Of a stretch of 64,000 bases of DNA, positions 1-64,000 are shown piece by piece. Below the pieces are notes generated by a model. The model was not told the origin of the DNA, ran no database searches, and saw only the letters and a list, made by a program, of their open reading frames with translations. The stretch's first letter is position 1; each line of letters opens with the position of its first letter. The position numbers were made by a program, and so were the translations under genes. The stretch is from Alphaproteobacteria bacterium (GTDB lineage: Bacteria > Pseudomonadota > Alphaproteobacteria > Geminicoccales > Geminicoccaceae), in contig JALSGP010000002.1 of the NCBI GenBank assembly GCA_026982705.1, positions 1 through 64,000 of the forward strand. Reading direction: 5' to 3'.

Positions 1-1097
1 TCGAAGGCGGCGGCGACGCCGTAGCCGATGCCGGAGGCGATGGCGAGCTGGAGCGCCCCCAGCAGGCCGGAGGCGAGGCCGGCCCGTTCGGGAAAGGGCG
101 CGAGGGATGCGGCCATGGCGGCCGGCAGCACGAAGCCGGCGGCGAGCATGGTGGCGAAGGCGAAGGGCAGGATCCCGGCCGCGGTGGCCGGAAGGCGGGC
201 GAGGACCAGGGCCGCGGCGAGGCCGGCGAGGGCGGCCAAGGGCCCGCCCAGCCGGAAGGGAAGGGTCGGGCCGAAGCGACGGGAGAGACGGGCTCCGAGG
301 AAGCTGCCGCTCATGTAACCCACGACCGACAGGGCGAAGGCGAGGCCGTAGGCGCCGGGGCTCATGCCCAGCACCCCCACCAGCAGATGGGGCGATCCGG
401 AGATCCAGACGAAGATGCCGCCGTAGGAGAGGGCGGCGGCCAGCACGCTCGCCCGGAAGAGGGGATGGGCCAGCACCGTGCGCCAGGCGGCGAGCAGACG
501 GCGCGGGGCGAGGGCGCCGGCATCCCGCGCGGGCACGGTCTCGGGCAGGACCCGCAGGGTGGCCGCCAGCACCAGCGTACCGAAGGCGGCGAGGGCCCAG
601 AAGGCGGCGCGCCAGCCGAGGCGTTCGGTGAGCCACCCGCCCAGGATCGGCCCCAGCATCGGCCCCAGTGCCATGGCGGCGGCGAGATAGCCCAGCACGC
701 GTCCGGCCTCCGCCGGGGCCCACAGGTCGCGCACCACCGCCCGCCCCACCGAGGGGCCGACGGCGGCGGCGATCCCCTGGAGCAGCCGCAGCGCCACCAG
801 CACCGCGATCCCCGGCGCCAGCGCACAGCCCGCGGCCGCCGCCACATAGGCGGCGAGGCCGGCGAGCAGGGCCGGGCGGCGACCGAAGCGGTCCGACAGT
901 GGCCCCCAGAGGAGCTGACCGGCACCGAAACCCATCAGGAACAGAGAGAGGGTGAGCTGGATCTCCTCGACGCCGGTGGCGAGATCGACGACGATGGCCG
1001 GCAGGGCCGGCAGATAGAGGTCGGTGGAGACCGACTGGAAGGCGACGAGGGCGGCGAGCAGCACCGCCACGCTCGCCCGCGGGACGGGGCGTGTCAC
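1..1097 (-). CDS. Bcr/CflA-family multidrug efflux MFS transporter (3' end outside window)
   Basis: An open minus-strand frame runs from a GTG at 1097 through position 1 with no stop, giving about 365 visible residues and probably lacking only the last few helices. It is very hydrophobic. The start region carries the Bcr/CflA hallmark STDLYLPALPAI (residues 24-35), followed by MFS motif A, GPLSDRFGRRP, at about 65-75. Family members are inner-membrane proton antiporters that export drugs such as bicyclomycin and chloramphenicol; the substrate here cannot be read. The GTG is chosen because it places the first helix and the DLYLPALPA motif at the usual distance. The ATG at 1180 is in another frame and stops after 15 codons. 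The gene lies 78 nt downstream of murJ on the same strand. Confidence 0.82.
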   Translation of the reverse strand, partial: MTRPVPRASVAVLLAALVAFQSVSTDLYLPALPAIVVDLATGVEEIQLTLSLFLMGFGAGQLLWGPLSDRFGRRPALLAGLAAYVAAAAGCALAPGIAVLVALRLLQGIAAAVGPSVGRAVVRDLWAPAEAGRVLGYLAAAMALGPMLGPILGGWLTERLGWRAAFWALAAFGTLVLAATLRVLPETVPARDAGALAPRRLLAAWRTVLAHPLFRASVLAAALSYGGIFVWISGSPHLLVGVLGMSPGAYGLAFALSVVGYMSGSFLGARLSRRFGPTLPFRLGGPLAALAGLAAALVLARLPATAAGILPFAFATMLAAGFVLPAAMAASLAPFPERAGLASGLLGALQLAIASGIGYGVAAAF

Positions 1098-1175
1098 GGC
1101 TGTGGGGATCCGGTGGCGGACCGGGGCGCGCTTAGCACCCGCCGCCGCCGACGACAAGGTCCCGGTACGGGACGA

Positions 1176-2714
1176 TCATGCCGTCCTCCCGCTCCGTCGG
1201 AACCATTCCCGGACGTCGCCCGGGCGCACCGCACCGAGGGCGAAGGCGGCGACGGCATAGGTGGCGAGCCCCGCCGTCACCAGCAGGATCACGCGGAGGA
1301 CGGCGTCCGTGGGGAAGGCGAGCCCGTCGAGGCCGGCGAGGACCGCGGTCATCGCCGCCGTGGCGAGGAGGACGCGGAGGGTGCGACGGGCGAGGCGCCG
1401 GTCCGGGCGCAGATGGCCCCGGCGCCGCAGCAGGAGGGCGAGGAGGAAGGCGTTGACCCAGTTGGAGAGCGCGGTGGCGAGGGCGATTCCCACATGGCCG
1501 AGGGGCCCCACCAGCAGCGCCACCAGGACCAGGTTGGCGAGCAGGCACAGGCTCGCGACCGCCACCGGCGTGCGCGTGTCCTCGCGGGCGAAATGGCCGG
1601 GGGCCAGCACCTTGATGGCCATGTAGGCGGGCAGGCCGAGGGCGAAGGCGGCGAGGGCGGCGGCGGTGGCGGCGGTGTCGGCGGAATCGAAGGCCCCGCG
1701 CTCGAACAGGCCGGCGACGATGGGGCGGCCCGCGACCGCGAGGGCGGCAGCGGCGGGCAGCGCCAGCAGCAGGCAGGCCTCGAGGGCACGGTTGAGGGTC
1801 GCGCGGGCGGCCTCCTCCCGTCCCTGCCGGAGCTGACGGGACAGTTCCGGGAGGAGGGCGGTGCCGAGGGCCACGCCCACCGCGCCCAGGGGCAGTTGGA
1901 CCAGCCGATCGGCGTAGAACAGCCAGGAGATGGCCCCCGGCTCCAGATGGGAGGCGAACCAGGTGTCCACCACCAGATTGAGCTGATAGACGCCGGCACC
2001 CACCGCGCCCGGCAGCACCAGGGCGAAGAGCCGGCGGAGGCGCGGGCCGAGGCGGGGCGGACGCGGGCGCAGGGGAAAGCCCGCGCGATGGAGCGCCACC
2101 GCCAGCAGGGCGAGCTGGAGGAGTCCCGCGGTGAACACGCCCCACGCCAGCGGGTAGACCGGCACGAGATCCAGCCCCACGGCGGCGGCAAGCGCGCCGA
2201 TCAGCACCAGATTGAGCACCACCGGCGTCGCCGCGGCGGCGGCGAAGCGGCCGAGACCGTTGAGGACGGCGGCGGCGAGGGCGCCCAGCGAGACGAAGGC
2301 GAGATAGGGGAAGGTGATGCGGGAGAGCTCGACGGCGAGGGCGTGACGGGGCCCCTCGGGATCGAAGCCGGTGGCCAGGAGCCGCACCAGCCAGGGCATG
2401 GCCAGTTCGGCCGCCAGCACCACCGCGAACAGCACACAGGCCAGCACCGCCGCCGCCTCCTCGGCGAAGCGGCGGGCCGCCGCCCGCCCCTCGCCGGCGA
2501 GGGTGCGGGCGAAGAGGGGGACGAAACCGGCGGCGAAGGCGCCCTCGGCGAACAGCCGGCGCAGGAGGTTGGCCAGCTTGAAGGCGACGAAGAAGGCGTC
2601 GGCCGCCACTCCCGCCCCCACCACCGCCGCCATCGTGGCGTCGCGCACGAAGCCCAGCACCCGCGAGAGCAGGGTGAGGGTGCCGACGGTGAAGGCGTTG
2701 CGGAGGACGTTCAC
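1176..2714 (-). CDS. murJ: Lipid II flippase MurJ (MviN)
   Basis: The 512-residue polytopic inner-membrane protein is of normal length for MurJ, which flips lipid II across the membrane for peptidoglycan synthesis. The N-terminus (NAFTVGTLTLLSRVLGFVRD) is the family signature, and about 14 hydrophobic segments follow to the end. It starts with GTG at 2714, overlapping the glnD stop by 4 nt, so it is probably translationally coupled to glnD. The glnD-murJ order is common in alphaproteobacteria, where trpS often follows; here a Bcr/CflA transporter follows instead. Confidence 0.95.
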   Translation of the reverse strand: MNVLRNAFTVGTLTLLSRVLGFVRDATMAAVVGAGVAADAFFVAFKLANLLRRLFAEGAFAAGFVPLFARTLAGEGRAAARRFAEEAAAVLACVLFAVVLAAELAMPWLVRLLATGFDPEGPRHALAVELSRITFPYLAFVSLGALAAAVLNGLGRFAAAAATPVVLNLVLIGALAAAVGLDLVPVYPLAWGVFTAGLLQLALLAVALHRAGFPLRPRPPRLGPRLRRLFALVLPGAVGAGVYQLNLVVDTWFASHLEPGAISWLFYADRLVQLPLGAVGVALGTALLPELSRQLRQGREEAARATLNRALEACLLLALPAAAALAVAGRPIVAGLFERGAFDSADTAATAAALAAFALGLPAYMAIKVLAPGHFAREDTRTPVAVASLCLLANLVLVALLVGPLGHVGIALATALSNWVNAFLLALLLRRRGHLRPDRRLARRTLRVLLATAAMTAVLAGLDGLAFPTDAVLRVILLVTAGLATYAVAAFALGAVRPGDVREWFRRSGRTA

Positions 2715-5497
2715 GCCGGCACCGTGGTCTCCGTGCGGCCCCCGATGGCCTCGAGGAGTGCCTCCTCGAGGCGGGCGATGCGGCGGGGATTGGTGAGCTT
2801 CATGCCGTAGAGGTCCTTGACGTAGAACACGTCCACCGCCCGCTCGCCGTAGGTGGTGATGTGGGCGCTCTTGATGTTGACGTTCTCGCGCACGAAGGCG
2901 CGGGCGAGATCGTGGAGCAGCCCGACCCGGTCGCGTGCGCGCACCTCCACCACCGTGCAGGTGCGGCTCGCCCGGTTGTCCACCACCACCCGCGGCTCCA
3001 CCCGGAACACGTCGGCGGGCGTGGGGGCGGCGGCGCGGGCGGCGAGGCGGCGGCCCGGGTCGATCTCGCCGGTGATGGCCTTCTCCAGATTGGCGCGCAG
3101 GCGTTCGAGACGGCCGGGATCGCTCACCGCGGCGTGGGTGCGCGGCTCCTGGACGTCGAGCACGTCGAGGGCCATGCCGTCACGGGTGGTGAAGATGCGG
3201 GCGTCGAGAATGCTGAGCCCGGACGCGGCGAGGGCGCCGGCGAGGCTCATGAACAGACCGGGATGGTCGGGAGCGAAGACCAGCACCCGCGTGCGGGCGG
3301 GGAACTCGTCGGCCCGGAAGGCGATCACCGGAAGCGCGCCGTCCCGTTCCGCCGGCCGCAGGGTGGTGGCGTGGAAGACCAGCTCCTCGCCGGGGAAGGC
3401 GAGGAAATAGCCGTCCTCGTGACGTTCCAGCCAGGCGTCCACCTCCGCCCGCGGCCAGCCGAGCGCGGCCAGTCGTTCGCCCAGCTCCCGCCGCCTCGCG
3501 GCGATGCGGGCCTGGACCCGCCCCGTCGTCCCGCCGGCCGTCATGGCGCCCAGCGCCTCGTGGTAGAGCTCGCGCAGGAGCTGGCCGCGCCAGGCGTTCC
3601 AGGCGTTGGGGGCCACCGCCCGCAGATCGGCGACGGTGAGCAGCAGCAGCAGCTTCAGCCGTTCCGGCGACTGGACGATGGAGACGAAGTCCTCGATGGT
3701 CTGGGGATCCTCGATGTCGCGCCGGAAGGCGAAGCGGGTCATCAGCAGGTGGTGGCGCACCAGCCAGGCCACCGTGTCGGTGGCGGCGGCATCGAGACCG
3801 AAGCGCGGACAGAGCCGCGCCGCGATCTCCGCCCCCAGCTCGCTGTGGTCGCGCCGGCGGCCCTTGCCGATGTCGTGGAGGAAGACGGCGAGGTAGAGCT
3901 CGGTGCGCGCCCGCTGCACCTGCGGCAGCAGGGCGGCCGAGAGGGGGTGGGCCTCGGCCAGCTCGCCGGTCTCGATGCGGTGGAGCACGTCGATGGCGCG
4001 GATGGTGTGCTCGTCGGTGGTGTAGACGTGGTAGAGGGTGTGCTGGAACTGGGCGACGATGCGCCGGAAGGGCGGGACGAACTGGCCGAGCACGCCCGCC
4101 TCGTTCATGCGCGAGAGGGCGGTGGCGGGATCGCGCCGGGAGGTGAGGATCTCCAGGAAGACGCGGTTGGCCGCCGGATCGGCCCGCACCTCCGCGTCGA
4201 TGCGCTTGAGATGGCGGCGCATGGCCGTGAAGGCGTCGGGGTGGATGTCGAGGCCGCGCTGCTGGGCGAGATGGAAGATCTCCAGCATGGCGGCGGGGCG
4301 GTGGGCGAACAGTTCCGGATCCTGCGGCCGCAGCCGCCCGTCCACCACCGCGAAGTCGCCGAACCGCCGGCGGCCGAAGGGCAGGCGCAGCCGCGCCCGG
4401 GGACGGCGCCGGCGCTGGGCGTCGAGGGCGGTGCACACCACCCGGGTGAGGTGTCCCACGTCGCGCGCCACCATGTAGTAGTGGCGCATGAGCCGCTCGA
4501 CCCGCTCGCGCGCGTCGCCGCGATAGCCCATGACGCGGGCGACTTCCGGCTGGAGGTCGAAGGTGAGCCGTTCCTCGGCACGGCCGGCGATCCAGTGGAG
4601 ATGACACCGCAGCCGCCAGAGATGGCGGCGCGAGCGCTCGTGGACGGCGAGCGCATCCTCGCCCATGAGGCCGTGGGCCACGAGATCGCGGGCGCTGCGG
4701 GCGCCGTGGAGGATGCGCCCGAGCCACAGCAGGTTCTGCAGATCGCGCAGCCCGCCCTTGCCCTCCTTGACGTTGGGCTCCAGCAGATAGCGGCTCTCAC
4801 CGGCGCGGGCGTGGCGACGCTCGCGGTCGGCGAGGATCGCCTCCACCGCCCCCCGTTCGTGACCGCGGAGGGTCTCGGCCTCGAAACGGCGGCGGAAGAG
4901 CGCGTGCAGATCCGCCGATCCCCACACCAGCCGCGTCTCCAGCAGCGCCGTGAGCACCGTCGGCTCCTCGCCGGCGAAGCGCAGGCACTCGTCCACCGAG
5001 CGCACGGCGTGCCCCACCTTGAGGCCGAGGTCGTAGAGCTTGAGGAGGACGAACTCGGCCAGTTGCTCCACCAGCGGCGTACGCTTGTAGGGATGGAGGA
5101 ACAGCAGGTCCACGTCGGAGAAGGGCGCCATCTCGCGGCGGCCGTAGCCGCCCACCGCCAGCACCGCCACCGCCTCCCCGGCGGTGGGATTGGGCGTCGG
5201 ATAGGCGAAGCGCTGGGCGTGATCGAGGAGTCCCGCCACCAGGGCGTCGGTGAGATCGGCGAGGCCGCCCAGCAACCGGTCGGGATCGCGGTCGGCGAGG
5301 AAGGCGCGATGCAGACGTTCCCGCTCCTCCCCGAGCCGCCGGCGCAGGAAGGTCAGATAGTCCTCGTCGCCGCCGTCCGGCACGTGGAGACGGGCGAGGT
5401 CCCGGCGCAATGCGGACGGGGGGGGCGTCGGAACGACGGGTGCCTGCGCCCGTCGGTCGCTTCCGCATCCCTTGTTCGGCTGGGGCACGGCCACCAT
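2711..5497 (-). CDS. glnD: [Protein-PII] uridylyltransferase/uridylyl-removing enzyme GlnD
   Basis: GlnD senses glutamine and adds UMP to, or removes it from, PII signalling proteins. The order seen is as expected: a nucleotidyltransferase core GGYGRREMAPFSDVD at about residues 116-130, an HD phosphohydrolase domain with LHDIGKGRRRDHS near 537-550, and two C-terminal ACT domains. With ATG 5497 as start it has 928 residues, a normal length. An upstream in-frame ATG at 5548 would add 17 residues rich in Pro/Arg and push the gene into the divergent ccmD promoter. A GGAGG lies about 12 nt upstream of 5497. It is the first gene of a glnD-murJ unit, divergent from ccmD. Confidence 0.95.
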   Translation of the reverse strand: MVAVPQPNKGCGSDRRAQAPVVPTPPPSALRRDLARLHVPDGGDEDYLTFLRRRLGEERERLHRAFLADRDPDRLLGGLADLTDALVAGLLDHAQRFAYPTPNPTAGEAVAVLAVGGYGRREMAPFSDVDLLFLHPYKRTPLVEQLAEFVLLKLYDLGLKVGHAVRSVDECLRFAGEEPTVLTALLETRLVWGSADLHALFRRRFEAETLRGHERGAVEAILADRERRHARAGESRYLLEPNVKEGKGGLRDLQNLLWLGRILHGARSARDLVAHGLMGEDALAVHERSRRHLWRLRCHLHWIAGRAEERLTFDLQPEVARVMGYRGDARERVERLMRHYYMVARDVGHLTRVVCTALDAQRRRRPRARLRLPFGRRRFGDFAVVDGRLRPQDPELFAHRPAAMLEIFHLAQQRGLDIHPDAFTAMRRHLKRIDAEVRADPAANRVFLEILTSRRDPATALSRMNEAGVLGQFVPPFRRIVAQFQHTLYHVYTTDEHTIRAIDVLHRIETGELAEAHPLSAALLPQVQRARTELYLAVFLHDIGKGRRRDHSELGAEIAARLCPRFGLDAAATDTVAWLVRHHLLMTRFAFRRDIEDPQTIEDFVSIVQSPERLKLLLLLTVADLRAVAPNAWNAWRGQLLRELYHEALGAMTAGGTTGRVQARIAARRRELGERLAALGWPRAEVDAWLERHEDGYFLAFPGEELVFHATTLRPAERDGALPVIAFRADEFPARTRVLVFAPDHPGLFMSLAGALAASGLSILDARIFTTRDGMALDVLDVQEPRTHAAVSDPGRLERLRANLEKAITGEIDPGRRLAARAAAPTPADVFRVEPRVVVDNRASRTCTVVEVRARDRVGLLHDLARAFVRENVNIKSAHITTYGERAVDVFYVKDLYGMKLTNPRRIARLEEALLEAIGGRTETTVPA

Positions 5498-5567
5498 TGT
5501 CTGCTGTGATCCTCCGCGGGGTTTAGGCAGCCGCGGCGGCCGGGGCAAGCGCGGGAGCGCGGATGCG

Positions 5568-5801
5568 GTGGACGGGTTCCTGGCGATGGGCGGCTACGGC
5601 GCCTTCGTTTGGAGCGCCTATGCCGTCACCTTCCTGGTGCTGGGGGGCGTGATGGCGTGGACGGTGGCGACGCTGCGCCGCCGGCGTCGGGAACTGGAGG
5701 CGCTGGAGCGGACGGCGCGATCCGCGGCGACGCCGCGCCGGCGACTGCGGCCGGTGCGCGCGGGCGATCCGGCGCGGGAGGAGGGCGATGCGCTTCCGTA
5801 A
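5568..5801 (+). CDS. ccmD: Heme exporter protein CcmD
   Basis: This small single-pass membrane protein has 77 residues from GTG 5568, with GGGAG 10 nt upstream. A hydrophobic helix (AFVWSAYAVTFLVLGGVMAW) is followed by an Arg-rich cytoplasmic stretch, which is the CcmD pattern. CcmD sits with CcmABC and helps release holo-CcmE. An in-frame ATG at 5586 is an alternative start. The tail is longer than in most CcmD proteins. The reading frame overlaps ccmE by 14 nt. No ccmA, ccmB or ccmC lies upstream, where divergent glnD begins, so the partner ABC transporter must be elsewhere. Confidence 0.82.
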   Translation: MDGFLAMGGYGAFVWSAYAVTFLVLGGVMAWTVATLRRRRRELEALERTARSAATPRRRLRPVRAGDPAREEGDALP

Positions 5802-6243
5802 GCGACAGCGGCTCCTGATCGTGGGCCTGGCACTGCTGCTGCTGGCGGGGGCCAGCGCCCTGGTGCTGGCGGCGTTGGGCGACAGCGTCGCCTTTTTCGT
5901 GACCCCCAGCGAGATCGCCGCCGGCGAGGCGGAGCCGGGCCGCCGCCTGCGCATCGGCGGTCTGGTGGCCGAGGGGTCGCTTTCGCGTCTGCCGGACGGC
6001 ACGGTGCGCTTCCGCGTCACCGACACCCGGGAGGAGGTGACGGTGACCTACCGTGGTCTGCTGCCGGATCTCTTCCGCGAGGGGCAGGGGGTGGTGGTGA
6101 CGGGCACGCTGCGGCCCGACGGCACCTTCGCCGCCGACGAGGTCCTGGCCAAACACGACGAACGCTACATGCCCAAGGAGGTGGCCGACGCGCTCGAGGA
6201 GGCCGGCTACTGGGAGGGTGCGCCGAGGGGAGAGAAACGATGA
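5788..6243 (+). CDS. ccmE: Cytochrome c maturation heme chaperone CcmE
   Basis: CcmE binds heme covalently in the periplasm and carries it from CcmC to CcmF. The 151 residues comprise a short cytoplasmic tail, one N-terminal membrane anchor (residues about 8-30), then an OB-fold domain. The heme-binding His is H123 in VLAKHDERYMPKE, with the following Tyr at 127. Length and motif are typical. The gene overlaps ccmD upstream and ccmF downstream (4 nt, ATGA), so it is part of one translationally coupled unit. Confidence 0.96.
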   Translation: MRFRKRQRLLIVGLALLLLAGASALVLAALGDSVAFFVTPSEIAAGEAEPGRRLRIGGLVAEGSLSRLPDGTVRFRVTDTREEVTVTYRGLLPDLFREGQGVVVTGTLRPDGTFAADEVLAKHDERYMPKEVADALEEAGYWEGAPRGEKR

Positions 6244-8210
6244 TCGAGTACGGGCACTATGCGCTGATCCTGGCCTTCGCCGTCTCGGGACTGCAGTTCC
6301 TGCTCCCCACCCTCGGCGCGATGCGGCGCGACGCGCTCCTGATCCGGATGGGCGGCCAGGCGGCGTTCATCCAGTTCGCCCTCGTCACCTTCGCCTTCGC
6401 GACCCTCGTCAACGCCCACATCGGCGACGATTTCTCGGTCCGCAACGTCTATCTCAATTCCCACTCCAGCAAACCGTTCCTCTACAAGTTCGCCGGCACC
6501 TGGGGCAATCACGAGGGCTCGCTGGTGCTGTGGGTGTGGATCCTCGCCCTCTTCGGCGCCGGCATCGCCCTCTTCGGCCGCAACCTTCCCGCCACCTTCG
6601 CCGGCCGGGTCCTCTCCATCCAGGGCCTCGTCGCCTTCGGCTTCTACGCCTTCATGATCTTCACCTCCAACGCCTTCGAGCGGCTCGATCCGCCGCCCCT
6701 CGACGGTCAGGGGCTCAATCCCATCCTCCAGGATCCCGGCCTCGCCATGCATCCGCCCATGCTCTACCTGGGCTATGTGGGCTTCTCCACCGCCTACGCC
6801 TTCGCCATGGCGGCGCTGATCGAGGGGCGGGTGGACCCGAGCTGGGCCCGCTGGCTGCGGCCGTGGGTGCTGATGGCCTGGATCTTTCTCACCCTCGGCA
6901 TCGCGCTGGGGAGCTGGTGGGCGTACTACGAACTGGGCTGGGGCGGCTACTGGTTCTGGGATCCGGTGGAGAACGCCTCCTTCATGCCGTGGCTCGCCGG
7001 CACCGCCCTGCTCCACTCCGCCATCGTCCTGGAGAAGCGCAACACCCTCAAGAACTGGACCATCCTGCTGGCGATCCTCACCTTCTCCCTCTCGCTGCTG
7101 GGCACCTTCCTGGTGCGCTCGGGCGTCCTCACCTCCGTCCACGCCTTCGCCAACGATCCCGAGCGCGGTGTCTTCATCCTGCTGCTGCTGGCGCTGGCGG
7201 TGGGCGGCTCGCTGGTCCTCTACGCCTGGCGGGCCCCGGCCATGCAGTCCAGCGCCCTCTTCGCCCCCATCTCCCGCGAGGGGGCCCTGGTCTTCAACAA
7301 TCTCCTGCTGGCCACCGCCTGCGCCACCGTCTTCCTCGGCACCCTCTATCCCCTGGGCCTCGAGGCGGTGACCGGCGACAAGATCTCGGTGGGGCCGCCC
7401 TACTACAACGCCACCTTCCTTCCCATCATGGTGCCCATGCTGCTGGCGCTGCCGGTGGGCGCCATGCTGGCGTGGAAACGGGGCGATCTCCTCGCCGTGC
7501 TGCAGCGCCTGTGGCTCGCCGGCGTCGCCGCGCTGGTCGCGGGAATCCTCTATCTCGGCCTCATGGACTGGCGGGTGCCGCTGGGCGCCATCGGCATCGC
7601 CATGGCGATGTGGGTGATCGTCGGCTCGCTGGTGGAACTCGCCGAACGCATCCAGCTCTTCCGCATTCCCCTCGCCCGCAGTTGGCGCCGCCTCACGGGC
7701 CTGCCGCGTTCGGCGGTGGCGCTGGTGCTGGCGCATCTGGGCGTGGGGCTCACCGTCCTCGGCATCTCCGTCTCCGCCACCGGCCAGATCGAGCGCATCC
7801 TCGTCATGCGCCCCGGCGAGACAGTGGAGCTCGCCGGCTACACCGTACGCTTCGAGGGGGTGGAGAAGGTGCAGGGCCCCAACTGGGTCGCGGATCGCGG
7901 CCGCTTCACCGTGCTGGTGGACGGGGAGCCGGTGCTGCGCCTGCACTCGGACCGTCGCTTCTATCCGGTGGAGCGACAGCGCACCACCGAGGCCGGCATC
8001 GCCACCAATCCCTGGCGGGATCTCTACTTCGTGCTGGGCGACCGGTCGGGCGACGGCTGGGCGGTGCGGCTCTACTACAATCCCCTGGTGTTCTGGATCT
8101 GGGGCGGTGCCGTGTTCATGGCCCTCGGCGGCTTCGTCTCGCTGAGCGACCGGCGCCTCAGGGTCGGTGCGCCGACCCCGGCCCGGGCCACGGCGCCGGC
8201 CCGTGCCTGA
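6240..8210 (+). CDS. ccmF: Heme lyase subunit CcmF
   Basis: CcmF is the large membrane component of the holocytochrome c synthetase; it takes heme from CcmE and joins it to CXXCH motifs of apocytochrome c. The 656-residue, many-helix protein has the tryptophan-rich heme-handling segment YWFWDPVENASFMPW at about residues 235-252 and conserved His residues in loops flanking it. It starts by a 4-nt overlap with ccmE. Length matches the family, and the C-terminus ends in a last helix and a short Arg/Ala-rich tail. Confidence 0.97.
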   Translation: MIEYGHYALILAFAVSGLQFLLPTLGAMRRDALLIRMGGQAAFIQFALVTFAFATLVNAHIGDDFSVRNVYLNSHSSKPFLYKFAGTWGNHEGSLVLWVWILALFGAGIALFGRNLPATFAGRVLSIQGLVAFGFYAFMIFTSNAFERLDPPPLDGQGLNPILQDPGLAMHPPMLYLGYVGFSTAYAFAMAALIEGRVDPSWARWLRPWVLMAWIFLTLGIALGSWWAYYELGWGGYWFWDPVENASFMPWLAGTALLHSAIVLEKRNTLKNWTILLAILTFSLSLLGTFLVRSGVLTSVHAFANDPERGVFILLLLALAVGGSLVLYAWRAPAMQSSALFAPISREGALVFNNLLLATACATVFLGTLYPLGLEAVTGDKISVGPPYYNATFLPIMVPMLLALPVGAMLAWKRGDLLAVLQRLWLAGVAALVAGILYLGLMDWRVPLGAIGIAMAMWVIVGSLVELAERIQLFRIPLARSWRRLTGLPRSAVALVLAHLGVGLTVLGISVSATGQIERILVMRPGETVELAGYTVRFEGVEKVQGPNWVADRGRFTVLVDGEPVLRLHSDRRFYPVERQRTTEAGIATNPWRDLYFVLGDRSGDGWAVRLYYNPLVFWIWGGAVFMALGGFVSLSDRRLRVGAPTPARATAPARA

Positions 8211-8223
8211 GGGAGGGCGGATC

Positions 8224-8808
8224 ATGGCGACGGTGACCGGCGAACCGGCGGCTCCGCGGCGCTCGCGCCTGGTCTATCTGGTGCCGACCCTGGTGTTCCT
8301 GGCGGTGGCGGCGGCCCTGGGCTGGGGGCTCACCCGGGACGCCTCGGTGCTGCCCTCGGCCCTCATCGGCAAGCCCGCCCCCGACTTCCGCCTGCCGCCC
8401 ATCCCGGGGCGGGACGAGCGCGGGTTCTCGCGCGCGGATCTGGGAGGACGACCCGTGCTCGTGAACGTGTGGGCCTCCTGGTGCGTCCCGTGCCGGGCGG
8501 AACATCCCGTCATCACCCGACTGGCCGAGAAGGAGGGGGTGATCGTGCACGGCATCAACTACAAGGACGCCACCGAGGATGCCCTGGCCTTCCTCGGGGG
8601 ACTGGGGGATCCCTTCACCCGCATCGGCCAGGACCGCGACGGCCGGGTGGCCATCGACTGGGGCGTCTACGGCATTCCCGAGACCTTCGTGGTGGATGCC
8701 GAGGGCGTGATCCGGTACAAGCACGTGGGTCCCATGACGCCCCGGGACGTGGAGGAGAAGATCCTGCCCTTGATCCGGGAACTGGAGCGGGAGGCCCGCG
8801 GCGAATGA
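8224..8808 (+). CDS. ccmG: Thiol:disulfide interchange protein CcmG/DsbE
   Basis: CcmG is a membrane-anchored periplasmic thioredoxin that reduces apocytochrome c cysteines before heme attachment. The start is ATG 8224, preceded by GAGGGAGGG; a more upstream in-frame ATG inside ccmF has no such site. The 194 residues contain one N-terminal membrane helix (about 15-33) and a thioredoxin fold with the active site WCVPC at 86-90. The cis-Pro region YGIPETFVV is also present. It overlaps ccmH by 4 nt. Confidence 0.95.
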   Translation: MATVTGEPAAPRRSRLVYLVPTLVFLAVAAALGWGLTRDASVLPSALIGKPAPDFRLPPIPGRDERGFSRADLGGRPVLVNVWASWCVPCRAEHPVITRLAEKEGVIVHGINYKDATEDALAFLGGLGDPFTRIGQDRDGRVAIDWGVYGIPETFVVDAEGVIRYKHVGPMTPRDVEEKILPLIRELEREARGE

Positions 8809-9287
8809 GCCGGCTCGCCCTTCTCGCCCTGCTCCTCGCCCTCGTGCTGCCGGCGGCGCCGGCGCCGGCGGCGGTCTCGCCGGACGAGATCCTCGACGAT
8901 CCGGTGCTGGAGGCGCGGGCCCGCGCCCTCGGCCGCCAGCTCCGCTGTCTCGTGTGCCAGAACCAATCCATCGACGACTCTGACGCCGATCTCGCCAAGG
9001 ACATCCGCCGCATCGTGCGCGAGCGGCTGGTGGCGGGCGACAGCGACGAGGAGATCCTCGCCTATCTCACCGCCCGCTACGGCGACTTCATCCTCCTGCG
9101 ACCGCCGGTGAAGCCGGCGACATGGGCGTTGTGGGCGGGGCCCTTCGTGGTGCTGGCCCTGGGGGCCGTGGGCGTCGCCCTCTTCCTCCGGCGGCGTCGG
9201 GGCCGCGAGGAGACGGAGACGGCGCTGGCGCCGGAGGAGGAGGCCCGGCTCGCCCGCCTGCTCGGTTCCGACTCCCCGTCATCCTGA
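8805..9287 (+). CDS. ccmH: Cytochrome c maturation protein CcmH
   Basis: CcmH is a periplasm-facing thiol-reducing partner of CcmF/CcmG. The 160 residues show a Sec signal peptide (about 1-22), then the redox motif LRCLVCQNQ with C48 and C51, and one C-terminal membrane helix near 108-128. The ATG at 8805 overlaps the ccmG stop. The protein is the short form with no fused CcmI (TPR) domain, and no ccmI follows. It ends 9 nt inside the 3' end of the convergent hydroxylase gene. Confidence 0.95.
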
Positions 9288-11627
9288 GAGGGCCGGCCGC
9301 TCGCCCACCCGGAGCGCGTGGGAGCGGGGCTTGGCCTTCTCCCGCAGCTCCTCCCATTCCTGGCGCTGGCGCTCGGCGAGACGGTAGAGCTGCTCGAAAC
9401 CGGGATCGTACTGGGGCGGCCAGGCCAGCCCGCGCCGCCAGCCGTACCAGGCGGCGGCCCGCAGGGTGAAGACGGGATCCGTCAGATGGGGCCGCGCCAG
9501 CGCCACCAGATCGGCACGGCCGGCGGCGACGATGGTGTTGACCTGGTCCCAACCGGTGATGGCACCCACCGCCATGGTGGCGCAGCCCACCTCGTGGCGG
9601 ATGCGGTCGGCGAAGGGAACCTGGAACATGCGCCCGAACCTGGGGCGCTGCCAGGGCACCGTCTGGCCGGTGGAGACGTCCACGAGGTCGCAGCCGGCGG
9701 CCACGAAGGCGCGCGCCACCTCCACCGCCTCCTCCTCGGTGAGCCCGCCGGGCGCCCAGTCCACCGCGGAGATGCGCACCGACATGGGCCGCTCCTCGGG
9801 CCAGACGGCGCGCATGGCCTCGAACACCTCGAGGGGAAAGCGCAGCCGGCGGGTCAGCGGACCGCCGTAGGCGTCGCGGCGGCGGTTGGTGAGGGGTGAG
9901 ATGAAGGAGGCCAGCAGATAGCCGTGGGCGCAGTGCAGTTCCACCATGTCGAAGCCGAGACGCGCCGCCCGCACCGTCGCCTGCACGAAGTCCGCCACCA
10001 CCCGGTCCATGTCCTCGCGGGTCATCTCCCGCGGCATCGGACCGTGGGGCAGATAGGGGAGGGGCGAGGGGGCGAGGATCGGCCAGCCGCCCTCCGCCAG
10101 CGGTTCGTCCATCCCCTCCCACATGCGCCGGGTGGCGCCCTTGCGACCGGCATGGCCGAGCTGCAGGCACAGCCGGGCGGTGCCGTGGGCCCGGCAGAAA
10201 TCCAGGACCCGTCGCCAGGCCGCCTCCTGGGCGTCGTTCCAGAGGCCGGCACAGCCGGGGCTGATGCGGGCGTCGGGCGAGACCGCCGTCATCTCGGTGA
10301 ACAGCAGGGCGGCGCCACCCATGGCGCGGGCCCCGTAGTGGACCAGATGCCAGTCGCCCACCACCCCGTCGGTGGCGGAATACATGCACATGGGCGAGAC
10401 CACCACGCGATTGGACAGCTCCAGATCGCGCAGGCGGAAGGGCAGGAACATGGGCGGTGGCGGCGGATCGAGGGGGACGTCGTGGCCCCGTTCCCGTGCC
10501 TCGCGGGCGAGGAACCGGTCGACGCGGGCGACGAAGGCGGGATCGCGCAGACGCAGATTGTCGTAGGTGATGGCCTTGGCCCGGCTCATGAGGCCGAAGG
10601 CGAAGCGCAGCGGCGGCAGATGCCAGTAACGCCGCACCTGTTCGAACCACACCAGCGAGACGTCGGCGGCGTGCTGGAGCTTTTCCACCTCGTCCCGCCG
10701 GGTCTCCTCGAAGCGGCGCAGCGTGCCCGTCACCGTCCCCTCGGCCCGCAGCGCCTCGTGGAGGGCGATGGCATCCTCCATGGCGAGACGGGTGCCGGAG
10801 CCGATGGAGAAATGGGCGCTGGCCTTGGCATCCCCCAGCAGCACCAGATTGTCCTTCACCCAGCGGCGGCAGCGGATCATGGGAAAGCGCCGCCAGATGG
10901 AGCGGTTGACCAGCAGCGGATGGCCCTGCAGCTCCTCGGCGAAGACCTCTTCGAGGAAGCGCGCGCTCGCCGTCTCGTCCATCTCCTCGAGACCGGCGCG
11001 GCGGAAGGTCTCGGGATCCGTCTCGATCACCCAGGTGGACCGCCCCCGCTCGTACTGGTAGCAGTGGGCGATGAAGATGCCGTGGCCGGTCTCGCGGAAG
11101 AAGAAGGTGAAGGCGTCCAGCGGCCGGGTCGATCCCATCCAGGAGAAGCGGTTGGGCCGGAGATCCACCTCTGGCCGGAAATGATCGGCGAAGGCCCGCC
11201 GGATGCGGCTGTTGATGCCGTCGGCGGCGATGACGAGATCGTGGTCCGCGAGTTCCGCCACGTCGCGGATCTCGTGCTCGAAGTGGAGACGGACTCCCAG
11301 GGTGCGGCATCGTTCCCGGAGGATGCTCAGGAGGGTGGTGCGGGCACAACCGCAGAAGCCGTTGCCGGCGATGCGCTCGACGGTGCCCTTGAAGTGGATC
11401 TCGATGTCGTCCCAGTAGGCGAAGCTGTCGCGAATGGCGGCGTAGCTCGGCGGGTCGGCCGCCTCCAGGGTGTCCAGGGTCTGATCGGAGAAGACCACGC
11501 CGAAGCCGAAGGTGTCGTCGGGACGGTTGCGCTCGAAGACGTCGATGGCGAGTTCGGGAAGATCGCGCTTGGCCAGCAGCGCGAAGTAGAGGCCCGCCGG
11601 TCCGCCGCCGATGATGCCGATGCGCAT
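9279..11627 (-). CDS. Bifunctional aryl-CoA hydroxylase/reductase (2-aminobenzoyl-CoA or salicylyl-CoA 5-hydroxylase type)
   Basis: This 782-residue fusion has two parts. The N-terminal half is a flavin monooxygenase with the FAD-binding [16 protein letters not shown] (7-22) and a second FAD motif [10 protein letters not shown] near residue 285. The C-terminal half, from about 395, is an Old Yellow Enzyme-type NADH:flavin oxidoreductase with [16 protein letters not shown] and [19 protein letters not shown]. This architecture belongs to 2-aminobenzoyl-CoA monooxygenase/reductase and salicylyl-CoA 5-hydroxylase proteins, which hydroxylate and reduce CoA-activated aromatics. The start has GGAGGGCGG just upstream. 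No aryl-CoA ligase or ring-cleavage gene is nearby, so the substrate stays open. A rare AT-rich stretch lies upstream. Confidence 0.88.
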
Positions 11628-11650
11628 GGCCGCCCTCCGTGGCGCGGTGG

Positions 11651-11672
11651 TGTTTCATAAATCAAATATCTC
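11651..11672 (-). promoter_or_regulatory. AT-rich probable promoter/operator of the aryl-CoA hydroxylase gene
   Basis: A 22-nt stretch that is mostly A/T stands out in this GC-rich window. It sits 24-45 nt upstream of the hydroxylase ATG (11627) in the divergent gap towards the GGDEF/EAL gene. It includes ATAAATCAAATAT, which is partly self-complementary and could be a regulator site. No exact -35/-10 assignment is secure. Confidence 0.4.
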
Positions 11673-11899
11673 CCCGAGGGCGATGGCGCAACCCCGCCCC
11701 GCTGTGGTGGGCACGCCGTTCGCGCGATGCGCGAGCACCGCCGGGTGTGCCCCGGTCCGTCCCGCGCCGGCGGCGGACTGGACCTTTCGCCCCGCTCGTG
11801 TAGGCAGAAGGGGCGGCACGCGCCGTGCGCGGACTCTCCGGTAGATGGCGGCGGCCGGAACGGGCTCTGGATGCCGCGCTTGTGGAGACGGGCGAGACG

Positions 11900-14764
11900 A
11901 TGGCACTGGAGGATGCGACCGTTGCGGCCGTACTCGACACCAGCCCGGACCCGGTCGTCCTCCTCGCCGCCCACGAGGACCGCACCGTCGAGATCCTCCA
12001 CGTCAATGCCGCCGCCCGTGAACTCCTCGGCTACGAGAACGGGGACCTCGCGGGGCGCAGCTGGCGGCTGCTGCGGGCCCGCGGCGACGAGGCCGCCTGG
12101 CGGGAACTGCGTGACGCCTGTGTGGAGCGCCGCGTCTTCGACGGCCGCCTGACCCTTCGCGGCCGTGCCGGATCGGTGGCGGTGCGTGCCCATGGCGAAC
12201 CCGTCGCCAGTCGGCCGGGGCTTTTCGCGCTCTGGTTGAACGTGGCCGGGGACGAGCCGGCGTCGGGCCGTCCCGGCCGCGACCTCGAACTCGCCGCCCG
12301 CGTCGCCCACGGCATCCTCTATCTCCTCGCCGTCGACGAGGAGGGGCGGCTGGAGCCGGTGTGGTGGACCCCGGACTGGGTGGAGCGTCTCGGCGGCCGC
12401 GGCCGCCTCGACGATCCCCCTTTCGTCAGGGTGGTGCCCGAGGACCGCGAGGTCCTCCAGCAGCGGACCCAGGCGCTGCTGCGCGGCGAGACGGTGGAGG
12501 TACGCTATCGTCTGGAACTCGGCGAGGGCCGCCGGGTGACGGTGGTGGACCGCGTCCGGCCGCGGGTGCGCGAGGACGGACTGGTGGAGGGGGCCTTCGG
12601 CGCCATCGCCCGTGCCGTCCCGCCCCTGGCCCGCGAGGGCGAGCCGGCGGTCGCCTGTGCCGCCCTCGTCGCCCGCATCCTCCACGTCCTGGTGCTGCTG
12701 GTGAGCGAGGACGGCATCCTGCGCTGGGCGGCGCCCGAACCCTCCACGCCGCTGGCCGACCGGCTGCGGGCACGGGTCGGCGAAGATCTCGCCCGGGTGC
12801 TGCCCGCCGCGCTCGCCGACCGCTGGCTCGATCTCGTGGAACGGGCGCTGGCCGGACGCGAGCGGCTGGTGGAGGAGACGGAACTCCCCTGGCCGGAGGC
12901 CACCGGCCGCTACGAGACGATGGCGGCGCCGGTGGACGAGAGCCACGTGCTGCTGGTCCTGCGGCCGCTGGAGGCGGCGGCCGAGGCAGGCGCCGGCGCG
13001 GGGGAGGCGGCCGCACCCGGTCTCGCGGAGGCACCGGCCCGCTTCGCCGCGGCACCGGTGCCGCTGCCGGCGCCGGCGCGCCCGCGCCCCGGCGAGCGCT
13101 GGCTGCTGGCGGTGCTGGGCGCGGTGGCGGACGGGGTGGTGGCCGTCGACGAGGAGGGCCGCATCCGCTGGTTCAACGAGGCGGCGGAGATGATCTTCGG
13201 CTGGAGCGCCGAGGAGGTGCTGGGCGAGCCCTTCGCCCGGCTGCTGGGACCGGCCGGGGACCGGCCCTTCGACTTCGAGGAGCTGCGCCGCCAGCTCGAG
13301 CGCGCCGCCGTCGGCTATGCCGAGGTCACCGGCCGCCGCCGCGACGGAGAGCTGGTGGCGCTCGAACTGTGCGCCGCCCCCGTGGGGGTGCCGCCCGGCG
13401 GCTACGCCGTCACCGTGCGGGACGTGACGGTCCGTCGCCAGACCGAGGAGGCCATCCGCACCCTCGCCTACTACGACCCCCTCACCGCCCTGCCCAACCG
13501 GCTGCTGTTCCTCGACCGCCTCGGCGACGCCATCGAGCGCGCCCGCCGCCACCGTCAGATGCTGGCCGTGATGCTCGTGGATCTGGACCGCTTCAAGCTG
13601 GTCAACGACTCCCTCGGCCTGCCGCTGGGGGACGCCATGCTGCGGGCGGTGGGCGAGCGGCTCCGGCGCACCCTGCGCAAGAGCGACACCGTCGCCCGTC
13701 TCGGCGGCGACGAGTTCATGGTCCTCCTCCACGGCGTCACCGGCGCCGAGGCGGCGGCGCGGGTGGCCCAGAAGCTGCTCGACGCCCTGCGCGCGCCCTT
13801 CCGCGTCGACGGCCACGAGCTCACCACCACCGCCTGCATCGGCATCGCCATGTTCCCCCACGACGGCGGCGATGCGGAAACGCTGGTCAAGAACGCCGAC
13901 ACCGCCCTGTTCCGGGCGAAGGAGCTGGGCCGCGGCCAGTACCGCTTCTACACCACCGACATGAACGCCGCCGCCTTCGAACGACTGATGCTGGAGAGCC
14001 GGATGCGCCGCGCCCTCGAACAGCGCGAACTGGTGATCTACTACCAGCCGCAGGTGGATCTGCAGAGCGGCGAGGTGGTGGGGGTGGAGGCGCTGCTGCG
14101 CTGGTTCCATCCCGACCACGGCATGGTGCCGCCGGCCGAGTTCATCCCCCTCGCCGAGGAGACCGGCCTCATCGTGCCCATCGGCCGCTGGGTGCTGGAG
14201 ACGGCGACGGAACAGGTACGCCGCTGGCAGCGCTGTCTCCGCCCCGATCTGCGCCTCGCCGTCAATCTCTCCGCCCGCCAGTTCCAGGAGCGCGACCTGG
14301 TGGCCCGGGTGGTGGAGGCCACCGAGCGCAGCGGCTTCCCGCGCCGGCTGCTGGAGCTGGAGATCACCGAATCGGCGGTGATGCGCGACGCCGAGGAGGC
14401 CCTGCGCCGCTTCCGCGAGCTCACCGAGCTGGGTTTCCACCTGGCGCTGGACGATTTCGGGACCGGCTACTCCTCGTTGGGCTATCTCCAGCGCTTTCCC
14501 ATCAACGCCCTCAAGATCGACCGCAGCTTCATCCAGGACATCGTGCAGAATCCGCGCAGCACCGCCCTGCTGCGCGCCATCGTCAGCCTCGCCCGCAGCC
14601 TCGACCTGCGGGTGGTGGCCGAGGGCGTGGAGACCCGGGAACAGGCGCTGCTCCTGCGCAGCTACGGCTGCCACGAGATGCAGGGCTTCCTCTTCGCCCG
14701 TCCGCTGCCGGCGGCGGAACTGGGCGCGCTCCTGGAGAGCGGTCGGCGCCTGCGTCTCGAGTGA
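11900..14764 (+). CDS. PAS/GGDEF/EAL cyclic di-GMP signalling protein
   Basis: The protein is predicted to make and/or break down c-di-GMP. From ATG 11900 it has 954 residues: an N-terminal PAS-like region (about 8-110), a less clear sensor region, a second PAS near 390-510, a GGDEF domain with GGDEF at 602-606, and an EAL domain starting with VEALLRW near 730. The GGDEF I-site RxxD (RKSD) is present five residues before GGDEF. The EAL domain keeps DDFGTGYSS and LKIDRSF, so both activities look possible. There are no membrane helices or signal peptide, so it is probably cytosolic. A GTG at 11825 in frame could add 25 residues. It is a single-gene unit ended by a strong hairpin. Confidence 0.9.
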   Translation: MALEDATVAAVLDTSPDPVVLLAAHEDRTVEILHVNAAARELLGYENGDLAGRSWRLLRARGDEAAWRELRDACVERRVFDGRLTLRGRAGSVAVRAHGEPVASRPGLFALWLNVAGDEPASGRPGRDLELAARVAHGILYLLAVDEEGRLEPVWWTPDWVERLGGRGRLDDPPFVRVVPEDREVLQQRTQALLRGETVEVRYRLELGEGRRVTVVDRVRPRVREDGLVEGAFGAIARAVPPLAREGEPAVACAALVARILHVLVLLVSEDGILRWAAPEPSTPLADRLRARVGEDLARVLPAALADRWLDLVERALAGRERLVEETELPWPEATGRYETMAAPVDESHVLLVLRPLEAAAEAGAGAGEAAAPGLAEAPARFAAAPVPLPAPARPRPGERWLLAVLGAVADGVVAVDEEGRIRWFNEAAEMIFGWSAEEVLGEPFARLLGPAGDRPFDFEELRRQLERAAVGYAEVTGRRRDGELVALELCAAPVGVPPGGYAVTVRDVTVRRQTEEAIRTLAYYDPLTALPNRLLFLDRLGDAIERARRHRQMLAVMLVDLDRFKLVNDSLGLPLGDAMLRAVGERLRRTLRKSDTVARLGGDEFMVLLHGVTGAEAAARVAQKLLDALRAPFRVDGHELTTTACIGIAMFPHDGGDAETLVKNADTALFRAKELGRGQYRFYTTDMNAAAFERLMLESRMRRALEQRELVIYYQPQVDLQSGEVVGVEALLRWFHPDHGMVPPAEFIPLAEETGLIVPIGRWVLETATEQVRRWQRCLRPDLRLAVNLSARQFQERDLVARVVEATERSGFPRRLLELEITESAVMRDAEEALRRFRELTELGFHLALDDFGTGYSSLGYLQRFPINALKIDRSFIQDIVQNPRSTALLRAIVSLARSLDLRVVAEGVETREQALLLRSYGCHEMQGFLFARPLPAAELGALLESGRRLRLE

Positions 14765-14780
14765 GGGAGCCCGGAACGAC

Positions 14781-14813
14781 CGACGGGGACCGGAACGTCT
14801 CCGGTCCCCGTCG
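14781..14813. terminator. Strong bidirectional hairpin terminator
   Basis: A perfect 14-bp inverted repeat (CGACGGGGACCGGA and its complement) is separated by the loop ACGTC. It lies between the convergent GGDEF/EAL gene (stop 14764) and glxR (stop 14879). No T-tract follows on either side, as is common for hairpins in GC-rich genomes. Its position fits termination from both directions. Confidence 0.7.
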
Positions 14814-14878
14814 CCACCGCACCGCGATCCCGAGCGGGGAGGGGCGGAACGCCGGGAGGGTGCGGCGTCTCCCCTCGG

Positions 14879-15766
14879 TCAGTCGCCGCCGGCGACGGCC
14901 GCCCCCGCCAGCATCTCCAGCGCCCGCACCAGCGCCGAATGGTCCCAGCCGGCCCCGCCGTGGGCCCGGCAGGCGTTGAAGAGCTGCTGGCAGAGGGCGG
15001 TGGCGGGCAGCGCGAGGCCGAGGGCACGCGCCCCGGCGAGGGCCAGGTTCAGGTCCTTCTGGTGCAACTCGATGCGGAAGCCGGGCTCGAACTTGCGCTC
15101 GATCATGCGCTGGCCGTGGACCTCGAGGATGCGCGAGCCGGCGAACCCGCCCATGAGCGCCTCCCGTACGCGGGCGGGATCGGCGCCGGCGCGGGCGGCG
15201 AACAGCAGCCCCTCGGCCACCGCCTCGATGGTGAGGGCGACGATGATCTGATTGGCCACCTTGGCGGTCTGCCCGTCACCGTTGGGTCCGATGCGGGTGA
15301 CGTTCTTGCCCATGAGGCGGAAGAGGGGCAGGGCCCGTTCGAAGGCCTCCTCGGGTCCTCCCACCATGATGGTGAGGGTGCCGGCCTCCGCGCCCACCTG
15401 ACCGCCGGAGACGGGAGCGTCCAGATAGAGACAGCCCCGTTCCTCGATGCGCCGGGCGAAGTCGCGGGTGGCCAGCGGATCGATGGAACTCATGTCGATC
15501 ACCAGCTTGCCCGGCGACAGGCCCTCGGCGACGCCGTCCGGGCCGAACAGCACCTTCTCCACGTCCGGCGTGTCCGGCACCATGGTGATCACCGCCTCGG
15601 CCGCCGCCGCCACCTCCCGCGGGGTGCGGTGGGGAATGCCACCGAGATCCACCAGCTCCCGGGGCACGCCGCTGCGGCTCATCAGGTGCACCTCGTGGCC
15701 GCCGCGGATCAGATGGCCGGCCATGGGCCGGCCCATGATGCCGAGACCGATGAAACCCACCTTCAT
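14879..15766 (-). CDS. glxR: 2-hydroxy-3-oxopropionate (tartronate semialdehyde) reductase
   Basis: The enzyme reduces tartronate semialdehyde to D-glycerate with NAD(P)H, the last step of the Gcl glyoxylate route. The 295 residues belong to the beta-hydroxyacid dehydrogenase family: a Rossmann motif GFIGLGIMGRPMAGHL at 4-19, the substrate-binding DAPVSGG at 116-122, and the catalytic Lys in GQTAKVANQ (K169). The start ATG 15766 follows GGGGAGGAACGG and overlaps the hyi stop by one base (TGATG). Relatives act on hydroxyisobutyrate, but the gcl-hyi neighbours make this assignment firm. Confidence 0.93.
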   Translation of the reverse strand: MKVGFIGLGIMGRPMAGHLIRGGHEVHLMSRSGVPRELVDLGGIPHRTPREVAAAAEAVITMVPDTPDVEKVLFGPDGVAEGLSPGKLVIDMSSIDPLATRDFARRIEERGCLYLDAPVSGGQVGAEAGTLTIMVGGPEEAFERALPLFRLMGKNVTRIGPNGDGQTAKVANQIIVALTIEAVAEGLLFAARAGADPARVREALMGGFAGSRILEVHGQRMIERKFEPGFRIELHQKDLNLALAGARALGLALPATALCQQLFNACRAHGGAGWDHSALVRALEMLAGAAVAGGD

Positions 15767-16557
15767 CACCGTTCCTCCCCTCGACGATGGGCCCGAAGCC
15801 AGCCGAGCCCGGCACGGGTGCCGGCCCGGGGCCGGTATTCGAGGCCCACCCATCCCTCGTAGCCCTCGCGGTCCAGGAGGTCGAACAGAAAGTCGAAACG
15901 GATCTCGCCGGTGCCGGGCTCGTGACGGCCGGGATGGTCGGCGATCTGGACGTGGGCGATACGGTCGCGGTGGCGACGGAAGGTCTCGGCGAGGTCGCCC
16001 CGCATCACCTGCTGGTGGTAGATGTCGTACTGCAGATGGACGTTGGGCCGGTCCACCGCCGCCAGCACCTCCATCACCCGGGCGGCGGTGTCGAGGTAGA
16101 AGCCGGGTACGTCGCGGCTGTTGACCGCCTCCACCAGCAGATCGAGGCCGGCCTCGGCCAGCCGGTCGGCGGCGAAGCGGAGATTGTCCACGAGGGTGGT
16201 CTCCACCACCAGTCGCGGCACGCCCTCCGGGGCGCGGCCCACGAGACAGTTGAGGCGACGGCAGCCGAGAATGCGGGCGTATTCGAGCGCCCGCCCCACC
16301 CCGTCGGCGAACTCGCCGCGTCGGCCGGGATCGCAGGCGATGCCACGATCCCCGGCCTGCCAGTCGCCGGCCGGCAGGTTGAAGAGCACCTGTTCGAGAC
16401 CGTGGACGTGCAGGCGTTCGGCCAGCACCTCCGCCGGCCAGTCGTAGGGGAACATGTATTCCACCCCCCGGAAGCCGTCCTCGGCGGCGGCCCCGAAGCG
16501 GTCGAGGAAGTCGAACTCCCCGTAGAGCATGGTGAGATTGGCCGAGAAACGGGGCAT
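15766..16557 (-). CDS. hyi: Hydroxypyruvate isomerase
   Basis: Hyi interconverts hydroxypyruvate and tartronate semialdehyde. The 263-residue protein is a xylose isomerase-like TIM barrel. It starts with the family-typical MPRFSANLTMLYGEFDFLDRF, and metal ligands are expected in VEAVNSRDVPGFYLD, LQYDIYHQQVMRGD and GEIRFDFLF. It lies 9 nt downstream of gcl and 1 nt overlaps glxR, so all three are one operon. Confidence 0.94.
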   Translation of the reverse strand: MPRFSANLTMLYGEFDFLDRFGAAAEDGFRGVEYMFPYDWPAEVLAERLHVHGLEQVLFNLPAGDWQAGDRGIACDPGRRGEFADGVGRALEYARILGCRRLNCLVGRAPEGVPRLVVETTLVDNLRFAADRLAEAGLDLLVEAVNSRDVPGFYLDTAARVMEVLAAVDRPNVHLQYDIYHQQVMRGDLAETFRRHRDRIAHVQIADHPGRHEPGTGEIRFDFLFDLLDREGYEGWVGLEYRPRAGTRAGLGWLRAHRRGEER

Positions 16558-16566
16558 GGTCCCTCC

Positions 16567-18315
16567 TCAGGATGCGGGCTCGAGGTCGAGCACCGGCTCG
16601 AACTCGCGGATGGCGTCGATCTCCGGCCCCATGGCGATGTCCGTCACCTTCTCGGTGATGACCTCCACCACCACCGGCAGCCGGCGGCGTTCGGCCTCGG
16701 CCCGCGCCCAGGCGAAGGCCGGTGCCAGCTCCTCGGGGCGGGTGACGCGACGGGCGAGGGCACCGAAGGCCTCCGCCGCCCGCACGTGATCGACCCCATA
16801 GTCGCCGATCTCGGGCGCATGGGGGTTCTCGAAGCCCAGCTGGACCTCGTAGTCCATGTCGTAGGCCTTCTCCCCCTGGCGGATGAGACCGAGATAGGCG
16901 TTGTTGAGGAGCACGGTGACGAAGGGCACGCGGTACTGGACCGCCATGGCCAGCTCCTCGATCAGGAACTGGAAGGAATAGTCGCCCACCACCGCCACCA
17001 CCTCGCGCTCGGGGTCGGCGAGGCGGGCGCCCACCGCCGCCGGGATCTCCCAGCCCAGCGGGCCGGCCTGACCACAGACGAGGAACTGGCGCGGCCAGCT
17101 CATCTCCAGGAACTGGCAGGCGGCGATCTGGTAGAGGCCGATGGCGGTGACGTAGCGGGTCTCGCGCGGGAAGCTGCGGCGCATCTCGCGGAACACCCGC
17201 TGGGGCTTGATGGGGACGTCGTCGAAGTCGTCGCGCCGGAGCATGCGCCGCTTGCGCTCGCGACAGGCCGCCACCCAGGCGCCGCGGTCGGGGAGGCGCC
17301 CCTCCCGCGCCCGGGCTTCGGCGGCGCGGATCAGCATCTCGAGGGCGATGCGGGCGTCGGCCACGATGCCGAGATCCGGGTCGAAGATGCGGCCGATCTG
17401 GGTGGGCTCGATGTCGATGTGGACGAAGCGGCGGCCGCGCCGGTAGACCTCGAGGGAGCCGGTGTGGCGGTTGGCCCAGCGGTTGCCGATGCCGAGGACG
17501 AAGTCGGACTGGAGGAAGGTGGCGTTGCCGTAGCGGTGCTGGGTCTGCAGCCCCACCTGCCCGGCCTGGAGGGGATGGTCGTCGGGGATGACGCCCCAGC
17601 CCATGAGCGTGGGGACCACCGGCGTCTGCGTGAGTTCCGCGAAGCGGACCAGCAGATCGGCGGCCTCGGCCAGAATGACGCCGCCGCCGGCCACGATCAG
17701 CGGGCGTTCGGCCGCGCACAGCATGTCCAGGGCGCGCTCGATGGCGGCCGGGTCCGGCACCGGCCGGCTCACCGGCAGGGGCGCGTCCAGATCCGGATCG
17801 TAGTGGATCTCCGCCTTCTGCACGTCCACCGGCAGGTCGACGTGGACCGGACCAGGGCGGCCCTGGCGCATGATGCGGTAGGCCTCACGGAACACCCGCG
17901 GCACCTGGGCCGGCTCCTTCACGCAGACCGACCATTTGGTGACGGGGCGGGTGATGGCGGCCACGTCCACCGCCTGGAAGTATTCCCGCTCCAGCTCCGC
18001 CACCGGCGCCTGGCCGGTGATGCAGAGGATGGGGATGCTGTCGGCCATGGCCGAATAGAGACCCGTCACCATGTTGGTGCCGGCCGGCCCGGAGGTGCCG
18101 ACGGCGATGCCGATGCGGCCGGCGCGGGCGCGGGTGTAGCCTTCGGCGGCGTGGGTGGCGCCCTCCTCGTGGCGCGCCAGCACGTGACGCAGGCGCGAAC
18201 GGCGCAGGGCCGCGTAGAAGGGAAGGATGGAGGCGCCGGGGATGCCGAAGAGGACGTCGGCCCCCTCGCTCTCCAGCACCCGGACGGCGGCCTCGGCGGC
18301 GGTCATGCGCGGCAT
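16567..18315 (-). CDS. gcl: Glyoxylate carboligase (tartronate-semialdehyde synthase), with Glu at the usual Val position
   Basis: Gcl condenses two glyoxylates to tartronate semialdehyde and CO2 using thiamine diphosphate and FAD. The 582 residues align throughout with the E. coli enzyme as I remember it, including [31 protein letters not shown] and [10 protein letters not shown]. Known Gcl enzymes are unusual among TPP enzymes because Val (V51 in E. coli) replaces the catalytic Glu. Here the site reads [10 protein letters not shown], with Glu at residue 50 (GAG, 18168-18166). Gcl identity still rests on whole-length similarity and the hyi-glxR neighbours. The gene heads the operon, downstream of the iclR-type gene, and its ATG is preceded by GGGAG. 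Confidence 0.92.
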
Positions 18316-18402
18316 GGGCGGTCTCCCTCGCTCGTGACCGCCCAGTTAGCGCGCCCCTCGAGGAAAACGGAGCGCGGTTTCACCATGCGGCAGGAGATGG
18401 GG

Positions 18403-18411
18403 CGGATCCGG
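18403..18411. promoter_or_regulatory. Candidate IclR-type operator upstream of gcl
   Basis: The 8-bp palindrome CGGATCCG (18403-18410) lies about 90 nt upstream of the gcl start. It shares the core GGATCCGG with the 12-bp palindrome in front of the adjacent iclR-type gene. This suggests one regulator acting on both, but the motif is short. Confidence 0.3.
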
Positions 18412-18435
18412 CGTGACGACGGGTTCCGTTCCCTT

Positions 18436-19236
18436 TCACGATGCGGAATCCGGATCCACGCCACCGTAGGCGGCGGTGATGGCCCGGGCCGTCCTCCGCA
18501 CCAGCCCGCCCAGCTCCTCGAGCCGGCCGTCGTCCATACGGGCCTTGGGTCCGCTCACCGAGATGGCGGCCACCGCCCGGCCGCCCTCGTCGAAGATGGC
18601 CGCGGCCACACAGCGCACGCCGGGGGCGTTCTCCTCGTCGTCCACGGCGAAGCCGCGCCGGCGCACCAGCGTCAGATGCTCGCGCAGCACCGCCGGCCGG
18701 TCGATGGTGCGCTCGGTGAAACGCTCGAGCCCGTGGCGGCGCAGGATGCGGGAGAGTTCGGCCTCCTCCCGCCAGGCCAGCAGCGCCTTGCCGGCGGCGG
18801 AGGCGTGCATGCGGACCCGGCCGCCGGGGCGGGCGATGGCGCGGACGAAGTGGCGGCTCTCCACCTGACCGATGCAGACCGCCTCGCCGTCGTCCTCGAT
18901 GTAGAGGTTGGTGGTCTCGCCCGAACCCTCCATGAGGTGGCGCATGTAGGGACGGGCGATGCGGAAGAGGTCGCGGTTGCGGGCGAAGGCACAGCCCACC
19001 ACGAAGGCCTGCACGCCGATCTGCCACAGGCCCTCGCCGGCCTCGTAGCGGACGAAGCGGGCGCTCTCGAGGGTGGTGAGCAGCCGGTGGACGGTCGATG
19101 GCGGCAGTCCCACCATCTCCGCCACCTCCTTGAGCCCCAGCCCCTCGTGGCTGTCGGCGAGGGTGCCGAGGATGCGCAGCGCCCGCTGCAGCGCCTGGAC
19201 CTGCCCCCGCCGATCGGCGCGTGCGCGTTGGGCCAT
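18436..19236 (-). CDS. IclR-family transcriptional regulator
   Basis: The 266-residue protein has an N-terminal winged helix-turn-helix (about 13-75, including LKEVAEMVGLPPSTVHRLLTTLE) and a C-terminal IclR effector-binding domain. The start ATG 19236 follows GGAAGGACGTGGGG; a longer form from 19275 would run through the palindrome at 19258. It lies directly upstream of gcl-hyi-glxR on the same strand. By analogy with AllR and related IclR proteins it probably controls these genes in response to glyoxylate or a related acid; this is inferred from position only. Confidence 0.88.
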   Translation of the reverse strand: MAQRARADRRGQVQALQRALRILGTLADSHEGLGLKEVAEMVGLPPSTVHRLLTTLESARFVRYEAGEGLWQIGVQAFVVGCAFARNRDLFRIARPYMRHLMEGSGETTNLYIEDDGEAVCIGQVESRHFVRAIARPGGRVRMHASAAGKALLAWREEAELSRILRRHGLERFTERTIDRPAVLREHLTLVRRRGFAVDDEENAPGVRCVAAAIFDEGGRAVAAISVSGPKARMDDGRLEELGGLVRRTARAITAAYGGVDPDSAS

Positions 19237-19257
19237 CCCCACGTCCTTCCGTATCGT

Positions 19258-19269
19258 GGATCCGGATCC
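19258..19269. promoter_or_regulatory. 12-bp palindrome, candidate autoregulatory operator of the iclR-type gene
   Basis: GGATCCGGATCC is a perfect 12-bp palindrome ending 22 nt upstream of the iclR-type ATG (19236), between that gene and the sufU stop (19272). A near copy (GGAATCCGGATCC) sits in the 3' end of the same gene at 18445-18457, and a shorter related site lies upstream of gcl. The spacing suits repression of its own promoter. Confidence 0.4.
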
Positions 19270-19271
19270 CG

Positions 19272-19709
19272 TCATCTAGCGCGGGGAGGGACACCGTCAT
19301 CCCCGGGCGTCGCCAGCCCGGCAGCGGCGCGGAAGGGCAGCAGCACGCAGTCGTGGCGGCTCGCCACCGTCCGCACCGGCGCGAAGAGGGCGAGGGACGG
19401 CGCCGGCGGCGCCCCGCCTCCCGCCAGCCAGCGGGCGAGATCGTCGGCGAGGCGTCCGAGCTCCGCCGGCGTGCGTCCCGGTGCCTCCCGCGCCAGCAGC
19501 GAGGCGGCGGCGCGGGTGAGGAGACAGCCGCGGGTGGTGTGGCGGAGCACGCGGACGCGCCCCTCCTCGATCCGCGCCTCGATGCGGATGCGGTCGCCGC
19601 AGAGGGGATTGTCCCGCTCCACCACCGCATCGGGCCGATCGAGGCGGCCGGCCCCCTCGGACCGCCGCGCCTCGGCGAGGATGGCCTCGTGATAGAGATC
19701 CGCGCTCAT
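19272..19709 (-). CDS. sufU: SufU/IscU-like Fe-S scaffold or sulfur-relay protein
   Basis: The 145-residue protein has the NifU-N/SufU fold with three Cys ligands in the expected places: C37 in NPLCGD (with D39), C62 in RGCLLTRAAAS, and C121 in RHDCVLLPF. Such proteins accept sulfur from SufS and act as a Zn-dependent relay or scaffold. The ATG 19709 overlaps the sufS stop by 4 nt, which fits a SufS partner role. It is the last gene of the operon that begins at 26725. No sufBCD genes are near. Its C-terminal tail past C121 is about 24 residues. Confidence 0.85.
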   Translation of the reverse strand: MSADLYHEAILAEARRSEGAGRLDRPDAVVERDNPLCGDRIRIEARIEEGRVRVLRHTTRGCLLTRAAASLLAREAPGRTPAELGRLADDLARWLAGGGAPPAPSLALFAPVRTVASRHDCVLLPFRAAAGLATPGDDGVPPRAR

Positions 19710-20923
19710 CCGAGTTGGCTCCGCACGAAGGCCAGCCCCTCCAGGAGGGCGTCCACGTCGGTCTCGTCGTTGTAGAGGGCGAGGGAGGCCCGCACGCTCG
19801 CCTCGACGCCGAAATGCGCCATCAGCGGCTGGGCGCAGTGATGGCCGCCGCGGGTACAGACGCCGCGCACGTCCAGGAGCTGGCAGACGTCGTGGGGATG
19901 GTGGGGTTCCAGGGTGAAGGCCACCACGCCGATCCGCGCCTCCGGATCGGCGGGACCGAGGACGCGCACCTCCGGCAGGGCGGCGAGACCGTCCAGGAGA
20001 CGCCGGGTGAGGGCGCGCTCGTGGGCCTGGACGGCCTCCCAGTCGAGAGCCGTCATCCACGCGGCCGCCGCCCCCAGCGCCAGCACCGGGCCGATGGGCG
20101 GCGTGCCGGCCTCGAAGCGGTGGGGCGGATCGGCGAAGCGGCTGGCGGCGAAAGTGACCCGCGCGATCATCTCGCCGCCGCCCAGGAAGGGCGGGAGCTC
20201 CGCCAAAAGCTCCCCGCGCCCCCACAGCACGCCGGCGCCGGTGGCGCCGAACATCTTGTGGCCGGAGAAGGCGTAGAGGTCGCAGCCGAGCGCCCGCACG
20301 TCCACGGGTCCGTGGGGAATCCGCTGGGCCCCGTCCACCACCAGCACCGCCCCCACCGCCCGCGTCGCCGCCGCCACCCGCGCCACGTCGGTGACGGCGC
20401 CGGTGACGTTGGAGGCGTGGGTGACGGCGACCACGGCGGTGCGCCGGTCCAGCCGCGCCTCCAGGGCGGCCTGGTCCAGCCGCCCGTCTCCGGTGGCGGG
20501 GATCGGCACCAGCTCGGCGCCGGTGCGGGCGCACACCAGTTGCCAGGGGACCAGATTGCTGTGATGCTCCAGCACGCTCACCAGCACCCGCCGGCCCGGG
20601 CCGAGGCGGGGGGCGAGGGTGTGGGCGGCGAGGTTGAGGCCGAGGGTGGTGCCGGAGGTGAACACCACCTCGCGCGGATCGACCCCGCCCAGCAGGCGGG
20701 CCACCCGGGCGCGGGCCTCTTCGAAGGCGCGGGTGGCGGCATCGGCCAGCCGGTAGACACCGCGCTTGACGTTGGCGCGCGCCTCCGTCTCGAAGCGCAG
20801 GAGCGCCTCGGCGGCGGGCCGGCAGATCTGGGCGGTGGCGGCGCTGTCGAGATAGTGGAAGGGCGGCGGCTGGGCCGCGAAGATGGGGAAGTCCCGGCGG
20901 ATCGCCGCCACGTCGAGGCTCAC
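19706..20923 (-). CDS. sufS: SufS-type cysteine desulfurase
   Basis: This PLP enzyme removes sulfur from cysteine to give a persulfide. From GTG 20923 (GTGA overlap with the upstream gene) it has 405 residues: HHSNLVPW near 120-127, the PLP lysine K223 in FSGHKMFGATG, and the persulfide Cys C363 in CTRGGHHCAQPLM, which is the SufS/CsdA class motif. It sits in an operon of molybdoenzyme maturation genes, followed by sufU. A sulfur-donor role for the molybdenum cofactor is therefore as likely as Fe-S assembly; I cannot decide between them. Confidence 0.93.
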   Translation of the reverse strand: MSLDVAAIRRDFPIFAAQPPPFHYLDSAATAQICRPAAEALLRFETEARANVKRGVYRLADAATRAFEEARARVARLLGGVDPREVVFTSGTTLGLNLAAHTLAPRLGPGRRVLVSVLEHHSNLVPWQLVCARTGAELVPIPATGDGRLDQAALEARLDRRTAVVAVTHASNVTGAVTDVARVAAATRAVGAVLVVDGAQRIPHGPVDVRALGCDLYAFSGHKMFGATGAGVLWGRGELLAELPPFLGGGEMIARVTFAASRFADPPHRFEAGTPPIGPVLALGAAAAWMTALDWEAVQAHERALTRRLLDGLAALPEVRVLGPADPEARIGVVAFTLEPHHPHDVCQLLDVRGVCTRGGHHCAQPLMAHFGVEASVRASLALYNDETDVDALLEGLAFVRSQLG

Positions 20924-22536
20924 GGCCCCTCTCCCCGGGCGGCGGCGAGGGCCTCCGGCGTGTCGATGTCCAGCAGCACCGCCGGATCCTCCACCGCCAC
21001 CTCCACCACCGCCTCCGGATGGGCCGCCAGCACCGAGCGCGCCCCCACGTCTCCCTCGAGGGCCATGATCTCCGGGAAGAAGGTGCGGGCGAAGAGCACC
21101 GGATGGCCCCGGCGACCGCGGTGGACGGGCACGACGATGGCGCGTCCCTCCTCGGGATGGAAGGCCTCGATCAGGGCATCGAGGACGGGAGCGGTGAGCC
21201 GCGGCATGTCGGCGAGGCAGACGAGGGCGCCGTCGCGGTCGGCCGGCACGGCGGCGATGCCGGCCCGCAGCGAACTGGCCATGCCGGTGGCATGGTCCGG
21301 ATTGGCCACGAAGGTGACGGGCAGGTGCCGGAGCGCCGCCTCCACCCGCGCCCGCTCGTGGCCCGTCACCACGATCACCGGCCGTGCCCGCGAGGCGAGG
21401 ATCGCCTCCACGACCCGCCGCACCATGGGCGCACCGTCCACCTCCGCCAGCAGCTTGTTGCGGTCGCCCATGCGGGTGGAGCGCCCGGCCGCCAGCACCA
21501 CCGCCGCCACCCGGTGGGGGCCGCGGCCCGGCGGGACCTCGCGCGGCTGCGGCCGGCTCGGGATCTCGGCGAGGAGTCCGCCGTGGCCGAGCTCCGCGAA
21601 GGCTTCTTCGTCCGGCTCGATCCCCGCCGCCAGCCATTCCATCATGGTGTCCACGCCCGAACGGCGGGCGGAGCGGGCCGAGCCCGGCAGCACCAGCACC
21701 GGCCGGCCGTCCAGTTCCGCCCACAGCAGAAGATTGCCGGGATCCACCGGCAGACCGAAGCGGCGGATGCGGGCGCCGAGATCGGCGAGGGCTGCCGGCA
21801 CCACGTCGCGGCGGTCGACGGTGGCGGAGGCCCCCACCACCAGCAGCATGTCGAAGCCCTGGCGGTCGGCCTCGGCCACGGCGGCGCGTACCGCCTCGCG
21901 GATGTGGGGACAGCGGTGGTCGGAGAGCAGCCGCCCGCCCAGCCGCGTCACCCGGGCGCGCAGGGTGCCCACCGTCTTGTCGAGGACGCGTGACGCGAGA
22001 CCGGGCGCCACCGTCTGCACCAGCCGCACCTCCAGGGGCCGGAAGGGGCGCAGCCGCAGCACCGGCCCGCCGGCAGCAGCCATCGCCTCGGCCAGCGCCA
22101 CCACCGCCTCGGGCAGGGCGAAGGGCACCACCTTCACCGTCGCCACCATCTCCCCCGGCGCCACCGCCCGCCGCCGGCGCAGGGTGGCGACGGTGAGCCC
22201 CTCGTCGATGCGGCCGATGCCGAGCAGACGCGGGAGGTCGATCTCCACCACCCCGGCCGTGGCGGCGCGGACATTGGCGCGACCGGTGAAGGGGGGATCG
22301 ACGAGGAGATCGGGGCCGGCGAGGGCGCGGGCGATGCGGTGGGCCGCCTCGTCCTCGAGGACGTCGCCCGGCTCCGGCAGCGCGGCCACGATGCGGGTGA
22401 CGCCACAGGCACGCAGCCGCTCCAGATCCGCCGCCGCGAGACGCGTTCCCTTGCGCAGCACGCCGTCGGCCAGCACCAGCCGGTGGGCGAGGATGGCGCC
22501 CTCGGCCTCCGCCACGGGGATCTCGCCGAAGCGCAC
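20920..22536 (-). CDS. MoeA-like molybdopterin-binding/MocA-like nucleotidyltransferase fusion
   Basis: The 538-residue protein combines a molybdopterin-binding (MoeA/MoCF-like) part up to about residue 330 and a C-terminal nucleotidyltransferase of the MobA/MocA group. The latter starts with VVLAAGRSTRMGDRNKLL, the family's nucleotide-binding loop. MocA proteins add CMP to molybdopterin, giving the dinucleotide cofactor of xanthine dehydrogenase- and CO dehydrogenase-type enzymes. Such fusions accompany xdh/cox genes in alphaproteobacteria. GTG 22536 is preceded by GGGAGGA and lies 14 nt after the TAXI gene. The gene overlaps sufS by 4 nt. Confidence 0.85.
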   Translation of the reverse strand: MRFGEIPVAEAEGAILAHRLVLADGVLRKGTRLAAADLERLRACGVTRIVAALPEPGDVLEDEAAHRIARALAGPDLLVDPPFTGRANVRAATAGVVEIDLPRLLGIGRIDEGLTVATLRRRRAVAPGEMVATVKVVPFALPEAVVALAEAMAAAGGPVLRLRPFRPLEVRLVQTVAPGLASRVLDKTVGTLRARVTRLGGRLLSDHRCPHIREAVRAAVAEADRQGFDMLLVVGASATVDRRDVVPAALADLGARIRRFGLPVDPGNLLLWAELDGRPVLVLPGSARSARRSGVDTMMEWLAAGIEPDEEAFAELGHGGLLAEIPSRPQPREVPPGRGPHRVAAVVLAAGRSTRMGDRNKLLAEVDGAPMVRRVVEAILASRARPVIVVTGHERARVEAALRHLPVTFVANPDHATGMASSLRAGIAAVPADRDGALVCLADMPRLTAPVLDALIEAFHPEEGRAIVVPVHRGRRGHPVLFARTFFPEIMALEGDVGARSVLAAHPEAVVEVAVEDPAVLLDIDTPEALAAARGEGP

Positions 22537-22550
22537 GCCGTCCTCCCGGC

Positions 22551-23453
22551 CTAGTCCTCGAAGGGCTTGCGCTCGCCGTAGGCGACCTCCTCGATGTCGC
22601 GCTGGGCGGAGAGGATCAGCATGGCCAGGGCCGAGCGCACCTCGGGATGGGCCTCGTAGAAGGCGCGGGAGACCCCCAGCACCGCCCAGATGGCGAGGGT
22701 CTCGGGATCGCCGATGGTGGAGAGATTGCGGTAGAGCTCGTCGTCGAAAGTGACGATGTCGTAGACCTTCTTGCCGGCGACGGTCACCTCCTCGAGATCG
22801 GAATTGTCGATCTCGGCGAAATAGAGCTGGCTTCCGGTGCGGTCGTTGTCGTTCAGCACCTGGAGGAGATCGCTCTTCGGCGCGATCACCTCGAACAGAC
22901 AGTCGGCCTTGCCGTCGAGGACGGCGAGCGCCCCCTCGAAGCCGTTGGCGGGGTGGATGCGGATGCGTCCGTAGAGATCCGGGAAGAGCTGCCGGAGCAC
23001 CACCATGGTGGCGAAGGAACCGGAACCGAAGTCGCCGGCGGCGACCACGCCGTCGCCCACCTCGTCGAGGTCGTCGATGCCGGTGCGGCGGTGGCACAGC
23101 AGCATGCCCAGCTCCTTGTAGAGGGTCCCCACCACCTGCACCTTGTCGAGGATCTCCGGGTCCACCTTCGCCTCGAAGAAGGCGAGGGCGTCGCCCTGGG
23201 CGATGAAGCCGTCGCATTCGCCGGCGAGGGTGCGGTTGAGATTGTCGATGGAGCCGCCGCTCGGCACCGGCTCGATGACGAGCTGGCCCATGGTCATGGT
23301 GCGGGCCAGTTCGGCCAGCGTCTCGCCGACCCGGATGTAGGTCTTGCCGGGGCTGCCGGTGCACAGGCGCAGGGTGGTGCCGGCGGCCCGGGCCGTGGCG
23401 GCGGACAGCGTCAGGACCAGCAGGACCAGGAGTGCGAGGCTGCGTCGGATCAT
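22551..23453 (-). CDS. TAXI-family TRAP-like periplasmic solute-binding protein
   Basis: The 300-residue protein has a cleavable Sec signal peptide (about 1-24, MIRRSLALLVLLVLTLSAATARA) followed by a periplasmic binding fold with LRLCTGSPGKTYIRVGETLAEL and SGGSIDNLNRTLAGECDGFIAQGDA. These are features of TAXI proteins, which normally feed TRAP permeases (glutamate-type substrates in some cases). No TRAP membrane subunit is nearby. It is coupled by ATGA overlap to the upstream xdhC-type gene, so it is co-made with molybdoenzyme maturation factors. It may bind molybdate, a metal complex or an enzyme substrate; nothing in the sequence shows which. Confidence 0.78.
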   Translation of the reverse strand: MIRRSLALLVLLVLTLSAATARAAGTTLRLCTGSPGKTYIRVGETLAELARTMTMGQLVIEPVPSGGSIDNLNRTLAGECDGFIAQGDALAFFEAKVDPEILDKVQVVGTLYKELGMLLCHRRTGIDDLDEVGDGVVAAGDFGSGSFATMVVLRQLFPDLYGRIRIHPANGFEGALAVLDGKADCLFEVIAPKSDLLQVLNDNDRTGSQLYFAEIDNSDLEEVTVAGKKVYDIVTFDDELYRNLSTIGDPETLAIWAVLGVSRAFYEAHPEVRSALAMLILSAQRDIEEVAYGERKPFED

Positions 23454-24181
23454 GGGACCGTCTCCGTCACCGGTTGGCGTCGCGCGAGCGGCGCCCCGCG
23501 CAGTTCGGCGATGATCTCCGCCATGATGGCGAGGGCGATCTCGGTGGGACCGACCGCCCCGATGTCGAGGCCCACCGGGGCGTGGATGCGGCCGATCTCC
23601 GCCTCGGACAGGCCGGCGGCGCCGAGCCGCGCCACCCGCCGGGCGTGGGTGCGGCGGCTGCCCAGCGCGCCCACGTAGAAGGCGGGTGAGCGCAACGCCA
23701 CCTCGAGGGCGGGATCGTCCAGCTTGGGATCGTGGGTGAGGGTGACGACGGCGGTGCGGCGGTCGAGATCGAGGGCCTCCAGCGCCTCGTCGGGCCAGGC
23801 GTCCACCAGCTCCACCCCGGGAAAGCGCTCGGCGGTGGCGAAGGCCCGGCGCGGGTCCACCACCACCGGCCGAAAGCCGAGGCGGTGGGCGAGGGGAACG
23901 AGCTCCTGGGCGATGTGGACGGCGCCCACCAGCACCAGCCGCAGCGGCGGGTTGAGCACCTCGAGGAAGACCCGGCCCGAGGGCGTCTCCACGAGACGGG
24001 CGCGGTCCTCGCGCACCGCCGCCTCGACCGCCGCCGCGAGCGGGGGCTCCAAGGGCGGCCCCGCCGTCACCTCTCCGTCCACCCACAGCGACTCCCCGCC
24101 GCCGTCGAGACGCCGCACCAGACAGACCCGCCGCTTTTCCGCCCGGGCCCGCAGCAGCGCCTCCAGCAGCTCCACCCTCAT
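23450..24181 (-). CDS. XdhC C-terminal domain protein (molybdenum cofactor chaperone half)
   Basis: The 243-residue protein corresponds to the C-terminal Rossmann half of XdhC/CoxI proteins: RLVLVGAVHIAQELVPLAHRLGF (about 110-132) and YVGALGSRRTHARRVARL, and it ends with GLDIGAVGPTEIALAIMAEI. XdhC binds molybdenum cofactor and hands it, sulfurated, to xanthine dehydrogenase-family enzymes. Here the two XdhC halves are encoded as separate, overlapping genes (ATGA at 24181). Most XdhC proteins carry both halves, so the two products presumably associate. Confidence 0.88.
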   Translation of the reverse strand: MRVELLEALLRARAEKRRVCLVRRLDGGGESLWVDGEVTAGPPLEPPLAAAVEAAVREDRARLVETPSGRVFLEVLNPPLRLVLVGAVHIAQELVPLAHRLGFRPVVVDPRRAFATAERFPGVELVDAWPDEALEALDLDRRTAVVTLTHDPKLDDPALEVALRSPAFYVGALGSRRTHARRVARLGAAGLSEAEIGRIHAPVGLDIGAVGPTEIALAIMAEIIAELRGAPLARRQPVTETVP

Positions 24182-24500
24182 GTCACCGCCTCGACCCAGA
24201 CCGTCACCCGACCGCCGCAGGCGAGACCCACCTCCCACGCCCGCTCGTCGGAGACGCCGAACTCCAGCAGGCGGGGCGTGCCGTCCCGCATCACCTCGAG
24301 CGCCGCCTGCACCACCGCGCCCTCGATGCAGCCGCCGGAGACGGAGCCGGCCATCCGCCCCTTCTCGTCCACCACCAGATGGGCTCCGGGCGGACGGGGC
24401 GCGGAACCCCAGGTGGAGACCACCGTCGCCAGCGCCACCCGCCGGCCCTCGCGCCGCCAGCGCACCGCCGTCTCCAGGATGTCCGCCTCCTCCGCCGTAC

Positions 24501-24504
<4 letters not shown>
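24178..24504 (-). CDS. XdhC N-terminal domain protein (CoxF/XdhC_CoxI half)
   Basis: The 108-residue protein is the N-terminal XdhC_CoxI domain alone: LATVVSTWGSAPRPPGAHLVV (about 25-45) and GSVSGGCIEGAVVQAAL (53-69), with the conserved Cys in GGCIEG and a second one in GLACGGRV. It is coupled by 4-nt overlaps to the VWA gene before it and to the XdhC C-terminal half after it. It probably forms a two-chain XdhC for cofactor loading. Confidence 0.88.
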
Positions 24505-25777
<1,273 letters not shown>

Positions 25778-25781
<4 letters not shown>

Positions 25782-26725
25782 GGCGCCGTCACCTCCCGCC
25801 GCACCGCCTCCGCCGCCTCGCGCCGCAGCCGCGCCCGCACCTCCTCGAGGATGCGGGCGGCCTCCGAACCGCGGATCTTGAGGATGTCGTCCTGATACTT
25901 GAGCAGGGTGCCGAGGGTGTCGTGGATCACCTCCGGGGTGAGATCCACCACGTCGAGGGCGGCCAGCGCCCGCGCCCAGTCCAGCGTCTCCGCCACCCCC
26001 GGCAGTTTGAAGAGATCGCGCCGACGCAGCTCCTGCACGAAGGCCACCACCTGGCGCGAGAGGCGTTCCTCGACGCCGGGCACCCGCACCCGTACGATCT
26101 CCAGCTCGCGCGCGAAGTCCGGATAGTCCACCCAGTGGTAGAAGCAGCGCCGCTTGAGGGCGTCGTGGATCTCGCGGGTGCGGTTGCTGGTGATCACCAC
26201 CACCGGCGGTTCCTCGGCGCGGACGGTGCCGATCTCGGGAATGGTGATCTGGAAGTCCGAGAGCACCTCGAGGAGATAGGCCTCGAAGGGCTCGTCGGTG
26301 CGGTCCAGCTCGTCGATGAGCAGCACCGGCGCCCCCTCGGGGTGGGCCTCCAGCGCCTGCAGGAGCGGCCGGCGGATCAGGAAGCGCTCGTCGAAGATGT
26401 CCTGCGCCAGGGCCTCGCGGCTGGTCTCGCCGGCCGCCTCGGCGAGGCGGATCTCCAGCATCTGGCGGGGGTAGTTCCATTCGTAGACGGCGGAGGCGAT
26501 GTCGAGGCCCTCGTAACACTGGAGGCGGATCAGCCGGCGGCCGAGGGTGGCGGCCAGCACCTTGGCGATCTCCGTCTTGCCCGTCCCCGGCTCGCCCTCG
26601 ACGAACAGCGGCCGCTCCAGCGCCAGCGCCAGATAGACCGCGGTGGCGAACGGGCGGTCCGCCACGTAGTCGCCGCGGCGCAGTAGCTCCAGGGTCTCGT
26701 CCACGTCGCGCGGAAGCCCCGCCAT
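25778..26725 (-). CDS. MoxR-family AAA+ ATPase (CoxD-like)
   Basis: The 315-residue AAA+ chaperone ATPase has Walker A GEPGTGKT at 44-51, Walker B VLLIDELDRTDE near 138-149, sensor ITSNRTREIHD and the arginine-finger region. CoxD, the closest described type, is needed to insert the [Cu-S-Mo] centre of CO dehydrogenase and works with CoxE; here the VWA gene overlaps it by 4 nt. It is the first gene of an eight-gene operon (26725 to 19272) and is divergent from mfnB. Confidence 0.9.
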
Positions 26726-26841
26726 CCCCGTTCCCCGTCCGTGCGTCCGTCCGCAACATAGGCGCGCGGCGGCACGGTTTCGAGCGCGCTTGCGGCGACG
26801 GTGCCGCGGCGCCATGCTGGTGGCGGATCGGGAGGCGGACC

Positions 26842-27726
26842 ATGGCGGGCGTGCTCGCGAGCGTGGCCGATCCGGACGAGGCGCTGCGGGTCGTGGCCCT
26901 CGGCGTGGAGGTGGTGGACCTCAAGGATCCGGCGCGGGGATCCCTGGGCGCCTGGGCGCTTCCGGCCCTGAGGGCGGTGCGGACGCGCCTCGGAGGCGTG
27001 CTCACCAGCGCCACCATCGGCGATCTGCCGCTGGAGCCGGCGGTGGTGCGGCGGCGGGTCGAGGCGGTGGCGGCCACCGGCGTCGACGTGGTCAAGATCG
27101 GATTCTTCCCGGGCGATCTCGACGGCACGCTCGCGGCGCTCCGTCCCCTCGCGCGCCGCGGCATCCGCCTCGCCGCCGTCGTCTTCGCCGACCGCGGGCT
27201 CGACCCCGCCCTGGCGGGGCGGCTCGGGGCGTCGGGATTCCGGGCGGTGGTGGTGGACACCGCCGACAAGGACCGCGGCCGTCTCGGCGACCATGCGGAT
27301 GCGGCCCTGCTGGACGCCTTCCTGAAGGCGGCGCGGGCCGCGGGCCTGATCACGGCACTGGCCGGCTCGCTGCGGGAGGCGGACGTGGCCGCGCTCGCGC
27401 CCCTCGATCCGGATCTCTTCGGCTTCCGCGGCGCTCTCTGTGCCGGGGGAAGGAACGGTCGGCTCGATCCGGCGCGGGTGCGGACGGTGGTGGCGGCGGT
27501 GCGCCGCCACGCGCCGCGGCGGCCGGATCTCGCCGGGCTACGGATCCGCGAGGGCGAGGCGGGCGACGGCGAGGGCCGGCGCCACCACGTCGACGGCGTG
27601 GGCGAGAGGGGCCGGCGCACCCACCAGCGCGGAGAAGCGCAGACACGGCCGTTCCAGGCGGGCGGCGAGACGGGCGGCGAGGGCGTGGCCGCAGCCGGCC
27701 GCCACCACCGGCGCCTCGGCCGCTAG
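26842..27726 (+). CDS. mfnB: (5-formylfuran-3-yl)methyl phosphate synthase, MfnB family, with an unusual 3' extension
   Basis: MfnB makes the furan precursor of methanofuran from two glyceraldehyde-3-phosphates; bacterial homologues go with methylofuran and H4MPT genes. The TIM-barrel core has the expected lysines in VDLKDPARGSLGA (K28), VDVVKIGFF (K85) and DTADKDRGRL (K143). ATG 26842 follows GGAGGCGGACC. Family members end near residue 235, and the recognisable part ends at about 225. The frame then continues to residue 294 through low-complexity Gly/Arg/His-rich sequence that is antisense to the 3' end of the convergent gene (overlap 27538-27726). Either the native stop is lost or there is a sequence error near 27530. 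Confidence 0.85.
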   Translation: MAGVLASVADPDEALRVVALGVEVVDLKDPARGSLGAWALPALRAVRTRLGGVLTSATIGDLPLEPAVVRRRVEAVAATGVDVVKIGFFPGDLDGTLAALRPLARRGIRLAAVVFADRGLDPALAGRLGASGFRAVVVDTADKDRGRLGDHADAALLDAFLKAARAAGLITALAGSLREADVAALAPLDPDLFGFRGALCAGGRNGRLDPARVRTVVAAVRRHAPRRPDLAGLRIREGEAGDGEGRRHHVDGVGERGRRTHQRGEAQTRPFQAGGETGGEGVAAAGRHHRRLGR

Positions 27727-28563
27727 CGGCGCGGCCGACAGCACCCCGAGCGCCGCCTCCTCCAGGCGGTGGAGGAGACGGGCGGCGAAGGCGCGGGCGA
27801 GCCCCTCCCAGAGGGCGGCGGGCGCATCGGCGAGATCCGCGCCCACCATCCGCGCGAGGCGACGGACGCTGCCCTCGCGGGTCTTGGGCCCGCCGTCGGC
27901 GGCGGGATGGCGGTCGTCTGTCTCCTCCAGCAGGCCCAGCAGGCGGAAGACGTCGGCGGTGGTGGCGAACACCTCGTTCATGAGCGGCCGCATCCCGCCG
28001 GCGAAGGGGATGGCGGGGCCCAGCGCACAGAGCGGCGTGCGCACGAAGCCGAGATAGATCAGCTCGCCGGCGGCGAGACGGCTGGCGTCGTCCTCGCCTC
28101 GCGCCGTCACCCGCCCCTCCCGGAAGGGGACGAGGTCGGTGGTGGTGCTGCCGATGTCCACCAGAAGGCCCGATCCGCACAGGCGCGCGCACAGTTCGGC
28201 GGTGGCCCGCCAGTTGGCGGAGGCGACGGCACGGGGGGCGCACCGTGCCGCGGCCGCCGTCACGAACCCCCGACGGCCCGCGTAGAGCCCAAGGTGCGCC
28301 TCGCCGAAGCGGGCCACGAGCCGTCCCACGAGTTCCACCACCCCGCGGGCGCGGTCGGGGAAGCGGTCCACCAGCTCACCGGTCATGGTGGCCACGACCC
28401 GCGGCGCCCGCGGGAGACGGGCGAGCGCCCGATCGAGGCTCGCGGGATCGTGCCAGAGCGGAGTCGCCTTCTCGCCCACCAGGAGGAGACGGCCGTCGGG
28501 GGCGAGTCCCGCGTATTTGAGATGGGCGCCCCCCACGTCCAGCCCCAGGACCGCCACCGTCAC
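27538..28563 (-). CDS. H4MPT-linked C1 pathway protein, MfnF-like (hydantoinase/oxoprolinase-type ASKHA fold)
   Basis: The 341-residue protein starts with VTVAVLGLDVGGAHLKYAGL, an actin-like phosphate-binding loop, and has LLVDIGSTTTDLVPF (about 135-150) and VAAGCGHALAARLAARL near the end. This is the family found beside methanopterin genes in methylotrophs, and it includes archaeal MfnF, which joins the aminomethylfuran to glutamyl-tyramine in methanofuran synthesis. GTG 28563 with GGAGGCGGGACC upstream is preferred over the longer frame from 28626. It is divergent from the HisA-like gene, and convergent with and overlapped by the mfnB frame. Confidence 0.82.
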   Translation of the reverse strand: MTVAVLGLDVGGAHLKYAGLAPDGRLLLVGEKATPLWHDPASLDRALARLPRAPRVVATMTGELVDRFPDRARGVVELVGRLVARFGEAHLGLYAGRRGFVTAAAARCAPRAVASANWRATAELCARLCGSGLLVDIGSTTTDLVPFREGRVTARGEDDASRLAAGELIYLGFVRTPLCALGPAIPFAGGMRPLMNEVFATTADVFRLLGLLEETDDRHPAADGGPKTREGSVRRLARMVGADLADAPAALWEGLARAFAARLLHRLEEAALGVLSAAPLAAEAPVVAAGCGHALAARLAARLERPCLRFSALVGAPAPLAHAVDVVAPALAVARLALADP

Positions 28564-28667
28564 GGTCCCGCCTCCGCCGTGCCCGTCGTCCCGCCCCCTC
28601 GACCCGCCTCCGTGGGCGGGACACATCCGCGGGGGTGGACGGAGACGGTCTCACGGGAGAGCGGAAG

Positions 28668-29378
28668 GTGGCCTTCGCGGTGATCCCGGTGCTCGATCTG
28701 ATGGAGGGACGGGTGGTGCGGGCGGTGGCGGGCGAGCGGGCGCGCTACCGTCCGCTGCGTCCCGGCGATTCCGTGCTCACCGAACACGGCGAGCCGCACG
28801 AGGTGGTGCGGGCCTTCCTGCGGCTGCATCCCTTCCGGATCCTCTATCTCGCCGATCTCGACGCCATCCTCGGCCGCGGCGACCAGACGGCGCTGGTCTC
28901 GGACCTGGAGCGGACCTTCCCCGACGTCGAGTTCTGGTGCGATGCCGGCGTCCGTGACGAGGCGGACCTGCGGCGGCGGCTCGCGCGGCGGCGCGGCCCG
29001 GTGGTGGTGGGCAGCGAGACGCTCGCGGACGCCGCCTGGCTCGGGCGATGGCGGGAGGACCCGCGGCTGGTGCTCTCCCTCGACCACCGCGGCGGGACGC
29101 GCTTGGGGCCGGCGGCGCTGTTCGCCGAGCCCGACCTCTGGCCGGCGCGCGTCGTCGTCATGACGCTGGCGGCGGTGGGCACCGGCGGCGGGCCGGAGGT
29201 GGCCCGCATCCGCGAGATCCGGGCGCGAGCCGGGGGACGGGCGGTGTACGCCGCCGGGGGCGTTCGGGATCGCGCCGATCTCCTGACGCTGCGGGCGCTG
29301 GGCTGTGCCGGGGTGCTGGTGGCCTCCTGCCTGCACCGCGGCACCGTCACGGCGGCCGATCTCGCCGCCGTTGCGTGA
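28668..29378 (+). CDS. HisA-like TIM-barrel protein of the H4MPT cluster
   Basis: The 236-residue protein resembles HisA: it starts with FAVIPVLDLMEGRVVRAVAG and has FRILYLADLDAILGRGD, GSETLADA and YAAGGVRDRADLLTLRALGCAGVLVASCLH, phosphate-binding loops typical of the HisA/HisF fold. HisA-like proteins of this type occur with methanopterin/methylofuran genes and are not thought to serve histidine synthesis; no other his gene is nearby. GTG 28668 is chosen because GGGAGA precedes it by 7 nt. A GTG at 28635 would add 11 residues. Confidence 0.82.
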   Translation: MAFAVIPVLDLMEGRVVRAVAGERARYRPLRPGDSVLTEHGEPHEVVRAFLRLHPFRILYLADLDAILGRGDQTALVSDLERTFPDVEFWCDAGVRDEADLRRRLARRRGPVVVGSETLADAAWLGRWREDPRLVLSLDHRGGTRLGPAALFAEPDLWPARVVVMTLAAVGTGGGPEVARIREIRARAGGRAVYAAGGVRDRADLLTLRALGCAGVLVASCLHRGTVTAADLAAVA

Positions 29379-29404
29379 GAAGGCCCCGCCGGAGCGGGGC
29401 CTTC
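29379..29404. terminator. Bidirectional hairpin terminator
   Basis: A perfect 11-bp stem (GAAGGCCCCGC) with tetraloop CGGA begins 1 nt after the HisA-like stop on the plus strand. It lies 6 nt beyond the stop of the small minus-strand frame downstream of fae. It lacks a T-tract but is placed to end both convergent transcripts. Confidence 0.7.
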
Positions 29405-29409
29405 GACCC

Positions 29410-29580
29410 TCAGTCCCTCGCGAGACCGAGCCATCGGAGGAGGGTCCTCCACCAGCCCGTACGCCGTGGCGCCGTTGGTCTCGCCGGTGGCGGTGGAGCC
29501 TCCGCGCGGGCCGGCCGTACCTCGGGAGGTTCGGGTACCGGCGGGGGCCCCATCCGCCGTTCCGCCGCCGGCCGTCCCAC
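29410..29580 (-). CDS. Small Pro-rich ORF with Trp-rich C-terminus, downstream of fae
   Basis: Downstream of fae, in the same frame as its stop codon, the minus strand stays open to a TGA at 29412-29410, just before the terminator. From GTG 29580 it would give 56 residues, and from ATG 29553 it would give 47. The sequence is Pro/Arg/Ala-rich and then ends in TGWWRTLLRWLGLARD, an amphipathic Trp-rich tail that looks like real protein. The ribosome-binding site is weak and third-position GC is lower than in the neighbours. I do not recognise a family. It could also be a remnant 3' extension of fae. Confidence 0.35.
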   Translation of the reverse strand: MGRPAAERRMGPPPVPEPPEVRPARAEAPPPPARPTAPRRTGWWRTLLRWLGLARD

Positions 29581-29637
29581 CCGGTCGAGGTCGGGCGGCC
29601 GGTGCGTGTCCGGCGCAGGTGGGGCCGCTCGCTCCCT

Positions 29638-30147
29638 TCAACCGGCCTGGAACGGATGGTGGGTCTTGTCCTTGAGCGCCACCACCTTGGCCGCCGGCGG
29701 ATAGCCGTTGACGGCGCGCTCGATGGCGAGCTTGGTGGCCTCGTAGTTGTACTGCTGGATCTTGGCGTCGTCGTCGGCCTCCCAGTGGATGAACACGCCG
29801 ACGCAGATGAAGATGTCGTCGGCCTCCTCCACCGGGATCACGCCCTCGGCCACGCAGTCGGCCACCGCCATGGCCACCGCCCGCTGGGCCGGGCCGAACA
29901 TCTGCGTCGCCTGCTTGGCGTTCTTGATGGTCACCTTGTTGAACATGACGGTGGCCGGCTTGACCATCAGATTGGGCTCCAGCACCGCCAGCAGCGCGTT
30001 CACGCCCTCCTTCTGGTCGCAGAGGGTACGGGCGAAGACGTCTTCGGCCGGCGTACCGCGCGGACCCATGACGAGGTCGATGTGGGCGACCTCGTTGCCT
30101 TCGCCGACGAGGGCCTCACCGACGAGCATGCGATCGATCTTGGGCAT
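29638..30147 (-). CDS. fae: Formaldehyde-activating enzyme
   Basis: Fae condenses formaldehyde with tetrahydromethanopterin to methylene-H4MPT, the entry step of the H4MPT-linked oxidation route in the cytosol. The 169 residues match the family over the whole length: [22 protein letters not shown], with the conserved His at 22, then [37 protein letters not shown] and [16 protein letters not shown]. The ATG at 30147 follows GGGAGGACC. It lies 15 nt after the CitG-like gene in an operon with the MptN-like ligase. mch, mtdB, fhcABCD and the RFAP synthase are not in this window. Confidence 0.97.
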
Positions 30148-30162
30148 CTCGGTCCTCCCTGA

Positions 30163-31071
30163 TCACGGAGTGTCTGCGGGTTGGCCCCTTCCTTGCACGG
30201 GACGGGACGTTTGGCAACGGGGCGCACCGTCGTCCACCAGCGCCCGGGCGAAGAGCGTCGCCACCACGAGATCGGCGGTGGTCCCCGGGTTCCATCGCCG
30301 CCGCGCCAGTGCCCGGTCGAGGGCCACCAGCGCCGGCCGCGTGCCCTCGGGATCGCGGAGGAAACGCGGCCACAGCCGTTCCGCGCACCGCCGCACCGCC
30401 GCCGCCGCCCGCGTCCCGTGACGGCGGCGGATCAGCGTGTCCGGGATGCGGGCCAACAGGGCCAGGTGGAGGCCGGTGAGCAGCAGGTCCCCGGCGGGGC
30501 CGCGACAGGCGAGCGCGTGGAGCGTCGGCAGGCCGAGGTCGAAGACGTCGCCGAGCCCGCGGGTCCAGTTGCGGGCGATGCGGTCGAAGTCCTCCGCCTC
30601 CGCCATCACCGTCCGCGGCGGGACCGGCGGCGTCTCCGTCACGTCGTAGCGGAGACGGCGGCCGAGCCCGCCCGGTGCGGCGATGCGGATGGCCTCGTAG
30701 AGGTGGGCGGTGTCGACCGGGGTCGCGGTGGCCAGCACCCGGACCACCGCCTCGCGCAGTGGCTCGCCCGGTCGGCGTCCCAGCGCCGCCTCGGCCAGGG
30801 GCGCGCACAGCAGGACGATGCCGAGGTTGGTGTTGGTCTCGACGACGGCACGGGTGGCGCGGATCGCCGCGAGGATACGGGCGCCGAGGCCGGGCGCGGG
30901 GCGGGCGAGGGCGGGCGCGGCGGCGGCGGCGCTGCGGGCGAAGTCCTCGACGGTGAGGCCGTGGCGGGGCGAGCCGCCATGGCGGTGGACGTTGCCGGGC
31001 TTGAGGGCGTCCAGCTCGGCGAGGCAGGCGGCGTGGAAGAGGCGGGCGATGCGGTCGGGATCGCGGATCAC
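30163..31071 (-). CDS. CitG/MdcB-family (triphosphoribosyl-dephospho-CoA synthase-like) protein of the H4MPT cluster
   Basis: The 302-residue protein is of the CitG type: it starts with the family signature LFHAACLAELDALKPGNVHRHG and has ETNTNLGIVLLCAPLAEAA and WNPGTTADLVVATLFARAL near the end. True CitG makes the citrate lyase prosthetic-group precursor, but no citrate or malonate lyase genes are present. Homologues recur beside fae and other H4MPT genes in methylotrophs, where a role in pterin or furan cofactor synthesis is inferred. GTG 31071 overlaps the ATP-grasp stop (GTGA). Confidence 0.85.
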   Translation of the reverse strand: MIRDPDRIARLFHAACLAELDALKPGNVHRHGGSPRHGLTVEDFARSAAAAAPALARPAPGLGARILAAIRATRAVVETNTNLGIVLLCAPLAEAALGRRPGEPLREAVVRVLATATPVDTAHLYEAIRIAAPGGLGRRLRYDVTETPPVPPRTVMAEAEDFDRIARNWTRGLGDVFDLGLPTLHALACRGPAGDLLLTGLHLALLARIPDTLIRRRHGTRAAAAVRRCAERLWPRFLRDPEGTRPALVALDRALARRRWNPGTTADLVVATLFARALVDDGAPRCQTSRPVQGRGQPADTP

Positions 31072-31940
31072 GCGAGCCTCTCCGCCACCGCCCGGGCGAT
31101 GCGGTCGGCCACGTCCACCCCGCTCGCCCGCACCAGCTCCCGCCAGGCCGGCATGCTGTTGACCTCCAGCACCCAGGTCCGTCCCTCGCGGTCGCGCACC
31201 AGATCGACGCCGCAGAAGACCGTACCCAGCACCGCCGCCGCCCGCACCGCCAGTTCCGCCGCCTCGGCATCGGGACGCCAGCGCTCGCCGCGGGCGCCCC
31301 GCCGCACGTTGGTGATCCAGTCGCGTCCGCGCCGGCACATGGCCGCCACCGGCTCGCCGTCCACCACGAAGACGCGGTAGTCGCAGGGCTCCGGGCGGTC
31401 CACCAGCCGCTGGAGGTACCACACGCCCGCCACCGCTTCGGCGGATGGGAGTTCGTGCGGCCCCGTCACCCGCACGATGCCGCGGCCCTGGGCGCCGAAG
31501 AGGGGCTTGGCCACCAGCGGCCGCGCGGGGCTCGCCTCGGCGAGGACGATCTCGCGGGCCCGTGCGGGATCCTCCGTCACCCACACCGCGGGCGTGGGGA
31601 TGCCGGCGAGGCGCAGGCGGAAGCTGGCCTCGGACTTGTCCACGCAGGCCTCGATGGCGCGGGCCGGATTGATCACCGGGATCCCGGACAGGGCGAAGGC
31701 GCGCAGCAGGCCGAGGCGCAGGGTCACCTGCTCGAAGCTGCCGGCGGCGATGGCGCGCACCACCACCGCCCGCGGCGGGCGGGCGAGGGGACCGCAGCGG
31801 AGGCCGCCCGGCGCGGCGGGATCGAAGGCGAGATGGACGAAGGCGAGGCGGCGGGAGGAGAGCCCGCGACGGGCCAGGGCCGCGGCGAGGCTCACCGCGT
31901 GCCAGCGGCCTTCCCCGAGGATCACCACGTCGGCGTCCAC
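31068..31940 (-). CDS. RimK/MptN-like ATP-grasp ligase of the H4MPT cluster
   Basis: The 290-residue ATP-grasp protein has VDKSEASFRLRLAGIPTPAVWV, PLVAKPLFGAQGRGIVRV (the glycine-rich loop) and the metal-binding VDLVRDREGRTWVLEVNSMP. RimK-type ligases add glutamates to cofactors; archaeal MptN forms tetrahydrosarcinapterin from H4MPT. In this operon with fae it probably modifies the C1-carrier cofactor. GTG 31940 is chosen because the core begins at once with DADVVILGEGRW; an ATG at 31994 would add 18 unlike residues. It is the first gene of the fae operon. Confidence 0.83.
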   Translation of the reverse strand: MDADVVILGEGRWHAVSLAAALARRGLSSRRLAFVHLAFDPAAPGGLRCGPLARPPRAVVVRAIAAGSFEQVTLRLGLLRAFALSGIPVINPARAIEACVDKSEASFRLRLAGIPTPAVWVTEDPARAREIVLAEASPARPLVAKPLFGAQGRGIVRVTGPHELPSAEAVAGVWYLQRLVDRPEPCDYRVFVVDGEPVAAMCRRGRDWITNVRRGARGERWRPDAEAAELAVRAAAVLGTVFCGVDLVRDREGRTWVLEVNSMPAWRELVRASGVDVADRIARAVAERLA

Positions 31941-32092
31941 GCCCGCACCCCCGCGCTGCCGCCCCCAGTGTGGCGGGACGAGCGGAGCGCTCAAGCGCCG
32001 GCTTCCCCCGGCGCGGCGCCGGGCGCCCGACGAGGACCCGGCCGCGCGCGAGCCGGCTTGCCCCCTCCGCCCGGACCGCTAGATAGAGGCGC

Positions 32093-32106
32093 GCCGCGAT
32101 CGCGGC
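32093..32106. promoter_or_regulatory. 14-bp palindrome upstream of the Gld-type ABC operon
   Basis: GCCGCGATCGCGGC is a perfect 14-bp palindrome about 41 nt upstream of the ABC ATPase start, in the divergent gap with the fae operon. It could be an operator or cis-acting hairpin. At this GC content a chance origin is possible. Confidence 0.25.
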
Positions 32107-32147
32107 CCGATCGGCAGGGAGTCCCGAAGGGCAGGGAGGCGGTGGCC

Positions 32148-33107
32148 GTGGACGGGATGGTCGAACTCGATCGCCTGACCCGCGATTTCGGCCCGATCCG
32201 GGCGGTGGACGGCATCTCCTTCACCGTCCACCGCGGCGAGGTGGTGGGATTCCTGGGGCCCAACGGCGCCGGCAAGACCACCACCATGCGCATGATCACC
32301 GGCTATCTGCTGCCCACCGCCGGCACCGCCCGGGTGATGGGCCACGACGTGGTGGAGGAGCCCATCGCGGTGAAGCGCCGCCTGGGCTATCTGCCGGAGG
32401 GCGCGCCGCTCTACGGCGACATGACGGTGGAGGCGCTGCTGCGGTTCGTCGCGGCGGTGCGCGGCTTCGCCGGTGCCGAGAAGCGGCGGCGGGTGGGCGC
32501 GGCGGTGGAGCGGGCGCAGCTCGCCGAGGTGCTCCACCAGCCCGTCGACACCCTCTCCAAGGGATACAAGCGGCGGGTGGGGCTGGCCCAGGCCATTCTC
32601 CACGACCCGCCGGTGCTGATCCTGGACGAGCCCACCGACGGCCTCGACCCCAACCAGAAGCACGAGGTGCGCCGTCTCGTGCGGGAGATGGCGGCGGACA
32701 AGGCCATCATCGTCTCCACCCACATCCTGGAGGAGGTGGACGCGGTCTGCACCCGCGCCATCGTCATCGCCCGCGGCCGCATCGTCGCCGACGCCCATCC
32801 CGACGAGCTGCGCGCCCGCTCGCCGCGCCACATGGCGCTGCGGGTGCGGCTCAGGGGGGCGCCCGACGGTCTCGCCGACGAGCTGCGCACCCTCGCCGTG
32901 GTGCGCGAGGTGGAGACGGTGGCGAGCCGGGACGGAACGGCGGAGCTCCTGGTCCTGCCGGCGAATGGCCGCGACGTGGCCGCCGACGTCCTGGGCTGGC
33001 TCAGGGCGCGCGGGGTGGAGGTGACGGAGGCCTTCGTGGAGCGCGGCCGGCTGGACGAGGTGTTCCGCATGCTCACGCAGCAGGAGACGGGCCATGCGGC
33101 CGCGTAA
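32148..33107 (+). CDS. ABC transporter ATP-binding protein (GldA/NosF type)
   Basis: The 319-residue ATPase has Walker A GPNGAGKTT, the signature LSKGYKRRVGLAQA, Walker B VLILDEPTDGLD and the H-loop STHILEE. A C-terminal extension follows, as in gliding-type and NosF-like ABC-2 ATPases. It energises export by the permease whose gene overlaps it by 14 nt. GTG 32148 is chosen because AGGGAGGC lies 8 nt upstream; ATG 32157 is also possible. Confidence 0.93.
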   Translation: MDGMVELDRLTRDFGPIRAVDGISFTVHRGEVVGFLGPNGAGKTTTMRMITGYLLPTAGTARVMGHDVVEEPIAVKRRLGYLPEGAPLYGDMTVEALLRFVAAVRGFAGAEKRRRVGAAVERAQLAEVLHQPVDTLSKGYKRRVGLAQAILHDPPVLILDEPTDGLDPNQKHEVRRLVREMAADKAIIVSTHILEEVDAVCTRAIVIARGRIVADAHPDELRARSPRHMALRVRLRGAPDGLADELRTLAVVREVETVASRDGTAELLVLPANGRDVAADVLGWLRARGVEVTEAFVERGRLDEVFRMLTQQETGHAAA

Positions 33108-33831
33108 CGTCGCCATCGTGACGGCGCGCGAGCTCGCCGCCTATTTCACCACGCCGCTGGCCTACGTGTTCATCGTGGTGTTCCTGGCCCTCTCCGGGGC
33201 GCTGACCTTCTACGTGGGCGGCTTCTTCGAGCGCGGCGAGGCCGATCTCCAGGCCTTCTTCGTCTTCCATCCGTGGCTGCACCTGTTCTTCGCCCCCGCC
33301 ATCGCCATGCGGCTGTGGGCCGAGGAACGGCGGACGGGCACCATCGAGCTGCTCATGACCCTGCCGCTCACCAGCTTCGAGGCGGTGCTGGGCAAGTTCC
33401 TGGCCGCGTGGCTGTTCGTGGGGCTGGCGCTGGCGCTCACCTTCCCCATGTGGCTCACGGTGGCCTGGCTGGGCACGCCCGACCACGGCGTCATCCTCGC
33501 CTCCTATCTGGGCAGTTGGATCCTCGCCGGCGCCTTCCTCGCCGTCGGCGCCACCGTCTCGGCCCTCACCCGCAACCAGGTGATCGCCTTCGTGCTGGGC
33601 GCGGCGGTGGGCTTCCTGTTCATGATGAGCGGCGTGGATCTGGTGCTGGCGCCGCTGCGCGGTCTGGTCTCGCCGGATGTCCTCGATCTCGTGGCGAGCT
33701 TCAGCTTCCTGCGGCACTTCACCGACATCACCCGCGGGGTGGTGACGCTCTCCGATCTCGTGTTCTTCGGCGCGGTGATCGGCGTGGGGCTGCTGCTCAA
33801 CACGCTGGTGATCGAGCTCGAGAAGGCGTGA
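33094..33831 (+). CDS. ABC-2 type permease (GldF-like)
   Basis: The 245-residue polytopic membrane protein has about six hydrophobic segments. RPRNVAIVTARELAAYFTTPLAYVF at the start and EERRTGTIELLMTLPLTSFEAVLGKFLA mark the ABC-2/GldF permease family. It pairs with the preceding ATPase and the following GldG-like protein. The transported substrate is unknown; family operons have been tied to gliding in Bacteroidetes but are widespread in non-gliders. Confidence 0.9.
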   Translation: MRPRNVAIVTARELAAYFTTPLAYVFIVVFLALSGALTFYVGGFFERGEADLQAFFVFHPWLHLFFAPAIAMRLWAEERRTGTIELLMTLPLTSFEAVLGKFLAAWLFVGLALALTFPMWLTVAWLGTPDHGVILASYLGSWILAGAFLAVGATVSALTRNQVIAFVLGAAVGFLFMMSGVDLVLAPLRGLVSPDVLDLVASFSFLRHFTDITRGVVTLSDLVFFGAVIGVGLLLNTLVIELEKA

Positions 33832-33847
33832 GGGGAGGAGGGGGACC

Positions 33848-35758
33848 ATGTGGAAGCGGCGGCGGACGCTCACCGTCCTCGGCATCGTGCTGGGGCTGGT
33901 GCTGCTGGTCTCGCTCAACACCTTCGCCGCCCTCGAGCTCGGCCGCTACCGGCTCGATCTCACGGAAGAGAAGGCCTACACCCTCTCGGAGGGGACGCTC
34001 GCGCTGCTGGAGCGGATCGACGAGCCCATCGTCCTCAGGCTCTACGTCTCGCGGGCGGTGCGCGAGAAGAGCCCCTTCCTCGCCGCCTACGCCGATCGGG
34101 TGCTGGACTTCCTCGAGGGCTACGCCGAGGCCTCGGGCGGACGCATCCGCGTGGAGTACGTGGATCCCGAGCCCTATTCCGAGGAGGAGGACCGGGCCGT
34201 CGGCTTCGGCCTGCAGGCGGTGCAGCTGGATGCCGAGACCACCGGCTATTTCGGCCTCGCCGGCACCAACAGCACCGACGACGTGGCGGTGATCCCGGTG
34301 CTGTCGCCGGAGCGCGAGCGTTTCCTCGAATATGACGTCACGCGGCTCGTCTACCGCCTCGCCGATCCGCAACGGCCGGTGGTGGCGGTGCTCTCGGGGC
34401 TCCCCATCAACGCCGATCCCACCCGCCAGTTCCGTCCCTGGCGGATCTACGAGCTGCTCAAGGACCAGTTCGACCTGCGCTGGCTCGCGGGCGAGATCCG
34501 GACCATCGACGACGACGTGCGGGTGCTGCTGCTGATCCACCCGCAGGGGCTCTCCGACGTCACCCTCCATGCCGTCGACCGCTTCGTGCAGCGGGGAGGG
34601 CGCCTGATGGTGCTGGTGGATCCCCACGCCGAGGCCCAGGCCATGCGCCAGCGGCAGCCGGGGATGGCGGAGACCGCCTCGACCCTGGAGCGGCTCTTCG
34701 AGGCGTGGGGCCTCCGCTACGACAAGGACCGGATCGTGGCCGACCCGGCGGTGGCGCGGCAGGTGCAGGTCCCGCTCTCGGGGGGGCGGGCACAGGTGGT
34801 GGACTATCTCGCCTGGCTGGCGCTCACCGGGGAGCGGTTGAACCGCACGCATCCCGTCACCGCCGAACTGGAACGGCTGCACTTCTCCACCGCCGGAGCC
34901 CTCGCCCTCGCCGAGGACAGCGGCCTCGCGTGGACGCCGCTGGTGACCAGCTCGCCACGTGCCCAGATGGTGGCCGCCGACGATCTGCGACTGTTCCCCG
35001 ATCCCTTCGGTCTCCTGCGGAAATACCGTCCCGAGGGGGAGGAGCGGGTGCTGGCGGCGGTGATCCGCGGGCGCTTTCCCACCGCCTTCCCCGACGGTCC
35101 GCCGGAGGGAGCGGCGGAGGAGGCGGAGGACGGCGATGCGGGGGCACGGGCGGAGACGGCCGCCGCCGACGAGGCCGACGGCACCACCGGCGGCGCGGCC
35201 GAGGCGACGGTGATCGTGGTGGCGGACACCGATCTGCTGGAGGACCGGAGCTGGCTCGTCACCCAGCAGGTGCTGGGCCGGCAGGTGGAGCTGCCCATCG
35301 CCGACAACGCCGATTTCCTCGCCAACGCCCTCGACTATCTCGCCGGCAGCGACGTGCTGGTGAAGCTGCGCGGCCGCCGCGTCGCCTTCCGTCCCTTCGA
35401 ACGGCTGGTGGCGCTCAGGCGGGAGGCGGAGCAGCGCTACCGGGCCAAGGAACAGGAGCTGGTGCAGAGGCTCGAGGAGCTGCAGGGCAAGCTGCGCTCG
35501 CTGGAGCTGCCCGCGGGCGAGGGCGAGGGGGCGCTGCTGGATCCGAAGCTCCGCGAGGAGATCGCGAAGATCCGCGACGAGATCCTGGAGACCCGCCGCG
35601 AGCTGCGCGAGGTGCGGCGCCGGCTGCGCGAGGACATCGAGCGGCTCCAGGCGACGGTGCGTTTCGCCAACATCGGCGCGGTGCCGCTGCTGGTGGCCCT
35701 GATCGCCGTGGGCGTCGGGCTGGTGCGACGGAGCCGCATGCGGCGACGGGCGGCGTGA
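33848..35758 (+). CDS. GldG-like ABC-transporter auxiliary protein
   Basis: The 636-residue protein has one N-terminal membrane helix (about 9-30), a large periplasmic domain, a coiled-coil stretch near 515-610 rich in Glu/Arg/Leu, and a final helix near 612-630. RLDLTEEKAYTLSEGTLALLERI and the later VLVDPHAEA are typical of GldG/ABC_transp_aux proteins. An Ala/Glu/Asp-rich low-complexity insert lies near 415-455. GGGGAGGAGGGGGACC precedes ATG 33848. It probably forms the extracytoplasmic part of the exporter. Confidence 0.88.
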   Translation: MWKRRRTLTVLGIVLGLVLLVSLNTFAALELGRYRLDLTEEKAYTLSEGTLALLERIDEPIVLRLYVSRAVREKSPFLAAYADRVLDFLEGYAEASGGRIRVEYVDPEPYSEEEDRAVGFGLQAVQLDAETTGYFGLAGTNSTDDVAVIPVLSPERERFLEYDVTRLVYRLADPQRPVVAVLSGLPINADPTRQFRPWRIYELLKDQFDLRWLAGEIRTIDDDVRVLLLIHPQGLSDVTLHAVDRFVQRGGRLMVLVDPHAEAQAMRQRQPGMAETASTLERLFEAWGLRYDKDRIVADPAVARQVQVPLSGGRAQVVDYLAWLALTGERLNRTHPVTAELERLHFSTAGALALAEDSGLAWTPLVTSSPRAQMVAADDLRLFPDPFGLLRKYRPEGEERVLAAVIRGRFPTAFPDGPPEGAAEEAEDGDAGARAETAAADEADGTTGGAAEATVIVVADTDLLEDRSWLVTQQVLGRQVELPIADNADFLANALDYLAGSDVLVKLRGRRVAFRPFERLVALRREAEQRYRAKEQELVQRLEELQGKLRSLELPAGEGEGALLDPKLREEIAKIRDEILETRRELREVRRRLREDIERLQATVRFANIGAVPLLVALIAVGVGLVRRSRMRRRAA

Positions 35759-35771
35759 GGGAGAGGACGGC

Positions 35772-36911
35772 ATGACGCGACGCGGCTTCCTCGCCCTGCT
35801 GGTGCTGACACTGATCTCGGCGGCCCTCGCCGGCTGGGCCCTGGCGACGCGCGAGCGGCCGGTCGCCAGCCTCCAGCTGGACGAGCCCTTCCTGCCGCAG
35901 CTGGCGGAACGGCTGGGCGAGGTGGCGGAGCTGGTGGTGCGGAAGGGCGGGACCACCATCACCGCCCGCCGCACGGAGGACGGCTGGGTGGTGGTGGAGG
36001 CCGGCGACTTCCCGGCCGATCCTGAACGCATCCGCGAGATCGTCCTGGGGCTCGCCGCCATGCGTCTGGTGGAGGCCAAGACCGCCGATCCCGAAAGGTT
36101 CGCCCGCCTCGGCCTCGATCCCGAGGCCTCGCCGGAGGACGCGCGGATCGTGGAGCTGCGGGACGCGGGCGGGAGCGTGATCGCCCGCGCCATCCTCGGC
36201 AAGCGCAAGTGGAGCCTCTACGGTCCGGGCAAATCCGGCATGTACGTGCGCCGGCCCGACGAGAACCGCACCTGGCTCGCCGACCGCGCCGTGGACCTGC
36301 CCGACGAGCCCCTCAATCTGGTGGACCGCAATCTCGCCTTCGTGCCCCGCGACGACATCCGCGAGGTGCGCCTCCACGTGGGTACGCCGGAAGAACTGGT
36401 GATCACCCGCACGGCTCCGAAGGAGCCCTTCACCCTCGCGGGCCTCGGCCCGGACGAGGCGGCGGACGAGGCGAAGCTCAACCGGGTGGTGGCGGCCTTC
36501 GGCGCCATGGCGGCCGAGGAGATCGCCCGGCGCGAGGAGAAGCCGGTCCCGGAGGATGCCGATCGGGCCCGCTATCTCCTGTTCGACGGGACGGTGATCG
36601 ACGTGCGGGTGTGGAAGGAGGGGGACGGCGAGGATGCCGCCTATTGGGTGGCGCCCGAGGCCCGCTTCGATCCGACTCTTGCCGCGAAGCCGGCCTCCAG
36701 CGGAGCGGAGAAGGCCCCGGCGCCGGCGAAGGAGGAGGGTGACGCCGGCCGCGGGGCCGATGCCGGAGCGGAAGAGGAGAAGACGGATCCGGCGACACGC
36801 GCCGCCGAGTGGCAGAGGCGCTATGCCCACTGGGTGTTCCGGGTCTCGAGGTTCCTGGGCGAGCGGCTCCTCTGGACCCGCGACGATCTCCTGGAGAAGC
36901 CGGCCGGCTGA
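35772..36911 (+). CDS. DUF4340 domain protein of the Gld-type ABC operon
   Basis: The 379-residue protein has an N-terminal membrane anchor or signal (about 4-25) and DUF4340 repeats: RKGGTTITARRTEDGWVVVEAGDFPAD, FARLGLDPEASPEDARIVEL and WLADRAVDLPDEPLNLVDRNL. A Pro/Ala/Glu-rich low-complexity stretch lies near 300-340. DUF4340 proteins regularly follow GldG-like genes; the role is unknown, probably periplasmic and part of the export complex. It starts 13 nt after the gldG-like stop with GGGAGAGGA upstream. Confidence 0.88.
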   Translation: MTRRGFLALLVLTLISAALAGWALATRERPVASLQLDEPFLPQLAERLGEVAELVVRKGGTTITARRTEDGWVVVEAGDFPADPERIREIVLGLAAMRLVEAKTADPERFARLGLDPEASPEDARIVELRDAGGSVIARAILGKRKWSLYGPGKSGMYVRRPDENRTWLADRAVDLPDEPLNLVDRNLAFVPRDDIREVRLHVGTPEELVITRTAPKEPFTLAGLGPDEAADEAKLNRVVAAFGAMAAEEIARREEKPVPEDADRARYLLFDGTVIDVRVWKEGDGEDAAYWVAPEARFDPTLAAKPASSGAEKAPAPAKEEGDAGRGADAGAEEEKTDPATRAAEWQRRYAHWVFRVSRFLGERLLWTRDDLLEKPAG

Positions 36912-37457
36912 GGTGGCCGGACCGTCCCTCCGGCGAACCCTTCCTGGGCAGGCGACGTCCCGCTGATCGCCGGCGATGAACGGCGGTGACGGGGACCGCG
37001 CGCCGTCGACATCGCCCCCCGCTCACGGCGTGGCCCGACCGGCGGCGATCCGCACCGCACCGATCCACGCCCAGCTGGTGCGACGCGTTCCATCCCGGGG
37101 CCCGGCGGACCGATCGTGCCGAGGGCGCCCGGCGTCCCCTGTGATCGGCGCCGGTCTCTCGCGGCCGACCCTCGCCACCAGCCGCCGCTCTCCGCAGGAA
37201 CGTCGGTTCCGACAAATCCCGTGCGGGACCCGTTCAGGATTTGTCATAACGTACCTTCTCGATAGATCGGGTTCCGCAGGCCGGGCATGTCGGCAACGGT
37301 CGCGACCTCCCCCGATCCGGCGATCGGGCCGCGGCCGGTGACGGACCGATCCGGCGCCCATCACCCCCTTTCCCTGCCGTACACGGCGGGGCACAACCGG
37401 GCGCCGCCCGGGACCGTCACGGTGGCGGTCCGGACCGCGATCACGGGGAGGACGCGC
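36912..37457. other. 546-bp intergenic region upstream of the DadA-like gene
   Basis: I see no convincing gene here. Open frames in the stretch have no family likeness and no good ribosome-binding sites. It holds a weak 6-bp hairpin just after the DUF4340 stop (36916-36934), an inverted repeat with promoter-like sequence (37211-37262), and a long possible leader before ATG 37458. The leader includes a GGACCG/CGGTCC hairpin close to the start. Confidence 0.6.
37211..37262 (+). promoter_or_regulatory. Inverted-repeat operator overlapping a likely promoter of the DadA-like gene
   Basis: Perfect 9-bp arms GACAAATCC (37211-37219) and GGATTTGTC (37237-37245) are separated by 17 nt. The right arm runs into TTGTCA (37241-37246), a good -35 match, with a weak TAGATC -10 candidate 16 nt later. 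The region is AT-rich relative to its surroundings. A dimeric regulator binding the arms would block or place RNA polymerase. The transcript would have a leader of about 190 nt. Confidence 0.45.
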
Positions 37458-38705
37458 ATGAAGGTGGTGGTGATCGGTGCCGGCATCGTCGGCACCTGCT
37501 GCGGCTGGCATCTCGCCCGCGAGGGGCACGCGGTGGAGCTGGTGGACCCGCTGCCGCCCGGCTGCGGGACCTCCTTCGGCAATGCCGGCATCCTCAGCTA
37601 TTCCCACGTGCTTCCCGTGGGCCATCCGGGGGTGCTGCGGGCCCTGCCGCGGCTGCTGCTGCGCCGGGATTCGCCGCTGCGCCTGCGCTGGGGCTATCTG
37701 CCGGTGCTCGCGCCCTGGCTGCTGCGGCTGCTGCGCGCCGCCCGGCCCGGCCGCTTCGAGGCCCACGCCCGCGCCCTCCATGCCCTGGTGAGCCGGGCCG
37801 AGGCCGCCCACGAGGCCGTGATCGAGGCCTGCGGGCTGCGACACCTGGTGCGCGCCAGCGGCTGGCTGAAAGTGGCGCGGGACGGGGACGCCTTCGACCG
37901 CGAGACGGCCTGGGAGCGACGCTTCCTCGAGCGCTTCGGCGTACCCCACGAGGTGGTGGCGGGCGCACGGCTGCGCGAGCTGGAGCCGGCGCTGGTGCCG
38001 GAAGTTCGCCGCGGCCTCTTCCTCCCGCGCGAGCGGCGGGTGGTCTATCCCCTCGACTACACCCGCGGCATCTTCGCCGATCTCGAACGGCGCGGCGGGC
38101 GCTGGCGACAGGCGCGGGTCGCCTCGCTGCGGGTCGAGAGCGGTCGGGTGCGGGCGGTGGTCACCGACCGCGGCACGCTCGCACCGGAGCTGGTGGTGCT
38201 GGCCGCCGGCGTCTTCTCCCGCGAACTGCTGCGGCCGCTGGGACTGGCGATACCGTTGGAGGCCGAACGTGGCTACCATGCCACCCTGCCGGCCCCCGCC
38301 GCCGGTCCGGGCCCGGAACGGCCGGTGCTCGCCCTCGAGGACGGCTTCCTCCTCGCCCCCATGAAGGACGGCATCCGTCTCACCACCGGCATCGAGCTGG
38401 CGAGTCCCTATGCTCCGCCGGACTTCCGCCCGCTGCGGCGGCTGGTGGCGAGGGTCGGCCGCTGGCTCGCCGGGATCGAGCCCCGCATTCTCGGCGAGTG
38501 GATCGGCTACCGCCCCTGCCTGCCGGACAGCCTGCCGGTGATCGGTTTCGCCCCGCGCTGCGAGAACCTGCTCCTCGCCTTCGGCCATCACCATCTGGGC
38601 CTGACCCTCGCGGCGGTGACGGGGCGAATCGTGGCCGATCTCGTGGCCGGTCGCGATCCCGGCCTCGATCTCGCGCCCTATCGCGCCGACCGGCCCTTCG
38701 TCTGA
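37458..38705 (+). CDS. DadA-like FAD-dependent amino acid oxidase/dehydrogenase
   Basis: The 415-residue flavoprotein of the DAO family has the N-terminal dinucleotide fold VVVIGAGIVGTCCGWHLAREGH (3-24), the second signature FGNAGILSYSH, LVVLAAGVFSRELL near 255 and the C-terminal GHHHLGLTLAAVTGRIVADL. DadA proteins oxidise D-amino acids at the membrane and pass electrons to quinone; relatives act on hydroxyproline or glycine-type imino acids. The ATG at 37458 has GGGGAGGA upstream. It is monocistronic, and its 3' end overlaps the convergent aspartoacylase-like gene by 28 nt. Confidence 0.85.
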   Translation: MKVVVIGAGIVGTCCGWHLAREGHAVELVDPLPPGCGTSFGNAGILSYSHVLPVGHPGVLRALPRLLLRRDSPLRLRWGYLPVLAPWLLRLLRAARPGRFEAHARALHALVSRAEAAHEAVIEACGLRHLVRASGWLKVARDGDAFDRETAWERRFLERFGVPHEVVAGARLRELEPALVPEVRRGLFLPRERRVVYPLDYTRGIFADLERRGGRWRQARVASLRVESGRVRAVVTDRGTLAPELVVLAAGVFSRELLRPLGLAIPLEAERGYHATLPAPAAGPGPERPVLALEDGFLLAPMKDGIRLTTGIELASPYAPPDFRPLRRLVARVGRWLAGIEPRILGEWIGYRPCLPDSLPVIGFAPRCENLLLAFGHHHLGLTLAAVTGRIVADLVAGRDPGLDLAPYRADRPFV

Positions 38706-39679
38706 GCGGGCGTCACCGTCACCTCCGTCGCCGCCGGCAGCGGCCCCTCCACCAGCCGGGCGAGGCGCATCGCCGTCCGGCCGGGCCGGGGCCGGTGCGC
38801 CGGCAGGATCACCACGCAGTCGTCGTGGGGCGTGCGGACGGGGCGCGGGCCGTCGCGCGCCACCAGCGTGCCGGCCGCCGGCAGCAGGGCGAAGTGACGG
38901 ATGCCCCGAGCGAAGACGAAGGGCCCCCGGTCCACCGTCACCGTCCGCGTCACCTCCAGCACGCTCACCGGCCGCGGCCGCGGCGGCGGCAGCCAGCTCG
39001 CCGTCTCGGCATCCAGCATCGCCAGGTGGCGCAGCAGCGCGAGGATGCAGGACAGCGCCGCGTCCACGCTCGCGGGATCGTCGTGGCGGCCCGCTTCCAG
39101 CAGCAGCGCCGTCTCCGGACGGGCGGGATCGGCGAAGGGACCCCAGTCGATCAGGCGCCGGCCGGCGGCGTGGCCGTGGTCGCGCACCACGATCGGCGGC
39201 GTCGCCAGCACCCGGGCCAGGGCCGCCGCCTTGTCGGTGGGACCGGTAAGGAGGAAGGGCGGCGTCGCCACACGGCTGGTGTGGAGATCGAGCACCACGT
39301 CCAGCTCCGCGAGGAGCGGCCGGAGCCGCCGCGCCCTCCGCAGTTCCGGCCCGTCGGCGGGCTCGTCCAGCCGGTCCCACACGCGGTTCAGGTCCCGCTC
39401 GAGGAATCGCACACCGCGGGCTGCCGCCTCGGGGTGGGCGAGGATCAGCACCAGTGCCCCCCTCACCGGCCGCACCCCCAGCTCCAGCAGCCGGCCCAGC
39501 GCCCGCGCACCCGCCGGCTCGTTGCCGTGGACCAGCGCCACCAGCCCCACCCGCGGTCCCGGCCGCCCCGAGTCCAGCCGCAGCACGTGGGGCACGTCGG
39601 TACGGGCGGTGACGAAGAAGGTGAGATCCGGCGGACGGAACACGATCCTCGCGCCCTCGCCGTGGACGGCCCGGCCCAT
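38678..39679 (-). CDS. Succinylglutamate desuccinylase/aspartoacylase-family zinc hydrolase
   Basis: The 333-residue M14-type hydrolase has zinc-binding HGNEPAG (about 50-56), RDLNRVWD and the third ligand in VVLDLHTS near 128-135. Family members cleave N-acyl amino acids such as N-succinylglutamate or N-acetylaspartate, or modify peptides. An astE role would need ast genes, and none are here. It lies convergent to the DadA-like gene and divergent from the KaiC-like gene (75 nt gap). ATG 39679 is the best start seen. Confidence 0.82.
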   Translation of the reverse strand: MGRAVHGEGARIVFRPPDLTFFVTARTDVPHVLRLDSGRPGPRVGLVALVHGNEPAGARALGRLLELGVRPVRGALVLILAHPEAAARGVRFLERDLNRVWDRLDEPADGPELRRARRLRPLLAELDVVLDLHTSRVATPPFLLTGPTDKAAALARVLATPPIVVRDHGHAAGRRLIDWGPFADPARPETALLLEAGRHDDPASVDAALSCILALLRHLAMLDAETASWLPPPRPRPVSVLEVTRTVTVDRGPFVFARGIRHFALLPAAGTLVARDGPRPVRTPHDDCVVILPAHRPRPGRTAMRLARLVEGPLPAATEVTVTPAQTKGRSAR

Positions 39680-39754
39680 TCTCGGGTCATCCCTCCGTCT
39701 TGCAAGACCTCGGGCGGCTTCCCACCTCGCGGAGGGGATCGGGAGGCTGCGGCC

Positions 39755-40645
39755 GTGAGCGGGACGGAGCGGCGGGGGCCCGTGGTCGAGAGCGTCGCCA
39801 CCCTGGCCGAGCTGCGCGAGCGCATCCCCGCAGCCGAGGGCGTGCCCACCGGCGTTCCCGGTCTCGACGAACTGTTCTTCGTGCCGGAGTGGCGGGACGG
39901 CCGCCTCCACCGGCGCCCGCTCGGCGGGATTCCGCGCCACGCCGTCCTCCAGGTGACGGGCGTGGCCGACACCGGCAAGAGCCTGCTGGTGGAGCAGTAC
40001 GCGGTGACACGGGCGGCGGCGGGCGAGACGGTGGCCTTCGTCACCATGGAGAGCCCCGCCCCCTTCACCGCCATGGGCCTGCGCACCCGGGCCACGGCGC
40101 TGGGGCTCGACCGGGCGGCGGTGGAGCGGCGGGTGGTGCTGCTGGACGGCGCCACCCACACGGTGCTGGCGCGCGATCTCGCGGCGCTGCTGGATACCCT
40201 CGCCTTCGCCATCCGCACCCATCGAGTGTGCCACGTGGTGCTGGACTCGCTGACGGGCCTGTTCGAGGCGCGGGAGATGCTGGCCCGCGACGTGGTGCGG
40301 CCTCTCTTCGGCTTCCTCAAGACGTGGCACCAGACGGCGCTCCTGGTCTCCCAGAAGCGGAGCGGCCACGAGGCCCTCACCGCCGAGGCGGCCGGCGGCT
40401 ACGCCGTCGCCCACATCCTCGACGGCTCGCTGGTGCTGGCCAAGCATCCGGTGCTCTCGCCGCAGGCCGCCCGCCTCCACCGCGTCCCGCTCGGCGAGAC
40501 GGTGCGGCTCTTCCGCATCGACGGCTGCCGCCTCGCCGGCCACGACACCCGCACCCACCACTGCGAGATCGGCCCGGACGGCATCCTCAGGATCGGCCCG
40601 CCCCTGACCCGCACGGTGGCGGGCGGAGAGGAGGAGGCATCGTGA
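39755..40645 (+). CDS. KaiC-like RecA-family ATPase
   Basis: The 296-residue single-domain protein is of the KaiC/RecA type. It has VPTGVPGLDELF (the KaiC-style 'TGIPGLD' start, about 30-41), Walker A VTGVADTGKSLL (near 68-79), the glutamate-bearing strand TVAFVTMESPAP and Walker B VCHVVLDSLTGLFEA near 160-174. It has one domain, so it is not the double-domain clock KaiC. Such single-domain KaiC proteins with a small adjacent partner are known mainly from archaea. GTG 39755 follows GGGAGG by 8 nt. It overlaps the next gene by 4 nt (GTGA). Confidence 0.82.
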   Translation: MSGTERRGPVVESVATLAELRERIPAAEGVPTGVPGLDELFFVPEWRDGRLHRRPLGGIPRHAVLQVTGVADTGKSLLVEQYAVTRAAAGETVAFVTMESPAPFTAMGLRTRATALGLDRAAVERRVVLLDGATHTVLARDLAALLDTLAFAIRTHRVCHVVLDSLTGLFEAREMLARDVVRPLFGFLKTWHQTALLVSQKRSGHEALTAEAAGGYAVAHILDGSLVLAKHPVLSPQAARLHRVPLGETVRLFRIDGCRLAGHDTRTHHCEIGPDGILRIGPPLTRTVAGGEEEAS

Positions 40646-41046
40646 TCGAGATTCCGCCGCGGCCCCGGGACGTGGACCGCGAGGCCCTCCAGGTGTTCCT
40701 CGCCGCCATCGACCTCCTGGGCGGGCCGCGCGGTCTCGTGGAGCACCGTCGGCTCACCTGGCTGCCGAGCCTGATGGAGGCGGCCTATGCGGTGGTGCTG
40801 GCGGAGCGTCATCACTGGTCGGCCGACGACATCGCCGCCTTCCTCGGCCTCTCGCGGCAGGCGGTGCGCGCCATGCTGCAGGCCTCGCCGGAGCGGGTGC
40901 GCGAGCGGCTGCGGGCCGGCCCGTCCGCCGAGGACGAGCGCCGCCGCCCCCACATCGCGGGCGGCCTCGCCCGCCTCGCCTTCGCGCGAGGCCGTGAGGA
41001 GACCGGAAGTGGCGGCGACGGCGGCGGCACACCGGAGGCGCGTTAG
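40642..41046 (+). CDS. Small HTH protein, partner of the KaiC-like ATPase
   Basis: The 134-residue protein has a central helix-turn-helix-like segment, AERHHWSADDIAAFLGLSRQ (about 48-67) followed by AVRAMLQASPERVRERL, then a Gly/Arg-rich tail. The segment TWLPSLMEAAYAVVLAE before it resembles the 'near-KaiC' regulatory domain described beside archaeal KaiC homologues; I make that link from memory. GTG 40642 overlaps the KaiC-like stop, and AGGAGGAGG precedes it. It probably works with the ATPase as a DNA- or protein-binding regulator. Confidence 0.72.
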   Translation: MIEIPPRPRDVDREALQVFLAAIDLLGGPRGLVEHRRLTWLPSLMEAAYAVVLAERHHWSADDIAAFLGLSRQAVRAMLQASPERVRERLRAGPSAEDERRRPHIAGGLARLAFARGREETGSGGDGGGTPEAR

Positions 41047-41102
41047 CGATTCCTTCATGTTTGCGTGATGGGATGACGGAGGCCCGGTGGGAGACGCCAC
41101 CC

Positions 41103-42269
41103 GTGTCGTCGCGTCCCGCTCGCCCTCCGTTTCGGATCCTCCGCCTGCTGGCGGGAGTCCTGCTGCTGCCGCTGCTGCTCGCCGCCTGCAGCGACGCGGG
41201 CCCCGCCGCCCGGCCGGGGGCGGCGCCGGCGAGGCCGCGGGAGGATGCGGCCGTCCGCTTCCTGCGCATGGCCGACAGCGCCCTGCGCCTCGGCCGGCCG
41301 GAGGCCGCCGTCACCCTCGCCGCCCGCGGCCTGGAGTTCCGACCCGCGGATCCGGCCCTGCTCCGGCTCTACGCCCGCGCCCTCGCCGCCGCCGGCCGTC
41401 CCGGCACCGCCGCCGACGTCTGGCGGAAGCTGTTGGGTGCTGGGACCGCGCCCCTCGCCGATCATCTGGCCTATGCCCGGGCCCTCGTGGAGAGCGGCCA
41501 GCCGGAGCTGGCGGCGCGTCACCTCGCCGGCCTCGAGGCGCGCTTCGGCAGCCATGGCGCCTACTGGAACGGCCGTGGCATCGCCCTCGCCCACGCCCGC
41601 CGTTTCGCCGAGGCGGTGGCGGCCTTCGAGCGCGCCGTCGCCCGCGATCCACGACGTGCCTCGTGGCGCGCCAATCTGGCGCTGGCGGTGGCCCTCGCGG
41701 GCGATCCGGTGAAGGCGCGGGTGATGCTGGCCCCGCTGGCCGACGGACTGCAGTCGAATCCCCGCATCCGTCACAATCTGGCGCTGGTGGAGGTGATGGC
41801 GGGACGACCGCAGGCGGCGCGCCGGCTGCTGCGCATCGACCTGGACGATCGGGCGGTGGCGGAGGATCTGACGACGCTCCTCGAGCTCACCGATCCGGCT
41901 GGTCGCGGGCCGATCCTGGACCGGCTGGCGGCCCCGGCGGTGGATCCCGCGCCCCTGCCCTCGCCCACGCGCCCTCCGCCGGCCTCCGCCCTCGCCCTGG
42001 CCCCGGAGGACCTGGAGCGGGCCGGTCTGCCGGTGGGGGACTGGTTCCTGCGGCTGGGCCTCGCGGCGGATGCCACCACCGCGAGGCGGCGCTGGGCCGA
42101 ACTGCGGCAGGCCCATCCGCAACTGCTGGGTGATCTGCGCCGCCTCGCCGGATCCGATCCCGGGCCCCAGCCCCTGCTGGCCGGTCCCCTGTCCTCGCGC
42201 CGGGCGGCGGAGGCGCGTTGCGCCCGTCTGCGGCAGGCGGGCGTCGACTGCCTCGCCCTGCGGCTCTGA
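41103..42269 (+). CDS. TPR-repeat lipoprotein with C-terminal SPOR-like domain
   Basis: The 388-residue protein begins with a lipoprotein signal peptide ending in the lipobox LLAAC (Cys about 32). Tetratricopeptide repeats follow (from about 48 to 260, for example AVTLAARGLEFRPADPALLRLYARALAAAG). The C-terminal segment LLAGPLSSRRAAEARCARLRQAGVDCLALRL looks like half of a peptidoglycan-binding SPOR domain. It is predicted to sit on the periplasmic face of a membrane and scaffold envelope proteins, like TadD/NlpI-type factors. GTG 41103 has GGGAG 9 nt upstream; an ATG at 41073 lacks one. Confidence 0.78.
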   Translation: MSSRPARPPFRILRLLAGVLLLPLLLAACSDAGPAARPGAAPARPREDAAVRFLRMADSALRLGRPEAAVTLAARGLEFRPADPALLRLYARALAAAGRPGTAADVWRKLLGAGTAPLADHLAYARALVESGQPELAARHLAGLEARFGSHGAYWNGRGIALAHARRFAEAVAAFERAVARDPRRASWRANLALAVALAGDPVKARVMLAPLADGLQSNPRIRHNLALVEVMAGRPQAARRLLRIDLDDRAVAEDLTTLLELTDPAGRGPILDRLAAPAVDPAPLPSPTRPPPASALALAPEDLERAGLPVGDWFLRLGLAADATTARRRWAELRQAHPQLLGDLRRLAGSDPGPQPLLAGPLSSRRAAEARCARLRQAGVDCLALRL

Positions 42270-42274
42270 GGGCG

Positions 42275-42300
42275 GCGGCCCGGTGGCGGCGACGGGCCGC
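42275..42300. terminator. Candidate hairpin terminator after the TPR lipoprotein gene
   Basis: An 8-bp perfect inverted repeat (GCGGCCCG/CGGGCCGC) with a 10-nt loop begins 5 nt after the stop codon at 42269 and before crcB. No T-tract follows. Position supports termination; composition alone could also explain it. Confidence 0.4.
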
Positions 42301-42372
42301 GCCGGTGCCGGCGGCGGCCTTCCCGCCGCGCCGATGCCCTCCTAGAAGGGGCGCGGAGACGGATGGCGGATC

Positions 42373-42762
42373 ATGGAGACCCTCTGGATCGCCCTCGGCA
42401 GCGCCCTGGGCGGCGTGGCCCGCTTCGCCCTCTCGGGCCTGGTGGCGCGCGGCATCGGCGAGACCTTCCCCTTCGGCACCCTCGCCGTCAACGTGCTGGG
42501 ATCCTTCGCCATCGGCCTCTTCGTCGCCGTCACCGGCCCGGACGGGCCGCTGCTGGTGGACCCCCGCCTGCGCCGGGCCTTCACCCTCGGCGTCTGCGGC
42601 GGCTTCACCACCTTCTCCTCCTTCAGCCTGCAGACGCTGGCGCTGCTGCGCGACGGCGAGTGGGGGCCGGCCCTGGCCAACGTGCTGCTGTCGGTGGTGG
42701 GCTGTCTGCTGGCGGTGTGGGCCGGCTGGGCACTGGGCGTGCGGCTCGGCCGAGCGGGGTGA
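42373..42762 (+). CDS. crcB: Fluoride channel CrcB/FluC
   Basis: The 129-residue protein has four membrane helices and the Fluc signatures GGVARFALS (14-22), GTLAVNVLGSFAIG and GGFTTFSSFSLQ. CrcB forms a dual-topology dimeric channel that lets fluoride out of the cell. I looked for a fluoride riboswitch in the 100 nt upstream and saw no match to the conserved core. It is followed after 8 nt by the DUF190 gene, a common pair. Confidence 0.95.
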   Translation: METLWIALGSALGGVARFALSGLVARGIGETFPFGTLAVNVLGSFAIGLFVAVTGPDGPLLVDPRLRRAFTLGVCGGFTTFSSFSLQTLALLRDGEWGPALANVLLSVVGCLLAVWAGWALGVRLGRAG

Positions 42763-42770
42763 GGCATGAC

Positions 42771-43115
42771 ATGAAGATTCCACACGAAGCCCTTCTGCTC
42801 CGCATCTTCGTCGGTGAGAACGACCGCGTGGACGGGCGTCCCCTCTACGAAGCCATCGTGCTGGAGGCGCGCCGCCGTCATCTCGCCGGCGCCACCGTGC
42901 TCCGCGGCCCCATGGGCTTCGGCCGCTCCAGCCGGCTCCACACCGCCAAGATCCTGCGCCTTTCCGAGGACCTGCCCATGGTGATCGAGATCGTCGACGC
43001 CGAGGAGCGGATCCGCGCCTTTCTCGCCGCCATCGAACCGATGATGACGGGCGGCCTCGTCACCCTCGAACGGGTGGAGGTGGTCCGTTACGGCGGCGAC
43101 GAGCCGGACGGGTGA
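42771..43115 (+). CDS. DUF190 (PII-like fold) protein
   Basis: The 114-residue protein matches DUF190: LLRIFVGENDRVDGRPLYEAIVLEARRRHLAGATVLRGPMGFG at the start and DLPMVIEIVDAEERIRAFL in the middle. The fold is PII-like, and such proteins often accompany crcB, probably as a cytosolic regulator or partner. The precise role is unknown. The ATG at 42771 follows GTGAGG. The 3' end overlaps the convergent GNAT gene by 28 nt. Confidence 0.9.
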   Translation: MKIPHEALLLRIFVGENDRVDGRPLYEAIVLEARRRHLAGATVLRGPMGFGRSSRLHTAKILRLSEDLPMVIEIVDAEERIRAFLAAIEPMMTGGLVTLERVEVVRYGGDEPDG

Positions 43116-43729
43116 TCCGCCGCCGGTGCGAGGATCGGCACCTGGGGGGCGGCATCGCGCGGCAGGAGGCCCACCAGCCTCGGATCGGGCGCGATCTCGA
43201 CGGTGCGCATCCACGGGCGGAAGCCGAAGCGGCGGTAGAAGGCCAGGGCGTCCGGGTGATCCAGGGTGCAGGTGCGCACCACCAGTCTTCGGATCGGCCT
43301 GGCGAAGGCGCGCGCCAGCGCCCAGCGCATGGCCGCCCCGCCGAGACCGCGGCCGATCCAGGAACGAACGAAACCGAAATAGGCGAGTTCCGCTTCGCTC
43401 CCGGGGCGGAAGTCCAGCTCCACCAGGCCGATGTCCCGCCCCTCGTGGCGCACGATGCCGATCTCGAGTCGCGGATCGGCGAGGAGGCGGGCGAGCGCCT
43501 CGGGGGCGAGCCGCAGCCGACCGAACCACAGCCAATCGCGGCCGATTTCGACGAACAGCCGACGATAGCGTGCGGGATCGGGCGCGGTCGCACGTTCGAG
43601 GCCGACACCCCGCGGCCAGCGCGGACGCTCCGGAGGTGGCGGGCGGTCGAGCTCCAGCCAGGTGACCACCGCGGCGATGCAGCCCGTGGGTACCGGCCGA
43701 TGTCCCTCGGGCAGATCCGGGCCGTTCAT
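43088..43729 (-). CDS. GNAT-family N-acetyltransferase
   Basis: The 213-residue protein has a GNAT core in its second half: LEIGIVRHEGRDIGLVELDFRPG, the acetyl-CoA loop RSWIGRGLGGAAMRWALARAF (about 135-155) and HPDALAFYRRFGFRPW. The substrate is not predictable. Its ATG (43729) overlaps the stop of an 8-codon mini-ORF in the upstream tandem repeat (ATGA), so translation may be coupled to that leader. Confidence 0.85.
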   Translation of the reverse strand: MNGPDLPEGHRPVPTGCIAAVVTWLELDRPPPPERPRWPRGVGLERATAPDPARYRRLFVEIGRDWLWFGRLRLAPEALARLLADPRLEIGIVRHEGRDIGLVELDFRPGSEAELAYFGFVRSWIGRGLGGAAMRWALARAFARPIRRLVVRTCTLDHPDALAFYRRFGFRPWMRTVEIAPDPRLVGLLPRDAAPQVPILAPAADHPSGSSPP

Positions 43730-43735
43730 CTCTTC

Positions 43736-43775
43736 TTCATTTCCGCTTCCATCAGTTCATTTCCGCTTCCATCAG
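43736..43775. repeat. Perfect 20-bp tandem duplication forming two coupled mini-ORFs
   Basis: The unit TTCATTTCCGCTTCCATCAG occurs twice in direct succession (43736-43755 and 43756-43775). On the minus strand each copy contains ATGGAAGCGGAAATGAA. The upstream copy encodes MEAEMN and stops in TGATG, so its stop touches the next start. The second copy encodes MEAEMKKR and its stop overlaps the GNAT start. It lies in the 88-nt gap between the MBL hydrolase and GNAT genes. Confidence 0.75.
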
Positions 43776-43817
43776 GTATCATCCGCGGCCGGTGTCCCGC
43801 GGGCGGATCCGCGCCGT

Positions 43818-44594
43818 TCACGGTTCCGGCAGCTCGATGCAGAGGCCGTCGAAGGCGGGCTCGATGCCGCGCGGCAGCCGGTCGTACCAGTCGCGATAGT
43901 CCACCTCGTGGTTCATGTGGGTGAGATAGGCCCGCTCGGGCGCGACCCGGTGGATCCAGGCCAGCGCCCGGCCGAGGTGGGCGTGGGAGGGATGCGGCTT
44001 CTCGCGGAGGGCGTCGACGATCCACACCCGCACGCCGCGCAGCATGTCGAAGGCGGCCTCGTCGAGGCGGTCCACGTCGGTGGAATAGGCGAAGTCGCCG
44101 ATGCGGAAACCGAAGCTCCAGCCGCGCCCGTGGTGCTGGCGGAACATGCCGATCTCCAGCCCGCCGATGCGGAACCAGCCCTCCGCCACCGGATGGGGCT
44201 CCAGCTCCGGTCGCCAGAAGCCGGAAGCGACCCGGCCGCCCTCGAAGACGTAGGGAAAGCGCTGGCGGATCTTCTCGAACACCTCGGGATGGGCGTAGGC
44301 CGGCACCGCCCGCCCCACGAGATTGTTGATCTGTCGCACCTCGTCGATGCCGTGGAGATGATCGGCGTGGGCGTGGGTGTAGAGGATCGCCTCGAGGCCG
44401 GTGATCCCCGCCTCCAGACACTGCTGGCGCATGTCGGGACCGGTGTCCACGAGGATGCGCAGTCCCGCGGCCTCGATCAAAAGCGAGCAGCGCAGCCGCC
44501 GGTTGCGGGGATCCTCCGAGCGGCAGACCGGACAGCGGCAGCCGATCTGCGGGACGCCCGCCGAGGTGCCGCAGCCCAGCACCGTCACCCGCAT
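43818..44594 (-). CDS. MBL-fold metallo-hydrolase (PhnP-like)
   Basis: The 258-residue metallo-beta-lactamase-fold hydrolase has VTVLGCGTSAGVPQIGCRCPVCRS at the start, the zinc-binding THAHADHLHGID near 73-84 and HMNHEVDY close to the C-terminus. The N-terminal Cys/His cluster and layout resemble PhnP-type phosphodiesterases. In alphaproteobacteria this gene regularly follows metG-tatD, as here, suggesting a housekeeping nucleic-acid or nucleotide role rather than phosphonate use. It overlaps tatD by 10 nt. Confidence 0.88.
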   Translation of the reverse strand: MRVTVLGCGTSAGVPQIGCRCPVCRSEDPRNRRLRCSLLIEAAGLRILVDTGPDMRQQCLEAGITGLEAILYTHAHADHLHGIDEVRQINNLVGRAVPAYAHPEVFEKIRQRFPYVFEGGRVASGFWRPELEPHPVAEGWFRIGGLEIGMFRQHHGRGWSFGFRIGDFAYSTDVDRLDEAAFDMLRGVRVWIVDALREKPHPSHAHLGRALAWIHRVAPERAYLTHMNHEVDYRDWYDRLPRGIEPAFDGLCIELPEP

Positions 44595-45385
44595 GGCTCG
44601 TCCAGGAGCGGGGCCGCCCGGCCGAACAGGTGGGCGAAGGCGGCGGTGGTGGTCCGGGCCACCGTCTCCGGATCGAGGCCCTTGACGGCGGCCAGTACCC
44701 GCGCCGTCTCCACCAGGAAGGCCGGTTCGTTGGTCTTCCCCCGATGCGGCACCGGCGCCAGATAGGGAGCATCCGTCTCCAGCAGCATGCGCTCCAGCGG
44801 CAGGGCCGCCACCGCCCGCCGCAGCGACTCCGAACGGCGGAAGGTGAGGATGCCGCCGATGCCGAGGAAGAGGCCCAGCTCCACCGCCCGCCGGCCGAAG
44901 GCGAGCTCGTGGCTGTAGCAGTGGATCTCACCGGTGAAGGGGCCGATTCTCATCTCCTCCTCGAGGATGGCGAGGGTGTCGGCATCGGCGTCGCGGGTGT
45001 GCACCACCACCGGCAGGCCGGTCTCGCGGGCGGCCTCGATGTGGACGCGGAAGTTGCGCGCCTGATCGGTCCGCGCGGCGTGGTCGTAGTGGTAGTCCAG
45101 CCCGGCCTCGCCGATGGCCACCACCCGCGGATGCCGCGCCGCCTCCACCAGCGGCGCCGCGTCGCGCAGTCCCTCGCGGGAGGCGTTGTGGGGATGGATC
45201 CCCAGCGCACACACCACTTCCGGATGGCGTTCGGCCAGCTCCCGCGCCACGTCCCAGCCGGCTCGGGTGGTGGCGATGGTGACCACGAGTCGCACCCCCG
45301 CCGCCCGTGCCCGGGCCAGCACCTCCTCCACCCGCCCGGCGAGGCCGGGGAAGTCGAGATGGCAGTGGCTGTCCACCAGGATCAC
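44585..45385 (-). CDS. tatD: TatD-family metal-dependent hydrolase (DNase)
   Basis: The 266-residue TIM-barrel hydrolase has the TatD metal ligands: DSHCHLDF at 5-12, GEAGLDYHYD near 92-101, HTRDAD, IHCYSHE and ETDAPYLAPVPHRGK. TatD proteins are 3'-5' exonucleases linked to DNA repair. GTG 45385 overlaps the metG stop (GTGA). It is part of the rlpA-to-MBL operon. Confidence 0.94.
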   Translation of the reverse strand: MILVDSHCHLDFPGLAGRVEEVLARARAAGVRLVVTIATTRAGWDVARELAERHPEVVCALGIHPHNASREGLRDAAPLVEAARHPRVVAIGEAGLDYHYDHAARTDQARNFRVHIEAARETGLPVVVHTRDADADTLAILEEEMRIGPFTGEIHCYSHELAFGRRAVELGLFLGIGGILTFRRSESLRRAVAALPLERMLLETDAPYLAPVPHRGKTNEPAFLVETARVLAAVKGLDPETVARTTTAAFAHLFGRAAPLLDEPCG

Positions 45386-46920
45386 GCCGGCTCCTCCCGA
45401 TGGCGGGGAAAGACGGGTGTGGGCTCGGGCAGGGCGGTGCCGGGCCGCAGCGTCCGTCCCCCGGGTCCGAGGGCACGGAAGTCGCGCTCGGCGGCGGGTA
45501 CGGCCAGGAGATCGAGGATGCGGGCGGAGCTCGCCGGCATGAAGGGGCGGGTCAGGATGGCCAGGTGGCGGATGGTCTCCGCCAGCGTCCACAGCACCGT
45601 CGCCGCCCGCTTCGGATCGCGCCGCCGAAGCGTCCAGGGCGCCTGCGCGTCCACATAGCGGTTGGCCTCGCCGATCACCTCGAACACCTCGTCCAGGGCG
45701 CGATGCAGCGCCTGCTCCCGCATGTGGCGGCGCATGGCGTCGAGACAGCCGTGGGCGCGCGCCAGCAGCGCCTCGTCGTCGGCGGCGAGCTCGCCCGGAG
45801 CCGGCACCCGCCCGTCGCAGTAGCGGCGGATCATGGTCAGCACCCGCTGCACCAGATTGCCGTAGTCGTTGGCCAGCTCGTGGTTGATCCGCCGCACCAT
45901 GCTCTCGTGGCGGAAGTCGCCGTCCTGTCCGAAGGGCACCTCCCGCAGGAGATAGTAGCGGGTCTGATCGAGACCGTAGCGGCGCACCAGGGCGTGGGGA
46001 TCGATGACGTTGCCCAGGGACTTGGAGATCTTCTGTCCCTCGTTGGTCCACCAGCCGTGGGCGAAGACCCGCCGCGGCGGCTCCAGGTCCGCCGCCAGCA
46101 GGAAGGCCGGCCAGTAGACGGCGTGGAAGCGGAGGATGTCCTTGCCGATGACGTGCACGTCGGCCGGCCAGAAGGTGCGGAAGAGCTCGCCGTCCACGTC
46201 CGGATAGCCGAGGGCGGAGATGTAGTTGGTGAGGGCGTCCACCCACACGTAGATGACGTGATCCGGATCGCCCGGCACCGGCACGCCCCAGCGGAAGGTG
46301 GTGCGGGAGATGGAAAGGTCCTGAAGCCCCTGGCGGACGAAGCTCACCACCTCGTTGAAGCGGGTGGCCGGACCGACGAAGTCCGGCCGCTCGGCATAGA
46401 GGCGCAGCAGCCGGTCCCGGAAGGCGGAGAGGCGGAAGAAGTAGCTGGGCTCCTCCACCCACTCCACCGGCGCCCCGGTGGGCGCACGGCCGTCCACCAG
46501 CTCGCTCTCGGCATAGTAGGCCTCGTCCCGCACCGAGTACCAGCCGGCGTACTTGCCCAGATAGATCCAGCCGTTCTCGGCCATCCGCGTCCACAGCGCC
46601 TGCACCGCCCGCACGTGGCGGTCCTCGGTGGTGCGGATGAAGTCGTCGGGACTGTAGTCCATCACCCGCACCAGTTCGCGGAAGCGCTCGGAGACCCGGT
46701 CGGTGAAGGCCTTGGGGTCCATCCCCGCCTCGCGGGCCGCCTTCTCCACCTTCTGCCCGTGCTCGTCGGTACCGGTGAGGAAATGGACCCGGCGGCCGTC
46801 GAGGCGCATGAAGCGGGCGATGGCGTCGCACGCCAGCGTGGTGTAGGCGTGGCCGATGTGGGGCACGTCGTTGACGTAGTAGATGGGCGTGGTGATGTAG
46901 AAGGCGTCCGGTGCGGACAT
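45382..46920 (-). CDS. metG: Methionyl-tRNA synthetase
   Basis: The class I synthetase charges tRNA-Met. The 512 residues include FYITTPIYYVNDVPHIGHAYTT with the HIGH motif (about 20-23), TGTDEHGQK, and GQKISKSLGN, the KMSKS equivalent (KISKS). It is the short form without the C-terminal tRNA-binding domain and without a four-Cys zinc knuckle, as in many alphaproteobacteria. ATG 46920 has GGAG 9 nt upstream; GTG 46944, overlapping the holB stop, is an alternative. Confidence 0.96.
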   Translation of the reverse strand: MSAPDAFYITTPIYYVNDVPHIGHAYTTLACDAIARFMRLDGRRVHFLTGTDEHGQKVEKAAREAGMDPKAFTDRVSERFRELVRVMDYSPDDFIRTTEDRHVRAVQALWTRMAENGWIYLGKYAGWYSVRDEAYYAESELVDGRAPTGAPVEWVEEPSYFFRLSAFRDRLLRLYAERPDFVGPATRFNEVVSFVRQGLQDLSISRTTFRWGVPVPGDPDHVIYVWVDALTNYISALGYPDVDGELFRTFWPADVHVIGKDILRFHAVYWPAFLLAADLEPPRRVFAHGWWTNEGQKISKSLGNVIDPHALVRRYGLDQTRYYLLREVPFGQDGDFRHESMVRRINHELANDYGNLVQRVLTMIRRYCDGRVPAPGELAADDEALLARAHGCLDAMRRHMREQALHRALDEVFEVIGEANRYVDAQAPWTLRRRDPKRAATVLWTLAETIRHLAILTRPFMPASSARILDLLAVPAAERDFRALGPGGRTLRPGTALPEPTPVFPRHREEPA

Positions 46921-46940
46921 CGACGCGTTCTCCGCTGACG

Positions 46941-47984
46941 TCACGGGATCGGATCCGCGGCGGCGAGGCCGCGCCCCGCCAGCGTCTCCAGCAGGACCAG
47001 CGCCGTCGCGGACGGATCGAGATGGAACCGTTCGGCCCGGCGGGCGAAGCCGGCGAGCTTTTCCCACAAGCCCACCCACTCTTCAAGCGGACGGCGGGCG
47101 GCGAGGCGGGCGAGGGCCTCCCTCTCGCCCGCGAACAGCGCACGCGTCGGCGCGGCTCCCGCCCGCGTCCGCACCAGCCGGCGCAGCAGCAGCACCGCCG
47201 GCCGCAGCGCCTCCTCCGCTCCCGCCTCGGCGAGCCGGCCGGCGAGCGCCTCCACCGCCGCCGGGGCCGGGGGGCCGCCTCCCTCGAGGGCCTCCAGCAG
47301 CGCGCGGTAGCGATCGGCCAGGTCCGAGGCGAGCAGGCGGAGCGCCAGTCCCGGCCGCCCCTCCGCCAGCTCCATCGCCGTCTCCCGGGCCGCCGCATCG
47401 GCCTCCGGCGCGAGGGCGGCGAGGCAGGCGCGCATCGCCTCCTCGTCCAGGGGTGCGAGGGGCACCCGCGCCGCCCGCGAGAGGACGGTGGGCGGGACGG
47501 CACCGGTGCGGTGGGCCACCAGCAGGAACAGCACGCCCGCCGGCGGCTCCTCCAACAGCTTGAGCAGGGCGTTGGCGGCGTTGCGGTTGAGGTGTTCCAG
47601 CGGGTCCAGCAGCACCGCCCGGCGCGTCCCGGCGGCGGTGGCGTGGAGGCGGGCCGCCAGCGTGCGCACCGCCTCCACCGGGATCTCGCGGCTGCGCGCC
47701 CCCTCGGGGGGTGCCGGCACCAGGAGATCCGGATGGGCGCCCGCGGCGGTGGTGCGGAAGACGGGATGGTCGGGATCAGCCGCCGCCCTCACCTCGCCGC
47801 CGGCGAGCCAGAGCCGCAGCAGATGCCAGGCGAGGGTGCTCTTGCCCACGCCCTCCGGCCCCACCAGCAGCCAGGCATGGTGGAGACGACCGGCGGCCGC
47901 GGCACGGCGGAAGCGGGCGACCACCCCGGCGTGGCCGAAGAGGTGTGGATTGCGGCGGGGCTCGGGCGGGGCGGTGGCGCTCAC
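46941..47984 (-). CDS. holB: DNA polymerase III delta-prime subunit
   Basis: Delta-prime is part of the clamp-loader complex. The 347-residue protein has the AAA+ P-loop LVGPEGVGKSTLAWHLLR (about 40-57), LDPLEHLNRNAANALLKLLEEPP and LLVAHRTGAVPPTVLSRA, the family's Walker B and sensor 1 region. It lies between tmk and metG with 4-nt overlap to tmk, the usual alphaproteobacterial order. Confidence 0.94.
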   Translation of the reverse strand: MSATAPPEPRRNPHLFGHAGVVARFRRAAAAGRLHHAWLLVGPEGVGKSTLAWHLLRLWLAGGEVRAAADPDHPVFRTTAAGAHPDLLVPAPPEGARSREIPVEAVRTLAARLHATAAGTRRAVLLDPLEHLNRNAANALLKLLEEPPAGVLFLLVAHRTGAVPPTVLSRAARVPLAPLDEEAMRACLAALAPEADAAARETAMELAEGRPGLALRLLASDLADRYRALLEALEGGGPPAPAAVEALAGRLAEAGAEEALRPAVLLLRRLVRTRAGAAPTRALFAGEREALARLAARRPLEEWVGLWEKLAGFARRAERFHLDPSATALVLLETLAGRGLAAADPIP

Positions 47985-48616
47985 GGCTCGCGTCCGAATC
48001 GGTCGCGGACGGTGCGGTAGATCTCGTCCGCCAGCACCGCCTCGGGAAGGGTGGCGTCGAAGACGCGGATGCGCTCCGGCTCCCGGCGGGCGAGTTCCAG
48101 AAAACCCTCCCTGACGCGGCGATGGAAGTCCGGATCCCGGCGCTCGAAGCGGCCGCCGCCGCCGGCCCGGGCCCGCCGCGCCAGTCCCACCTCGGGCGCC
48201 AGGTCCAGCAGCACGGTGAGATCCGGGCGCGCCCGGGCCAGCACCGGCGCCTGCAGCCGGTCCACCAGCGCGAGACCGAGGCCCCCCGCGAGGCCCTGAT
48301 AGACGCGGGTGGAGTCGTGGAAACGGTCGCAGAGGACGAAGGCGCCACGGGCGCGGGCCGGTGCCACGAGCCGCTCCACGTGATCGGTGCGGGCGGCCAG
48401 GAACAGATAGAGTTCGGCCAGCGCCGACCAGCGGTCTCCGTCCCCCTCCAGCAGCAGCCTGCGGACGGCCTCCGCCCCGGGCGTGCCGCCGGGCTCGCGG
48501 GTGGTCACCACCGTGTGGCCGTCGGCGCTCAGGCGGGCGGCGAGGAGGCGGAGCTGGGTCGACTTGCCGCTCCCCTCCCCGCCCTCGAAGGTGACGAAGG
48601 GCCCGGGGATCCTCAC
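47981..48616 (-). CDS. tmk: Thymidylate kinase
   Basis: The enzyme phosphorylates dTMP to dTDP. The 211 residues have the P-loop TFEGGEGSGKST (9-20), the DRF motif in VLCDRFHDSTRVYQG near 95-109, and the lid region RRARAGGGGRFERRD. GTG 48616 overlaps the dacA stop (GTGA), and the first residues run straight into the P-loop as expected. Confidence 0.95.
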   Translation of the reverse strand: MRIPGPFVTFEGGEGSGKSTQLRLLAARLSADGHTVVTTREPGGTPGAEAVRRLLLEGDGDRWSALAELYLFLAARTDHVERLVAPARARGAFVLCDRFHDSTRVYQGLAGGLGLALVDRLQAPVLARARPDLTVLLDLAPEVGLARRARAGGGGRFERRDPDFHRRVREGFLELARREPERIRVFDATLPEAVLADEIYRTVRDRFGREP

Positions 48617-49761
48617 GTGCCGCCCCACAGCAGCCAGGCGAGGGCGTCCACCACCCGCCCGGCCACGCCGGCCCGCTCCACGTCGCGGGCCGCCACCAGC
48701 GGCAGCTCCAGGGGCTCGATGCCGGGGGCGGTGATCACCAGCGTGCCGAGCCGCTCGCCGCGGCGGACGGGCGCCGGTACGGGGCTGCGGAAGCGGGCGC
48801 GGATCTCGAGACCCTCGCGAGCGCTGCGCGAGAGGGTGACGGCCACCACCTCCTCGCTGGCCAGCGGCACCGTGTCGGCCGCGCCCATCCACACCTCCGC
48901 CTCCACCACCGTCTCGCCCGGCTGGAACAGGCGGTATTCCTTGAACTCGCGGAAGCCGAACTCGAGCAGCCGTTCGGCCTCGATGGCGCGCTGCCGCGCC
49001 GTCTCCAGCCCCGCCACCACCAGGATGAGACGGCGACCGTCGCGCTCGGCCGAGGCGACGAGGCCGTAGCCGGCCTCCTGGGTATGGCCGGTCTTCATGC
49101 CGTCGACGCCGGGCACCCCCTTGCGCAGCAGCGGATTGCGGTTGAATTGACGGATGCCGTTGTAGGTGTATTCCTTCTCCGAGTAGTAACGATAATAGTC
49201 GGGAAAGCGGCGGATGATGGCCCGCGCCAGGGTGGCGAGGTCGCGGACGGTCATGTAGTGTTCGGGGTCGTGGAGACCGGTGGCATTGACGAAATGACTG
49301 CCGGTGAGGCCCAGTTCCTTGGCCTTGCGGTTCATGAGCTCGGCGAAGGCGCGCTCGCTGCCGGCGAGGGCCTCGGCCAGCACCACCGCGGCGTCGTTGC
49401 CGGACTGCACGATCATGCCCCGCAGCAGGTCCTCCACCTTCACCCGCTCGCCCACCTCCAGGAACATCTGCGAGCCGCCCATGCGCCAGGCCTTCTCGCT
49501 CACCGGCAGCTCGTCCTCGAGGCGGAGGCTCCCCTCGGCCAGCCGCTCGAAGACGATGTAGGCGGTCATGAGCTTGCTCATGGAGGCGGGATAGATGCGG
49601 GCGTCCGGGTTCTTGGCGAAGAGCACCTGACCGGTGCGGAAGTCGACGAGAATGGCCGCCCGCGCGGCGGTGTCGAAGGTGACGGCCCGCGCGAAGGAGA
49701 CGGAGGCCAGCAGCGCGAGCAGACCTCCCAGCAGCCACGCCCAGGGGCGATGTGCCTTCAC
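48613..49761 (-). CDS. dacA: D-alanyl-D-alanine carboxypeptidase (PBP5/6 family)
   Basis: This serine enzyme trims the terminal D-Ala from peptidoglycan pentapeptides in the periplasm. The 382 residues have a signal peptide (about 1-25), the SxxK motif ASMSKL with S60/K63, SGN at 120-122 and KTG at 223-225 (MKTGHTQEAGYGLV). A C-terminal beta domain and an amphipathic membrane-binding tail follow. GTG 49761 overlaps the rlpA stop. Confidence 0.94.
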   Translation of the reverse strand: MKAHRPWAWLLGGLLALLASVSFARAVTFDTAARAAILVDFRTGQVLFAKNPDARIYPASMSKLMTAYIVFERLAEGSLRLEDELPVSEKAWRMGGSQMFLEVGERVKVEDLLRGMIVQSGNDAAVVLAEALAGSERAFAELMNRKAKELGLTGSHFVNATGLHDPEHYMTVRDLATLARAIIRRFPDYYRYYSEKEYTYNGIRQFNRNPLLRKGVPGVDGMKTGHTQEAGYGLVASAERDGRRLILVVAGLETARQRAIEAERLLEFGFREFKEYRLFQPGETVVEAEVWMGAADTVPLASEEVVAVTLSRSAREGLEIRARFRSPVPAPVRRGERLGTLVITAPGIEPLELPLVAARDVERAGVAGRVVDALAWLLWGGT

Positions 49762-50570
49762 GTCCGGTCCCCCCGTTTCGCCGGCGCCGCCGCCCGGCGG
49801 CAGGCGGCGCCCGCCGACCGGCGCACATGTGGGGTCGGATAGCCCATGGCGGCAAGGCGCGCCAGCAGCGGCTCCAGTCGTGCGGGTTCGTGCACCACCA
49901 GCTGCACCCGGCCGAGGGGACCGCGCGGCGTGCCGATCCAGACGATCCGCACCGGCGCGAGGGCCCGCAGGCGGCGGGCATGGGCACGGGCACGGGCGGC
50001 CTCGGCGAAGGCCCCCACCTGCACCAGCAGCACCGGCCGGCAGGCCGGGGCGCGGCCGGCGGTCCGGGACGCGGCCCGCACCATGGTCGGTCGCGGGGGC
50101 ACGCCCCGGGCCTCGGCGAGACGCAGGAAGCGCACCCGCACGCGGGCGAGGCCCTTCGCGCGGAAGCCGAGCGCGCGCGCCGCCGCCTCCGAGAGGTCGA
50201 TGATGCGGCCCGGACGGAAGGGGCCGCGGTCGTTGACCCGCACCACCAGCCGCCGTCCGTTCTCCAGATTGGTCACCTCCACCAGACTCGGCAGCGGCAG
50301 GGTGGGGTGGGCGGCGGTGTGGCGGCGGGCGTCGAAGATCTCGCCGTTGGCGGTCCGCCGGCCGTGGAAGCCGGGGCCATACCAGGAGGCGAGCCCCACC
50401 TCCTCGTAGTGGGGATCGAAACGGGGAACGTAGCGGCGGCCGTCCACCACGTAGGGACGTCCCAGCTTGTAGACGCCGACGCGCTGGGGCACGGGCCCGT
50501 ACCCATCGCCGCCGGCGGCACAGGCGGCGAGCAGCGGGGCCAGCAGGAGGAGGGCGAGCAGCGCCCGCAC
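49758..50570 (-). CDS. rlpA: RlpA-type septal-ring lipoprotein with SPOR domain
   Basis: The 270-residue protein has a lipoprotein signal (lipobox LLAAC, Cys about 17), a double-psi beta-barrel domain with GLASWYGPGFHGRRTANGEIFD and RVNDRGPFRPGRIIDLS, and a C-terminal SPOR domain starting LLVQVGAFAEAARARAHARRL. RlpA cleaves or binds denuded glycan strands at the septum. GTG 50570 has GAGGTG 7 nt upstream and gives a good signal peptide. It lies between mltB and dacA. Confidence 0.92.
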   Translation of the reverse strand: MRALLALLLLAPLLAACAAGGDGYGPVPQRVGVYKLGRPYVVDGRRYVPRFDPHYEEVGLASWYGPGFHGRRTANGEIFDARRHTAAHPTLPLPSLVEVTNLENGRRLVVRVNDRGPFRPGRIIDLSEAAARALGFRAKGLARVRVRFLRLAEARGVPPRPTMVRAASRTAGRAPACRPVLLVQVGAFAEAARARAHARRLRALAPVRIVWIGTPRGPLGRVQLVVHEPARLEPLLARLAAMGYPTPHVRRSAGAACRRAAAPAKRGDRT

Positions 50571-50574
50571 GGCC

Positions 50575-51561
50575 TCACACCTCGCGGTCGCGGGCGATGG
50601 CGTCGGCCAGCAGCCCCACCGTCGCCGCGAAGTGGACCGACCGGTTCCAGCGCAGCAGCACCCGGAAGTTGTCGTAGACCAGGAAGGCGGGCGCCGGCGG
50701 TCCGTCAGGCAGCAGCAGGGAGGCGCGGATGGACGCGGCGGGCAGCGGGCCGCCGTCGATGCGGCGCAGCCCCAGCCGCTGCCAGCGGCGGAGCGGCAGC
50801 CGGTTGCCGAGACCGGCGTGGGCGACGGCCGCCGCCGGGACCGGCGCCACTTCCCGTCCCCAGCGCCAGCCCGGCCGCCAGCCCGCCACCCGCAGATAGT
50901 GGGCCATGGAGGCGAAGACGTCGGGCAGGCTGTGCCAGATGTCGCGACGACCGTCGCCGTCGAAGTCGACGGCATAGCGGCGGTAGGTGGTGGGCATGAA
51001 CTGGGGCTGGCCCATGGCCCCCGCCCAGGAGCCCCGCAACCGCTCCGGCGCCAGCCTCTCGCGGTCGAGGATGGCGAGGGCCGCCAGCAGCTCCCGCTCG
51101 AACAGCGCCCGCCGCCGGCCCTCGAAGGCGAGGGTGGCGAGGGCGGCGATCACCGGATGATCGCCGGTGACCCGCCCGTAGGCGCTCTCGATCCCCCAGA
51201 GCGCCACCAGCACCGCCGCCGGCACGCCCCAGCGCGCCTCCACCCGTGCCAGCAGCCGGCGATGGCGTCGCAGCAGCAGGCGGCCCGTGGCGATGCGTTC
51301 GGCCGACAGCACTCGCCGCCGGTAGTCCCCGAAGGTGAGGCGTCGCTCGGGCTGGCGACGGTCCAGCGCCACCACCCGCGGCAGCGGCCGCAGACCCTCC
51401 AGCGCCCGTGCGAGGGTCGTCTCGCGGATCCCCAGTGCCCGTGCCCGCGCCCGGATGCGCGCCAGAAAGGCGGTGAAGTCCCCGCCGTGGGCCAGGAGCG
51501 GCCACGGTACGAGAAGGCTGCCGCCGACCGTGAGGACGAAGGCGCGTCGTCCGAAGCCCAC
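50575..51561 (-). CDS. mltB: Lytic murein transglycosylase B
   Basis: The 328-residue enzyme cleaves the glycan backbone of peptidoglycan. GVPAAVLVALWGIESAYGRVTG (catalytic Glu in GIESAYG), WAGAMGQPQFMPTTYRRYAVDFDGDGRRDIW and HYLRVAGW are MltB signatures. GTG 51561, with GGGAG 7 nt upstream, starts a protein with an N-terminal signal peptide. The frame is open further upstream, but that part has Arg/Ser-rich shadow composition. It is the first gene of the eight-gene envelope and housekeeping run. Confidence 0.93.
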   Translation of the reverse strand: MGFGRRAFVLTVGGSLLVPWPLLAHGGDFTAFLARIRARARALGIRETTLARALEGLRPLPRVVALDRRQPERRLTFGDYRRRVLSAERIATGRLLLRRHRRLLARVEARWGVPAAVLVALWGIESAYGRVTGDHPVIAALATLAFEGRRRALFERELLAALAILDRERLAPERLRGSWAGAMGQPQFMPTTYRRYAVDFDGDGRRDIWHSLPDVFASMAHYLRVAGWRPGWRWGREVAPVPAAAVAHAGLGNRLPLRRWQRLGLRRIDGGPLPAASIRASLLLPDGPPAPAFLVYDNFRVLLRWNRSVHFAATVGLLADAIARDREV

Positions 51562-51694
51562 CGTCTCGCTCCCGCAGGCCGCGCTCCATCCTAGCACGGG
51601 GACGGGGCACCGAGAACCTGCGCGCGACGGGTGCCCTCGACACGGCCTTCCGACCGACGCATAAGCGCGCACGGCCCCGGAGAGGAGATCGGCG

Positions 51695-53338
51695 GTGCGA
51701 CTGGTGGAGGCCCTCGTCGATGCCCTCGCCGCCCGCGGTGCGGGCCGGATCTTCGGCATCCCGGGCGACTTCGCCCTGCCGTTGTTCGACGCCCTGGTGG
51801 CGGACGGCCGCCTGCCCGTCCACACCCTGTCCCACGAGCCGTCGGTGGGCTTCGCCGCCGACGCCGCCGCCCGCTACACCAGCGCCCTCGGCGTGGCGGC
51901 GGTGACTTACGGCGCCGGCGGCTTCAACATCGTCAACCCGACCGCCGGCGCCCATGCGGAGAAATCGCCCCTCGTGGTGATCTCGGGGGCGCCGGGCGAG
52001 GCGGAGTCCGCGAGCGGCCTGCTGGTCCATCACCAGGGACCGCGTCTCGACACCCAGCGCCGGGTCTTCGCCGAGGTGACGGCGGCCACCGCCCGCCTCG
52101 ACGATCCCCGCACGGCGGCGGCGGAGATCGCCCGGGTGCTGGATGCCGCCGTCCACGACGCCCGCCCCGTCTATCTCGAGATCCCGCGGGATCGGGTGGA
52201 CATGCGCATCGGCCGCGTGCCGCCGCCGGCACCGGTGCCGTGCGACCCGGAGGCGGTGGCGGACTGCGCCGAGGAGATCCTGGGCCGGCTGATGCGGGCG
52301 CGTCGTCCCGTGCTGATGGTGGGCGTGGAGGTGCGCCGCTATCGGCTGGAGGCACGGGTGGCGGAACTGGCGCGGCGGCTGCGCGTGCCCGTCGTCACCT
52401 CCTTCATGGGCCGCGGCCTCATGGCCGGCACCGAGGTGGTGCCGGTGGGCACCTATCTGGGCCTCGCCGGCGATCCCCGCATCTCGAAGCTGGTGGAGGA
52501 CTCCGACGGTCTGCTGCTGTTCGGCGTGATCCTCTCCGACACCAACTTCGCCGTCAGCGCGGGGCGGCTGGATCTGCGGCGGGTGGTGCACGCCTTCGAC
52601 CGGCGGGTGCGCGTCGCCCACCACGTCTATCCCGAGGTCCCGCTTCCGGCCCTGGTGGAGGCGCTGTTGGAGCGGGCGCGGCCGCTGACCGACGCCCGGG
52701 TGCCGCCGGTGCCGGTGAGCTGGCCCAGGGACCTGCCGGCGGACGACGAGCCGGTGGGGCCGGTGGACGTGGCGCGGGCGATCAACGACGCCTTCGCCCG
52801 CCACGGCCCCATGCCCATGACTGCCGACGTGGGCGACTGTCTGTTCACGGCCATGGACATCGCCCACACCGAACTGGCCGCCCCCGGCTACTACGCCGGC
52901 ATGGGCTTCGGCGTGCCCGCCGGCATCGGCGCCCAGCTCGCCACCGGCCGGAGGACGCTGGTGCTGGTGGGCGACGGGGCCTTCCAGATGACGGGGATGG
53001 AGCTGGTCCACTGCCCGCGCCTCGGCATCGATCCGGTGGTGCTGCTGTTCGACAACAGTGGCTGGGAGATGCTGCGGGTGTTCGACCCGGATGCGCCCTT
53101 CCACGATCTCGCGAGCTGCGACTGGACCACCTTCGCCCGCATGGCCGGCGGCGACGGTCACACGGTGCGCACCCGGCGGGAGCTGCGGGATGCGCTGGAG
53201 ACGGCGCTCGGCACCCGCGGGCGTTTCCAGCTCCTCCACATCCGTCTGCCGCGCGGTGCCATCTCCCCCACCCTCGCCCGCTTCGTGGAGGCCCAGAAGC
53301 GGGCACGGGGCGGCCGACCGAAGCGCCGGGCGGCATGA
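51695..53338 (+). CDS. ipdC: Phenylpyruvate/indolepyruvate decarboxylase
   Basis: The 547-residue thiamine diphosphate enzyme aligns from end to end with Azospirillum IpdC as I remember it: FGIPGDFALPLFDAL, HTLSHEPSVGFAADAAARY (catalytic Glu 48), GVAAVTYGAGGFNIVN and the TPP loop GDGAFQMTGMEL. That enzyme prefers phenylpyruvate and also decarboxylates indole-3-pyruvate to the aldehyde, a step of phenylacetate and auxin synthesis. It starts at GTG 51695 after GGAGAGGAGATC. It is coupled by ATGA to an MFS transporter gene. Confidence 0.92.
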   Translation: MRLVEALVDALAARGAGRIFGIPGDFALPLFDALVADGRLPVHTLSHEPSVGFAADAAARYTSALGVAAVTYGAGGFNIVNPTAGAHAEKSPLVVISGAPGEAESASGLLVHHQGPRLDTQRRVFAEVTAATARLDDPRTAAAEIARVLDAAVHDARPVYLEIPRDRVDMRIGRVPPPAPVPCDPEAVADCAEEILGRLMRARRPVLMVGVEVRRYRLEARVAELARRLRVPVVTSFMGRGLMAGTEVVPVGTYLGLAGDPRISKLVEDSDGLLLFGVILSDTNFAVSAGRLDLRRVVHAFDRRVRVAHHVYPEVPLPALVEALLERARPLTDARVPPVPVSWPRDLPADDEPVGPVDVARAINDAFARHGPMPMTADVGDCLFTAMDIAHTELAAPGYYAGMGFGVPAGIGAQLATGRRTLVLVGDGAFQMTGMELVHCPRLGIDPVVLLFDNSGWEMLRVFDPDAPFHDLASCDWTTFARMAGGDGHTVRTRRELRDALETALGTRGRFQLLHIRLPRGAISPTLARFVEAQKRARGGRPKRRAA

Positions 53339-54609
53339 GCGCCGGAACGGCCCCTTCCCCGCCCGCGCCCCTCGCCGACCGGCGCTTCCTCGGCCTGTTC
53401 ACGGCCCAGTTCCTCGGCGCCGCCCACGACAATCTGCTCAAGGCGGCGGTGGTGGTGCTGGTGAGCTTCGACGACGATCCGGCGGCCGGGGCCGCCCTCG
53501 CCACGCTGGCGGCGGGACTGCTCATGCTTCCCTTCCTGCTGTTCTCGCCGCTGGCGGGCGAACTGGCCGACCGCTACGGCAAGCCGCGGCTGGTGCGCCT
53601 CACCAAGGCCGGCGAGATGGTGCTGGCGCTGTTCGCGCTGGCGCTGCTGCCGGCGCGGGAGGCGGGAGCGCTGCTGGCGCTGGTGTTCCTCATGGGCATG
53701 CAGTCCACCTTCTTCGGGCCCCTCAAATACGGACTGCCGCCCGCCTGGTACGACGGCGACCGGCTGGTGTTGGCCAACGGACTGCTGCAGGGATCCACCT
53801 TCATCGCCATCCTGCTCGGCACCTTCGCCGGCGGGGTGCTGGTGGCGACGGCGGGGCCGCGGGTGGTGGCGGGAGCGGGCCTCGTGGTGGCCATCCTCGG
53901 CTTCCTCGCGAGCCTGCTCCTGCCCGAGGAACCGCCGGCGGCCCCCGATGCCCCCCTCCACGCCAATCCGCTGCCGGCCCACCGCGCCCTCTTCGCCTGG
54001 CTCGCCGGCGAGCCGGTGCTGGCGCGGACGGTACTGGCCCTCTCGGGTTTCTGGGCGCTGGGGGCCATCTACCTCGGCCAGGTGCCGGCCCATGCCCGCA
54101 CGGCGATGGGCGCCACCGCCGAGGAAGCGGGCTGGCTGCTCGGGGCCTTCGTGGTGGGGATCGTACTGGGGGGCCTCGCCGCCGCGCCGCTGCGCCGCGG
54201 TCGCCTCGGGCCACGGCTGCCGGTCCTGGCCATGCTGCTGGTGGGTCTGGCCGGGCTCGATCTGGCCCTGCTGCCGGGGGCGGTGCGCGGTCCGGGGCAG
54301 GCGCTGTTCGCGGATCCGGCGGGCTGGCGCCTCGCCCTCGACGTGACGGCGGTCGCCTTCGGCGGGGGGCTCTTCGCCGTCCCGCTGCTCACCACCCTCC
54401 AGCGGACGGCGCCCGCCACCCATCGCGGCCGCGCCATCGCCGCCAACAATGTGGTCAACGCCCTCGCCGTGGTGGTGGCGAGCGGCCTCGCCGCGGCGGC
54501 GCCGCCGGCGGGCGTGCCGGTGGCGGGAGTGCTGCTGGTCTGCGCCCTCTCGGCTCTGCTGCTGGCGCTCTGGGTGGGGCGCAGCCGGCTGCCGGTGACC
54601 GCCCCCTGA
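53335..54609 (+). CDS. LplT-like MFS transporter
   Basis: The 424-residue protein has about 12 hydrophobic helices. RRFLGLFTAQFLGAAHDNLLKAAVVV at the start and LMGMQSTFFGPLKYGLPP resemble the lysophospholipid transporter LplT and the MFS part of Aas-type proteins. LplT flips lysophospholipids inward for repair, but no acyltransferase gene or domain follows. The coupling to ipdC instead hints at an aromatic acid or auxin-related substrate. ATG 53335 overlaps the ipdC stop. Confidence 0.82.
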   Translation: MSAGTAPSPPAPLADRRFLGLFTAQFLGAAHDNLLKAAVVVLVSFDDDPAAGAALATLAAGLLMLPFLLFSPLAGELADRYGKPRLVRLTKAGEMVLALFALALLPAREAGALLALVFLMGMQSTFFGPLKYGLPPAWYDGDRLVLANGLLQGSTFIAILLGTFAGGVLVATAGPRVVAGAGLVVAILGFLASLLLPEEPPAAPDAPLHANPLPAHRALFAWLAGEPVLARTVLALSGFWALGAIYLGQVPAHARTAMGATAEEAGWLLGAFVVGIVLGGLAAAPLRRGRLGPRLPVLAMLLVGLAGLDLALLPGAVRGPGQALFADPAGWRLALDVTAVAFGGGLFAVPLLTTLQRTAPATHRGRAIAANNVVNALAVVVASGLAAAAPPAGVPVAGVLLVCALSALLLALWVGRSRLPVTAP

Positions 54610-54641
54610 GCGGGCCGCCCCCGATGGCGCCGCCGGCTCAG
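54606..54641. terminator. Candidate bidirectional hairpin terminator
   Basis: Arms of 10 nt (CTGAGCGGGC and GCCGGCTCAG, one mismatch) with a 16-nt loop span the gap between the convergent MFS gene and the hypothetical gene, and include both stop codons. No T-tract is seen. Confidence 0.35.
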
Positions 54642-55255
54642 CCCTCGCCGTCGGCCGGCCGTTCGCCCAACCGCAGCCGCAGTTTGCGGCGCCCGCCCGG
54701 CCCCACCGGCTCCTCCGCCGTGGCCTCGGCCGATTCGACGGCGGCCTGCGCCCTCTCGGCGGTCTCGCCGCCGTTGGGCGCGGGCGATACGGGTTCCGCC
54801 GTCCGCTGGGTACTGGCGGCCAGCGACAGCGCCAGCGCCCGCAGCTTCTCCGGCGGGATCGCCGGCCGGCGCTCCGCCGCCTCCTCCGCCGCCGCCTCCT
54901 CCGCGGCCGTCTCCGTCGACGCCTCGGCACCGAAGCTGTTCTCGTAGTCGGCCACCGTCAGCTTGAGGCGCGCGAACTGCTCCAGGAATTCCTCGCGCTT
55001 GGCCGGGGGCAGCCGTTCCACGCTGCGGTCCGCCACCAGCCGCTCCGCCTGGGCCAGGACGTTGCGGGCGTGCACGATCTGGCCCGAGGGCTTGGCGTGA
55101 CCGGCCAGCACCTGCGCCAGTGCCTTGGTGGCCGGCTGGAAGAGCTTCAGCAGCTCCGCCGGATGGGTCGGCAGCCGGCGACCGTCGCGGGCACGGCCGC
55201 GGGCGCGTTTCTTGGTCGCATGGCGCCGAAACGGGAACATCGGCTTGGTTTTCAT
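54638..55255 (-). CDS. Hypothetical protein, basic N-terminus and acidic Ala/Glu-rich middle
   Basis: I do not recognise a family. The 205-residue protein starts MKTKPMFPFRRHATKKRARGRARDGRR, very basic. A helical middle follows (AELLKLFQPATKALAQVLAG, then QIVHARNVLAQAERLVADRS), then an Ala/Glu-rich segment near 115-140 and a basic end RRKLRLRLGERP. It has no signal peptide or membrane helix. ATG 55255 follows GAGAGGGGC. It may bind nucleic acid or act as a charged linker protein; this is a guess from composition. It is a separate unit with its own upstream gap. Confidence 0.6.
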   Translation of the reverse strand: MKTKPMFPFRRHATKKRARGRARDGRRLPTHPAELLKLFQPATKALAQVLAGHAKPSGQIVHARNVLAQAERLVADRSVERLPPAKREEFLEQFARLKLTVADYENSFGAEASTETAAEEAAAEEAAERRPAIPPEKLRALALSLAASTQRTAEPVSPAPNGGETAERAQAAVESAEATAEEPVGPGGRRKLRLRLGERPADGEG

Positions 55256-55543
55256 GCCCCTCTCTCGACTGCGGGGTCGCGGTCGGGATCCCCTCCCTTC
55301 ACGGACCCGCACACGGTCCGTCCCGGTGATGGCGGGGGTCGGTCACGGAACGACCGCGACTTTCGGGATCCCTGCACCCGTTCCGGACCGACGGCGACGA
55401 CACCGAACGGCCGGGGCCGGTGGTCGTGTCGACGGACGGGCTTCGGTCCGGGGGATTTCCGCACGTCCATGACCTAACAGCATCGACGCCGTATTCAAGC
55501 GCCGACGTCGCGAAGACTCCTCGAATCCGTCCGATCCGCCACG
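55256..55543 (-). other. 288-bp intergenic region with a weak promoter candidate
   Basis: There is no gene likeness here. The least GC-rich part (about 55470-55500) holds, on the minus strand, TTGAAT (55498-55493) with TAGGTC (55476-55471) 16 nt later. This is a modest -35/-10 candidate for the hypothetical gene and would give a leader of about 210 nt. Confidence 0.35.
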
Positions 55544-56839
55544 TCACGACCCGCCCGCGGCGACCGCGTCCGCCACCAGGACCGCCCGGAAATCGTTGAC
55601 GTTGGTGCGGGTGGGACCGGTGACGAGGACGTCGCCCAGGGCCTCGAACAGTCCGAGGGCGTCGTTGTCGGCGAGGTGGGCGCGCGGATCGAGACCGCGG
55701 GCCCGCGCCCGCTTCAGCGTGTCGGGAGCCACGAAGGCGCCGGCGGCCCCGCCCCGGCCGTCGATGCCGTCGGTATCGGCGGCGAGCGCCCAGATCCCCT
55801 CCGCCGCGCCGGCCAGCGCCAGGGCGAAGCCCAGCATGCACTCGGAATTGCGGCCGCCCCGTCCCCTGCCCCGCACGGTGACGGTGGCCTCGCCACCGGA
55901 GAGCAGCACGCAGGGCGGGGATGCGGGCAGCCCGTGGTCGCGGCAGCCGCGGGCGATGCCGGCCAGCACCCGGCCCAGCTCCCGGGCCTCACCCTCGAGG
56001 GCATCCCCCAGCACCAGCGTGCGCAGGCCCGCCGCCTCCGCCGCCCGCGCCGCCGCCCGCAGGGACCCGAGCGGCCGCGCCACCAGCCGATAGTCGCCGC
56101 GGGCGAGCCGCGGGTCTCCCGGCTTCGGCGTCTCGTCGCGGCACGCCTCGAGATGGGCGCGCACCCGCGCCGGGACCGGGATGGCATGGTGGTCGAGGAT
56201 GGCGAGGGCGTCGGCGCAGCTGGTGGGATCGGCCACGGTGGGACCGGAGGCGATCACCGCCGGATCGTCGCCGGGCACGTCGGAGACGGCGAGGGTGAGG
56301 ACGGGTGCGGGATGGGCGGCGGCGGCGAGCCGGCCGCCCTTGATGGCGGAGAGGTGTTTGCGCACGCAGTTCATCTCGTGGATGGTGGCGCCGGCCGCGA
56401 GCAACGCGCGGTTGACCGCCCGCTTGTCCTCGAGGGTGAGACCGGCGGCCGGCAGGGTGAGCAGCGCCGAGCCGCCGCCGGAGATCAGGGCGATCACCAG
56501 ATCGTCCGCGCCGAGGGGACGGACGAGATCGAGCATGCGCCGGGCCGCCGCCACCCCGCGGGCGTCGGGGACGGGATGGGCCGCCTCCACGATCTCGATG
56601 CGCCGGCAGGGGACGGCGTGTCCGTCGGGCACCACCACCAGTCCCTCCAGCGGGTGGGGCCAGTGGCGCTCCAACGCCCGCGCCATGGACGCCGACGCCT
56701 TGCCCGCGCCCACCACCACCGTGCGGCCGGCGGGCGGGGTGGTGGGCAGCGCCGGCGGCACCACCCGTTCGGGATCCGCCGCCGCCACCGCCGTGTGGAA
56801 CAGCGACTCCAGGAGCGCGCGGGGATCGGTGGACGTCAT
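55544..56839 (-). CDS. Glycerate 2-kinase (GckA/TtuD type, MOFRL family)
   Basis: The 431-residue enzyme phosphorylates D-glycerate to 2-phosphoglycerate. RTVVVGAGKASASMARALE (about 39-57), IALISGGGSALLTLP, GATIHEMNCVRKHLSAIKGGRLA and the C-terminal MOFRL part with ADTDGIDGRGGAAGAFV are typical. It would use glycerate from the gcl-hyi-glxR pathway about 40 kb away. It starts by ATGA overlap with ubiG, an operon partner of unrelated function. Confidence 0.93.
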   Translation of the reverse strand: MTSTDPRALLESLFHTAVAAADPERVVPPALPTTPPAGRTVVVGAGKASASMARALERHWPHPLEGLVVVPDGHAVPCRRIEIVEAAHPVPDARGVAAARRMLDLVRPLGADDLVIALISGGGSALLTLPAAGLTLEDKRAVNRALLAAGATIHEMNCVRKHLSAIKGGRLAAAAHPAPVLTLAVSDVPGDDPAVIASGPTVADPTSCADALAILDHHAIPVPARVRAHLEACRDETPKPGDPRLARGDYRLVARPLGSLRAAARAAEAAGLRTLVLGDALEGEARELGRVLAGIARGCRDHGLPASPPCVLLSGGEATVTVRGRGRGGRNSECMLGFALALAGAAEGIWALAADTDGIDGRGGAAGAFVAPDTLKRARARGLDPRAHLADNDALGLFEALGDVLVTGPTRTNVNDFRAVLVADAVAAGGS

Positions 56840-57585
56840 CCCACCCCTCCCCCACCGGCCACAGGCCGCACCGCCGCCAGCATGTAGTTGACCGAGGGAT
56901 CGCGCACGAGCAGGAAGCGCTCGTGGGCGGCGTCCCAGGCGAGGCCGGTGACGGCCACCGGCACCAGCCCGTGGGCCCGCAGCAGCCGGCCGAGTTCGGA
57001 CGGGTGCAGGAAGCGGCGCCAGTCGTGGGTTCCCGGCGGCAGCCAGCCCAGCAGATATTCGGCGGCGATCACGCCCAGCAGCAGCGCCCGGAGGGTGCGG
57101 GCGAGGGTGGAGAGCACGACGAGGCCCCCCGGGCGCACCACGGCGGCGAGCTCGCGCACGAAGACGGCCGCATCCGGGACGTGCTCCACCACCTCCAGCG
57201 CCAGCACCAGATCGAAACGCTCGCCCCGCACCAGCAGGTCCTCCAGCGTGGCGACCCGGTAGTCGATCACGAGGCCCGTGGCGGCGGCGTGGGCGCGGGC
57301 CACCTCCACGTTGCGCCGGAGGGGATCGATGCCGGTGACGGCGGCACCGAGACGGGCCAGCGGCTCGCTCACGAGCCCGCCGCCGCAGCCCACGTCGAGC
57401 GCCGTGAGACCGGCGAGGGGTCGGCGGGCCGCGGGATCGCGGCCGAAATGGCGCACCGCCCGCTCACGGATCCAGGCGAGGCGCGCGGGATTGAGGCGGT
57501 GGAGCGGGCGCATGGGCCCCTCCGGATCCCACCAGTCCTCGCCCAGCTCCGCGAACTTGGCCACCTCCGCCCGATCCAGCGTCAT
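56836..57585 (-). CDS. ubiG: Ubiquinone biosynthesis O-methyltransferase
   Basis: UbiG carries out both O-methylations in ubiquinone synthesis. The 249 residues include FAELGEDWWDPEGPMRPLHRLNPARLAWI at the start, the SAM-binding LDVGCGGGLVSEPLARLGA (about 63-81) and EVVEHVPD. Length and motifs are standard. It overlaps both neighbours by 4 nt. Confidence 0.95.
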   Translation of the reverse strand: MTLDRAEVAKFAELGEDWWDPEGPMRPLHRLNPARLAWIRERAVRHFGRDPAARRPLAGLTALDVGCGGGLVSEPLARLGAAVTGIDPLRRNVEVARAHAAATGLVIDYRVATLEDLLVRGERFDLVLALEVVEHVPDAAVFVRELAAVVRPGGLVVLSTLARTLRALLLGVIAAEYLLGWLPPGTHDWRRFLHPSELGRLLRAHGLVPVAVTGLAWDAAHERFLLVRDPSVNYMLAAVRPVAGGGGVG

Positions 57586-58208
57586 TCCCGGCTCCCGCCC
57601 CGTCGCACGTAGATCTCCACCGCATGGGCACGGTTGCGTGCGCCGATCTTGTCGAAGAGATTGCGCAGGTGGAACTTGATGGTGTTGACGGAGACGCCGA
57701 ACTGGCGGGCCAGCTCGGCGTTGGTCTTGCCACTGCCGAGGGCGTGCAGCAGCTCGCGCTCGCGGCGGGTGAGCTCGGCCAACGGATCGCGACGCGCCCG
57801 CCGCAGGTCGAGACGGGGGAAGGTCATGCGCCCTTCGGCGGCGGCGCGGATCGCCTCCAGCAGCCGTTCCGGCGGCTCCTGCTTGCCCACGAAACCGGCG
57901 GCGCCCAGCTCCATGGCGAGGAGCGGCGCATCGGGATCGCGGGTGCCGGAGTAGATCACCACCGGCGGATGGCGTGGCCGCCGCGCCAGCTCCTCCAGCA
58001 CCTCGCGTCCGCCCATGTAGGGCATCTCCCAGCCGATCACCCCCACCTCCACCGGAAAGCGGTCGAGGGCGGCGAGGAAGCGCTCGCCGTCGCTGGCGGT
58101 GAAGACGATGGCGATGCCGCCGAGCTCGCCGAAGGCGGCGCGCAGCCCGGCCAGCACCACGGGACTCTTGTCGGCGATACCGATCTCGATGATGCGTCGT
58201 CGTTGCAC
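57582..58208 (-). CDS. LuxR/NarL-type response regulator lacking the phospho-acceptor Asp
   Basis: The 208-residue protein has an N-terminal receiver-like domain (1-120) and a C-terminal LuxR HTH ([43 protein letters not shown], about 146-188). At the phosphorylation site the usual LxDxxMP reads [11 protein letters not shown], with Gly59 where Asp is expected. The conserved Lys (K109) and one acidic residue (D13) remain. It therefore probably works without phosphorylation, through a ligand, dimer state or expression level. No histidine kinase is nearby. It is the first gene of the unit with ubiG and glycerate kinase. Confidence 0.88.
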
Positions 58209-58260
58209 CGGATGCCGTTCCGTCCCGGCCGAGGCGGGGTCGGTGTTCCCGAATCCGCAC

Positions 58261-59604
58261 TTAACCCGCTCCCATCGGCTCGGGAAGACGCCGTGGGGTC
58301 GCGTCCCCGCGGCCGCGGCCGGCGTCGGCCAGCGCCGGCGGCCGTGGCCCGCCGCTCACCCAGTCCAGCAGCTCCACCCAGTGCACCACCGGCAGGGGGG
58401 AGGCGGCGCGGATGTGGAGCAGACAGCCGATGTTGGCGGTGGCCACGAGGTCGGCGCCGGTGGCCGCGAGCCGCTCGGCCTTGCGCCGCTGGAGACGCTC
58501 GGAGATCTGCGGCTGGAAGATGCTGTAGGTCCCGGCGCTGCCGCAGCAGAGATGGGCCTCGGCGGGCTCCCGCACGAGAAAGCCGGCATCCGCCAGCAGG
58601 CGGCGCGGCAGATGGGCGAGCCGCTGACCGTGCTGGAGGGAACAGGGCGCGTGCCAGGCGACGGCGAGATCCACGTCGCGCACCGCCGGCGGCGACCCCA
58701 GAGCGGCCACGAACTCGCCGAGATCGCGGGCGAGACGGGAGACGGTGGCGGCGTCCTCCGCCAGCTCCGGATCCTCGCGGAAGACGAAGCCATAGTCCTT
58801 GACGGGCGTCCCGCAGCCGGTGGCGTTGACGACGATGGCGTCCAGCGGCTCGCGGCGGTGGGCGGCCATCCAGGCGCGGATGGCGCGGGCGGCGGTGCGG
58901 TGGGCGGCGCGGCTGCGGCCCATGTGGTGGGTGAGGGCCCCGCAGCAGCGGATCGGCGGCACCACCACCTCCACCCCCATGCGGTGGAGCAGCCTCACCG
59001 TCGCCTCGTTGATCTCCGGGGCCAGCACCTGCTGGGCGCAGCCGGGCAGTACCGCCACCCGCGCCACCCGCCGGCCGCGGGCGGGGATGGTCTGCGGACG
59101 GTCCACCCAGGAGGGGGGCGGCAGTCGCGCCGGCTGCTGGCGCAGCATGGCGCCGAGGCGCCCGGGCCACAGACGCGCCAGCGGCCTGAGCGGGAGTCCG
59201 GCCAGCAGGGCGAGGCGGAACAGGCGCGGGTCCGGCAGCACCGTCGCCACGAACGCCCGCAGCAGCCGCTCCGGCCAGGGCCGCCGCCAGTCGCGCTCGA
59301 TGACGGCGCGGGCATGGTCCACGAGGTGCATGTAGTGCACGCCGGAGGGACAGGTGGTCATGCAGGAGAGACAGGAAAGGCAGCGGTCCACGTGGCGGAC
59401 CACCGCCTCGGTCACCCGCCCTTCCTCCAGCATGCGCTTGATCAGGTAGATGCGGCCGCGTGGACCGTCGAGCTCGTTGCCCAGCAGCACATAGGTGGGG
59501 CAGGTGGCGGTGCAGAAGCCGCAGTGCACGCAGGTCCGGAGGATGCGTTCGGACTCGCGCACGTCCGGGTCCTGCAGCCGCTCGGGCGGGATCCGGGTCT
59601 CCAT
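58261..59604 (-). CDS. glcF: Glycolate oxidase iron-sulfur subunit GlcF
   Basis: GlcF carries electrons from glycolate oxidation to the respiratory chain. The 447 residues have two CxxCxxCxxxCP ferredoxin motifs, [12 protein letters not shown] (25-36) and [12 protein letters not shown], followed by two CCG domains ([13 protein letters not shown] and [17 protein letters not shown]). It is 9 nt downstream of glcE. glcD, the flavin catalytic subunit, is not in the window next to them. Confidence 0.95.
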
Positions 59605-59613
59605 GGGGGCCTC

Positions 59614-60831
59614 CTAGAGCTCGGCGTACATGCGGCCGCGGTTGAGGATCCGCTCGGGGTCGAAGGCCTCCTTCACCCGCCGGGTGAGGCGGAAGAGGGG
59701 GTCCGGCAGCGGCGGGAACACCTGTTCCGCCGCCCGCACCTCCTCCGGGGCCCGCACCAGGACGGCATGGCCGCCCCGCCCCTCCAGCGCCCGCCGCAGC
59801 CGCGCGCCGTCGCCGGCCCAGCACTGCCGCGGCGCCAGCCACACCAACCCGCCGGCCTGGTCGTAGAGACGCTCTTCCGCCACCTCGGCGAACCAGGGGG
59901 CCAGTTCGGCGGCCCGGGACGGCGCGAGGGTGAAGCGCCAGAGGGGTCGGCCCGCCGGCAGCAGGGCCACGTCGCGGATCTCCTGCCAGAGCCGGCGGGA
60001 GGGTTCCGCGGCCACCGTCTCGAAGGCGAGATCGGGGGCCGCCAGCAGCCGCTGCAGGCGCCCGAGGCGGGCGTCCACCGACGGCGGTGCCCCCTCGAGG
60101 CGCAGCAGCGCCACCGGCACGCCCGGCGCCCGCACCGCCGCCACCTCGCTGCGCCCGGCCGCCAGGGCCGGCAGCACCGCCGCCCCCGACACCTCGCAGG
60201 GCGTCCCCAGCGCCCGCGCCGCGAGGCGCAGCAGTCCCGCCTCGTCACGCCCGCGCACCACCAGCGTCGCCGCCGTCTCCGGCGCCGGCAGCACCTTGAA
60301 GGTGAGCTCCGTCGCCACCACCAGCGTGCCGAAGGCGTGGCAGTAGAGCTTGGTGATGTCGTAGCCGGTCACGTTCTTCATCACCCGTCCGCCGGCGCGG
60401 ATGACGGTGGCGAAGCCGGTCACCGCCCGCATGCCGAGGAGATGGTCGCGGGCGGACCCCATCCGCACCCGTCGCGGTCCCGCGGCATCCACGGCGAAGA
60501 GGCCGCCCATGGTCTCGCCGCCGCCGGACCCGCCCAGGATCCGGCCGTAGTCGGCCGGCTCGAAGGCGAGCTGCTGACGCCGTTCCGCCAGCACCCGCTC
60601 CACCTCCGCCCGCGGCGTGCCGGCCCGCACCGTCATCACCAGCTCCGCCGGCTCGTAGAGGAGGATGCCGGAGAGCCGCCGCAGCGACAGCCGGGCCACC
60701 GCCGCCACCGGCCGGCCGAAGGCGCGCTTGCTCCCCGTCCCCTCGATCTCGAGGGGACGACTCTCGGCCACGGCGGCGGCGACCATGTCCAGGAGATCCT
60801 GCTCGTCGCGCGGCTCCAGCACTTCGGCCAT
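59614..60831 (-). CDS. glcE: Glycolate oxidase FAD-binding subunit GlcE
   Basis: The 405-residue protein has a short FAD-binding PCMH/VAO-type domain: [14 protein letters not shown] near 29-42, [21 protein letters not shown] and [31 protein letters not shown]. It ends with [16 protein letters not shown], as in GlcE. With GlcD and GlcF it oxidises glycolate to glyoxylate, which feeds Gcl. ATG 60831 gives a normal N-terminus. It is divergent from threonine aldolase. Confidence 0.94.
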
Positions 60832-60963
60832 GACGGTGCCATCCCCGACGGCGCGGCGTGCCGGCGGCAAGGTGGCGCCCGGGTCCGACCGCGTCAACGA
60901 GAGGCCCTTCCGCCATGCGGGACGGAGGCGCATGATGGCGGCGGCCCGCAGGCGGAGGGGAGG

Positions 60964-62013
60964 ATGGACGCGGTCGTCGATCTGCGCAGCGATACCGTCA
61001 CTCGTCCCACGGCGGCCATGCGCCGGGCCATGGCCGAGGCGGAGGTGGGCGACGACGTCTACGGCGAGGATCCCACGGTCCGCGCGCTGGAGGAACGGGT
61101 CGCCGCGCTGCTCGGCAAGGAGGCGGCCCTGTTCGTCCCCTCCGGCACCATGGCCAATCAGCTCGCCATCCGCACCCACACCGAGCCGGGCGACGCCATC
61201 GTCGCCGATGCCCGCGCCCACGTCCTGCTCTACGAGCGGGCGGCGCCCACCGCCATCGCCGGCGTCCTGCCGCGGACCATCGAGAGTCCGCGCGGCATCT
61301 TCGGGCCGGAGGCGGTGCGGGCGTGCATCCCGCGCCCGCCCGCCTCGCTGCCGCCGGGGCTGTTCCCGCCGGTGCGGCTGCTGTGTCTCGAGAACACCCA
61401 CAATGCCGGCGGCGGCAGCGTGTGGCCGCCCGCGCGCTTCGCCGAGGTCTGCCGCGAGGCCCGCCGCCACGGCCTCGCCGTCCATCTCGACGGCGCCCGG
61501 CTGTGGAACGCGGCGGTGGCCCGCGGTCTGCCGGAGCGGACCTGGGCGGAGCACTGCGACAGCGTGGCGGTGTGCTTCTCCAAGGGGCTGGGCGCCCCGG
61601 TGGGCTCGGCCCTGGTCGGCGACCGCGCCTTCGTGGACCGGGCGCGACGCTTCCGGGGAATGCTGGGCGGGGCCATGCGCCAGGCCGGCATCCTCGCCGC
61701 CGCCGCCCTCTGGGCCCTCGACCACCACCGCGCGCGTCTCGCCGAGGACCACGCCCACGCCCGCCGTCTCGCCGAGGGACTGGCGGAACTGCCGGGGGTG
61801 ACCATTCGGCCCGAGGCGGTGGAGACCAACATCCTGTGGTTCGAGGTGCGGCCGCTGACCGCCGGCCGCTTCGCCGAGCTGGCCGAGGCGCGGGGCGTGC
61901 GGGTGCTGGCGACGGGTGCCCACACCGTCCGCTGCGTCACCCACCTCGACGTCTCGCGATCGGACGTCGAGCGGGCGCTCCGGGTGTTCGCGGCGATCCT
62001 GCGGGGCACATGA
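60964..62013 (+). CDS. ltaE: Low-specificity L-threonine aldolase
   Basis: This PLP enzyme cleaves threonine or allo-threonine to glycine and acetaldehyde. The 349 residues have [36 protein letters not shown] at the start, [27 protein letters not shown] and the PLP lysine in [13 protein letters not shown] (about 205). GGAGGGGAGG lies just before ATG 60964. Glycine made here links to the glyoxylate and C1 genes in the window. Confidence 0.95.
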
Positions 62014-62071
62014 ACTACCTTCGAGCCGGCGCAGGTCCGGATGCCGGACCACCGCCCGCAGGACGAGGGCG

Positions 62072-62091
62072 CGGGCCGGACCCGCGGCCCG
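62072..62091. terminator. Candidate bidirectional hairpin terminator
   Basis: A 7-bp perfect stem (CGGGCCG/CGGCCCG) with a 6-nt loop lies in the 101-nt gap between the convergent ltaE and PhoX-like genes. There is no T-tract. Location is the main support. Confidence 0.4.
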
Positions 62092-62114
62092 GCCCGTCCC
62101 GTGGAGATCCCGGC

Positions 62115-63980
62115 TCAGCGCCCGGTGAAGGCCGGCAGCGGGCCGAGATAGCCCACCTCGGCGATGCGCGGATCGAGCGCCTCCTGCAGTGCGCTCAGCA
62201 GCTCCGGCGGCAGCTTGCGCTTGCCGAGCGCCTCGCCGGCGTGCTGGTAGTTGAGGGTGATGTAGGCGTAGCCGTTCCAGTCCTCGACCACGAAACTGCC
62301 CGAGGTCTCCGCACCCGCTGGCACCGAGGCGATGCGGGCGAGTTTGCCGGTCTCGAGATTGTAGGCCCAGAGGAAGTTGTTGGTGTGCCGCCCGCTGTCC
62401 TCGTAGACGAACAGGGTGCGGATGGAGGGTGCCATGGCGAGATTGTCCGGCTCCGCCACCCGCTCGGGATCGGCCCGGTTGCCGAGCGCATCGGGCGCCG
62501 GCAGGTCACGGCCGGTGAGCGCCGGGATCGCGCGCATGCGCACCGCCACCCAGTCGCTCGCGATGGGCCGACCCTCGGTGTCGCGCACCCCGCCCGCGGT
62601 CTCGAGCTCGTAGACCGCACCGGCGCCGTTCCTCGGCAGGCGGATGTCGTCGCGCGGACCGCCGTCACCCTCGAGCATGCCGCCCTCGATCCGCGACATG
62701 GCGATGAACACCCGCCGCCTCACCGGATCGAAGTCCACGTCCTCCATCTTGTTGAACTCGGTGGTGGCGCCGAGGAGCGCGGCATAGCGCCGGGTCTCGA
62801 GGAAGGCCGCCGCCCGTTCCTTGCCGGGCCTGAGGCGCACGTATTCGGGTTTCTTCGTGCCCGCCTGGATCGCCGTGAAGCCCTCGGCGGGTCCGTCGGC
62901 GAACTCGAAGATGGTGCTCTCGCGCCCCGAGAAGCGCTCGCGGCGAGCGAGCCCGGCCACCTCCGCATCGGTACCGTGACCGAGGCGGATCCAGCGCAGT
63001 TCCGCTTCACCCCCACCCTCGGCACGGGTCTGCACCCATTTCGCCGCATAGAGCGTGCCGGCCGAGAGATCGCCCGGTCGGTCGGCGACGAACATGAAGA
63101 GGCCGGTGTAGCGCCCGTCGTCGCCATAGTAGACGGTGCGCCCGTCCGGCGCGACCGCCGCCACTTCCCAGGAGGCCCGGCCCATGACCCGATGCTTGAC
63201 CACCCGCGTGCGGCCGTCGGGTCCCGCCGCGATCTCCACCGGAAAGCCGTAGTCGTACGGATGGGCCGCACGCTGGCCGCGGAAGTAGAGCTCGGTGAGA
63301 CCGCGCAGGCTCGCGTCCACCTTTTTCCGGTCGAACAGATCGTAGTCTTCCTCGCCGAGGAGATGGGTGTTCCACGGCGTGCGGGTGGCCGCGCAGGCGA
63401 TCCAGAGGCCACCCACCGGGGCGAAGTCGACGAACTGCTGGCGCGCGACCCTGAGCCGCCCGGTGGACGGGTCCTGCGCCAGCCAGTTGAGATTGGCGCT
63501 CATGGGCATGCGCCGGTACCAGCCCTCGCGCCGGCGCGCGTTGCTGCCGTCCTCGAGGATCCAGTCGTACTCCCACTGCACCACCTGGAAGCGCACCGGC
63601 TCGCCGGCCGGCGTGGTGAGATCGCCGGCCTCGAGGATGGTGGTGCCGTCGGGCGTCTCGGCGATCACCGGATCGCCGTCGGGATCCACGAGGCCGACGC
63701 CCCAAGCGTCGAACAGCCGGCCGGCCTCGTAGACGTTCGTGCCGAGCCGATCGCGGTTGGCATAGAGCGGATGCCAGTCGAGGGCCACGATCTCTTCGCG
63801 GCCGTCGGCATAGGTGTACTTCACGCGGGCGGCGCTGTAAGCGCGCGCCATGTCCTCGACGGTACGCGGCGCCTCCATGCCGAGGAATTCCACCTTGACC
63901 GGCCCGCCCGCGCGGGCCTCGGCGGCGGCCAGGGCCCAGAGTGCCACGCCCGAGGCCAGAAGCGAACGCAGGGATGTCAT
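62115..63980 (-). CDS. PhoX/DUF839-like secreted protein
   Basis: The 621-residue protein has a Sec-type signal peptide (about 1-24, LLASGVALWALAAAEARA) without a twin-Arg motif, and then DUF839 features: FVDFAPVGGLWIACAATRTPWNTHLLGEEDYD, YDYGFPVEIAAGPDGRTRVVKHRVMGR, FEFADG and DNLAMAPSIRTLFVYEDSGRHTNNFLWAYN. These resemble PhoX, the calcium/iron alkaline phosphatase, which is usually Tat-exported. The GNLxxP-type phosphatase residues cannot be judged here, so phosphatase activity is only likely. The ATG follows CGGAGGACC. Confidence 0.82.
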   Translation of the reverse strand: MTSLRSLLASGVALWALAAAEARAGGPVKVEFLGMEAPRTVEDMARAYSAARVKYTYADGREEIVALDWHPLYANRDRLGTNVYEAGRLFDAWGVGLVDPDGDPVIAETPDGTTILEAGDLTTPAGEPVRFQVVQWEYDWILEDGSNARRREGWYRRMPMSANLNWLAQDPSTGRLRVARQQFVDFAPVGGLWIACAATRTPWNTHLLGEEDYDLFDRKKVDASLRGLTELYFRGQRAAHPYDYGFPVEIAAGPDGRTRVVKHRVMGRASWEVAAVAPDGRTVYYGDDGRYTGLFMFVADRPGDLSAGTLYAAKWVQTRAEGGGEAELRWIRLGHGTDAEVAGLARRERFSGRESTIFEFADGPAEGFTAIQAGTKKPEYVRLRPGKERAAAFLETRRYAALLGATTEFNKMEDVDFDPVRRRVFIAMSRIEGGMLEGDGGPRDDIRLPRNGAGAVYELETAGGVRDTEGRPIASDWVAVRMRAIPALTGRDLPAPDALGNRADPERVAEPDNLAMAPSIRTLFVYEDSGRHTNNFLWAYNLETGKLARIASVPAGAETSGSFVVEDWNGYAYITLNYQHAGEALGKRKLPPELLSALQEALDPRIAEVGYLGPLPAFTGR

Positions 63981-64000
63981 CGATCGGTCCTCCGCTCGTG

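Follow-up and report, generated by a model that had tools for sequence, protein, structure and literature searches.

The 64,000-nucleotide stretch of alphaproteobacterial DNA analyzed here (the window) carries two overlapping genes, one for a single-domain KaiC/RecA-type ATPase and one for a small helix-turn-helix (HTH) partner, and these two families are nearly obligately linked wherever the pair occurs. We give about even chances to the reading that the pair is a two-gene regulatory module of thermophiles, in which an ATP-dependent oligomer would gate a co-translated HTH regulator during heat or energy stress. The two genes are laid out as follows.

39755-40645, + strand: KaiC-domain ATPase gene, TIGR03878 thermo_KaiC_2 (296 aa; GTG start at 39755, TGA stop at 40645)
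40642-40645, + strand: GTGA stop/start overlap, ATPase TGA over partner GTG, with GGAGGAGG just upstream
40642-41046, + strand: partner gene, near_KaiC_dom TIGR03879 (134 aa; GTG at 40642, TAG at 41046), all-helical with a predicted HTH

A preliminary description had named the pairing of a KaiC homologue with a near-KaiC partner. This assignment proved correct, since both proteins scored above the curated cut-offs in NCBIfam profile searches: the ATPase reached 374.5 bits against TIGR03878 (cut-off 232.2, 257 of 259 model positions covered) and the partner 89.5 bits against TIGR03879 (cut-off 65.1). The coordinates, the motifs and the segment TWLPSLMEAAYAVVLAE reported for the overlapping 134-residue protein were all confirmed as well. 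The same search, which had been suggested as a check, placed the ATPase best in a KaiC-domain family and not in RadA/Sms, which was absent among its NCBIfam matches; every NCBIfam family other than TIGR03878 stayed below 48 bits, and the Pfam KaiC family (PF06745) matched at 146.7 bits. No PADLOC anti-phage model matched at E<=0.01. Codon-position GC was coding-like for the ATPase (0.77/0.51/0.95) and for the partner (0.83/0.55/0.91), and full-length relatives in other phyla shared 66-70% and 58-61% identity with them, respectively; along with the two scores, these figures speak against a fortuitous resemblance. The pair had also been said to lack a described function, and we found no paper naming TIGR03878 or TIGR03879 in the literature searched; the term 'undescribed system' was too strong, because NCBI had already curated and named both families in NCBIfam. 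New here are the co-occurrence counts in two phyla, the sole alphaproteobacterial carrier with its congener relic, the grouping with HRbin24 and Thermomicrobium, the non-association with Fae (formaldehyde-activating enzyme) and the GC-rich 16S genes of carriers, together with the thermophile-like proteome of the window genome.

GGAGG-type ribosome sites precede both start codons. Together with the GTGA overlap, they bear out the operon-like arrangement proposed earlier and suggest that translation of the partner is likely coupled to that of the ATPase. The same gene order and overlapping genes are found in the NCBIfam pair of Thermomicrobium roseum (WP_012642838.1 / WP_012643312.1) and in HRbin24, with overlaps of 4 and 8 bp, respectively, and their proteins are 66-70% (ATPase) and 58-59% (partner) identical to those of the window; unlike these, the window host is an alphaproteobacterium. 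One further element lies ahead of the operon.

39697-39708, no strand: perfect 12-bp palindrome GTCTTGCAAGAC; lies 58 bp upstream of the start of the ATPase gene

This palindrome is present as a single copy in 464 kb of the window genome, where palindromes of equal length occur at 0.86 per kb. It was not found in the relatives, no conserved operator was detected upstream of the operon, and we regard it as a weak candidate for an operator. Farther along the + strand (42373-43115), a CrcB-type fluoride channel gene is followed by a DUF190 gene, an order kept in the congener G007 and in the relative G016.

The ATPase open reading frame contains the TGVPGLD motif and the following elements.

39959-39982, + strand: Walker A GVADTGKS, residues 69-76; all 39 homologues have D72, K75 and S76
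40043-40054, + strand: TMES segment with E99, which profile alignment places on the catalytic glutamate of KaiC; invariant in 39 homologues
40235-40258, + strand: Walker B VVLDSLTG; D164 invariant in 39 homologues
40349-40423, + strand: family-hallmark loop SQKRSGHEALTAEAAGGYAVAHILD, residues 199-223, aligning with the KaiC ERxxG..LEEYVSD region; 202-214 predicted disordered
40511-40558, + strand: FRIDGCRLAGHDTRTH, counterpart of KaiC KxRGxxH (profile alignment); R254, C258, R259, H263 and D264 invariant

Because the Walker A lysine and serine, Glu99 and Asp164-Ser165 are invariant among the window ATPase and its 38 aligned relatives, the enzyme is likely to be catalytically active. Structural matches of its AlphaFold model (mean pLDDT 87) include the CI domains of KaiC and PH0186, a KaiC-like protein from archaea. 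Fold, Walker motifs and the position of the inter-subunit motif are common to the window ATPase and circadian KaiC, and a circadian or timing device could be imagined from the KaiC fold. However, circadian KaiC has two domains (CI-CII), whereas the window ATPase has one and no CII kinase domain, and the circ_KaiC score is 24 bits against a cut-off of 546, which makes a timing role scarcely credible; nor are KaiA and KaiB in evidence.

Profile-profile alignment with KaiC-type proteins of other genomes places the invariant RIDGCR..GHD on the KaiC KxRGxxH motif, which contacts ATP from the adjacent subunit. A metal site at GCRxCGHD...H was also considered and was weakened: at position 261, the second Cys of the C-terminal GCRxCGH of the TIGR03878 family, just 26 of the 39 sequences have Cys and the window ATPase has Ala, and for this reason the inter-subunit interface reading of the motif is preferred. 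The same type of alignment identified residues ~42-55 as a family-specific insertion, modeled as two strands that likely form a hairpin. As for the hallmark loop, the conserved SQKRSGHE..AEAAGG stretch is predicted to be disordered alone, as would fit a loop that folds upon binding a ligand, a partner or nucleic acid.

This loop sits, strictly conserved, at the position equivalent to that of the DNA-binding loop carried by RecA, and it bears on another explanation, namely that the pair is a DNA-maintenance accessory of thermophiles, with a RecA/RadA paralogue that modulates recombination like archaeal SSO2452 and an HTH protein that targets it to DNA. The RecA-superfamily fold and the thermophile bias of the pair are in keeping with this explanation, as is the presence among the ATPase matches of SSO2452 (PDB 2w0m) and RadB, each with a single RecA-type domain. 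Their similarity is marginal, however, the RadB scores of 19-28 bits falling far under cut-offs of 172 and 278, and genes for recombination or repair do not recur beside the pair; we consider a maintenance role rather unlikely.

The partner was modeled as an all-helical protein (mean pLDDT 81) with two features of note.

40822-40878, + strand: predicted HTH, helices 61-68 and 72-79 (structure model; Pfam matches across partners)
40945-41010, + strand: conserved H-x-AGG-x-A-xx-A helix, residues 102-123; H104, A106, G107, G108, A110 and A113 invariant

The HTH noted in the preliminary description was recovered as this helix pair and in Pfam searches at E<=0.01, in which 26 of 38 aligned partners matched Sigma70_r4_2 and 25 matched HTH_23; the window partner itself gave sub-threshold Pfam matches only. 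All 38 matched TIGR03879. The HTH is flanked by two patches of strong conservation, LTW.pSLmeAaYavVL and H.AGGlAklA; TWLPSLMEAAYAVVL and HxAGGLAKLA are conserved surfaces of the pair. The structure search found no solved structure resembling the whole partner, and its best match to a DNA-binding protein was weak (E 0.5). Sigma70_r4_2 is the commonest Pfam match, and sigma region 4 is also matched weakly by structure. The small protein could therefore act like sigma region 4, or as an anti-sigma target, and be sequestered by the ATPase in a transcription device of the partner-switching kind. This reading is improbable, as the match spans the HTH only and the partner has neither region 2 nor a core-binding part. 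Weak similarity to the ParB HTH in 6 of 38 members, along with one copy of the pair on a T. roseum megaplasmid, would suit a DNA-partition or nucleoid-organizing pair of an ATPase and a ParB-like HTH protein. The ParB matches are not significant, though, the ATPase is of the KaiC and not the ParA type, and for most of the copies sampled no plasmid location is known, which makes partition more improbable still.

In the regulatory module that we favor, the ATPase would form a ring or filament of the KaiC/RecA type. Its conformation would depend on bound nucleotide, which RIDGCR..GHD would read from one subunit to the next, and the HTH partner, in physical contact with it, would be released, held or loaded according to the nucleotide state. 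If the nucleotide state governs the partner in this way, ATP status or heat stress would be converted into DNA binding and altered transcription of target genes. This reading is favored by the invariant catalytic residues, the KaiC-type fold, the HTH matches across partners, the near-perfect co-occurrence and the thermophile-like genomes of carriers; counting against it are the failure to find a conserved operator, the weak structural match of the partner to DNA-binding proteins, and those genomes in which the two genes are apart or the partner is missing. A related family is TIGR03877 thermo_KaiC_1 (Ph0284 / UPF0273; PDB 2dr3), which likewise has a single KaiC domain, although the window ATPase reaches just 46.8 bits against its 307-bit cut-off. 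Members of this sister family presumably have their own near-KaiC neighbor; we take PF1931 to be of the Ph0284 type and PF1931/PF1932 to be a TIGR03877 plus near-KaiC pair. In Pyrococcus furiosus, the KaiC-domain protein PF1931 and the predicted transcriptional regulator PF1932 are strongly heat-shock-induced and have predicted Phr sites (PMC10746257). More broadly, it has been proposed that KaiC-like ATPases serve archaea as signaling hubs (Makarova et al. 2017, as cited in PMC5847659). Their partners and functions are mostly undescribed, and the pair represents a minimal, thermophily-linked, two-gene bacterial version.

The two families co-occur almost perfectly in other genomes, in agreement with the earlier proposal. 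In the phylum of HRbin24, TIGR03878 was found above cut-off in 9 of 301 genomes and TIGR03879 in the identical nine (G317, G368, G406, G444, G450, G476, G492, G500 and G508), with adjacent genes in 9/9. For random draws, an identical set of nine has odds of ~2e-17, a value that is too small, as the genomes share ancestry. We infer that this phylum is Chloroflexota, because in several of the positive genomes the pair and its surroundings are similar to those of T. roseum. In a second bacterial phylum, that of the MAG S5B7_HD70 (147 genomes), the ATPase was detected in 29 genomes and the partner in 28 of these, being missing from one. Sixteen of the 28 pairs lie side by side, five leave room for ~1 gene between them, one is separated by 4 kb and on the other strand, and six are on separate contigs. 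Most second-phylum partners have an extra C-terminal region of ~80 residues (consensus LGIxWPxEVLxRIKG), which is absent from the window partner and from most Chloroflexota-type partners. The partner was the sole neighbor family recurring across the lineages compared; no conserved third gene was found beside the pair in these lineages, and no phage or viral carriage was found. Given this near-obligate two-gene linkage, the question of partners is directly testable with two small proteins.

Among 289 Alphaproteobacteria sampled, only the window genome passed TIGR03878, and none of the 30 other members of the host's family had an intact ATPase copy. The congener G007 retains an ATPase relic (G007:C4:2993-3313; L009 ~1500-1820) that corresponds to residues 113-218 at 48% identity and is devoid of the N-terminal half, including Walker A. 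No partner match was found in G007, and its relic reads, from the sequence, as gene loss; neither ATPase relic nor partner was found in two further congeners. With one alphaproteobacterial carrier and a congener whose copy has decayed, a natural gain/loss comparison is at hand. Empty-site comparison showed that CrcB, DUF190 and MBL genes are conserved in the congeners, and a clean insertion point is not recognizable because the region is rearranged and the upstream genes differ.

In a tree of bacterial sequences, the window ATPase shares a clade with those of HRbin24 and of Thermomicrobium type (support 100/96), and the partner groups likewise with HRbin24/Thermomicrobium in a tree of the same scope (SH-aLRT 99, long branches). 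The simplest account of the matching trees would be that both genes were transferred together, either from thermophilic bacteria or along with them, then lost in congeners. The pair's base composition is that of its surroundings, which makes a recent transfer unlikely. The preliminary description had pictured an archaeal-type device moved directly into this alphaproteobacterium. As the immediate source, a direct import from archaea is not supported: the nearest relatives of both proteins, among the bacterial sequences sampled, are of thermophilic-type bacteria, and the evidence points instead to a unit common to such bacteria. The T. roseum pair, whose ATPase is 66% identical to that of the window, resides on a 918-kb megaplasmid (NC_011961.1 256639-257918; L198) that is a possible transfer vehicle. 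The T. roseum partner is annotated merely as 'hypothetical protein', and DUF1156, DUF499 and DUF3780 genes lie a few kb away, one of them labeled anti-phage-associated.

Carriers of the pair are associated with thermophile-like genomes. Six carriers had 16S genes of 61.5-65.7% GC compared with 54.0-63.2% for eleven non-carriers from the same phyla (one-sided Mann-Whitney p ~3e-4, phylogeny ignored and some 16S genes partial). No 16S gene was found in the assembly of the window genome, and tRNA GC was not used alone as a temperature index, the tRNAs being too few. The IVYWREL fraction was 0.440 for the window genome (~464 kb), 0.429 for the relative G022 (16S GC 63.7%) and 0.395 for the relative G005 (16S GC 58.9%). 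Growth temperature relates to this fraction F as 937F-335, which gives ~78, ~67 and ~35 C, respectively; the absolute values are unreliable because the genomes are GC-rich, and their order is informative. Composition thus suggests that the window organism is probably heat-loving. TIGR03878 is presumably described, by its family label, as occurring in thermophiles, and a genome that we take to be that of C. aurantiacus is pair-negative, so presence would not be universal among them. A bolder version of the regulatory reading, possible in our view but doubtful, sees in the pair a self-contained switch for heat or energy stress. It would move as a unit between unrelated thermophiles, would have been acquired by this alphaproteobacterial lineage as the lineage moved to high temperature and would be decaying in congeners. 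If true, it would represent a widespread bacterial KaiC-based stress-response system without prior experimental description.

A tie between the pair and archaeal-type C1 cofactors had also been proposed. One other gene in the window bears on it.

29650-30123, - strand: Fae, formaldehyde-activating enzyme (238 bits), genuine

Fae is absent from all 38 further genomes that have the ATPase, and 7 of 30 family relatives have Fae without the ATPase. The link was rejected on these grounds; the presence of Fae and the KaiC pair in the same window is a coincidence. Within the host's family, Fae is patchy, being present in 8 of 31 genomes.
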